Shown: one piece after another, positions 1 through 36,924 of the stretch
Layout: every line of letters starts with the position of its first letter
Position numbering within the stretch: position 1 is the first letter of the stretch
NCBI GenBank assembly: GCA_026984935.1
Contig: JALSRD010000092.1
Location: forward strand, 1 to 36,924
Length of the DNA stretch: 36,924 nt
Direction of reading: 5' to 3'
From: Desulfobacterales bacterium
GTDB taxonomy: Bacteria; Desulfobacterota; Desulfobacteria; Desulfobacterales; JALSRD01
Notes under the pieces: generated by a model
What the model was told of the DNA's origin: nothing
What the model saw: the letters and a program-made list of their open reading frames with translations, nothing else
Database searches by the model: none
Translations under genes and position numbers: made by a program

Positions 1-64
1 GATGACGACTTTTACGATACCCCCGGGTAAAATATCCTGCCCTGCATGTGTTTGAAAGTCAATA

Positions 65-105
65 CATACGTAAATCTTGTGCAAGGTGTCCACGGCTCAT
101 ACGTA
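65..105. promoter_or_regulatory. Direct repeat CATACGTA upstream of the pga promoter
   Basis: CATACGTA occurs at 65-72 and again at 98-105, same orientation, 33 bp apart start to start (about three helical turns). The second copy ends seven bases before the proposed -35 box of pgaA. Between them lies a short palindrome, CTTG-TG-CAAG. The placement would suit an activator binding one face of the helix, but no regulator is identified here. Confidence 0.35.
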
Positions 106-111
106 TTTTTC

Positions 112-141
112 TTGAAATCGGAACCGTTTTTTTTTTATAGT
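112..141 (+). promoter_or_regulatory. Candidate sigma-70 promoter of the pga operon
   Basis: TTGAAA (112-117) and TATAGT (136-141) are each 5/6 matches to the -35 and -10 consensus, with an 18-bp spacer ending in a T run (127-136). Transcription would begin near 148, so the ATG at 149 would have essentially no leader, while the ATG at 221 would have about 70 nt. This helps choose 221 as the pgaA start. Confidence 0.5.
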
Positions 142-220
142 AGCCGCCATGCTTAGCGCCGACCCGACTTTTTCAGGAGATTTCAGCAGCCACCCATGGC
201 AAAGGACGCAAAACGCCTAT

Positions 221-2641
221 ATGCGGCGTGGTCTGAAATTGCTATTCTGGGCGACCCTGATTCTGTATTTAGCGCCGCCGGGACCGATTTGTGTTGCCGC
301 GACGTTGTCCCGGGGTTATGCAGTCACACTGGCCAGAGGTGGAAAATACCATGAGGCAATTGCTATGCTGGAGACGTTGCATCGGCGCCAGCCTGGCAAT
401 CAAAAAGTCACAGACGATCTGATTGTGGTCTACTGTTGGAACGCGCAGTATGCTGAGGCCGCTTCGCTGTTTGAGCAGCGAAATGCAGATAACTATCCGG
501 TTTATGTGCAGAAAGCCATAATGAAGGCCTACCGCAACATGGGTAAGCCGAATTTATCATTGGCCATCGTCAACCGTCTCCTGAAAATCCGGCCTCAATC
601 CAGCGATCTGCTGTTCTTCAAAGGCATGTTGTTTGTCGACGAACGACAGTTGGGATCCGCCCGGGCGATACTCGCTCAGCTACTTTCTGAAACAGGAAGG
701 GACAGCCGCTACTACCGGTTGTCGGGTTACTTGCAAACAGCAGAGGAGAACTGGATAGCCGCGTTAGCGGATTATCAGCATTTGAGCAGGCTGTTGCCTG
801 ATGATCGGGAGGCCGTTCACGAGCGTTTTGCCGCCCTCCAGAATGTGCGTGCTCAAGAGGCCGCCGGAAATGTTCTGGCCGGGCATCAGCAGTCTTTTTC
901 GGCGTATGACCGTGCGCAACATTTTTTGAACCAAGCAGCCGAAAAATTGCGTTGGGCCACGGACGCATCCCGAGATTTTAATGAAACCAGGCGCCTTGCA
1001 AAACAGGCATTAGCCCTGCAGATCAAAGCCCTGGATCTTGTGGGGATGAAATCGGCTCCGGGAAATTGGCCAGTGCCCGTTTTTAACGATCTGTTGGTCA
1101 CTCTGCGTGTTTTGCGACAGACAGACAAGGTGCAGGTTCTTTACCGGCAACTGATCAAACAAGAGGAGGTGCCGGACTATGCCAAGCAGGCTGTGGCAGG
1201 TGCAATGCTTGCCGACCATCAACCGGACAAGGCCTGCGAATTGTATCAACAGGTGCTGAAAAAAGAGCCGGGTAACTATCAGGCGCAGATCGGACTGTTT
1301 TATTCCTTTGTTGAAAAAGAGGATTTTGACAGCGCCTACCGGCTGATCGATAATCTGAAAGAACATGAGCCCCTATTCCAGATAACCAAAGAGCAGAAAA
1401 ATCATTTTTACAATGAGCGTCTTTTAGATCTCAACGTATACGCTATCCTGGCCCGTTACTATGGAGATCAGTTGGAGACCGCCTGGTCACGCATCGACGA
1501 ACTCGTCCGGAATGCCCCGGCCAATAACTGGTTGCTTGAGGTCCGGGGGCAGATTGAAAATGCCCGGGAGTGGTATCGGCGGGCATACGGTGATTTTCAC
1601 TATGCATCCCTGTTGTCTCCGGACAGCCTGGATGCCCGGACTGGTGAGGCATCAAGTCTGATTGACCTTAAACGGTATCGGCAGGCTAGACCGCTGCTAC
1701 AATCCATGCGACAGAAATTTCCGGATGAATATTCCACTCGGAAAGTTGAAAAAAAATGGCGATTCAGCAGGAAACCCGAGTACTGGGCGGACATCACCTA
1801 TTCGAATTCATCGGGACCCGAGCTAAACGGTGATGGCGTTTTAGCCTCGGCAGAGGTCCTGTCTGCTCCCATCAATGACAATTTTTACCTTGATGCCTTC
1901 TATCGCTACGCTTGGAATGAGATCATAGAGGGAGAAGAAACCTTTCAACGTTATTCGCTGGGCCTGAATTATCAGCTCCTGGAATGGCAGCTGCTAGGCC
2001 GGATTACATACAACGATTCAGACCTGGACGAAATCGGCGGCAGTGCTACTGCCATCTGGACTCCAGATGATTTCTGGCGTTTCAGCTTCGGTGGTGAGCG
2101 TTTTTCGGTAGATACGCCGTTGCGCGCACTGTTTCACGGAATTCGCGCCGATGCTGTATTTGCCAGTCTGAACTATCGCTGGAGTGAACAGAGGGATCTG
2201 TCTTTTGGCATTCGGGGCGCATTTTTTACGGACGACAATAACCGCATTGAGGGGACCGCTGTGTTACGCCAGCGACTCATAGACGTGCCCCACATTGATC
2301 TTGACGGCCGCGTGGAAGCCTATGCATCTGCCAACAGCCGCCGGGATGCACCCTACTTCAATCCGGAGCATGATTTAAGCCTACTGGGTGCATTACACCT
2401 CGATCATGTTTATTTCCGGCATTATGACCATCTGTTAAGCCAGCAGATCGATGCCGGTTATGGATTTTACGATCAGAGTGCCTTTGTGCCCCGCTGGATC
2501 GGACATATCCGTTACGAGCAGCGGTATCGCCTAGATCCTTGGATGGAGGTGTTGGCTGGAGTTGAATTCGGTCAGAATGTTTATGACGGCCATGCAGAAC
2601 CCTATCGATTGGTCCGGTTTATGATCAATGGGAAATTTTAA
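221..2641 (+). CDS. pgaA: PgaA-type outer-membrane PNAG export porin
   Basis: Predicted exporter of (partly deacetylated) poly-beta-1,6-GlcNAc across the outer membrane. From ATG 221 the product has 806 residues, almost the E. coli PgaA length (807 from memory). It has a signal peptide (RRG followed by a hydrophobic run ending VAA), then TPR-like helical repeats to about residue 520 that would bind polymer and PgaB in the periplasm. The last ~290 residues are rich in alternating aromatic/polar strands and end in GKF with a terminal Phe, as expected for a 16-strand barrel. The frame is open from ATG 149, but that ATG lacks a Shine-Dalgarno and would bury the signal peptide; AAAGGA at 201-206 precedes 221, a little far. 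First gene of the pga operon. Confidence 0.85.
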   Translation: MRRGLKLLFWATLILYLAPPGPICVAATLSRGYAVTLARGGKYHEAIAMLETLHRRQPGNQKVTDDLIVVYCWNAQYAEAASLFEQRNADNYPVYVQKAIMKAYRNMGKPNLSLAIVNRLLKIRPQSSDLLFFKGMLFVDERQLGSARAILAQLLSETGRDSRYYRLSGYLQTAEENWIAALADYQHLSRLLPDDREAVHERFAALQNVRAQEAAGNVLAGHQQSFSAYDRAQHFLNQAAEKLRWATDASRDFNETRRLAKQALALQIKALDLVGMKSAPGNWPVPVFNDLLVTLRVLRQTDKVQVLYRQLIKQEEVPDYAKQAVAGAMLADHQPDKACELYQQVLKKEPGNYQAQIGLFYSFVEKEDFDSAYRLIDNLKEHEPLFQITKEQKNHFYNERLLDLNVYAILARYYGDQLETAWSRIDELVRNAPANNWLLEVRGQIENAREWYRRAYGDFHYASLLSPDSLDARTGEASSLIDLKRYRQARPLLQSMRQKFPDEYSTRKVEKKWRFSRKPEYWADITYSNSSGPELNGDGVLASAEVLSAPINDNFYLDAFYRYAWNEIIEGEETFQRYSLGLNYQLLEWQLLGRITYNDSDLDEIGGSATAIWTPDDFWRFSFGGERFSVDTPLRALFHGIRADAVFASLNYRWSEQRDLSFGIRGAFFTDDNNRIEGTAVLRQRLIDVPHIDLDGRVEAYASANSRRDAPYFNPEHDLSLLGALHLDHVYFRHYDHLLSQQIDAGYGFYDQSAFVPRWIGHIRYEQRYRLDPWMEVLAGVEFGQNVYDGHAEPYRLVRFMINGKF

Positions 2642-4439
2642 GTTCGAAATGCCGAAACGCTTTTTGGCCCGGGCGGTGGCGGGGTGGCTGCTTTGCATGT
2701 GGTTCTCCCTTCCCGCATTGGCCGGGGGAGAGTTCCTGGCAATTGCCTATCATGACGTGGTGGATCACCGCAGTGAACTGACTTTTGACGCCGTAACATT
2801 GGACCATCTGATCGACCATCTGGAATGGCTTAAAAGCAGTGGTTATCACCCGATTTCTATTGATGACTTGGAAGCCGCCCAAGCCGGTGTGCGGGTACTA
2901 CCGGACCGGGCGGTTCTGCTCTGTTGGGACGACGGCTATACCAGTTTCTATACCCGTGTATTGCCGCTTCTAAAAGCCTATCATTTCCCGGCGGTGCTGG
3001 CTTTAGTGGGCAGCTGGATGCAACCCGGCCCCAATGAGATGGTGCAATATGGCGACCGGCGGGTAGCCCGTAAAAAATTTATGACTTGGCAGCAGGTGCG
3101 GGAAGCGGCTGCCTCCGGATTGGTGGAAATAGCAAGTCATTCCTATAACTTGCATACAACTGTTTTGGCAGATGCCGCAGGTGACAAACTGCCGGCCGCT
3201 GTCGCACATCAGTTCTACCCTGAAAGTGAGACCTACGAAACAGACGAACAGTTCCGCCGGCGTATCCGTGAAGATTTACGGGCCAACAGCAACCTGATCC
3301 GCCAGCATCTTGGTTTTCGGCCACGCGTGCTGGTCTGGCCTTTTGGACGATACAACGAGGCTGCCCGAGAAATTGCGGTCAAAACCGGTCTGCCCATAAC
3401 ACTGACGCTAGATCCGGTGCCGGGTGACATCCACCATCTGGAGGCCATTGGTCGTGTCTATCCGACGCTCAACCCGGACCTGATGACATTTCGCTCCTAT
3501 CTGGATCTGCACATTCGTCCACCGGTAACCCATTTTTTCCGGATCGACGGTAAAAACCTGCTTGAACCGGCGAAAGGCGGCGAAAGAAACTTCGGCATCT
3601 TCCTCGATCGGGTGAAAGACCTGAATCCGAATATGGTGATTATAGATCCGATGGTAAAAGTCGCCGGTGGGTACAGAGCCCTCTTCATGAATCATCGCTT
3701 TCCTGTCGCTCAGGACCGATTGATGCGGTATTGCTGGCATACGGACAAACGGGCGGGGACGGAAGTTTTTCTCTGGCTCTCTCCAGACCTTTTTACAGCG
3801 GGTCCTGCAGAAAGCAGCGCTGACGTCATCCGTTTTTTTTCGGATATGGGAAAATCAGCTCCCGGCGCAGGCCTGGTTGTAAACGCCTCGGGCCTCTTGC
3901 CCGCCTTGATGCAAATGTCTGGGGCAAACCAAAAGCCGGAAACCGGCATCAGCTTCTGGAATCCCGACAGGCGGCGTCAGGCGAGACAAGTTCTGGTCAG
4001 ATCAGGACAGTTCTTGAAAGCCGCGGAGATTTTTCGGGACCTGGAGGCTTTTCAACAGTGGCAACCCTTCCAGGAAGTCGGTCTGGTGGTCAACGCGGCG
4101 CAGTTTCGGCGGTTGGCAACGAGACAGGTCGCGATGTTGCTGCGGTTTTTTGATTTTCTGGTCATTCGGGCGGGTCGATGCAGCGCGGATACTGTGAAAC
4201 GCATGTTCGGGCCTCAGATTAAAAAACTGCACGCCAGCAATTACCTGCAAAAATGTACTTTCCTGTTTTCTGTGCAGGATCGGCGCAGCTCCTTGGCCCG
4301 GGAGCTGCGCCGGCTGGCAAACCTGGATATTATCAATTGGGGATATGCGTTTGACCATTTTCTGCACGGGAACCCGAATCCCGAGGATATCCGGCCGTTG
4401 CTCTCAAAGCGTGTTTTTCCATACCCGCTGCACCGCTGA
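2628..4439 (+). CDS. pgaB: PgaB-type PNAG N-deacetylase with a degenerate C-terminal GH153-like domain
   Basis: 603 residues. After a signal peptide (about residues 9-32) comes a CE4 deacetylase domain (about 35-295). YHDV (41-44), WDDGY with D101/D102, and IASHS with H171 and H176 give the Asp-His-His metal site and catalytic base of PgaB; VWPFG (236-240) is also conserved. Residues ~300-603 follow the layout of the PgaB hydrolase domain (IDGKN, a later LVVN, a final WGYAFDHFLHGN), but the acidic catalytic segments are gone: IDPMVK where QAFADPDG is expected and LVVNAAQF where FHDD is expected. It should deacetylate PNAG in the periplasm before export. The start overlaps pgaA by 14 bases; ATG 2649 is an alternative. 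Unlike E. coli PgaB, no lipobox is evident; the active hydrolase appears to be in the next gene. Confidence 0.85.
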   Translation: MGNFKFEMPKRFLARAVAGWLLCMWFSLPALAGGEFLAIAYHDVVDHRSELTFDAVTLDHLIDHLEWLKSSGYHPISIDDLEAAQAGVRVLPDRAVLLCWDDGYTSFYTRVLPLLKAYHFPAVLALVGSWMQPGPNEMVQYGDRRVARKKFMTWQQVREAAASGLVEIASHSYNLHTTVLADAAGDKLPAAVAHQFYPESETYETDEQFRRRIREDLRANSNLIRQHLGFRPRVLVWPFGRYNEAAREIAVKTGLPITLTLDPVPGDIHHLEAIGRVYPTLNPDLMTFRSYLDLHIRPPVTHFFRIDGKNLLEPAKGGERNFGIFLDRVKDLNPNMVIIDPMVKVAGGYRALFMNHRFPVAQDRLMRYCWHTDKRAGTEVFLWLSPDLFTAGPAESSADVIRFFSDMGKSAPGAGLVVNASGLLPALMQMSGANQKPETGISFWNPDRRRQARQVLVRSGQFLKAAEIFRDLEAFQQWQPFQEVGLVVNAAQFRRLATRQVAMLLRFFDFLVIRAGRCSADTVKRMFGPQIKKLHASNYLQKCTFLFSVQDRRSSLARELRRLANLDIINWGYAFDHFLHGNPNPEDIRPLLSKRVFPYPLHR

Positions 4440-4451
4440 TACAGGTTTTTT

Positions 4452-5678
4452 ATGTTACCAGGCCAAAATAGAGTTCGTGCCCATCGCCCGGCCGTGTGGA
4501 ATTTTTTGCCGCTTCTTATCATGATCATGGCGCTGACTTTGCCTCAGGGGTGTGCGTTGACGGACTTCACAGGGCTTTTGGATATGCGTGCAAAGGAGTT
4601 GCCGCCTTTACGGGGTGTTCAGGTGGATCTCGACTATGTCTTTGATCCGGATCCCGCACAGCAGGCGGCCAATCTTGATCTGTTGATCCGACGGGTCCGG
4701 CAGTTAGGGATCGATACCGTATTTTTGCAGGCATTCGCCGATCCGGATGGTAACGGCGTTGCCGAGAGCCTTTATTTCCCTAGCCGGTTCATGCCCTTGC
4801 GGGAAGATCTTTTTGCACCTGCCGCCAGACGATTACGGCAAAGTGGAGTTGCCGTCTATGGTTGGCTGCCGATGCTGGCTTTTAAACCACCTGCTGGGGA
4901 CGATGGGTTGTATGTCCTTCGAAGCGGCAAGTCAGGAGCGGCTTTCCGATCTTTACAGGCGCGTCGCCGGCTTTCACCCTTTAGCGTAAAGTCTAGAAGA
5001 ATTATTGAAGGTATCTACCGTGATTTTGCGCGCAGGACGGTGGTGGATGGCATTTTGTTCCACGATGACGGGGTGTTGTCCGATTTTGAAGATGCCTCCG
5101 ATGCAGCATTGCAGCAATACGCAGAGGCCGGATTCCCCCAGGACATTGGGACGATACGGAACAGTCGGGAAACCAACCGCAAGTGGAGCCGCTATAAGAC
5201 CTTGTATTTAATTAAATTTTCCCTGTCACTGCTCGATATTGTGCGCCGCTACCATCCTGCGGTGCGTTCGGTCAGAAATCTTTTTGCCAATCCGGTTCTT
5301 GAGCCTGAAAGTGAGCGGTGGTTTGCCCAGTCATTGCCACTTTTTATGGGGGCCTATGACTATACCGCTCTTTTGGCCATGCCGTTTATGGAACAGGCGG
5401 CGGCACCGGACCGATGGTTGGAGCGATTGTCCTGGGCCGCCCTTGGCCAAGTCAAGAACAGCAATCGTATCATTTTTGAACTCCAGGCCAAGAACTGGTG
5501 CACCGGCAGACCCGTTGCAGCAGCAACACTAAAACATCAGATTGGGCTTCTTGCACAAATGGGGGGAACTTCTTTTGCCTATTATCCTGATGATTTCCAT
5601 AAAAACTTGCCTCCGGCAGACATGATCAGAACTTGCCTGTCAAACCCGGTAGCCTGTACCGGCCGAGATGCGACATGA
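4452..5678 (+). CDS. Stand-alone PgaB C-terminal (GH153-type) glycoside hydrolase, probable lipoprotein
   Basis: 408 residues matching only the C-terminal half of PgaB, the domain that cleaves partly deacetylated PNAG. Visible family motifs are VQVDLDYVFDPD (56-67), FLQAFADPDGNG (91-102), RLSPF (173-177), VDGILFHDDGVLSDFED (198-214) with the acidic pair D205/D206, RNLFANPV (275-282), PESERWFAQ (285-293), FELQAKNW (342-349) and YYPDDF (377-382). A hydrophobic N-terminus ends in LPQGC with Cys34, an imperfect lipobox, suggesting lipid anchoring. It starts 12 bases after the deacetylase gene and overlaps pgaC by ATGA. In E. coli both activities sit in one polypeptide; here they are separate genes of one operon. 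The assignment as PgaB C-domain is strong; the lipoprotein call is weaker. Confidence 0.85.
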   Translation: MLPGQNRVRAHRPAVWNFLPLLIMIMALTLPQGCALTDFTGLLDMRAKELPPLRGVQVDLDYVFDPDPAQQAANLDLLIRRVRQLGIDTVFLQAFADPDGNGVAESLYFPSRFMPLREDLFAPAARRLRQSGVAVYGWLPMLAFKPPAGDDGLYVLRSGKSGAAFRSLQARRRLSPFSVKSRRIIEGIYRDFARRTVVDGILFHDDGVLSDFEDASDAALQQYAEAGFPQDIGTIRNSRETNRKWSRYKTLYLIKFSLSLLDIVRRYHPAVRSVRNLFANPVLEPESERWFAQSLPLFMGAYDYTALLAMPFMEQAAAPDRWLERLSWAALGQVKNSNRIIFELQAKNWCTGRPVAAATLKHQIGLLAQMGGTSFAYYPDDFHKNLPPADMIRTCLSNPVACTGRDAT

Positions 5679-6943
5679 TTGCAATATTGAGAGCTTTGCC
5701 TGACGTTTTTTTTCAGTTTTCTTTTTTCTATCCGTTGTTTATGGCCTATCTGTGGATGAGTGGCGCCCTGATCTATTTCTTTCATTGGGAAAAGTCTTTC
5801 GGCGACAAAATAAGCGCTTTTCCCACGCTCGAGGCTTGGCCGGGTGTATCTATCCTGGTTCCTTGCCATAATGAGGGTGCTCACATAATTGAAACCATCC
5901 GCTGGCTTCAGAAGGTTAATTATCCGGACTATGAAATTATCGCCATTAACGATGGCAGCAGTGATGATACCGGTAAAATATTGGACCAGCTGGCAGGTGA
6001 AGTCGAGCAGTTGCGGGTGATCCATCTGGAAGCCAACCAGGGCAAAGCCCGCGGGCTTACGCTGGCCACAATTTCAGCCAAAAATGAATTCCTGGTTTGT
6101 ATTGATGGGGACGTGGTGCTTGATCCATGGGCTGTGCATTGGATGGTCTGGCATATGGCCACCAGCCCCAGGGTGGGAGCAGTCACGGGAAATCCGAGAA
6201 TCCGCAACCGCTCGAGTCTGCTGGGCCGAGTACAGGTGGGCGAGTTCTCGTCGATCATCGGCCTGATCAAACGCGCCCAACGGGTGTATGGGCGTGTATT
6301 TACCGTGTCAGGCGCTGTATCGGCATTCCGCAGGTCTGCGTTGCAACAAGTGGGATTCTGGGATACAGATATGGTTACCGAAGATATCGCCATCAGTTGG
6401 AAGCTGCAGCTCAAATTCTGGGACATTCGCTATGAACCCCATGCCTTGTGTTGGTTGCTGATGCCGGAAACGTTTAGGGGCCTCTGGCGCCAGCGATTGC
6501 GGTGGGCCCAAGGTGGGATGGAAGTCTTTTTCCGGTATTTCACCAGGTTGCGGGACTGGAAGAAACGGCGGATGGCAATGGTCCTGGCAGAATACATAAC
6601 CAGTGTCATCTGGGCGTACAGCATGATCGCGATTATTCTACTGTGGGCAATTGGGAAATTTGTCAGTCTTCCTCCATCTCTGAAGGTCAGAACGCTACTT
6701 CCCGGTTGGACGGGTGTGCTGCTCGCTATCACCTGCCTGATTCAATTTGGTGTCAGTATGGCCATCGACTCCAGATATGATCGGGATATGGGCAAAAATT
6801 ATTTCTGGATCATCTGGTATCCAGTGGTATTTTGGTTAATTAATGTTTTTACCATCGCTGTCGGAGTGCCAAAAGCACTGTTGAAACCGCGCGGACAGCG
6901 TGCGGTCTGGGCAAGCCCGGACCGTGGCCTCCAAGACGAGTGA
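5675..6943 (+). CDS. pgaC: PNAG synthase, family 2 glycosyltransferase PgaC
   Basis: Processive inner-membrane synthase that polymerises UDP-GlcNAc into PNAG and passes it through the membrane with PgaD. From ATG 5675 (ATGA overlap with the preceding stop) it has 422 residues. Family 2 motifs are in order: NDG (D93), DGD (144-146), a long block near TGNPRIR and EFSSIIGLIKR (190-200), VTEDIAISWKL with TED (235-237), and QRLRWAQGG (273-281). There are N-terminal hydrophobic segments (8-36) and several C-terminal ones (about 300-400). The frame is open from 5633, but that start would overlap the upstream gene by 46 bases. The C-terminal QRAVWASPDRG resembles E. coli PgaC. Confident by motif. Confidence 0.93.
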   Translation: MIAILRALPDVFFQFSFFYPLFMAYLWMSGALIYFFHWEKSFGDKISAFPTLEAWPGVSILVPCHNEGAHIIETIRWLQKVNYPDYEIIAINDGSSDDTGKILDQLAGEVEQLRVIHLEANQGKARGLTLATISAKNEFLVCIDGDVVLDPWAVHWMVWHMATSPRVGAVTGNPRIRNRSSLLGRVQVGEFSSIIGLIKRAQRVYGRVFTVSGAVSAFRRSALQQVGFWDTDMVTEDIAISWKLQLKFWDIRYEPHALCWLLMPETFRGLWRQRLRWAQGGMEVFFRYFTRLRDWKKRRMAMVLAEYITSVIWAYSMIAIILLWAIGKFVSLPPSLKVRTLLPGWTGVLLAITCLIQFGVSMAIDSRYDRDMGKNYFWIIWYPVVFWLINVFTIAVGVPKALLKPRGQRAVWASPDRGLQDE

Positions 6944-6956
6944 GCGTGCAGTGGCA

Positions 6957-7469
6957 ATGCATTTAGATCAAGACATTGACTGTGTCACCGCAGCAGGTGA
7001 GTCGCTCTATCCGGAATGTTTGATCATCAACCGGCCGGATCTTAAAAGCATGCCTCTGGTGCTTGGTGAGGGGTTGATTACGCTGTTGTTCTGGGGGTTT
7101 TGGTTTTACCTCTGGCTCCCCATCATCAGCCTGCTGGCATGGATCGTTGGATTCAAGGTGATGTACCGGCAACTGATCTTGTTGGGTGGATTCGACGGCT
7201 TTATACGGCAGCTGAATATATTTACCTTCGGTGTCGTGCTAGTTTCGGGAGCTATTGCAGCCTGGAGTTTTTACAATCTCAAGCGTTACGGCACATACCG
7301 GCGAAGACAGCATGTCCAAAAAACAGACATGCACCGACTGGCCGCGGCCCTTAACCTTTCCAACCGGGAACTGGTGGACATTCAAAACGCCAAACGGGTT
7401 GTTTTTTCGTTCAACGAGGATGACTCGATAAAAGAGATTCACCCGCTGCCTTCTCAGCAAGCAGAGTGA
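6957..7469 (+). CDS. pgaD: PgaD-type PNAG synthesis accessory membrane protein
   Basis: Small inner-membrane partner of PgaC; in E. coli the PgaC/PgaD complex is the c-di-GMP-responsive synthase. From ATG 6957 the product has 170 residues, somewhat longer than E. coli PgaD (about 137). Two hydrophobic segments (about 38-66 and 91-112) are followed by YNLKRYG, comparable to the YNKLRF after TM2 of E. coli PgaD, and a cytoplasmic tail with a long helix (LAAALNLSNRELVDIQ). It starts 14 bases after pgaC. An open frame from 6900 would overlap pgaC by 44 bases and add no hydrophobic sequence. The call rests mainly on position and topology, since PgaD sequences diverge. Confidence 0.78.
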   Translation: MHLDQDIDCVTAAGESLYPECLIINRPDLKSMPLVLGEGLITLLFWGFWFYLWLPIISLLAWIVGFKVMYRQLILLGGFDGFIRQLNIFTFGVVLVSGAIAAWSFYNLKRYGTYRRRQHVQKTDMHRLAAALNLSNRELVDIQNAKRVVFSFNEDDSIKEIHPLPSQQAE

Positions 7470-7505
7470 ACGAGTCTCAAAAACCTTTTCTTTCGGCCAG
7501 TCCAC

Positions 7506-8501
7506 TTAGTTGTCGCCGTCAATCAGGTTGCCCAGAGATCCGAGGATGGAGCCTTCGCCCACGCTGCCGCCTTTCTGGGGGGCGGCCTGCAGCATGCGGC
7601 CCGCCAGGCGCGAAAAGGGCAGCGACTGCAGCCAGATGCGGCCGGGGCCCCTGAGCTCGGCAAAGAAGAGCCCCTCGCCGCCGAACAGGGCCGTCTTGAT
7701 GTTGCCGGCCTGGCGGATGTCGAACGTAACGCTTTTTTCCAACGCGGCCACGCAGCCGGTATCCACGTGCAGGATTTCACCGGCACCCAGTTCGCGTTCG
7801 ACGATGGTGCCGCCGGCATGCAGGAACACCAACCCGTTGCCCTCTAATTTTTGCATGATGAAGCCCTCGCCGCCGAAGAGCCCGGTGAGGATCTTGCGCT
7901 GCAGGTAGATGCCGATGGAAACGCCCTTGGCGGCGCACAAAAAGCTGTCCTTCTGGCAGATCAGGGTGCCGCCGACGTCGCTGAGCCTGACCGGAATGAT
8001 GTTTCCCGGATAGGGCGCACCGAAAGCCACGTGGGCCTTGCCCTGCCCGGTATGAGTAAAGACCGTGATAAAGAGGCTCTCGCCGGTGAGCAGGCGCTTG
8101 CCGGCCCCCAGCAGCTTGTCCATGAACCCGCCGCCGCCTGTGCCGGAGCCGTCGCCGAACAGGGTCTGCATGCTGACCGTGCTCTCCTTGTACATCATGG
8201 CACCGGCTTCGGAAATGGCGCTTTCACCGGGGTCGAGTTCGACTTCCACGAACTGCATTTCCTTGCCCAGGATTTTAAAGTCGATTTCATCGCTCCGGCG
8301 TGCTGCCGCCGCAGGCGGAGGGGGCACCGGGCGTGTCGGTGCCGAAGGGCTCAATTCGCTGACCTGGCGAATGGGCAGCCAGTCGGCAAACCCCTCGCGC
8401 CAGGCGAAGCCTTCGGGATCAGACGCTGCCCGGGAAATTGCCTGGGCTGTGTCCAACGGGCCGATCTGTTCGCCACCGTAGCTTAAAAACCACTGGGCCA
8501 T
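7506..8501 (-). CDS. GYF_2 domain plus AIM24/TIGR00266-family protein
   Basis: 331 residues from ATG 8501, which sits five bases after AAGGAGG; upstream in-frame codons lack a ribosome site. Residues 4-50 (WFLSYGGEQIGPLD, then WREGFADWLPIRQV) are a GYF_2 domain. A proline-rich linker (PTRPVPPPP, 55-63) leads to a glycine-rich AIM24/DUF124 beta domain (about 72-310), with repeated short strands such as GLFGGEG and ALFGGEGLFFAEL. Proteins of this family are of unknown biochemical role; they are soluble and mostly beta. The gene is tail to tail with pgaD (36-base gap) and 219 bases downstream of a TerB-like gene on the same strand, possibly co-transcribed. Confidence 0.8.
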   Translation of the reverse strand: MAQWFLSYGGEQIGPLDTAQAISRAASDPEGFAWREGFADWLPIRQVSELSPSAPTRPVPPPPAAAARRSDEIDFKILGKEMQFVEVELDPGESAISEAGAMMYKESTVSMQTLFGDGSGTGGGGFMDKLLGAGKRLLTGESLFITVFTHTGQGKAHVAFGAPYPGNIIPVRLSDVGGTLICQKDSFLCAAKGVSIGIYLQRKILTGLFGGEGFIMQKLEGNGLVFLHAGGTIVERELGAGEILHVDTGCVAALEKSVTFDIRQAGNIKTALFGGEGLFFAELRGPGRIWLQSLPFSRLAGRMLQAAPQKGGSVGEGSILGSLGNLIDGDN

Positions 8502-8720
8502 CATGTCCTCCTTGCTGTGTGGGTTACGGGACTGCAGGTGGTCGGATTCGGGAACACGGCGACGCACCGAGGCCGTCAAGGCGCCCGTCCGGCCAGGCGC
8601 GCAAACTTCGGCATATCGGGAAGATGTCGCGGTTTTCGCAACACGGCCAGATGGGATGCATGGGCGGATGAATGCCATCGTATTGATGCATCGGGCCACT
8701 TGGCAGCCGGAAGCAACGCT

Positions 8721-9326
8721 TCAACCTCTCAGCCGGGTGCTGATCCGCTGGCGTGTCGCATCATCGATGCCGAGCCGCTGCGCCAGCCGTTGCAGGTATT
8801 CCCGTTCGGTTTGGGTGTCGACGGTGATGGCTGCCAGCGAGGCGGCAAAAACCTGTTCGGCCATCTGCGGCGTTTTCACTTGGCTGGCGATGGACTCGAT
8901 GTCGCCGGGAGTCAGCAGTTCCCGTGTGATAAAAGCCTGTTCCTCGGTACTCAGGTCCAGGCTTTTCAGCCGTCCGAGAATTCGGCTGCGTTCATCGGAA
9001 TCGATATTGCCGTCGGCATTGGCGGCCGCAATCATGGCGCGGATCAGCAGTACGGCGTCCTCGGCAGCGGTAGCCGAGGACAGGCCGCCATCCGTTTTTG
9101 TCGCCCCGCCGGGTGGCGGGGGGGGCACTGCGGCAGCTGAAGATGGTGCCGGTGGCGGGGGCGGCGTGGCCGACGGTATAGATGGACGGGAAGAACCCTG
9201 CTGATGCATGTAGTGTTCGGCAGCCTCCAGGGCCACGCCCAACAGGCCCAGGCCAAGACCGCTTCTGCCGGCCAGACCGCCGCGGCCCAAAAGAAGCCCG
9301 CCAAGCAGTTTTTCGGGGTTGATCAT
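8721..9326 (-). CDS. DUF533/TerB-like protein with proline-rich linker
   Basis: 201 residues; GGGAGG lies seven bases before ATG 9326. The N-terminus is glycine/leucine-rich (LLGGLLLGRGGLAG..., 7-33), as in YebE/DUF533 proteins, and probably membrane-associating. It is followed by a linker with two runs of five prolines (55-59 and 68-72). Residues ~88-200 form an all-helical TerB-like domain: AMIAAANADGNIDSDERSRI is the typical acidic helix pair, and the domain ends in LAQRLGIDDATRQ. Function is unknown in this family. Its neighbour encodes a GYF_2 domain, a fold that in other proteins binds proline-rich peptides. Confidence 0.75.
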   Translation of the reverse strand: MINPEKLLGGLLLGRGGLAGRSGLGLGLLGVALEAAEHYMHQQGSSRPSIPSATPPPPPAPSSAAAVPPPPPGGATKTDGGLSSATAAEDAVLLIRAMIAAANADGNIDSDERSRILGRLKSLDLSTEEQAFITRELLTPGDIESIASQVKTPQMAEQVFAASLAAITVDTQTEREYLQRLAQRLGIDDATRQRISTRLRG

Positions 9327-9456
9327 GATGTTGCCTCCCGGAAAGCAGAATCATCCGGATATGCTGTTACGGCGGAACCGTCCGCCGGATTAACGCACCG
9401 GGTTGCGGTTTTTCAACTCGTTGCGGGGATTGCAGACTAAACAGGGGATGCGGTGC

Positions 9457-9879
9457 TCAGTCGGTTTCACTGTCCGGCGATGATATCAACGGTACCTTGT
9501 AAAATTCCACACCTTCTTTTTCCAGGGTCTTTTCTTCTTCCTTCGTACTGACTCCTCTAATATTGCGTGGTTTGGAAACACCGTAGTGTATCTTCAAGGC
9601 TTCCCTGGCAAATTCGGCACCCACATTGTCAAAATTTTTTTCAACAAAACGGGAAATTTTGCGGCTCAACGCCGTCAGGACAACCTGCTGCATGTCAGCC
9701 GGTGAACCGCCGTCTGACGTTTTGATGGCAAAAGCGGAGGGGATTCTGGCTATCGTTGCATCATCGCACACAGGGCAACGGATCAGGCCGTTTTTATTCT
9801 GGGATTTATAAGCCTCGATGTCTTCGAACCAGCCCTCAAAGATATGGCTGTTGGCACATTGCAGGTCAAAGGCGATCAT
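9457..9879 (-). CDS. DUF1178 family protein
   Basis: 140 residues. The opening MIAFDLQCANSHIFEGWF with a later CPVCDD (residues ~36-41) is the signature of DUF1178: a small protein with a Cys-x-x-Cys zinc-ribbon-like N-terminus (C8 and the CPVC pair) and a helical middle (FVEKNFDNVGAEFAREALKIHYG). No function is established for the family, which is common in proteobacteria. It is monocistronic here, 130 bases upstream of the TerB-like gene and divergent from the SH3 protein gene. Confidence 0.8.
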   Translation of the reverse strand: MIAFDLQCANSHIFEGWFEDIEAYKSQNKNGLIRCPVCDDATIARIPSAFAIKTSDGGSPADMQQVVLTALSRKISRFVEKNFDNVGAEFAREALKIHYGVSKPRNIRGVSTKEEEKTLEKEGVEFYKVPLISSPDSETD

Positions 9880-9974
9880 TATTATAACCTACGGATATTT
9901 TATTCATATTATGCGTTCATAGCAACCTGGGCCGGTTTTTGGATCTTCGCGTCCCGATGTCCTAAAAAGGGGCG

Positions 9975-10043
9975 ATGGCGCACCGGTAAGGCTCAATGTG
10001 GCCATGCCAGAGCACGCCCATGCCTGCCTACCGGCTCGGCATC
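9975..10043. other. Long imperfect stem-loop in the 9880-10293 intergenic stretch
   Basis: The 414-base gap between divergent genes holds no convincing reading frame. CCGGTAAGGC (9983-9992) pairs with GCCTACCGG (10026-10034) through nine pairs and one bulged A; GATG at 9974-9977 can pair with CATC at 10040-10043 further out. The loop of about 33 nt contains further self-complementary pieces (GGCCATG, CATGCC). It could be a structured leader of the minus-strand gene, a small RNA, or a repeat. No T-run follows it on either strand. Confidence 0.35.
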
Positions 10044-10167
10044 TGAAATACGCCGCAGGCGGCTTGCTACTTTTGCATCTATATAAAATACCAAAGGTTG
10101 TCAAGACAATCAGACGTTGCACGGTGCGTATAAATTAACATACCCCGTCGGGCTTTCAAAGAAATTA

Positions 10168-10197
10168 TTGACAGATACGGCCTTTTGGCATCAGAAT
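10168..10197 (+). promoter_or_regulatory. Candidate sigma-70 promoter for the SH3-domain gene
   Basis: A perfect TTGACA (10168-10173) is followed after 18 bp by CAGAAT (10192-10197), which keeps the important second A and last T of the -10 box. The implied leader is about 90 nt to the start at 10294. Confidence 0.45.
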
Positions 10198-10293
10198 GAC
10201 CATTACTTTGGACAATGCTCACCGGCGTGTCAGCAGTCTGCCCGGCGGGCAAAATTTCTCGGGTGTTGAAAAACCTGCGGGGGGATGCCATTT

Positions 10294-10947
10294 ATGAAAC
10301 GACTTGCCCTTGTTGCCCTACTCGTGTCGGTCTGCTCGCTACCAGCTACTGCTGGCGATATGCGTTATGTGTCCGAACTCATGGAAATTACGCTTCGAAC
10401 AGGACCGGGCACCGGCCGCAAGATCATTGCCATGCTACCCTCTGACCTGAAAGTCGAGGTGCTGACGCCCGGTGATGAATGGACCCAGATCAGAACGCCC
10501 GACGGGAAGGAAGGCTGGGTTGTGAGCCGCTATCTGACCGCGGAAATGCCCAAAAGCCTGCAACTGGAAAGGCTGCAGCGTAAATATGAGGCCCTCGTCA
10601 AAAAGGCGGATGAACTGGCCAAGCAGAACAATGAACTCAAGACCCGCAATCAGGAGCTGGGCAGCGAGTTGGCCACCAAGGCCAAATCTTTAGACGAACT
10701 GGCGGCTTCCTATAAAACCCTGAAGGATGATTCGGCTGAATTTCTGAAGGTAAAGGCCAGATATCAGAAGGCCGCCACCCGCCTGACCGAGCTGTCGGCA
10801 AAATCCGAAAAGCTGGAAGAAGCCCTGTCCAAGCTCGAGCTGCACCAGAACATTCGCTGGTTTCTCAGCGGGGCCGGTGTTTTGCTGGTGGGGTTTATCA
10901 TCGGTTTCTCCGCCAAGCGTCAGCGGCGCCGGTCGTCGCTGCTATAG
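10294..10947 (+). CDS. TIGR04211/YgiM-type SH3 and coiled-coil membrane protein
   Basis: 217 residues from ATG 10294; a run of six G at 10277-10282 is well spaced for it, while the ATG at 10285 is too close. A signal peptide (KRLALVALLVSVCSLPATAG) is followed by a bacterial SH3 domain (about 25-85; LRTGPGTGRKII, EGWVVSRYL), a coiled coil (about 90-180, with KADELAKQNNELKTRNQEL), one transmembrane segment (FLSGAGVLLVGFIIGF) and a basic tail. This is the layout of E. coli YgiM and the TIGR04211 family: mainly periplasmic, anchored by the C-terminus. Role unknown; a link to cell-wall metabolism is often supposed. nadB begins 40 bases downstream. Confidence 0.85.
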   Translation: MKRLALVALLVSVCSLPATAGDMRYVSELMEITLRTGPGTGRKIIAMLPSDLKVEVLTPGDEWTQIRTPDGKEGWVVSRYLTAEMPKSLQLERLQRKYEALVKKADELAKQNNELKTRNQELGSELATKAKSLDELAASYKTLKDDSAEFLKVKARYQKAATRLTELSAKSEKLEEALSKLELHQNIRWFLSGAGVLLVGFIIGFSAKRQRRRSSLL

Positions 10948-10987
10948 CCCGGCGGGATTTTCGAAGGCTTGCGGTAATGGGGCAGCA

Positions 10988-12616
10988 ATGGAAATCGAGA
11001 CGGATTTTCTGGTGATCGGCAGCGGTGTGGCCGGTCTGAGTTTTGCGCTCAAAGTCGCAGATTTCGGCAGCGTTGCGCTGGTCACCAAAAGAGGCCTTCA
11101 GGATAGCAACACCAGCCAGGCCCAGGGCGGTATTGCCTCCGTTTTCGACCAGGGCGACTCTTTTGAGCTGCACATCAAAGATACCCTGGAAGCCGGAGAT
11201 GGTCTCTGCAATCCGGATGTGGTGGCCTATGTTATTCAGAATGCACCCCGCTGCATCCGTGAACTCATCGATCTGGGTGCCCGTTTCAACTTCAACGATA
11301 CCGCCGGTGACCGTCAGCTGGACCTGGGCCGCGAGGGCGGCCATTCGCGCAAGCGCATCGTGCACGCGCAGGACATGACCGGCCGGGAAGTGGAAACCGT
11401 GCTTGCGGACCACGTGCGTCGCCACCCGGCCATCGAGGTGTACGAAGATCACATCGCCGTCGATCTGATTACCTACTCCACGCGCATGCGCAGGGGAGGC
11501 GTAACCACCACCCACGAGGACTACTGCTGCGGCGCCTACGTGCTGGACCGCCGCAGCGGCCAGGTGAAGACCTTTGCCGCCAAAATCACGCTGCTGGCCA
11601 CCGGAGGAACGGGCAAAGTCTATCTTTACACCAGTAACCCCGATGTTGCCACCGGTGACGGTATCGCCATGGGGTACCGGGCCGGCGCCACCGTGGCCAA
11701 TCTCGAATTCGTGCAGTTTCATCCCACCTGCCTCTACCATCCGGCCGCCAAAAATTTCCTGATCTCCGAAGCTGTGCGGGGTGAAGGCGCGCGACTGATC
11801 GACCGGCACGGGCACCGTTTCATGGATCGATACGACCCCCGGGGTGAGTTGGCCTGCCGCGATGTGGTCGCGCGCGCCATCGACACCGAGCTGAAAAAGA
11901 GTGGCGCCGATTCGGTATTTCTGGATATTTCGCACAAACCGGCCGCTTTCGTGAAACAGCGCTTTCCCAATTTGCACCGGAAATGTCTGCAGTTCGGCTA
12001 TGATATGACCCGCCAACCCATTCCGGTAGTGCCTGCGGCGCATTATATGTGCGGCGGTGTGGTGACCGATCTGTTCGGCCGCACCGACATCCACCGGCTG
12101 TATGCTGTCGGTGAAACCGCCTGTACCGGTTTGCACGGCGCCAACCGGCTTGCCAGCAACTCGCTGAGCGAAGCACTGGTCTATGCGCACGGTGCCGCCG
12201 AGCAGGCCCGGCAGGATCTGAGAAAGCCGCAGGCCGATTTTTTCAAAAACCTGCCGTCGTGGGATGAAAGCGGCACCACAGACAGCGACGAAGTCATCAC
12301 GGTATCCCAGAACTGGGATGAAATCCGGCGGTTTATGTGGAACTACGTCGGTATTGTCCGGTCTGACAAACGCCTGTCGCGTGCCCAGCGGCGCATCGAG
12401 ATTATCCAGCAGGAAATCCACGAGTATTACTGGGACTTCAAAATTTCCGCCGACCTCATCGAACTGCGCAACATCGCTCTGGTGGCCGAACTGATCATTC
12501 GTTGCGCCATGCACCGCAAGGAAAGCCGTGGGCTGCACTACACCATCGGCCATCCGCAGCGTGATGACCGGCGCTGGCGCCGGGACACGGTGCTGCGCCG
12601 TCCACTGGTGGTTTAG
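10988..12616 (+). CDS. nadB: L-aspartate oxidase
   Basis: FAD enzyme oxidising L-aspartate to iminoaspartate, the first step of de novo NAD synthesis; under anaerobic conditions fumarate is the likely acceptor. From ATG 10988 it has 542 residues, the usual length. GSGVAG (11-16) is the dinucleotide-binding motif; NTSQAQGGIA, EFVQFHPTCLY, EAVRGEGARLID, GANRLASNSLSEALVYAHGAA and the C-terminal helical domain follow in family order. Succinate dehydrogenase/fumarate reductase flavoproteins are related, but the covalent-FAD histidine context is absent and NadB-type motifs fit better. nadA and nadC are not in the window. A long antisense frame covers the gene and is a composition artefact. Confidence 0.95.
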   Translation: MEIETDFLVIGSGVAGLSFALKVADFGSVALVTKRGLQDSNTSQAQGGIASVFDQGDSFELHIKDTLEAGDGLCNPDVVAYVIQNAPRCIRELIDLGARFNFNDTAGDRQLDLGREGGHSRKRIVHAQDMTGREVETVLADHVRRHPAIEVYEDHIAVDLITYSTRMRRGGVTTTHEDYCCGAYVLDRRSGQVKTFAAKITLLATGGTGKVYLYTSNPDVATGDGIAMGYRAGATVANLEFVQFHPTCLYHPAAKNFLISEAVRGEGARLIDRHGHRFMDRYDPRGELACRDVVARAIDTELKKSGADSVFLDISHKPAAFVKQRFPNLHRKCLQFGYDMTRQPIPVVPAAHYMCGGVVTDLFGRTDIHRLYAVGETACTGLHGANRLASNSLSEALVYAHGAAEQARQDLRKPQADFFKNLPSWDESGTTDSDEVITVSQNWDEIRRFMWNYVGIVRSDKRLSRAQRRIEIIQQEIHEYYWDFKISADLIELRNIALVAELIIRCAMHRKESRGLHYTIGHPQRDDRRWRRDTVLRRPLVV

Positions 12617-12662
12617 CGTACCTTGCGGGGCAGCATGAATTCCCGCGGTCCGCAACGCTGTA

Positions 12663-12690
12663 TTGACATCGCGGCCACGTGCATTAGATT
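12663..12690 (+). promoter_or_regulatory. Candidate promoter upstream of dnaJ
   Basis: TTGACA (12663-12668) and TAGATT (12685-12690) with a 16-bp spacer lie in the 219-base gap after nadB. The leader to dnaJ would be about 140 nt. No CIRCE-type inverted repeat was seen, so heat-shock control by HrcA is not supported by the sequence. Confidence 0.35.
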
Positions 12691-12835
12691 TACTTCAACC
12701 CGAAACGTGTCGCTGCCGATATTAGCTATATGGCAGGTGGCGGGGGACTTTTTATTTTTGGCGGAAATTCACTCAGCGGTTTCATCGACGTGCAGGGTGC
12801 GTTGGATGCCGGCAAGAAACGGCGCGGGATGATCA

Positions 12836-13948
12836 ATGGCAGGCAAACGCGACTACTATGAGATTCTGGGGCTCGGTCGGGATGCGGATGAACGCGAACT
12901 CAAAGCCGCTTACCGCAAAATGGCCCTGAAATACCATCCGGACAAGAACCCGGGAAACCGGGAGGCGGAAGAAAAATTCAAGGAGGCCGCCGAGGCCTAT
13001 GAGGTGCTGCATGATCCCCAGAAGCGCCAGATATACGACCAGTATGGCCACGAGGGGCTGGAGGGCACCGGGTTTTCCGGTTTTGGCGGGTTCGAGGATA
13101 TTTTTTCGAGTTTCGGCGGCATCTTCGAGGATCTTTTCGGATTCGGATCCGGGCACCGCGGTCGCGGCCGGCGCGGATCGGATCTGCGCTACGATTTGAC
13201 CCTGAGTTTCATGGAAGCGGCCTTCGGCAAGGAAACCGAAATCGAACTGACCAAAATGGTCGCCTGCCCCCGCTGCCAGGGCAACGGGTGTGAGCCGGAC
13301 ACACAGCCGGAAACCTGCCCGCGGTGCAACGGGAGCGGCCAGGTTTCCCAGACCCAGGGGTTTTTTACGATTCGGACCAACTGCCCGGCCTGCGGCGGCG
13401 TCGGACGTCATATCCCGCATCCCTGCGTGGAATGCCGTGGCAGGGGTCAGGTGCGACAGCGCAAGACCGTGTCCGTCAAAATTCCCGCCGGCGTGGACAA
13501 CGGATCACGGTTGCGGCTTTCCGGGGAGGGTGAGGCCGGCAGCCAGGGCGGTCCGGCGGGCGATCTTTATGTTTTTATCCATGTCAAACCCCACGATTTC
13601 TTCCAGCGCCGCGAAACAGACGTGATCTGTGAAGTGCCCATCTCGTTTGTGCAGGCCGCCCTGGGCGACGAAATCATGGTGCCGACGCTGACCGGTGAAA
13701 AGAAGCTCAAGATTCATCGGGGCACCCAGCCGGGGGATCTCTACCGTTTTCGCGGTGCGGGCATCCCATCACTGAGAAACGGTACCCGCGGCGACCAGAT
13801 TGTCCAGGTGGCGGTAAAAACACCAACCCATCTGACCAAGAAACAGGAAGCCCTGCTGCGGGAATTCAAAGAACTGGAAGCCGCCAAGCTGACCAGCCGG
13901 CTGCGCAACATCCTCAAAGGCTCGGCCAAGGCCGCAGGATCGGCGTAA
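12836..13948 (+). CDS. dnaJ: Chaperone DnaJ (class A J-protein)
   Basis: Co-chaperone that delivers substrates to DnaK and stimulates its ATPase. 370 residues with all class A parts: a J domain (about 5-70) with HPD at 34-36, a Gly/Phe-rich stretch (about 75-110; [17 protein letters not shown]), a zinc domain with four CxxCxGxG units beginning at C144 (CPRCQGNG), C161 (CPRCNGSG), C183 (CPACGGVG) and C197 (CVECRGRG), and C-terminal substrate domains with [17 protein letters not shown]. dnaK and grpE are not adjacent, so this may be an extra or stand-alone dnaJ. The ribosome site is weak. Confidence 0.93.
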
Positions 13949-13979
13949 GGCATAAGAGATTACCAGAAACAGGCGGGAT

Positions 13980-14372
13980 ATGCCCATGTATGAGTTACGC
14001 GTCGCCACCCACTTCGCCGCTGCCCACCAGCTGCAGATGGTGGCCCAAAAGTGCGAAAACCTGCACGGCCACAACTGGAAGGTGGATGTCTGTGTACGGG
14101 GCGAAAAACTCGATGCCGGCGGCGTGCTGGTCGACTTCGGCGTGATTAAGCGCCACGTTGCCGATATCATGGAAGAGCTGGACCATAAATTTTTAAACCA
14201 ACTGGAGCCCTTCAGGGAGAACTTCCCGCCTTCTTCGGAAAACATTGCGCGTTACGTCGCCCGCCGATTGCAAACCGCCCTTGGGGGACTTGCGGTGCAC
14301 GTTTCCAGCGTGAGCGCCTGGGAGTCCGATAACGCCTGCGCAACCTATTTCCCCCCGCCGGATGACCTGTGA
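13980..14372 (+). CDS. queD: 6-carboxy-5,6,7,8-tetrahydropterin synthase (QueD/PTPS family)
   Basis: Converts dihydroneopterin triphosphate to carboxy-tetrahydropterin in queuosine precursor synthesis. 130 residues. HFAAAH (residues 11-16) and LHGHN (28-32) give the three zinc histidines; C25 in KCENLHGHN is the catalytic Cys; the C-terminal AWESDNACATY holds the substrate-binding Glu. The second ATG, at 13986, gives MYELRVATHF, the usual family start, and is better spaced from GGCGGG, so it may be the real start. No queC or queE is adjacent. The EndoU gene begins within ten bases of its stop. Confidence 0.9.
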   Translation: MPMYELRVATHFAAAHQLQMVAQKCENLHGHNWKVDVCVRGEKLDAGGVLVDFGVIKRHVADIMEELDHKFLNQLEPFRENFPPSSENIARYVARRLQTALGGLAVHVSSVSAWESDNACATYFPPPDDL

Positions 14373-14381
14373 GGCTGTGCC

Positions 14382-14930
14382 GTGGCCGCTTTACGGCAGC
14401 ATTGGCCAACATTCCGCGGTGGCATGAACCCGCATTGCCGCAGCTGGCAGAAAGCCGTCCGCCGCCTGCTGGCCATCGCTCTGCTGGCGGAGCTGCTTTT
14501 GCCGTCCGTCGCTGCGGCACGCACATTCAGTCATACGCGGCCGGCCGTCAACATTACCCACATCTTTTGCGGCGAAATCAACCGGCGCGGCAAACCGGTG
14601 GGCTTTCACGCCCGCCCCGGCGGCCGCGACCCCCGTACGGCGCACGTGCTGAAAATTGTTGCGGCGCCCAACAGCGCCGGCGTGTACACGGCCAAAGTGG
14701 AGATATGGGACGCGCGCCGGCGCCGCTGGAAAGAGAAATTTTCAACCTTCTTTCCTGACCGCATGGACCGGCAGGCGGTCATCGACGCCATTTTGTACGC
14801 CTGGCGGCGGCGCGGTTCGGACCGCAAGCGGTCGTGGCGCGGACCGTCCGGGCGGGGCTTCATCATCCAGGGCTACCTGGGGCGCTACGGCGACATCATG
14901 ACCGCTTTTCCCATTTATCGTAAGGACTGA
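14382..14930 (+). CDS. Secreted EndoU-type ribonuclease, putative toxin
   Basis: 182 residues from GTG 14382 (GAGG seven bases upstream); ATG 14424 is an alternative and keeps the signal peptide. Residues 27-46 are a hydrophobic signal sequence ending VAAA. The rest (~136 residues) fits the bacterial EndoU domain: THIFCGEINRRGKPVGFH carries H60 and H76, 16 apart as for the two catalytic His of EndoU enzymes. VYTAKVEIWD, STFFPD, a basic segment, GYLGRYG and a final TAFPIY follow in family order. The usual Tyr in TAYP is Phe176 here. EndoU enzymes cleave RNA, often after U; bacterial ones are mostly toxin C-termini. This one is a small free-standing protein with very basic patches, two bases before a small acidic partner gene. 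The fold call is good; the toxin role is inferred. Confidence 0.78.
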   Translation: MAALRQHWPTFRGGMNPHCRSWQKAVRRLLAIALLAELLLPSVAAARTFSHTRPAVNITHIFCGEINRRGKPVGFHARPGGRDPRTAHVLKIVAAPNSAGVYTAKVEIWDARRRRWKEKFSTFFPDRMDRQAVIDAILYAWRRRGSDRKRSWRGPSGRGFIIQGYLGRYGDIMTAFPIYRKD

Positions 14931-14932
14931 TC

Positions 14933-15256
14933 ATGACCTTTACGCTGCGCCATGACAAATACGGCCTGCCGCGGGTTCGCGCTGACCGGGCGCACCGGCG
15001 CCTGGCAGATTTCCTGGAGACCGACGTGCAGGAAAACGAGAGCCTGGCGCGCGAGCTGCTTCAGGACCTGGCGGCCGTGGAGCAGAAGCCCGCTGAAAGC
15101 CTTGAAGTCATCGGCAATGCCTACGTGCTGACCATGGCGGCGGACGGCGTGACCATCAGCGACCTGTACGACGATAGCAGTGCGCCCTATCGCACCGATC
15201 CGGATCACTTCCGCCGGGCGCTGACGCAATGGCTGGCGTTTATCACCGATTCCTGA
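14933..15256 (+). CDS. Small acidic protein, putative immunity partner of the EndoU nuclease (YacL/UPF0231-like)
   Basis: 107 residues with no signal peptide, so probably cytoplasmic. It is acidic overall (about 20 Asp/Glu against about 12 Arg/Lys), complementing the basic nuclease encoded two bases upstream. A loose resemblance to E. coli YacL (UPF0231) can be traced: VQENESLARELL against VKENLALLDEVE, then GNAYVLTM against GHEYTLWM, and a final hydrophobic helix. The start ATG is coupled to the preceding TGA. The immunity role is inferred from the pairing, size and charge; another accessory function is possible. Confidence 0.6.
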   Translation: MTFTLRHDKYGLPRVRADRAHRRLADFLETDVQENESLARELLQDLAAVEQKPAESLEVIGNAYVLTMAADGVTISDLYDDSSAPYRTDPDHFRRALTQWLAFITDS

Positions 15257-15275
15257 AGCCGGCTCGAGATTGCGT

Positions 15276-15291
15276 GGCCCGCTTGCGGGTC
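15276..15291. terminator. Hairpin between convergent operons
   Basis: GGCCCG (15276-15281) pairs with CGGGTC (15286-15291) around a CTTG loop, with one G-U pair. It lies in the 136-base gap between the convergent EndoU and tupC operons. The only T-run nearby is 15 bases downstream on the + strand, so it is a weak terminator candidate. Confidence 0.25.
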
Positions 15292-15392
15292 CGGCGGTGT
15301 GCTGGATTTTTCCGGCGGCATTTGTCGTAACGGCCCTGCCGTGGCGGGTGAATGCCGGTGTACGGTGAGAGGGGCGTCTGGGTGCGCGCGGC

Positions 15393-16406
15393 TCATATCC
15401 ACTGCACGTTTTGCGGGTTGAATCCAACGAAAACCCGGTCGGCCGGCCAGAGGGACATTGCGCGGAAGCCTGCCGGTGCCATCAGAACATGGAAATGATG
15501 CCCGCTGATGTTCACCGTAATTAACAGTGCATGCCTGCGATCGTCGTGACGGACGGTGAGCATACGCCCGGAAAGCCATATGCCGCCATCTTGGGGCGGC
15601 TGGGAAACGAGGCGTATGGCGGCCGGATTGATCATGGCGACTTCCTGGTTGCCCGGCGGTGCGCGCAGAACCATTTTCCGGCCGTCCGGCAGGACTTTTT
15701 CCACATGCCCGCCGCTTTTCCGGTGCCAAGGGCCGAAGACCATGTTGGTAAAACCGGAATCGACCACTTTCCCCTGAAACAGAAAGACCGTGCGTTCGGT
15801 CACCTGTTCCAGCCACTGCCGGTTGTGGCTGGCGATGAGCAGGCTGGTGCCCCACCTGTCGCGTGCGCGGGCAACGGCCCGGCGGATGAGATGGGCACTG
15901 TGGGCGTCGACGCTGGCGGTCGGCTCATCCAGGATGAGCACCTCCGGTTTCAGAACCAGCCTGGCGGCCAGAGCCACGCGCTGGGCTTCGCCACCGGACA
16001 GCGCGTGCCACTTGCGGCGGCTGAAGTCCGGCGCCAGACCCACCCACGCAAGGGCGCTTTCCACGCGCTTTTGCAGGTCCGTCACATCCCGGCGCACTTT
16101 CAGACCGTAGGCCACATTTTCGAAAACCGATCGTTTGAGCAGATACGGCTCCTGGAGCAGGAGGGTTACTTTCCGCTTTTCCTCCGGCGAGATGAAGCGC
16201 GCCGACCGGCCCTTGAATGATATGCTTCCGCACACAGGAACCGACATCAGCGCCAGAATGCGCAACAAAGTGGTTTTCCCGCTGCCGTTGGGGCCGGCGA
16301 ATCCCACGGCCGATCCCTGCCGGATGTCCAGGGATTCGATTTCGAGAACCGGTTTATCGGAGTAAACCGCTTGCAGATTTTGGATATGGTAAAGTGCCGT
16401 CGCCAT
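15393..16406 (-). CDS. tupC: Tungstate ABC transporter ATP-binding protein
   Basis: 337 residues from ATG 16406; the frame extends to 16466 but MATALYHIQNLQ is the natural family start. Walker A GPNGSGKTT (38-46), Q-loop LLLQEP, signature LSGGEAQR, Walker B VLILDEPT and the His-loop IASHN are all present. About 110 extra C-terminal residues end in a TOBE-like segment (HHFHVLMAPAGFRAM). It energises uptake of tungstate (or molybdate) with TupA and TupB. It is separated from tupB by 214 bases containing a ~140-bp repeat, so polycistronic expression is uncertain. Assigned to tungstate from its partners. Confidence 0.85.
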   Translation of the reverse strand: MATALYHIQNLQAVYSDKPVLEIESLDIRQGSAVGFAGPNGSGKTTLLRILALMSVPVCGSISFKGRSARFISPEEKRKVTLLLQEPYLLKRSVFENVAYGLKVRRDVTDLQKRVESALAWVGLAPDFSRRKWHALSGGEAQRVALAARLVLKPEVLILDEPTASVDAHSAHLIRRAVARARDRWGTSLLIASHNRQWLEQVTERTVFLFQGKVVDSGFTNMVFGPWHRKSGGHVEKVLPDGRKMVLRAPPGNQEVAMINPAAIRLVSQPPQDGGIWLSGRMLTVRHDDRRHALLITVNISGHHFHVLMAPAGFRAMSLWPADRVFVGFNPQNVQWI

Positions 16407-16464
16407 GATGTGCTTTACGCTGGATTTAATGGGTTCGATAAGCGCCCGGGCTTTTTGCTTGCGC

Positions 16465-16606
16465 AAGCTTTTTCGAAAGCTGTGCGCCGCTCGGCCAAAT
16501 TCCGGAAACGCGTCCTTTTCTTCTCCAACAGCCTGGGGTTGCTAACGCTTAAACCCTGCATAGCTTTTTACCGAAAAGTCTTGAAATCCCCTCGAAACCG
16601 GCTTTT
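16465..16606 (+). repeat. Copy A of a ~140-bp dispersed repeat (inverted relative to copy B)
   Basis: Aligned by hand with the reverse complement of 18560-18704: about 117 of 141 compared positions agree, with a few one- or two-base gaps. Conserved blocks include GCTGTGCGCCGCT, AACGCTTAAA, CCTGCA and CTTGAAATCC. It fills the gap between tupB and tupC. A perfect 12-bp palindrome GCTTGCGCAAGC (16457-16468) overlaps its left end. There is no open reading frame inside, so it is non-coding, perhaps of the MITE or REP kind. Confidence 0.75.
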
Positions 16607-16620
16607 CGGGACTGTCAGAT

Positions 16621-17316
16621 TTAATCCTGCCATCGGCGTTTGAGAAAAAACAGACTGAAATTGGCGCCTAGTGCGATGAGCAGCAGCACCAGGCCCAGAG
16701 CGATGCCGCTGGCGAACTCGCCCTTGCCGGTTTCCAGGGCGATGGCGGTGGTGATGGTGCGTGTGTGCCACTTGATGTTGCCGCCCACCATCATGGAAAT
16801 GCCGACTTCCGTCATCACCCGGCCGTAGGCCGTGACCGCCGCCGTGAGGATTTCGGTGTGGGCCTCGCGGATGGTGGTCAACAGGGTCTGCCGGGCGCCG
16901 GCTCCAAGAGCGGCAAGGGTGGGCCGCAGCCGCCGATCGAGGGATTCGACCGCTGCCGCCGTCAGTGCCGTTACAATGGGAAGCGCCAGGATTGTCTGGC
17001 CGATAATGATGGCCGGCAGCGAAAAGAGCAGACCGAATTCTCCCAGGGGGCCGCGGTGCGAGATAAAGGCGTACACCACCAGCCCGATGAAAACCGTGGG
17101 CAGAGACAGCAGGGTATCCACGGTCAGGCGCAGTGCCCGTTTGCCCGCAAAATCGAAATATCCCAGGCAGAAGCCACAGGGTATCCCTGCCAAAAGGCTC
17201 ATCAAAAGCGAGGCTGTGGAAACCTGCAGGGTGGTACCGATGGCGGCATAAACTTCCAGGTCATGCGACCACAGCAGGTCAAAGGCCTTCAGAAAACCAT
17301 CCAGGATGAAGTTCAT
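16621..17316 (-). CDS. tupB: Tungstate ABC transporter permease
   Basis: 231 residues, an all-helical inner-membrane permease with about five hydrophobic segments. The cytoplasmic-loop motif that docks the ATPase is visible as AALGAGARQTLLTTIREAHTEI (about 137-158), followed by AYGRVMTEVGISMMVGGNI, a well-conserved block in TupB/WtpB-type permeases. It starts three bases after the regulator gene, so the two are translated together. Downstream comes repeat copy A and then tupC. Confidence 0.88.
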   Translation of the reverse strand: MNFILDGFLKAFDLLWSHDLEVYAAIGTTLQVSTASLLMSLLAGIPCGFCLGYFDFAGKRALRLTVDTLLSLPTVFIGLVVYAFISHRGPLGEFGLLFSLPAIIIGQTILALPIVTALTAAAVESLDRRLRPTLAALGAGARQTLLTTIREAHTEILTAAVTAYGRVMTEVGISMMVGGNIKWHTRTITTAIALETGKGEFASGIALGLVLLLIALGANFSLFFLKRRWQD

Positions 17317-17319
17317 GCG

Positions 17320-18240
17320 TCAGTCCCCGGGGAAAGCCATGCGGCCGCAGTGGCGGATGTCGTAGCCGGCGAAGGTTTGCGCAAGATCGCTGAAGGTATT
17401 TTCCTGCAGCAGGCTTAAGAACCGCTGTACCGGTTTTTCGAAAAACAGGTTTTTGGCGATGAGCAGATCGTAGCGCTCCCGGCGTACGGGGATGAAATCC
17501 AGGCCCAGCAGTACCGCTGCGGCCTGAATGCCTAAGGCCGCGTCGGCCCTGGCGGCCAGCACTTCGACGGCCACGGCCAGATGCGTGGGGAATTCGTTTT
17601 CAAAACCCCGGATACGGGCGGGGTCGATGCCTGCCTTGTGGAGTTCATGCTCGAGCAGCAGGCGGGTTCCGGTGCCTGGCGGACGGTTGGCGATGACAAC
17701 ATCCGGCCGCAGAAGAGAACGCACGTTTTCGATATGCTTCGGATTCCCACCGGAGACCATGATGCCTTGCTGCCGGAAACAGAAGTTGACCACCACGGGC
17801 AGTGGGCCCTGGATGTGTTCAGCAAGATACGCGAAATTGTACTCTTTCTCATCACTGTGCATGAGGTGCGCGGTGGCGATATGGCATTGCCCTCTGTCCA
17901 ATGCCCTGATGCCGCCCAAACTTCCGGCCGATCCGAAGACGCATAGATGTTGTGGGAAGAGCGTGTTGAAAAGCGCGATGGTGCGCTCGACAAGCAGATC
18001 GTTGCTGCCCGCGATGATCAGGGGGTCACCCTCCGGTTGCGGTTTGCCATGTAGCGGATAGTTGATGACGTGGCTTTCGATCCAGCGTTCCGTCAGGTGC
18101 CGGGGAAAGATCCACTTGCCGGTTACCTTGCAGGCCGGAAGGCCCTTTTCGGCGATCAGCGAATAGACCACCTTTTCGTTGACATCCAGCAGTTCAGCCA
18201 CTTCGCGTGTGCTGAGAAACGTCTTCGGCGCGTGCGACAT
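17320..18240 (-). CDS. Excisionase-type HTH regulator with PBP-like ligand domain
   Basis: 306 residues from ATG 18240, preceded by GGAG; the frame stays open to 18429 but the extra residues look untranslated. Residues 8-58 (FLSTREVAELLDVNEKVVYSLIAEKGLPACKVTGKWIFP) are a MerR/excisionase-like DNA-binding domain. About 75-290 resemble a periplasmic-binding-protein-like domain (PF12727 type: IAGSNDLLVERTI, GSAGSLGGIRAL, VVIANRPPGTGTRLLLEHEL). Such fusions are usually found with molybdate/tungstate transporters and are thought to sense the oxyanion. It sits between tupA and tupB on the same strand, which makes it the obvious candidate controller of this locus. Confidence 0.8.
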   Translation of the reverse strand: MSHAPKTFLSTREVAELLDVNEKVVYSLIAEKGLPACKVTGKWIFPRHLTERWIESHVINYPLHGKPQPEGDPLIIAGSNDLLVERTIALFNTLFPQHLCVFGSAGSLGGIRALDRGQCHIATAHLMHSDEKEYNFAYLAEHIQGPLPVVVNFCFRQQGIMVSGGNPKHIENVRSLLRPDVVIANRPPGTGTRLLLEHELHKAGIDPARIRGFENEFPTHLAVAVEVLAARADAALGIQAAAVLLGLDFIPVRRERYDLLIAKNLFFEKPVQRFLSLLQENTFSDLAQTFAGYDIRHCGRMAFPGD

Positions 18241-18338
18241 GGAACTCAAGCTCCGTTCAGGTTGCTTTGGCGGCATATGAAATTTTGACAGACGCGTAAA
18301 ACCGGAATCTTGCACAGGCAATTTTAAAAACGTATAAA

Positions 18339-18365
18339 ATTGTAATGTTATCTCATGGTTGTCTA
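18339..18365 (-). promoter_or_regulatory. Possible promoter of the regulator-tupB unit
   Basis: On the minus strand TAGACA (18360-18365) and TACAAT (18339-18344) are each 5/6 matches, but the spacer is only 15 bp. The surrounding sequence (18295-18430) is clearly AT-rich. The leader would be about 90 nt. It is the only reasonable promoter seen in the 535-base gap 18241-18775, which otherwise holds repeat copy B and the tupA terminator. Confidence 0.3.
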
Positions 18366-18559
18366 TGGATGCAGCGCGATAATTTTTAGCGTCATTGGTA
18401 TGTTCGGAAACCTTCCATTTTGACTTCAAAATTGTCTGCCCTGCGGGAGCGCCGATTTTACCGCCTCTACTGTGTTGCAGGGCATTTGCGTCTGTATACT
18501 ACCGCTGCATGCCCTGCGCCTTGTATAGGCGGCAAACGCGACGCTTGCAAAATTCAGGT

Positions 18560-18704
18560 AAAAGTCGGTTGCAAGCGGATTTCAAGGCTTTCCGCCGAAA
18601 AGCGCTGTGCAGGATTTAAGCGTTAAAATCCCAGGCTTTTTGAGGAGAAAAGCAACGCGTTTTCGGGATTGGGCCAAGCGGCGCACAGCTTTTCGAAAAG
18701 ACTT
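18560..18704 (-). repeat. Copy B of the ~140-bp dispersed repeat
   Basis: Inverted partner of 16465-16606, about 80% identical by hand alignment. It lies between tupA and the regulator. Its right end merges with the hairpin that appears to terminate tupA. Together the two copies enclose the regulator and tupB. Confidence 0.75.
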
Positions 18705-18721
18705 TCCGGAAGCGGAAAGTC
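18695..18721 (-). terminator. Intrinsic terminator after tupA
   Basis: On the minus strand GACTTTCC and GGAAAGTC form an exact 8-bp stem (plus-strand 18714-18721 and 18700-18707) with a six-base loop, followed directly by TTTT (AAAA at 18696-18699). It lies about 55 bases after the tupA stop, so tupA is probably transcribed largely as a separate unit from the regulator and tupB. Confidence 0.55.
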
Positions 18722-18775
18722 CGAACCTTTTGCGTAGTCATCAAATGCGGTAACCGCAGTCCCATTTGAAATGGG

Positions 18776-19603
18776 CTACCGGGTATCCGCGTTGGGTGTA
18801 AAAAGTGCTTTTCCCATAAGCCGGAATCCGGCGATCAGTTTCTGCGCCCGGGCCGAAACAATCCAGTCGGAAAAACGCCATGCCAGATCGTCCCGGATCT
18901 CAGGGCAGTGTTTTTTACTGATCACGATGACTCCGTACTGGTTGAAGAGCTCCGGCGCGCCCTGTACCAGGATGGCAAAGGGCGACTTGTCCTTCAGCGT
19001 GGCTTCGTATTTGATATAAGTGCCTCGGTCGGCGAGGGTGTACCCCCCGCGTTCGGCGGCGATGTGGATGGTTGCCAGCATCCCCTGGCCCGTCTCCATA
19101 TACCATGTTTCTTTTTCCGGCAGCGCCCGTCCGGAAAGGCGCCAGAGGCGGATTTCTTTTTTATAGGTGCCTGAATTGTCCCCGCGGCTGACAAAGGTCG
19201 CTTTTGCGCGGGCAATACGCTTTAGGGCTTCCCCGGCACCAAGCCCGCGGATACCGGCCGGATCCCTGACAGGTCCGATGATGACGAAATCGTTGTACAT
19301 CACCTTGCGGCGGCTGGTCCCGTAACCATCGGCGACAAACTTTTTTTCGGCCGCCGGCGCGTGCACCAGCAGGATGTCGACGTCGCAGTTCTGGCCCAGC
19401 TTCAGGGCTTTGCCGGTTCCCACGGCCACCCATTTGAGCGCAATGCCCGTATCGCGGGTAAACTCCGGCGCCAGGTAGTCCAACAGCCCCGTGTTGTCCG
19501 TGCTGGTGGTCGTGGCCATCATCAACGTCTCGCCGGCCGGGCAATTGCCGCAGAAAAGCATGCTGAAAACGATCAGAAAGAGTGTTGCCACGCCTTTTTT
19601 CAT
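18776..19603 (-). CDS. tupA: Tungstate-binding periplasmic protein
   Basis: 275 residues; AGAGGA lies five bases before ATG 19603. A signal peptide (about 1-24) is followed at residues 31-41 by TTTSTDNTGLL, the oxyanion-binding signature of TupA proteins. Other family blocks include WVAVGTGKALKLGQNCDVDILLVHAP, YNDFVIIGP, FVSRGDNSGT and YTLADRGTYI. TupA prefers tungstate over molybdate, fitting an organism with tungsten enzymes such as formate dehydrogenase or aldehyde oxidoreductase. The gene order tupA-regulator-tupB-tupC is unusual only in the inserted regulator and repeats. Confidence 0.93.
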   Translation of the reverse strand: MKKGVATLFLIVFSMLFCGNCPAGETLMMATTTSTDNTGLLDYLAPEFTRDTGIALKWVAVGTGKALKLGQNCDVDILLVHAPAAEKKFVADGYGTSRRKVMYNDFVIIGPVRDPAGIRGLGAGEALKRIARAKATFVSRGDNSGTYKKEIRLWRLSGRALPEKETWYMETGQGMLATIHIAAERGGYTLADRGTYIKYEATLKDKSPFAILVQGAPELFNQYGVIVISKKHCPEIRDDLAWRFSDWIVSARAQKLIAGFRLMGKALFTPNADTR

Positions 19604-19641
19604 GATGTCCTCTCGCTTTCGGGCGTGTTTTGCCGGTCATT

Positions 19642-19735
19642 GTCATTTTTGGTAAGTAACGGTGCTTTTAATGCCATTTTACGCTGTATAAAGTCAACAT
19701 AAAATTATATCGAATGAATATTTACTAAAAATGAC
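19642..19735. promoter_or_regulatory. 17-bp inverted repeat bracketing the tupA promoter
   Basis: GTCATTTTTGGTAAGTA (19642-19658) and the complement of 19719-19735 (GTCATTTTTAGTAAATA on the minus strand) agree at 15 of 17 positions, with centres 77 bp apart. Between them the minus strand has a perfect TATAAT (19704-19709), whose poor -35 region (19727-19732) falls inside the distal half-site. The arrangement suits a dimeric or looping regulator, for which the adjacent HTH/PBP-like protein is the natural candidate. The rest of the 267-base gap 19604-19870 holds a GC hairpin near 19811 and no gene. Confidence 0.5.
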
Positions 19736-19870
19736 GGACAGTATGCTTTTGATTAAGACAAGCAGGCAGAAAAGCTTGGCTGCAGCACCGCTGTATAAGT
19801 TCTGTGAGGGCCGGCGTGTGCACCGGCGGCCTGCGGGAAAATGAAAACACGGCGGTGCGTTCAGGTGCAG

Positions 19871-20440
19871 TTAACCGTCCTGGGGGGTGGATGCGAGGCA
19901 CGCCAGCAGATCGTCGCGCGTGATCAGGGCCGTCACCAGGGGCACGTGGCGGGCGATGTTTTGCAGGCCGCCTTCCTGGCGGTCCACCAGGATCACGGCC
20001 TGCACGACCTGCAGACCTTCGCTGCGCGCGCGTTGGATAGCCTTGATGGTAGAGCCGCCGGTGGTGGCGACGTCGTCGATTACCGCCACCCTTTCACCCG
20101 CCTGCAGATCTCCCTCGATCCAGCGCACGATACCGTGGTCCTTGCGCGTTTTGCGGATGGAAAAAGCCTTGATGGGCCGGTGGTGCAGTTCCGAGGCGAA
20201 TGCCGCTGCCACGGCGATGGGATCGGCACCGAAGGTGAGACCGCCGATGGCGGCGATATCGCTTTCGCGGACGGCTTCAAATACCAGGTTTCCGGTCAGG
20301 TAAAGGCCGCGCGGACTCAGCGTGGTAGGTTTGCAGTTGACGTAAAACGAACTCATTTTGCCGGATACCAGCCGAAAAACCGGTTTCGGGCTGTATTTAA
20401 ACGACTTGGCGCACAAAAGACGGATCAGTTCCTGCTTCAT
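19871..20440 (-). CDS. pyrE: Orotate phosphoribosyltransferase
   Basis: Makes orotidine 5'-phosphate from orotate and PRPP in pyrimidine synthesis. 189 residues. [15 protein letters not shown] is the PRPP-binding motif, and [25 protein letters not shown] and RKTRKDHG (flexible catalytic loop) are typical OPRTase elements. A G-rich site precedes ATG 20440. It is upstream of tupA on the same strand, with a 267-base gap that includes tupA's own promoter, so the genes are probably independent. Confidence 0.93.
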
Positions 20441-20854
20441 GTTCCCCCGTTCGGCGGCCGGCAGCCGTCTGCAGTTGATTTTTCAAAGCAGGCGTGCGGC
20501 GGTCCTTATTTCTTCAAAACCGCAAGAATTGGTTGATTTAAAACCGAATGTTCGATAAAAAACCCCCACTGAAACGGAAGAAGCCTGTTAATGGGATCCA
20601 GTGGAGGTTTCTGCAGGGAAAACTGGTGACAGCACTCCCCGACAAAACCGCCTATATCATTGAATGGCAGCGTGGTCAATGCCGGGATTGGGTGACCGGC
20701 TCCCGGGTCCGGGATCGCCAGAGGCAAGCTGAGCATGCACGCGAGCTGCAAGGTGTGTAAAGGGCGTTTTCTCCCCGGGCTTTTCCAGAGGGCCCAGAGG
20801 ACGGCAAAACGGGGTGTGTAGCTGGCCTGCCGGACCGCTGGCGGGAGTTTGAGC
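20441..20854. other. Intergenic stretch between pyrE and ftsE without a supported gene
   Basis: 414 bases between divergent genes. A 70-codon frame (20548-20760, +) has no ribosome site and no recognisable features, and the opposite strand is open as well. An inverted CCGG-rich pair near 20696-20715 could form a small hairpin. No convincing promoter pair was found. Confidence 0.4.
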
Positions 20855-21532
20855 ATGACCAAGAGGCGTGATGCGGCCATTCAGATGTTCAATGTCTATA
20901 AGCGTTATGGCGCCAAGGGCGCCCTGGTGGACATCAGCCTGGCAGTGTACCCCAACGAGTTCGTTTTTCTCACCGGCCCCAGCGGTGCCGGCAAAACCAC
21001 GCTGCTCAAACTGCTCTACCTGGGGGAGCAGGCTTCGGCCGGGCAGATCCTGGTAGATGGCATGAATCTGTCGCGCATATCGCGCCGTCGGATCCCCTAC
21101 TTTCGCCGCAATCTGGGCATTATTTTTCAGGACTACAAACTGATCGCCAGCCGCAGCGTCTATTACAATATCGCACTGGTCCTGGAGGCGGCCGGCGAAA
21201 CCCAGCGCCTGATCCGCAAGAAAGTCCGCTACATGCTGCGCAGCATGGACATGGAAAAAAAAATCGATGTGTTGCCGCCAAGCCTGTCCGGCGGTGAGCA
21301 ACAGAGAATTGCCGTTGCCCGGGCCATGATCGGCCGGCCCAAAATCATCCTGGCGGATGAACCCACGGGCAGCCTGGACGAGGCCTCGGCCGGGGTGATT
21401 GTCGGTCTGCTGAAAGATTTTCACAACCGGGGGGGCACGGTGATGGTTGCCACCCATGACAGCGCGTTGATCCGCAGCGGCAGCGGGCGCATCTTCCAAC
21501 TGGAACGCGGACGTCTGGTGTCTGCCGCCTGA
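20855..21532 (+). CDS. ftsE: Cell division ATP-binding protein FtsE
   Basis: 225 residues from ATG 20855, seven bases after GGGAG; an in-frame TTG at 20849 is less likely. Walker [11 protein letters not shown]-loop IFQDYKLI, signature LSGGEQQR, Walker [13 protein letters not shown] and a late ATHD are all intact, and DYKLI is typical of FtsE. With FtsX it forms an ABC-type complex that does not transport but couples cytoplasmic division cues to periplasmic murein hydrolase activators. It is followed at 34 bases by ftsX. Confidence 0.93.
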
Positions 21533-21566
21533 GCGGTGCGGCTGCGGAAAGTAAAAAGGTTTTCAG

Positions 21567-22448
21567 ATGGCCCTATTGATGCAGCGGACTTTCCGGGACA
21601 TGCGCGAAAACCGCTTCCTGAACCTGGTGACCATCGCCACGGTCGCCCTGTCGATTCTGATCGTCAGTGCATTTTCCCTGTTCGTGGTCAATGCCAATGA
21701 ATTGCTGGCCTCGTGGCGCCGGGGCGTCCGCATGCTGGTTTACCTGGAACGTGGGCTTAGCCGGAACCAGGAACTGGCGGTTAAACGCCGGCTGTTGAAG
21801 CTGCCGGGCGTGACCGGGATGCAGTATGTCTCCAGGGAAGCGGCGCTGCAGCAGCTCAAGGAGGAGATGCCCGGGCAGGTGGCGCTTTTTACCGGCCTGA
21901 AGGAAAATCCGCTGCCGGATACTTTTGAGATCCGCCTGGCACCCGCCGCGACGGGCAGCCATGCCGTGCTGGTGGCGCTGGCCGACCGGGTGGCCGGGAT
22001 CCAGGGGGTTGACGATGTGGCTTACGGGCAGGAATGGCTGGGCAAGTTTGCCAACGTCGTCAACCTGCTGAAACTCTGCGGCAGCGCCATGGGCGGTCTG
22101 TTCATGCTGGCGGTTGTGGTGATCGTGGCCAACACGGTGCGCCTGACGCTCTACGCCAGACGCGAAGAAATCGAAATCATGCGGCTGGTGGGAGCCACCG
22201 ACAGTTTCATTCATCTGCCGTTTTATATCCAGGGAATGGTCCAGGGTGCCTTGGGCGGTATTGCCGGTGTGGCGATACTGTACCTGGCCTATCTGTATAT
22301 CGTCGGCGGGCTCGGCCATGGGATACCAGGCACGCTGTTTACACCGCGCTTTCTTTCACCGGTCGAGTATTCCGGCATTATTTTCGGTAGTGTTCTGGTG
22401 GGCTGGTTCGGATGCTATCTGTCGCTCAAACAGCTTGTCCGGCATTGA
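21567..22448 (+). CDS. ftsX: Cell division membrane protein FtsX
   Basis: 293 residues with four membrane segments: one near 20-44, then a periplasmic loop (about 45-170), then three in the last 130 residues. The loop includes VYLERGLSRNQELAVKRRLLKLPGVTGMQYVSREAALQ, the usual FtsX extracellular pattern. ANTVRLTLYARREEIEIMRLVGAT is the conserved cytoplasmic coupling segment for FtsE. The loop would recruit the EnvC-type protein encoded immediately downstream, whose frame overlaps the end of ftsX. Confidence 0.93.
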   Translation: MALLMQRTFRDMRENRFLNLVTIATVALSILIVSAFSLFVVNANELLASWRRGVRMLVYLERGLSRNQELAVKRRLLKLPGVTGMQYVSREAALQQLKEEMPGQVALFTGLKENPLPDTFEIRLAPAATGSHAVLVALADRVAGIQGVDDVAYGQEWLGKFANVVNLLKLCGSAMGGLFMLAVVVIVANTVRLTLYARREEIEIMRLVGATDSFIHLPFYIQGMVQGALGGIAGVAILYLAYLYIVGGLGHGIPGTLFTPRFLSPVEYSGIIFGSVLVGWFGCYLSLKQLVRH

Positions 22449-23875
22449 AAAATTCGCCAAGCCGCCGAAATTCCGTATGGCTGAAACTGGCGGTTCCCGC
22501 TTGCGCGCTGGTATCCATACTGGTTTGCGGTACGTTTTGGATATTGCCCTGCCGGGCAAGCGTACAGACCGCCACGGTGAGGGCAAGGCGCCTGAACGTC
22601 CGACCGGCACCCAATACAAAGCATGCGCCGGTGGCCAAACTGAAAAAAGGCATGCATGTTACGGTGGTCGCACCGGACGGCCGATGGCTGAAGATCCGGT
22701 TTGGCCGGCGCAGCGGTTATGTGTTCAACGATCCGCGGTATCTGGTCGTCAGCGCCCCTGCGCCGGTTCCGGAAACAGTGCGTAAGGCCCGTATCCTCGA
22801 AAAGTCGCATGCCCTCAAAACGAAAATCAGGCAGCGCCGGCAGAAACTTTCCAGGATCAAGTTCGCCGAAAAAGACATCCTGGCCAGTTTAAATCGGCTG
22901 GACCGTGCCGTCAGCCGGGCCCGCACCCAGATCCGGAACGTTCAGCTGAAACTCAGGACGCTGAATGCCAAGATCCGTGACGACAGGCGAAGATTGGCGG
23001 AGCTGAAACGCCAGATTCGCCTGGGTGACCAGTATGCTGCCGGACGTCTGGCCGCGTTATACAAACTTCAGCGTCTGGGGAAAATCGAGGTGCTGGCCTC
23101 GGCAGAATCGATTGCGGACCTGCAATTCCGGCGCAATGCGCTGGAGCAGGTGTTGGCCTATGACCGCCGCATGCTGCAAAAGCTTTCCAAAGACCGCCAG
23201 TCCCGCACGCACCTGCTGCTGGCACATAACCGGCGTCTGGAGCAGCAGCAGACCTATGAAATTCAGAAGCGTGCGGCGCTGGCAGCTCTGTCGCGGGAAA
23301 AGGGCCACCGCAGCGATCTGCTGCAGCAGATCCGCTCCCGGAAAAACCTGGAAATGGCCGCCCTCGTGGAGCTGCAGCAAGCGGCCAAAGATCTTGACAA
23401 CCAGCTGAAGGCCTTTGACCGTCGGCAACCCCCTGCAGCGCTTGCGTCGCCGGCGGCAGCGCCGCCTTCTGCCAGCCTGTTTAAAGGCTTGCTAAAGATG
23501 CCGGTTGAAGGTAAGGTGATTTCCCGTTTCGGGGTATACCGCGATCGGCGTTTGAATATCAAAAACTTTCGCAGCGGCATCGACATCCGGGCGGACCGGG
23601 GAGAGCCGATCCATTGCGTGGGAGCCGGTGTAGTGCTATTCTCCAGCTGGTTCAAGGGTTACGGCAACATGATTATTGTCAACCATGGGCACCATGTCTA
23701 CTCGGTTTACGCGCACCTTGACGAGCGTTTCAAACAGGCCGGGGAAAAGGTCCAGGCGGGCGAGGTCATCGCCACGGTGGGCGACACCGGTTCGCTGAAA
23801 GGTCCCATGCTGTATTTCGAGCTGCGCGAGCACGGCAAGCCCGTTGATCCTCTCCGGTGGATCAGGGCAGGGTAA
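22412..23875 (+). CDS. EnvC-type murein hydrolase activator (SH3 + coiled coil + degenerate LytM)
   Basis: 487 residues from ATG 22412, overlapping ftsX by 37 bases; TTG 22445, overlapping the ftsX stop, is an alternative start. It has an N-terminal membrane/signal segment (about 24-46), an SH3-like domain (about 51-115), a long coiled coil (about 122-340), an Ala/Pro linker and a LytM/M23 domain (about 360-487). Active M23 ligands are mostly lost: the first His is R387 (FRSGID, D391 kept), YAHL keeps H435, and the GPHLHFE motif reads GPMLYFE with both His gone. This is the EnvC situation: an activator of amidases, recruited by FtsEX, not an enzyme. An SH3 domain before the coiled coil is not present in E. 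coli EnvC. Confidence 0.85.
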   Translation: MLSVAQTACPALKNSPSRRNSVWLKLAVPACALVSILVCGTFWILPCRASVQTATVRARRLNVRPAPNTKHAPVAKLKKGMHVTVVAPDGRWLKIRFGRRSGYVFNDPRYLVVSAPAPVPETVRKARILEKSHALKTKIRQRRQKLSRIKFAEKDILASLNRLDRAVSRARTQIRNVQLKLRTLNAKIRDDRRRLAELKRQIRLGDQYAAGRLAALYKLQRLGKIEVLASAESIADLQFRRNALEQVLAYDRRMLQKLSKDRQSRTHLLLAHNRRLEQQQTYEIQKRAALAALSREKGHRSDLLQQIRSRKNLEMAALVELQQAAKDLDNQLKAFDRRQPPAALASPAAAPPSASLFKGLLKMPVEGKVISRFGVYRDRRLNIKNFRSGIDIRADRGEPIHCVGAGVVLFSSWFKGYGNMIIVNHGHHVYSVYAHLDERFKQAGEKVQAGEVIATVGDTGSLKGPMLYFELREHGKPVDPLRWIRAG

Positions 23876-24048
23876 GGGGTCACGCAAAAATAACTTCATA
23901 TTTTAAACGCCGGCGCATCCCGCCGGACTGTGTTGCGAACGCTTGCAATATTCACGATATGCCTGCGCTTTCGCGCATTTCCAGCCGGGCGTCGCGACGC
24001 TAAAAATTTGCCAACTTTATTCCTGCGCGACCCTTAAAGGAGCTAGTT

Positions 24049-25407
24049 ATGGCAGGCAGAATGAAACGACAGACACGCATATGGCCGATGATGCTGATTG
24101 CCATCGTTTTCTGGGCGCTTTGGCTGGGGCTCGACGGCAACCTGACGGCCGGGGACGAAGAAACCTACACGGGGCTGAAACTCTTTTCGGATGTCCTGGA
24201 ACGGGTCCAGAAAAATTACGTCGACAAAGTCGACGGCCAGAAGCTGATCGAAAACGCCATTCAGGGCATGCTCAGAGGGCTCGATCCGCATTCCATGCTG
24301 CTCACGCCGGATGCCTTCAAAGAGCTGCAGGTGGATACCCAGGGCGAATTCACGGGGATCGGCATCAGCATTACCATGCGTGACGGATTTATCACCGTCA
24401 TTGCGCCCATTCAGGGAACACCGGCATACAGGGCTGGTATCCAGGCCGGTGACCGCATCATTAAGGTCGACGGTCAGCCGACGCGTGACCTGCGCGAAGC
24501 GGTCAAAAAGATCCGGGGACCCAAGGGCACCAAGGTGCATGTAACGATCCAGCGCGAGGGGGTTGCCGATCCCATCGAGTTCACCCTGGTGCGGGACGTG
24601 ATCCCCATCGAGAGTGTTCACGCCGCGGTGCTCAAACCGGGGTTCGGCTACGTGTGGATCACCAACTTCCGTGACAACACCGCTCAAGACCTGGTCAAGG
24701 CGCTGGACAAGATGAAATCCGGCGGCAAGCCGCTGAAGGGCCTGATCCTCGATTTGCGCGATGATCCCGGCGGACTGCTCAGCCAGGCTATTGAAGTTTC
24801 TGATCTTTTTCTGGAAAAGGGCAAAATTCTCTCCATAAAGGGGCGTCTGAAGCGCAACACCAAGGTCTTTGAAGCGCATGCCAACACGGTGAAACGCGAC
24901 TATCCCATCGTGGTGCTGATCAACGGCGGCAGCGCCAGCGCCTCGGAAATCGTGGCCGGCGCCCTGCAGGACCACAAACGCGCACTGATTCTGGGGACCA
25001 CTTCCTTCGGCAAGGGATCGGTGCAGAACGTCGAGGCGCTGCGGGACGGGTACGGCATGAAGCTCACCATTGCGCGCTATTATACGCCCAGCGGACGTTC
25101 CATTCAGGCCAAGGGAATTGTGCCGGACATCGTTGTCGAGTTCCAGCCGCCAAAGGCTCAGGCCAAGAAAAACCGCAAACGAAGCCACGTGAAAGAAAAG
25201 GACCTGAGAAATCACCTGCAGGCCGAACCTGCCAAATCCGCGGCCGCAAAAAAAGGAGCCGCGGGTAAAACCCCGAAAACCCAGCCCGGGAAACAAAAGA
25301 CAAAGTTTGGTGTGCTGAACCCTGAAAAACTCAAGGCGGACAACCAGATCAGACGGGCCCTGGACATCCTGGTCAGTTTCGATATCTTTGGCCACATCCA
25401 TGGATAA
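24049..25407 (+). CDS. S41 family C-terminal processing peptidase
   Basis: 452 residues; AAAGGAG lies well placed before ATG 24049. An N-terminal membrane anchor/signal (about 12-30) is followed by an S41 cap, a PDZ domain (about 95-175; GIGISITMRDGFITV, GTPAYRAGIQAGDRIIKVDG) and the protease core with VLINGGSASASEIVAGAL (catalytic Ser) and GTTSFGKGSVQ (catalytic Lys). The C-terminal ~75 residues are Lys/Ala-rich and low complexity. Enzymes of this family trim periplasmic proteins; next to EnvC genes they are widespread and probably act in wall metabolism. It shares the division/envelope operon. Confidence 0.92.
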   Translation: MAGRMKRQTRIWPMMLIAIVFWALWLGLDGNLTAGDEETYTGLKLFSDVLERVQKNYVDKVDGQKLIENAIQGMLRGLDPHSMLLTPDAFKELQVDTQGEFTGIGISITMRDGFITVIAPIQGTPAYRAGIQAGDRIIKVDGQPTRDLREAVKKIRGPKGTKVHVTIQREGVADPIEFTLVRDVIPIESVHAAVLKPGFGYVWITNFRDNTAQDLVKALDKMKSGGKPLKGLILDLRDDPGGLLSQAIEVSDLFLEKGKILSIKGRLKRNTKVFEAHANTVKRDYPIVVLINGGSASASEIVAGALQDHKRALILGTTSFGKGSVQNVEALRDGYGMKLTIARYYTPSGRSIQAKGIVPDIVVEFQPPKAQAKKNRKRSHVKEKDLRNHLQAEPAKSAAAKKGAAGKTPKTQPGKQKTKFGVLNPEKLKADNQIRRALDILVSFDIFGHIHG

Positions 25408-25455
25408 CAGCTGAAAGCAGTGACCTGACCGCCGGCGGACGAGCAAAACAGGGAA

Positions 25456-26478
25456 ATGGCCAAAAAAAAGTCAAAGCGGACACGCCGCTCCGGATCCGGG
25501 CGCAGGAAAAATCAATTTCGACGCAACTTGCTGAAGGCTTCTGTCGGGCTGGCGGTTCTGGTCGTGCTGATCGTGGCGGCCGGCGCGGTGCTCAATTACC
25601 TGTTGATGCGCAAAACGGCCGCGCCGCCCATGAAATCCGTGCCAAAAGTCCATCGGCGCACCCTGCCCGGTAAGAAAGGGCGCGGGAAAAAGGCGGCCCG
25701 GCGCGCCGGGGCGGCCAAACATGCACAGCCGATCTACGAAATTTATCCGCACGAAGAACTGCCGCCGCCGCCTCCCCTGACACCGCTTAAGCCGCTGCCC
25801 GCGGAAAAACCGCCCTGGGTGGCCATCATCATTGACGATGTGGGCTACGATCGGGCCATGGCCGAAAAATTCATCGGCCTGAAGGAGCCGCTCACGCTGT
25901 CGATTTTCCCGTTTGCCCCCCACTGCCGCGAGATTGCCGCCACGGCGCATCGCAAAGGGTTGGGTGTGATGCTGCACCTGCCCATGGAACCGGTTGAATA
26001 CCCGGATGTGGACCCCGGCCCCGGCAAGTTGCTGACGGGTATGGCGCCGGACCAGCTGATCGCCCAGCTACGGCAGGACCTCGGCAGTGTTCCCTATATT
26101 CGCGGGGTGAACAACCACATGGGATCGAAACTGACCACATATGCCGATCAGATGAACCAGATTTTTACCATTCTGAAGAAGCGGGGCCTGTTTTTCATCG
26201 ACAGCCGCACCACGGCCAAAACCGTCTGCCGGTCTGCAGCCCGGCTGCTGCAGGTCCCCTTTGCCCAGCGCAACGTTTTTCTGGACAACCGCCAGAACGC
26301 AGCATCCATTCGCAGCCAGCTGAAAAAGCTTGTACGTTACGCCCGCAGGCACGGACAGGCTGTGGGAATCGGCCATCCCCATGGTATCACCTACCGGGTG
26401 CTCAAAGCGCAGCTGCCCGAAATCGCAAAACAGGTGCACCTGGTGACCGCCGCACAGATCGTGCACGTGATCTCCTAA
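25456..26478 (+). CDS. YibQ-type divergent polysaccharide deacetylase
   Basis: 340 residues. A very basic N-terminus (1-25) and a single membrane segment (about 29-50) are followed by a basic and then proline-rich linker and the Polysacc_deac_2 domain (about 115-335). Family motifs are VAIIIDDVGYD, LSIFPFAPH, VMLHLPMEP, GVNNHMGSKLT, FFIDSRTTA and GIGHPHG. Some deacetylase metal-site residues are maintained (DD, HPH), though activity of the family is little studied. In E. coli yibQ is next to envC, and the same neighbourhood is kept here, arguing for a role in peptidoglycan handling. Confidence 0.88.
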   Translation: MAKKKSKRTRRSGSGRRKNQFRRNLLKASVGLAVLVVLIVAAGAVLNYLLMRKTAAPPMKSVPKVHRRTLPGKKGRGKKAARRAGAAKHAQPIYEIYPHEELPPPPPLTPLKPLPAEKPPWVAIIIDDVGYDRAMAEKFIGLKEPLTLSIFPFAPHCREIAATAHRKGLGVMLHLPMEPVEYPDVDPGPGKLLTGMAPDQLIAQLRQDLGSVPYIRGVNNHMGSKLTTYADQMNQIFTILKKRGLFFIDSRTTAKTVCRSAARLLQVPFAQRNVFLDNRQNAASIRSQLKKLVRYARRHGQAVGIGHPHGITYRVLKAQLPEIAKQVHLVTAAQIVHVIS

Positions 26479-26562
26479 GGGGGACTTGTCCGGTACGTTC
26501 CGGTGCCCGGGCCACGGCCGTGCCACCGCTGCGGACCGACGACTGTGCAGCGCTAAAATGGC

Positions 26563-26591
26563 TTGAATAATCGTCTTCCGGTTGCTATAGG
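26563..26591 (+). promoter_or_regulatory. Candidate promoter of the etf operon
   Basis: TTGAAT (26563-26568) and TATAGG (26586-26591), each 4/6, with an ideal 17-bp spacer. The start of transcription would be near 26598, about 88 nt before etfB, so the hairpin at 26621-26646 would be in the leader. Confidence 0.4.
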
Positions 26592-26620
26592 CAGCCTTGG
26601 TTTGTGAGTTCGTTTCGAGC

Positions 26621-26646
26621 AGGCCCCAAAAGGGTACCCGGGGCCT
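26621..26646 (+). terminator. Hairpin between yibQ and etfB
   Basis: AGGCCCC (26621-26627) pairs exactly with GGGGCCT (26640-26646); the 12-base loop contains the palindrome GGGTACCC. Only TTTA follows, so termination would be modest. It may end the upstream operon or attenuate etfBA. Confidence 0.35.
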
Positions 26647-26685
26647 TTACCGGGCACTATGCGTGCCGACGAACAAGGAGGAACC

Positions 26686-27468
26686 GTGGAAATCGTTGTT
26701 CTCTTAAAGCAGGTGCCGTCCACCGAGTCGCTGGTGACCATCGCCGAAGACGGCGCCACGATCAAGACCGAAGATGTGAATTGGATCATCAGCCCCTACG
26801 ACGAATTCGCCGTGGAAGAGGCGCTGCGGATTCGGGAAGCTGTGGGCGGCAGCGTAACGATCCTCTCGGTGGGGCCGGACAAAGCGACTGAAGCCATACG
26901 CACCGCTTTGGCCATGGGCGCCGACAAGGGTGTTCTGGTCAATGATCCTGCAGCGGTGGAGTGCGACGGGCTGGGTACGGCCCGCATTCTGGCGGCGGCC
27001 CTGAAGCAGATGCCCTACGATCTCGTCATCGCCGGCCAGCGGGCCGTTGACGATGAGAACTTCCAGGTCGGGCCTGCCGTGGCCGAATTTCTCGATATTC
27101 CCTGCATCACACTGGTGATCAAAGAGGAGATGGGTGACGGAGTGATTCGCTGCCATCGCACCATGGAGGGCGGCACGGCGGTGCTGGAGGCGCCGCTGCC
27201 CATGCTGTTCACCACCCAGCGCGGGCTCAACGAGCCGCGCTATGCCTCACTGCCCGGTGTGATGAAAGCCAAGCGCAAACCGCTGGAGAACAAAACACTG
27301 GCCGACATCGGGCTTGCAGCTGCAGATTTCAGCCAGCCGCTGGTGCGTGTTACGGCGTTAAAACCGCCGCCCCAACGCAGCGGCGGCCGGATGATCGAAG
27401 CAGATGATGCGCAAACCAAGGCGGCCGAACTCGTGAAACTGCTGCATGAAGAGGCCAAAGTCATCTGA
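26686..27468 (+). CDS. etfB: Electron transfer flavoprotein beta subunit
   Basis: 260 residues from GTG 26686, which follows AAGGAGG at good spacing. VEIVVLLKQVPSTES, WIISPYDEFAVEEALRIRE, MGADKGVLV, DLVIAGQRAVDDENFQVGPAVAEFLDIP and RGLNEPRYASLPGVMKAKRKP are typical EtfB segments. The beta subunit binds AMP and holds the partner-recognition loop. With EtfA it carries electrons from acyl-CoA dehydrogenases to the ETF-quinone oxidoreductase encoded two genes on. The presence of ETF-QO argues for the non-bifurcating, respiratory type. Confidence 0.94.
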   Translation: MEIVVLLKQVPSTESLVTIAEDGATIKTEDVNWIISPYDEFAVEEALRIREAVGGSVTILSVGPDKATEAIRTALAMGADKGVLVNDPAAVECDGLGTARILAAALKQMPYDLVIAGQRAVDDENFQVGPAVAEFLDIPCITLVIKEEMGDGVIRCHRTMEGGTAVLEAPLPMLFTTQRGLNEPRYASLPGVMKAKRKPLENKTLADIGLAAADFSQPLVRVTALKPPPQRSGGRMIEADDAQTKAAELVKLLHEEAKVI

Positions 27469-27562
27469 TGTTTGATTTTCAGGACCGCTCGGATTTATGC
27501 TTTTCCCGGTCCGGCGCGCATACTCGCGGCGGGCTGCCGGATGCAGGCAAAAGGAGAAAATC

Positions 27563-28531
27563 ATGGCACAAACGGTGTTGGCGATTGCCGAACAGGCGGC
27601 AGGCGCCTTTCGAAAGGTAGCGTATGAAACCATCAGCACCGGTCGCAAACTGGCGGCCGAACTGGGTGGTAGCCTGACCGCCCTGGTGCTGGGCAGCGGG
27701 GTGCAGGAAATTGCCGGGCAACTGGCCGAATACGGGGCCGAGCGCATTCTCGTGGCCGATGATGGGGCGCTGGCCGAATACACCACCGAGGCCTATTGCC
27801 AGGTGTGTGCCGCGGCCATTGCCGACCTGGCGCCGGCCGTGGTGCTCATGGGGGCGTCGTCCCAAGGCAAAGACCTCGCGGCGCGCCTTTCCGCCCGCCT
27901 GAACGCCGCTCTGGCCACGGACTGCGTGGCGCTGAAATGGCAGGAAGGGGCGCTGCAGGCGACACGTCCCATATACGGGGGCAAGATCCTGGCCGAAGTG
28001 ACCCTGGCGGGACAGCCCCAGATGGCGACCATCCGTCCCCACACCTTCGAGGCCGGACGGGCATCTGTTCAGGGAACGGTTGAAAAGATCGATTTGGCGG
28101 TGACCCCCGATCGGGTGAAGTTCATTGAAAAGCGCATGGAAAGCGGCAAGGTGGATATCACCGAGGCCGACATCGTGGTTTCCGGTGGACGCGGCATGGG
28201 GGGGGACGATTATACGGTGATCGAAGCCCTGGCGGAACAGCTGGGCGCCGCCGTGGGTGCCTCCCGCTCTGCCGTCGATGAGGGCTGGCGGCCTTTTTCA
28301 GACCAGGTGGGCCAGACCGGCAAGGTGGTTTCGCCCAATCTGTACGTGGCCTGCGGCATTTCCGGCGCCATCCAGCACCTGGCGGGCATGTCCTCGTCCA
28401 AGGTGATCGTGGCCGTCAACAAGGATCCGGATGCACCCATATTCGCCCGCTGCGACTACGGGATCGTGGGCGATCTGTTCGAAGTGGTGCCCCACATTAC
28501 CGAGGCTGTCAGGAAACTTAAAGCCGGCTGA
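27563..28531 (+). CDS. etfA: Electron transfer flavoprotein alpha subunit
   Basis: 322 residues from ATG 27563, preceded by AAGGAG. The N-terminal half matches the EtfA Rossmann-like domain; the C-terminal FAD domain is clear with VVSGGRGMGG, GASRSAVDEGW, GQTGKVVSPNLYVACGISGAIQH, NKDPDAPIFARCDYGIVGDLFEVVP. Lies 94 bases after etfB. No extra ferredoxin domain is present at the N-terminus, unlike some bifurcating EtfA proteins. Confidence 0.95.
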   Translation: MAQTVLAIAEQAAGAFRKVAYETISTGRKLAAELGGSLTALVLGSGVQEIAGQLAEYGAERILVADDGALAEYTTEAYCQVCAAAIADLAPAVVLMGASSQGKDLAARLSARLNAALATDCVALKWQEGALQATRPIYGGKILAEVTLAGQPQMATIRPHTFEAGRASVQGTVEKIDLAVTPDRVKFIEKRMESGKVDITEADIVVSGGRGMGGDDYTVIEALAEQLGAAVGASRSAVDEGWRPFSDQVGQTGKVVSPNLYVACGISGAIQHLAGMSSSKVIVAVNKDPDAPIFARCDYGIVGDLFEVVPHITEAVRKLKAG

Positions 28532-28578
28532 ACCCGGAAAACAACAGCTGTCAAGCGACACGCCATGGCGGGGAATCC

Positions 28579-30246
28579 ATGACCACAACGCACGAATCCA
28601 TAGCCTTTGACGTGCTCTTCGTGGGCGGCGGGCCGGCCTGCCTGGCCGGTGCCATCCGGCTGATGCAGCTGGCCCGGCAGAAGGGGCTCGACCTGGAAGT
28701 GGCACTGATCGAAAAGGGCGCCGATATCGGCGCCCACATCATCAGCGGGGCGATTCTGAACCCGACCGCGCTGAAAGAGCTGCTTCCCGATTATCTGGAG
28801 CGCGGCTGTCCCATAGAAGCTCAGGTGAATGCCGACGCCTTTTACTTCCTGACCCGCAAAAAGGCCCTGCGCCTGCCGTTCATCCCCGCGCCCATGCGCA
28901 ACCGGGGCGCCTATGTCATCAGCCTCTCGCGGTTTACGCGCTGGTTGTCGAAAATTGCCGAAAACCTGGGCGTCAATATCTTCACCGGCTTTGCCGGCAG
29001 CGAAGTGCTCTACGGGAACGGCGCAGCGCGTATCGTCGGTGTGCGCACCGGCGACAAGGGGCTTGACAAGGCCGGCGCCCCCAAAAGCAATTTTGAAGCG
29101 GGCATCGATCTGCACGCCAAGGTCACGGTATTCGGCGAGGGTGCGCGCGGCAGCCTGATGAAAACCATCGGCAACCGCCTCAACCTGTACGCCGGCCGTC
29201 AGCCCGAGGTGTTTGAAACCGGCATCAAGGAAGTTATCCAGCTGCCCACCGAAAACATGTTTGAGGATTTCGGAGTCAACGATATCCACCTTATGGGCTA
29301 TCCCCTGGACATCGAGACGCCCGGCGGCGGTTTTATCTACGGCATGGGGCAGGGACGTATGGCCATCGGTTACCTGGTGGCGCTGGGCTACAAGAACCCC
29401 TGGCTGGACCCCTACGAGCTTTTCCTTGCATTTAAGCAGCACCCTTTTGTGGCGCATCTCATCGCAGGCGGCAGGGTGCTGGAACAGGGTGCCCGCACGG
29501 TGTCTGCGGGTGGGTATTACACCGTCCCCCGGCTTTATGCCGACGGCGCCCTGTTCGTGGGGGCGGCCGCGGCCATGCACAACCCGCCGGCCTTAAAGGG
29601 CATTCACCTGGCCATGAAATCCGGTATGCTGGCTGCCGAAACCATTGTGGACGCCTTGGAAAAGCAGGACATTACCACCCGAAGCCTGTCCGCCTACCGC
29701 CGGCGGGTGGATGACAGCTGGGTTAAAACCGAGATGTTCGCCGGACGGAATTTCGCGCAGGCCCTGGCTGCCGGCGTGCCGCTGAAATTCATCCACCTGG
29801 CGGTGCAGCAACTGACCGGCGGGCGGGGTTTGCGGGACCCTCTGCCGACGCACAGCGACCACACCACACTGCGGCCCGCCAAAAGCCGGCCGGCACCTGC
29901 GGCAAAGGCGACCGTGGCCTGCGACAACACGTTGATGGTGGACAAGCTCACCGGTGTCTATCTTTCCAAAACCAAACACCGTGAAGACCAGCCCAGCCAC
30001 ATCCAGGTACACGATCCCCAGCTGTGCATCGACCGCTGCCTGCCGACCTACGGCAGCCCCTGTACGCGCTTCTGTCCAGGGGAAGTCTATGAAATCGTCA
30101 CCGGTGAAAAAGACGCGCAGCCCTATCTCAAACTGAATCCGTCGAACTGCCTGCACTGCAAGACCTGCGATATCAAGGACCCTTTTGAAAACGTCACCTG
30201 GACCTGCCCGGAAGGTGGAGAAGGTCCGGGGTACAAACTGCTGTAG
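28579..30246 (+). CDS. Electron transfer flavoprotein-ubiquinone (menaquinone) oxidoreductase
   Basis: 555 residues; accepts electrons from ETF through FAD and one [4Fe-4S] cluster and reduces membrane quinone. The cluster ligands are C499, C524, C527 and C530; this 25-3-3 spacing is the same as in the mitochondrial enzyme. HIISGAILNPTAL, NFEAGIDLHAKVTVFGEGARG and FVGAAAAMHNPPALKGIHLAMKSGMLAAE are family blocks. The N-terminal FAD motif reads GGGPAC (16-21), with Cys where the third Gly is expected. Directly downstream of etfA (47-base gap). It probably feeds electrons of fatty or aromatic acid oxidation to menaquinone. Confidence 0.93.
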   Translation: MTTTHESIAFDVLFVGGGPACLAGAIRLMQLARQKGLDLEVALIEKGADIGAHIISGAILNPTALKELLPDYLERGCPIEAQVNADAFYFLTRKKALRLPFIPAPMRNRGAYVISLSRFTRWLSKIAENLGVNIFTGFAGSEVLYGNGAARIVGVRTGDKGLDKAGAPKSNFEAGIDLHAKVTVFGEGARGSLMKTIGNRLNLYAGRQPEVFETGIKEVIQLPTENMFEDFGVNDIHLMGYPLDIETPGGGFIYGMGQGRMAIGYLVALGYKNPWLDPYELFLAFKQHPFVAHLIAGGRVLEQGARTVSAGGYYTVPRLYADGALFVGAAAAMHNPPALKGIHLAMKSGMLAAETIVDALEKQDITTRSLSAYRRRVDDSWVKTEMFAGRNFAQALAAGVPLKFIHLAVQQLTGGRGLRDPLPTHSDHTTLRPAKSRPAPAAKATVACDNTLMVDKLTGVYLSKTKHREDQPSHIQVHDPQLCIDRCLPTYGSPCTRFCPGEVYEIVTGEKDAQPYLKLNPSNCLHCKTCDIKDPFENVTWTCPEGGEGPGYKLL

Positions 30247-30357
30247 GCGCTGCCGACGAATCTGGAAGGTATTGGTGCCCCGTGTACGGATGACGGCGGG
30301 ACCGTGCACTTTGCGGGGTGCTGGCGGCTGCCACTGCCGTGACCAAGGAGGCGTAAG

Positions 30358-30972
30358 ATGGCCAAGCAGACATCACCGCCCGGAAACTATGTCAAAAAGC
30401 AGACCCTGACGGTTGCCGTGTGCGTGGCCCTGGCCGTCGGCTTTGCCGGCGGTCTGGTTTTCGGCGTATACAAATCGACGCCACGCAAAATGGGGGCCGG
30501 GGGTATGCCGCCCGGAGTAGCCACCCGTACGCAGGCCCGGAACCAGGGTCCGGCCGTTGCCGACCTGGAGAAGGAGACGGCCGATCATCCCGACGATGCC
30601 GCTGCCTGGGCCAGGCTGGGGCACCGCTACTTCGACAGCAACCAGGTGCAAAAGGCCATCGGCGCCTACGAAAAGTCCCTGGCGCTGAATACCAAAAATG
30701 CCGACGTGTGGACCGACCTGGGCGTCATGTACCGCCGCAGCGGCAAGCCCAAAAAGGCGTTGGAGGCCTTCGATACCGCCATGCGCGTCGACCCCAAGCA
30801 CGAGGTCTCGCGCTTCAACAAGGGGATCGTGCTGCTGCACGATCTCAAGGACCGGCGGGGCGCCATCCGGGCCTGGGAATCCCTGCTGGCGATAAACCCC
30901 TTTGCCATGGCGCCCAACGGCCAGTCCGTGGACCAGATGGTGCAGATGCTCAAGAAAATGCCCAAGCCATGA
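30358..30972 (+). CDS. Membrane-anchored TPR protein
   Basis: 204 residues; AAGGAGG precedes ATG 30358. One N-terminal transmembrane segment (about 17-37), a short Gly/Pro linker, then about three TPR units (about 70-190), e.g. AAAWARLGHRYFDSNQVQKAI, ADVWTDLGVMYRRSGKPKKA and an altered third unit. Comparable short anchored TPR proteins occur in cytochrome c maturation (NrfG/CcmH C-terminal type), but no cyt c genes are here, so only a scaffolding role can be suggested. The stop overlaps the start of the Nudix gene (ATGA). Confidence 0.75.
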   Translation: MAKQTSPPGNYVKKQTLTVAVCVALAVGFAGGLVFGVYKSTPRKMGAGGMPPGVATRTQARNQGPAVADLEKETADHPDDAAAWARLGHRYFDSNQVQKAIGAYEKSLALNTKNADVWTDLGVMYRRSGKPKKALEAFDTAMRVDPKHEVSRFNKGIVLLHDLKDRRGAIRAWESLLAINPFAMAPNGQSVDQMVQMLKKMPKP

Positions 30973-31556
30973 AGAAAAGTTTCGTGAACCAAGAAGCTCC
31001 GGCGCGGCTGGCGGCTAAAGTCGACAACCGCAGGACCCTTTACCAGGGCCGTGTTTTCCGGCTTGACCGCGAAGACCTCATCCTGGGCAACGGGAACCGT
31101 GCTGCCCTGGAAATCATCCGGCACCCCGGTGCCGCTGCCATCGTGCCGCTTAGCCCGCACGGTCGTGTGGTGATGCTGCGGCAGTACCGCCATGCCGTGG
31201 CCGACGTCATCTGGGAGATCCCGGCCGGCACCCTGGACGGCGGCGAAGATCCACTGACCTGCGCGCAGAGGGAACTGACCGAAGAGACCGGCTTTGTCGC
31301 CCGCAAATGGCACCGCCTCGGCGAGATCACGCCTTTACCGGGGTATTCCGACGAACGCATTCATCTCTTTGTGGCCTGGCAGCTGCGTGCGGCTTGCCAA
31401 AAGCTGGATGCGGATGAACTGCTGGAGGTCCGCCGGCTGCCCATGGACGAAGTGCTGTCCATGATTTACAGCGGCCGGGTTCAGGATACCAAGTCGATTT
31501 GCGGCCTTCTGCTGGCTGCCAACTGGCTGCGGGAGCACCCATTGGATGCCTCCTAG
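30969..31556 (+). CDS. Nudix hydrolase, ADP-ribose pyrophosphatase type
   Basis: 195 residues from ATG 30969 in an ATGA overlap with the TPR gene; the open frame extends further upstream but inside the TPR gene. The Nudix box at about 87-109 (GTLDGGEDPLTCAQRELTEETGF) fits the consensus G-x5-E-x7-REL-x-EE-x-G fully. Upstream QYRHAVADVIWEIPAG is typical of ADP-ribose pyrophosphatases (NudF-like), which hydrolyse ADP-ribose to AMP and ribose 5-phosphate. Substrate not proved by sequence alone. Confidence 0.88.
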   Translation: MKKSFVNQEAPARLAAKVDNRRTLYQGRVFRLDREDLILGNGNRAALEIIRHPGAAAIVPLSPHGRVVMLRQYRHAVADVIWEIPAGTLDGGEDPLTCAQRELTEETGFVARKWHRLGEITPLPGYSDERIHLFVAWQLRAACQKLDADELLEVRRLPMDEVLSMIYSGRVQDTKSICGLLLAANWLREHPLDAS

Positions 31557-31612
31557 ATACCTCCGGACAGGCTTTTCCCCGACCTTGCCGGCCGAGAGGG
31601 GACAAATTCGTT

Positions 31613-31867
31613 GTGGAAGAAGAAAGCAACGGCCGCAAGGTCCTCTGCTACGCCGGATACCGCGGCGACCAGCGGCCGCTGGCCTTCTGGATGAGCGGCC
31701 GGCGTATGGCCGTAACGAAAATCCTGTCCGCCTGGATCGAACCCCGGCAACGCTGTTTCAAGATCCGTGCTGATGACGGCGCGCGCTACCTATTGTACCA
31801 GAATACGGACTCGCTGCGCTGGCAGGTAGAGCGGATGGATGCGCCCCCAGAAGATCGGGAAAGTTAG
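31613..31867 (+). CDS. Small conserved protein of unknown function
   Basis: 84 residues from GTG 31613, with GAGAGGGG 11 bases upstream (a little far). The pattern NGRKVLCYAGYRGDQRPLAFWMSGRR, then VTKILSAWIEP, then FKIRADDGARYLLYQ and RWQVERMD is that of a small beta-rich protein often seen in sulfate reducers and relatives as a hypothetical of 70-90 residues; this is recognition from memory. The stop codon shares TTAG with the stop of the opposite-strand GAF fragment. Confidence 0.55.
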   Translation: MEEESNGRKVLCYAGYRGDQRPLAFWMSGRRMAVTKILSAWIEPRQRCFKIRADDGARYLLYQNTDSLRWQVERMDAPPEDRES

Positions 31868-32373
31868 CACGCCAACTGCTTTGCACAGGGCGTCCATGAC
31901 TTCAGGGGCCTTTTGCAGCCCTTGCAGCTGTTTTGCCCCTGCCTGATTTTGCATGAGCTGTCGACGACGAAATCAAAAAGCCTGGCGTTTTTGACGGCCA
32001 GCGCCACTTCATCGGCGATGGCCGACAGGATCTGCTCATCGTCTCTGTCAAAAGGCCTGTCTTCGAGTTTATTGACGGCGTTCAGAACGCCGACGCGCTC
32101 TTCTCCGGCCATCAGGGGGGCGAAAGCGCCGGGCTGCGATATTTCCCCGGCGATCTCTTTTATCGTTGCTGGATCTGCAAGCAGCGCCAGCCTTCCTAAA
32201 AAGCGATCCTTGCATCCCAAGGGGATGACAACCCCGATGGGTTCCGGCATGCCGGGATATACGCGGGAACGAAAGGCAATCAGCCCACCCTGATTTCGTG
32301 CCAGCCACAATACATCGCTTCCCGCGTTTTTCAGCCGTTGGAGGCGGCCATGTCGGGCCAAGCTGCCAACCAC
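31864..32373 (-). pseudogene. GAF-domain gene fragment, 5'-truncated
   Basis: The frame (169 codons from GTG 32371-32373) contains the C-terminal half of a GAF domain: PLMAGEERVGVLNAVNKLEDRPFDRDDEQILSAIADEVALAVKNARLFD. A Cys-rich tail ends in SCKGCKRPLKSWTPCAKQL. No ribosome site precedes the GTG, and only a stop and one codon separate it from the cyclase-like fragment in the same frame. The N-terminus is missing, so it is more likely the remnant of a larger signalling protein than a complete gene. The alternative is a short, still expressed GAF protein. Confidence 0.55.
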
Positions 32374-32376
32374 TTC

Positions 32377-32559
32377 TCAGACATCGCAAGTGCCATCATG
32401 CCCCCGCTTACTTGGCTCCAGCTCAATGATGCCGTCCCAGGTGTCGCCGGGCGGGTTGTGCAGATATCGTTCACACAGCTTTTGATAGAAAAGTGTGGAG
32501 CCGTCGCCGGGAAAGATGCGCAGCGTTTTGGCGGCAAGCTTTCTTGCACCTTCCCAGCG
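32377..32559 (-). pseudogene. 3' remnant of an adenylate/guanylate-cyclase-like gene
   Basis: About 58 codons ending at the TGA at 32377-32379. KTLRIFPGDGSTLFYQKLCERYLHNPPGDTWDGIIEL is the usual end of CHASE2/class III cyclase proteins (P-x-D-x-p-S, then C-x-x-hydrophobic, then PP-x-x-x-WDG). The frame continues upstream to 32799, but the residues there are only the antisense of the sigma-54 activator fragment, so similarity stops at about 32560. No catalytic domain is left. Confidence 0.55.
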
Positions 32560-32563
32560 CCCG

Positions 32564-32818
32564 CAGCAAGTGGTTCTGGCCGCCGGGCAACGGGTCATCG
32601 GCGAGGTGTTTCTGTCGCCGAAACTCCGTGTTGGAGACGCAATGCCGTTGTCAGGAACCAGAGGCCGCACGCTCAAAGAGATCACGGCAGACATCGCAGC
32701 CCGGCTGATCCGTGAAACTTTAAGGCAAACCGGCGGCAACCGCTCGCAGGCCGCCGGCAGGCTGGAGCTCACGCGCCGGGGTCTGCTCAACAAAATCAAC
32801 CGCTACCGTATAGAGGGC
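32564..32818 (+). pseudogene. 3' remnant of a sigma-54 (NtrC-type) activator gene
   Basis: About 85 codons. VVLAAGQRVIGEVFL corresponds to the segment after the AAA+ domain. TLKEITADIAARLIRETLRQTGGNRSQAAGRLELTRRGLLNKINRYRI is a Fis-type helix-turn-helix (GGN-x-S-x-AA-x-L-x-L-x-R-x-x-L). The ATPase domain is absent. A GGAG before ATG 32642 could allow a free-standing HTH peptide, but the frame runs on past the expected end, so decay is more likely. It abuts the cyclase remnant on the opposite strand. Confidence 0.6.
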
Positions 32819-32990
32819 CCGCGTTGCCGGGCATGCCCTTCCACGAAATCCGCGCTTGTTTTTTCCACGCCGGGTGATTACTCTTCTGATCAGTATCCAT
32901 TGGAGCAACGGGCGAAACGGTCGCCGGCGGCCGGCTTGGCCGGTTCGGGACGTAAACCGCGCATGCGGGGCTGCAGACAGAGGGCGATAT

Positions 32991-34778
32991 ATGGACGGCG
33001 GTGCAGCGATCTGGGTGGTCTCACTGATACTGGTTTTGACGCTCTACCTTCTTATTACTGAGAAACTGCGGGTGGACCTGACGGCGCTGGGCATCATGGT
33101 GGTCCTGATGGTCAGCGGGCTGCTCTCAGCCAAAGAGGCGGTGGCCGGCCTTGCCAATCCGGCGGTGGTCACGGTGGGGGCCATGTTTCTGATCAGCCGC
33201 GCCATGATGCGTACCGGCGCCGTCGGCTTTATCAGCAACCAGGTGCTCTTCCTGTCACGCGACCACCAATCCCGCGCGTTTTTGGTAATTCTGCTGCTGG
33301 TGGCCGTTGCCTCGGCGTTTATCAACAACACGCCGGTGGTCGTGCTGTTTATCCCGGTGGTCATGAGCGTCTGCTGCCGGTTCGAAACCAGCCCCTCCAA
33401 ATTCCTGATTCCGGTATCCTATGCCTCCATCCTGGCCGGTACCTGTACGCTCATCGGCACTTCCACCAACATCATCGTCAGCGATCTGAGCCAGGCCCAC
33501 GGCTACGGCCAGCTGGGGATGTTCGAACTGTCGCCGGTGGGCATTCCCATCGCCATTTTGGGAATTGCATTTCTCTTTTTCTTCGCACCGCGCCTGATGC
33601 CCGCCCTGTCGAACCCAATCTGCGAAATCCGGGGCAGCGAGCGCCGGCGCTACCTGGCCGAACTCATTATACCTGCCGACAGCCGGCTGATCGGCGAGGA
33701 GCCGCAAGCCCATTTTGAAAAGCACTTTCCTGAACTCCAGGTGCTGGAGCTGATCCGCGGCGTGCGCATCTATCGTCCCGGGCGGGATCGGGTGCGGATG
33801 GTGGCCGGCGATCTGCTGCTGGTCAAGGGATCGGCCAGTGGGCTGGTCGGAATTCTGGGCAGCCAACTGGCCGAATTGCCGGCTTCAGAGGCCGGCCTGC
33901 ATTTCGGCCGCCGTGACATGGAAGCCTCGGTTGTGGAGCTGATCATTGTGCCCCAGTCGGCGCTGGTGGGAAGCCGCCTGGCGGGCACCGGGCTGAGCCG
34001 CGACCCGGACCTGCACCTGATCGCCATCAAGCGCAGCGGTCTGCACTATGCCGAGGCCAAACTGCGGGATATCCGGCTGCGCGTCGGAGACATCCTGCTG
34101 GTCTGGTGCCCCCTGAGCCGCCTGGAAGAATTACGCCGCAGTACCGATTTCATGCTGGTGGAAGATGTGCATCACGAGATTGTCCACAAGCGCAAGGCCC
34201 CCGTGGCGGCGCTGATCTTCGGCGGGTTTGTGACCGCCGCCACGCTGGGGCTGGCCGACATCATGGTCTGTGCACTGACAGGCGCTTTCCTGATGATCCT
34301 GGCCGGCTGTATCCAGCTGCGCGACGCCTACCGCGCCCTGCAGGGAGAGGTGCTGCTGCTGTTGGCCGGCACCATCGCTCTGGGCACGGCCATGGACCGC
34401 AGCGGCGCCAGCCAGCTCTACGCGCACGCTTTCATCGGCTTGTTCGCCGGGTTTCCGCCGGTCGTCACGCTGGCCGGACTGATGCTGCTGACCAGCATCA
34501 GCACCCAGGTCCTGAGCAACAACGCCACGGCGGTGCTGCTGCTGCCCATCGCCATTTCCGCGGCACTGGGCCTGGGCGTTGACCCCAAACCCTTTATCGT
34601 GGCCGTCTGCCTGGGGGCTTCGGCCTGTTTCGCCACCCCCATCGGCTACCAGACCAATTTGCTGGTCTATACACCGGGCGGCTACCGCTTCAGCGATTAC
34701 CTGAAACTGGGGCTGCCGCTCAACCTGCTGGTGCTGATCGCCGGCTCGCTGATCATACCGCACTACTGGCCCTTTTAG
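32991..34778 (+). CDS. SLC13/DASS-family permease with two TrkA-C domains
   Basis: 595 residues from ATG 32991 (AGAGGG six bases upstream); the frame stays open to 32856. The N-terminal membrane half (about 7-205) has FINNTPVVVLFIPV and GTSTNIIVSDL. Two cytoplasmic RCK_C/TrkA-C domains follow (about 212-300 and 305-395). The second membrane half (about 405-595) has STQVLSNNATAVLLLPIA and ATPIGYQTNLLVYTPGGYRFSDY. This is the layout of E. coli YfbS and related putative anion transporters; sulfate or a dicarboxylate are reasonable substrates, but specificity cannot be read from sequence. Confidence 0.87.
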   Translation: MDGGAAIWVVSLILVLTLYLLITEKLRVDLTALGIMVVLMVSGLLSAKEAVAGLANPAVVTVGAMFLISRAMMRTGAVGFISNQVLFLSRDHQSRAFLVILLLVAVASAFINNTPVVVLFIPVVMSVCCRFETSPSKFLIPVSYASILAGTCTLIGTSTNIIVSDLSQAHGYGQLGMFELSPVGIPIAILGIAFLFFFAPRLMPALSNPICEIRGSERRRYLAELIIPADSRLIGEEPQAHFEKHFPELQVLELIRGVRIYRPGRDRVRMVAGDLLLVKGSASGLVGILGSQLAELPASEAGLHFGRRDMEASVVELIIVPQSALVGSRLAGTGLSRDPDLHLIAIKRSGLHYAEAKLRDIRLRVGDILLVWCPLSRLEELRRSTDFMLVEDVHHEIVHKRKAPVAALIFGGFVTAATLGLADIMVCALTGAFLMILAGCIQLRDAYRALQGEVLLLLAGTIALGTAMDRSGASQLYAHAFIGLFAGFPPVVTLAGLMLLTSISTQVLSNNATAVLLLPIAISAALGLGVDPKPFIVAVCLGASACFATPIGYQTNLLVYTPGGYRFSDYLKLGLPLNLLVLIAGSLIIPHYWPF

Positions 34779-34839
34779 TATTGCGGATTGCACGGTTTCA
34801 AAAACAGTCAGAGTTCAGAGACTCAGAGCGGGAAGAAAA

Positions 34840-36045
34840 ATGACTGCGAAAAAGGAATTTGATAAACGGCTCGCGGAAATTTGTCGACTGGCCGATGCCA
34901 TAGACCGCCAAAAGGCCGGTTTGATGGCATCCGCAGCCGATGACGCCGGATTTCCGGTAAAGGTTACATCCAGTGAAATCGACCTGGCGGTTGAATACCT
35001 GCGGAGTATGCAGGAGGAAATTCCATGGGTCGAAAACGGCCGTCCCTTCGGAACGGTGGCGACCATATTTCCATACGATGCGCCGGTGGTGGTGCTGGCC
35101 CGTTTCGGCGGGACAACTCTTTTGACCGGCAACCGGCTGCGGTTCAGCCTTTCTTCGCAGACCCCTGCAACGGCCGATCTTTTGGCCGCAATCTGCAAAC
35201 CTTTCCCATCCATCGAAGCCGTGGTCGGGATGGACAATCGGACATTCGGGCAGCGCTGCGTGGAAGACGAAAATATCCGCCTGCTCTTCATCGCGGGCGC
35301 TTCGGCAGTGGGTGAAGCCTATCGCAGGCATTACCGCTCTTTTGACAAACTCTTTTTCGCCGGTCCGGGCGGCATGCCTGCGGCGGTTGTGTTTGAAGAC
35401 GCCGACGTACAAAAAGCGGCCGGCTTCATTGTCCGGCGGGCTTTCATCAACGGCGGACAGTACTGCACCACCCTGAAAAAGGCGTACATTCACCGAAGCC
35501 TTTACGCAGAGGCACGTGAAAGCATACTGGCTGCGGTTGAAAAGCTCAAAGTCGGCAGTCCCCTGGATCCTGAAACGGATATCGGGCCCATTCGGGTGGC
35601 GCGCACGCGCCGCATCCTTCAACAGGCGTTGGAGCAGTTTCCGTCGGCCCGCCGGCTCACCGGTGCCATCGAGGGCGAAATGGTCTTTCCGCTGGTGCTG
35701 GAAACCGAAAACCCGCGGGTTCCCGACCTGGAACTCTTCGGGCCTTTTCTGCTGCTCATTCCCTTCGACGACCCCGATGCGGTGGTTTCGGAATTGATCC
35801 AGACGCGTTATGGATTTCTCTTGACTTTCTTCGGTGCGCCTGCGGAAGAGATCCGCGCACTTTTTCATACCCACTTCGGTATGGTGCACGACAATCCCGA
35901 TTTTCAGTTTACGCCCCTGAGACGCCCGTTCGGCGGCAAAAAAGCCAGTGGATGGATACTCGAACGGCGCGGGGGACGATGGGTCGAGCGGGACGGTGCG
36001 TTTCTGTACAGCCGGGAGCTGATCCGCAGGCCAGGCTCCGAATGA
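34840..36045 (+). CDS. Short aldehyde-dehydrogenase-superfamily protein
   Basis: 401 residues, well below the usual 450-500; it starts close to the cofactor domain. PYDAPVVV (78-85) replaces PWNFP; a GN (97-98) follows; the nucleophile region is AFINGGQYCTTLKKAYIH with C209 present; the C-terminal PLRRPFGGKKASGW is typical. The segment normally reading ELGG is AGPGGMPAAVVFEDADV (174-190), so the general-base Glu is missing, as it is in CoA-acylating members. It may act on a semialdehyde or acyl-CoA, or be non-catalytic. Stand-alone gene after the SLC13 permease, convergent with usp. Confidence 0.75.
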   Translation: MTAKKEFDKRLAEICRLADAIDRQKAGLMASAADDAGFPVKVTSSEIDLAVEYLRSMQEEIPWVENGRPFGTVATIFPYDAPVVVLARFGGTTLLTGNRLRFSLSSQTPATADLLAAICKPFPSIEAVVGMDNRTFGQRCVEDENIRLLFIAGASAVGEAYRRHYRSFDKLFFAGPGGMPAAVVFEDADVQKAAGFIVRRAFINGGQYCTTLKKAYIHRSLYAEARESILAAVEKLKVGSPLDPETDIGPIRVARTRRILQQALEQFPSARRLTGAIEGEMVFPLVLETENPRVPDLELFGPFLLLIPFDDPDAVVSELIQTRYGFLLTFFGAPAEEIRALFHTHFGMVHDNPDFQFTPLRRPFGGKKASGWILERRGGRWVERDGAFLYSRELIRRPGSE

Positions 36046-36155
36046 AATCTCCACGCCTGCCGGCGCCTTTGAAAAACGGGCCGGCGCGCTGCGGCCGGCT
36101 GGAACGACAGGCGAAAGGGCGGCCTTTGGACAACCGGCGCTGCGACTGCGGCCCG

Positions 36156-36181
36156 GCCGGTGGGCGCACACGCCCGCCGGC
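36156..36181. terminator. Strong hairpin between convergent genes
   Basis: GCCGGTGGGCG (36156-36166) pairs with CGCCCGCCGGC (36171-36181) through 11 pairs (one G-U on one strand) around a CACA loop. A second hairpin lies at 36198-36221 (ACCCC/GGGGT with loop TTCGC, extended by GCGG/CCGC past one bulged G). Neither has a U-tract. They fill the 196-base gap between the ALDH-like and usp stops, and may slow polymerase from both sides. Confidence 0.35.
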
Positions 36182-36241
36182 GGAAAGGGGAAGCCCGGCG
36201 GACCCCTTCGCGGGGTGCCGCAAGGCCCGGTGCGGCCGCGG

Positions 36242-36712
36242 TCAGTTGACGATCAGCACGGATACGTCCTTGGAAAGATGCAGCACTTTCTGGGAGATGC
36301 TTCCCAGGAAGTACTCTTTGATACCGGTAACGCCCCGCCTGCCGATGACCAGCAGGTCGTACCCATCCTGGGATTCGGCCACGATGTCGCGGGCAATGCC
36401 TTTCTTGCGCAGCTGGGTTTTCAGGGTGATCTGCTTCTCGTCGAAACCGGCCTCTACCAGGCGCGCTTTGGCCGTTTCCTGGGCCTGACTTACCAGGTTT
36501 TTTTTCTGATCTTCCAGGGTGCAGAAGCTGCTCTGTTGGGACAGAAAGTGCGGTGTGAGTTCCGGGCTGTTCATGTCGCACAAGGTGGCGGTGTCCGGCA
36601 CCACGGAAAACAGGGTGATGCGGTTGTCGCGGCTGAGGCTCTCGGCGATAAAATCCGCCGTGCGTTTGCCGTTTTCGGAATCGTCGATGGCGACCAGTAT
36701 TTTTTTGGCCAT
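36242..36712 (-). CDS. Universal stress protein, UspA family
   Basis: 156 residues; AAAGGAG before ATG 36712. KILVAIDDSENGKRTADFI opens the fold. The C-terminal GRRGVTGIKEYFLGS has G124-x2-G127-x9-G137-S138, the ATP-binding motif of the MJ0577-like subgroup, followed by VLHLSKDVSVLIVN. A cytoplasmic, probably dimeric stress protein whose molecular role is not defined. It has its own strong promoter and is alone on its strand. Confidence 0.92.
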   Translation of the reverse strand: MAKKILVAIDDSENGKRTADFIAESLSRDNRITLFSVVPDTATLCDMNSPELTPHFLSQQSSFCTLEDQKKNLVSQAQETAKARLVEAGFDEKQITLKTQLRKKGIARDIVAESQDGYDLLVIGRRGVTGIKEYFLGSISQKVLHLSKDVSVLIVN

Positions 36713-36785
36713 TTGCCGGCTCCTTTTTTGCTATCGATGGCAATTTCCCGGTTATAAGAGATATGAATTGCGCCGTGTTGGATGC

Positions 36786-36814
36786 ATTTTAACCCCTGGC
36801 CGGGAATTTGTCAA
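36786..36814 (-). promoter_or_regulatory. Sigma-70 promoter of the usp gene
   Basis: On the minus strand a perfect TTGACA (plus-strand 36809-36814) and TAAAAT (36786-36791, 5/6) are 17 bp apart. Transcription should start near 36779, giving a leader of about 67 nt. The best promoter match in the window. Confidence 0.65.
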
Positions 36815-36924
36815 AGGGGCTGTGCGGCATCGGCGCCGGCCGCACGGCAGCCGGGTCGCTTTGATTATTTCTCCACCTTTGACCCTATCTGACAAAGCCA
36901 TGTGGCATGGTTCCAAAAACGTGC

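Follow-up and report, generated by a model that had tools for sequence, protein, structure and literature searches.

PNAG, poly-beta-1,6-GlcNAc, is a biofilm sugar. Why the machines that produce it carry a hydrolase is an openly unresolved question, and in E. coli the two activities of PgaB are hard to separate because its deacetylase domain does not work when the hydrolase domain is missing (PMC5933820). The window described here, meaning the whole stretch of 36,924 nucleotides that was analysed, contains a pga operon with two adjacent genes of the pgaB family, and it raises the question of how the work of one PgaB is shared between them. The answer we consider likely is that PgaB's two catalytic jobs fall to two proteins, with a dead C-terminal domain serving as scaffold for the deacetylase on the first.

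A complete pga operon with two pgaB genes

The operon, pgaA-pgaB1-pgaB2-pgaC-pgaD, is complete and compact, occupying positions 149-7469 of the plus strand. PgaA, a TPR outer-membrane export porin (149..2641), scores 573 bits to TIGR03939 (cut-off 366.65) and 182.6 bits to PgaA_barrel. It is followed by pgaB1 (2628..4439, 603 residues), pgaB2 (4452..5678, 408 residues), pgaC for the PNAG synthase (5675..6943; TIGR03937, 610.9 bits) and pgaD (6957..7469; 88.2 bits to the PgaD Pfam model, cut-off 27, and 72.8 bits to TIGR03940, cut-off 31.45). PgaA, PgaB, PgaC and PgaD thus all exceed curated cut-offs, encoded on one strand. Overlaps or gaps between neighbors never exceed 14 bp: pgaA runs 14 bp into pgaB1, the ATG of pgaC at 5675 overlaps the stop of pgaB2 by 4 bp (ATGA), and the ATG of pgaD is at 6957. 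The genome, 3.9 Mb and 99% complete, has no other GH153 locus and no other PgaC above cut-off. Rfam found no RNA feature, and scans for promoters and terminators gave scores not clearly above those of shuffled sequence.

PgaB1 has an intact deacetylase domain and a decayed GH153 domain

PgaB1 scores 416.9 bits to the NCBIfam PgaB model, TIGR03938 (cut-off 321.9). Its first part, residues 1-298 (2628..3521), consists of a signal peptide and a CE4 deacetylase domain (Polysacc_deac_1, 77 bits), the latter 40% identical to the N-domain of E. coli PgaB (3vus; Foldseek TM 0.9) and sharing 46-47% identity with the intact PgaBs closest to it in sequence within the phylum. An earlier note on this DNA had recognized the deacetylase site by D101/D102, H171 and H176; these residues, along with H42, match E. 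coli H55, D114, D115, H184 and H189 as catalytic and metal residues, and all five are invariant across 10 related sequences of the PgaB1 clade.

The remaining 305 residues (299-603; 3522..4439) score 18.5 bits to the Pfam GHL13/GH153 model, missing its cut-off of 27 and matching through residues 318-384. A far stronger relationship emerges from profile-profile comparison by hhalign, with a query built from C-domains of the PgaB1 clade only and a target built from intact GH153 domains, which aligned 293 columns at a probability of 99% and an E-value of 3.7e-18; E-values for controls that were column-shuffled, reversed or unrelated lay at 0.06-0.66. AlphaFold2 modeled PgaB1 with mean pLDDT 89 and pTM 0.86, the C-domain showing eight barrel strands, from a non-circular input alignment of decayed sequences that held no intact GH153. 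A previous model (pLDDT 73) was set aside as partly circular, because its alignment included intact PgaBs. The retained model superposes on E. coli PgaB (4f9d) over 498 residues spanning both domains (Z 36.3, rmsd 3.1), and its C-domain matches 4p7o with a Z of 25.4, versus 16.5 or less for other barrels. By profile comparison and by fold, then, the C-domain of PgaB1 is GH153-derived over its whole length, bearing out the layout that the earlier note had seen in it.

The active site is gone. Functional tests on Bordetella PgaB cover D326, D328, D364, H473, D474 and E585, and the mutations of Little et al. establish the importance of D326, D328, H473, D474 and E585, D474 being the likely catalytic acid (PMC5933820). 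The six corresponding positions of PgaB1 hold D, K, K, N, A, and a gap or A. Across eight sequences from the PgaB1 clade, the equivalent of D474 is variously A, S, Y, K, H, R, Q and A; not one retains D328, D364, H473 or E585, and four retain D326. An R-L-S-P loop is deleted in C-domains of the clade as well. The acidic motifs reported missing on first reading are indeed absent: almost all of the groove residues tested have been lost, as has the catalytic Asp. Because D474, D328, D364 and E585 each score zero of eight, we do not file the domain as a GH153 enzyme. It is predicted from these losses to lack hydrolysis.

The earlier note had suggested that the inert copy may serve as a polymer-binding module. 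The barrel is kept, the published full-length enzyme binds PNAG through its C-domain, and some residues at the barrel end (Y573, D576, P583) are retained. However, neither the GlcN-directed Asp cluster nor the E585 site (D328, D364, E585) survives in any of the eight clade members compared, and near-invariant GH153 positions next to the tested groove residues persist half as often as the rest (26 of 152 alignment cells, 17%, versus 126 of 384, 33%, elsewhere). Preferential loss of groove residues disfavors binding through the old groove, and we regard a polymer-binding role as unlikely. A structural or docking role for the sake of the deacetylase fits better.

Nor does the domain appear to have been recruited to new chemistry at a different site, an idea to which we give very little credence. 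The clade has invariant residues of its own in this domain, some of them replacements relative to canonical GH153. But the acids that never vary, E319, D363, E483, D509 and D576, are mostly shared with intact GH153, and the rest, judging from alignment and secondary structure, would lie before a strand and off the catalytic face.

The decayed domain is nevertheless under selection. By the NG86 method, dN/dS in the two usable pairs is 0.28 and 0.16 for the decayed domain, 0.17 and 0.11 for the deacetylase, and 0.32 and 0.23 for pgaB2, values that are approximate because dS is about 0.6-0.7 in both pairs. Purifying selection at 0.16-0.28, a level similar to that of the intact hydrolase, means that the decayed domain still does something. 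The constraint is moderate, since the domain evolves faster than the deacetylase, with identities of 36-82% against 62-87% and the lower figure in every pair compared.

PgaB2 is a stand-alone GH153 protein

The product of pgaB2 (4452..5678) matches GHL13 from position 1 to 324 of 324 with 380.9 bits, and finds the Bordetella GH153 structure 6au1 by phmmer with an E-value of 5.9e-92. Every tested residue is present (D, D, D, H, D, E), which by sequence makes it a member of GH153 and upholds the view that the second gene encodes a complete hydrolase, and with it the proposal of a PgaB split over two genes, a deacetylase with decayed C-domain adjoining an intact hydrolase. PgaB2 also earns 375.7 bits from the NCBIfam model for PgaB deacetylase (cut-off 321.9), entirely through its hydrolase part. 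Automatic annotation of such a locus is misleading because both genes pass that cut-off, although PgaB2 has no deacetylase domain.

PgaB2 begins with a hydrophobic signal stretch ending in LPQGC. The lipid anchor suggested for it in the earlier note is likely for several of its relatives, which carry LQAC, VSGC, VGGC or ATAC, with a lipobox in at least four homologs; for the window protein itself we are unsure, because LPQGC is borderline and does not fit a strict lipobox.

The gene pair recurs in related genomes

Scanning the genome collection turned up this pair of genes in two Desulfobulbales metagenome-assembled genomes, L067 and L068, and searches of their families added G487, G563, G564, G568 and G569. 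The pair occurs in eight genomes in total, six of which have both genes intact on one contig; contig ends break it in G447 (L067) and G568. Genome G490, where the locus is cut near a contig end, is labeled as split in the tree and is not among the eight. In G497 a decayed PgaB is present and pgaB2 is absent, with no second PgaB-family match in the genome. Other strong GH153 matches in 395 genomes of the phylum are long open reading frames of fused length, 645-757 residues. The family of G447 yielded no fused PgaB; the family of G448 has one in each of three genomes (G479, G483, G484), placed elsewhere in the tree. Relatives of PgaB2 are absent from 57 other genomes, nearly all of them from the window's order. 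A query with the C-domain by itself found no relatives among the genome contigs, and query P0001 found nothing in viral contigs and, in plasmids, only PgaB homologs, each below 60% identity.

A sequence in a Burkholderiales metagenome-assembled genome (L146) does resemble a frameshifted PgaB, so one might read the window locus as an ordinary PgaB broken by assembly error or frameshift. PgaB1, however, bears a full-length C-domain of its own besides PgaB2, and the pair is found in eight genomes with matching phylogenies. Because eight genomes share it, assembly error is excluded for practical purposes; the split is shared by relatives.

Erosion of the GH153 site extends beyond this group. Several PgaBs have partly lost the site in genomes with no other GH153 above threshold, and in the loci checked they adjoin PgaA and PgaC equivalogs. 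We had labeled as inert all PgaBs without the FHDD motif, and dropped the label for the Variovorax type, whose domains cannot be so called because an Asp is kept at the D474 position (7/7 compared). Two Campylobacterales have Asn there, a change that inactivates the Bordetella enzyme. One of these two has a gene for a putative GHL10/DUF4015 hydrolase after its pga operon.

Origin and transfer of the pair

In the deacetylase tree, ten rows (the eight genomes with the pair, plus G490 and G497, the latter without pgaB2) form one clade, supported at 99/95. Outside it lies Verrucomicrobia L069, with a decayed C-domain and no other GH153 (98/93), and farther out (97/95) lie PgaBs from Variovorax, Reyranella, Lysobacter and Polaromonas with eroded C-domains, together with an intact fused PgaB from Neoroseomonas. 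The stand-alone hydrolases also form one clade (100/99), which repeats the main division among the deacetylases, the window and G487 versus the rest. Since deacetylases and hydrolases each make one well-supported clade, the likeliest history is a single origin of the pair, whose two genes travel as a unit.

For pgaB2 itself, the earlier note proposed duplication of the PgaB1 C-domain followed by division of labor, and such duplication is possible. The row nearest the stand-alone clade is from Vibrio proteolyticus (96/88). That placement would suit horizontal transfer of a stand-alone hydrolase after the fused domain had already decayed, as would the occurrence of decayed C-domains without GH153 both among the closest relatives (Verrucomicrobia L069) and in further lineages. 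Still, the Vibrio sister is a long branch, and a grouping of the stand-alone hydrolases with Neoroseomonas, the only intact GH153 near the PgaB1 clade, was neither found nor rejected (AU test, p 0.084). We are close to evenly poised on transfer, leaning slightly against it.

The operon as a whole was probably acquired horizontally by the window genome from Desulfobulbales. An RpoB tree, read without one mis-extracted row (G001, branch length 10), does not put the window genome among the Desulfobulbales rows, yet the pga genes of that genome fall within the Desulfobulbales clade. This conflict makes such acquisition likely, as do the 57 genomes without PgaB2 relatives and the difference in GC content, 52.4% for the pga operon and 59.6% in the remainder of the window.

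A proposed division of labor

In the arrangement we favor, PgaB1 would deacetylate PNAG in the periplasm. Its C-domain would act as a pseudo-glycosidase, a GH153 barrel packed against its neighbor as in the two-domain E. coli protein, without catalytic or groove residues, and retained as a scaffold that the CE4 domain needs, perhaps also for docking to the TPR domain of PgaA. PgaB2, a separately exported and independently placed GH153 enzyme, would then cut the deacetylated polymer; in published work hydrolysis comes after deacetylation (PMC5933820). We infer that PgaB1 is active and shares its polymer substrate with PgaB2. The scaffold reading draws on the retained fold and two-domain packing, on purifying selection, and on the requirement of E. 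coli PgaB for its C-domain in order to deacetylate (PMC5933820), that one protein supplying by analogy the need for a scaffold. Also in its favor, HmsF with alanine in place of its D364 and D474 counterparts supported normal biofilm (PMC5933820).

The same paper allows a different emphasis. In E. coli PgaB binds the TPR domain of PgaA, and the interaction appears critical (PMC5933820), so the decayed domain might be mainly a part for docking or export, binding the PgaA TPR or guiding the chain, with a deacetylase that works without it. The domain's own invariant residues, some differing from canonical GH153, would agree, but the E. coli deacetylase domain is inactive when isolated, a sign that a scaffold is needed too. 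We hold this to be a possible reading, though somewhat doubtful.

Returning to the scaffold, a bolder version holds that it is an obligate pseudoenzyme, its hydrolase on a separate protein, and that relatives such as G497 and L069 have dropped GH153 hydrolysis; we put this at a little short of even. From genomes that combine a decayed domain with the absence of GH153, some lineages are predicted to manage without hydrolysis. If GH153 has indeed been dropped in G497 and Verrucomicrobia L069, hydrolysis would be inessential for PNAG export. The natural separation would make pgaB2 removable without touching the deacetylase, with PgaB1 offering a hydrolase-dead scaffold shaped by evolution, and the split arrangement occurs in a group of sulfur-cycle bacteria.

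Comparison with known systems

Losses, duplications and fusions of pgaB are reported in a survey of pga operons (PMC7112194), the portion of which available to us describes no split PgaB. In a literature search that left most subscription journals uncovered, neither a split PgaB nor a pga operon with a stand-alone GH153 came to light. For Pel, deacetylase and hydrolase are already known to be encoded by separate genes, and for PNAG we found no report. In Bacillus cereus the deacetylase PelA is encoded in the operon and a glycoside hydrolase by a separate gene, BCE_5582 (PMC13254593); the polymer and the families are different, although both are synthase-dependent exopolysaccharide systems. Gram-positive IcaB resembles PgaB1 as a PNAG deacetylase without hydrolase activity, but differs in having no GH153-derived domain whatever (PMC7112194), where PgaB1 keeps one. 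PgaBs of Variovorax, Polaromonas, Lysobacter and Campylobacterales share an eroded C-domain, and the Variovorax-type deacetylases fall near the PgaB1 clade (97/95), but unlike the window these have no separate GH153. The closest parallel is the CE4-GH153 fusion of PgaB, BpsB and HmsF (4f9d, 6au1), to which the window corresponds in its operon, its deacetylase site and the two-domain fold of PgaB1 (Z 36), and whose GH153 site PgaB2 shares. It departs from them in that the GH153 domain of PgaB1 is, by sequence, catalytically dead, and the predicted active hydrolase is the product of a separate gene.

Origin of the pga operon

The pga operon of the window (149-7469) has a GC content of 52.4%, against 59.6% for the remainder of the window, and in phylogenetic trees its genes nest inside the Desulfobulbales, where RpoB does not. 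On these two grounds, the operon was likely acquired horizontally. The region directly after it (7509-9326) encodes, both on the minus strand, an AIM24-family protein with a GYF_2 domain and an adjoining DUF533 protein.

Deacetylase motif of the split clade

Across the split clade, including the deacetylase region of the window (2628-3521), the deacetylase motif TFDDG is replaced by CWDDG, with Ala for Gly in one row. Its Cys and Trp occur in 10 of 10 split-clade rows and in none of the other sequences compared.

PgaB and hydrolase variants at other loci

At L146 (4438-7879), a locus from a Burkholderiales MAG, two overlapping frames make up a broken PgaB whose FHDD motif is intact; its appearance suggests a frameshift rather than the split arrangement of the window. 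Two Campylobacterales loci, L096 (3188-7831) and L123, have Asn at the catalytic Asp position of PgaB. Downstream of pgaC, L096 carries pgaD and then a gene for a putative glycosyl hydrolase of the GHL10/DUF4015 type, which may represent a second route to a hydrolase on its own gene. A Reyranella locus (L073, 9596-10777) carries a decayed PgaB and, downstream, a GHL10/DUF4015 gene.

PgaBs of the Variovorax, Polaromonas and Lysobacter type (L091, L112, L116, L119, L120, L084 and L102) have an eroded GH153 groove yet keep Asp at the position of D474, the probable catalytic acid in Bordetella PgaB numbering. Their genomes encode no GH153 above threshold besides the eroded PgaB, the specificity of which is possibly altered.
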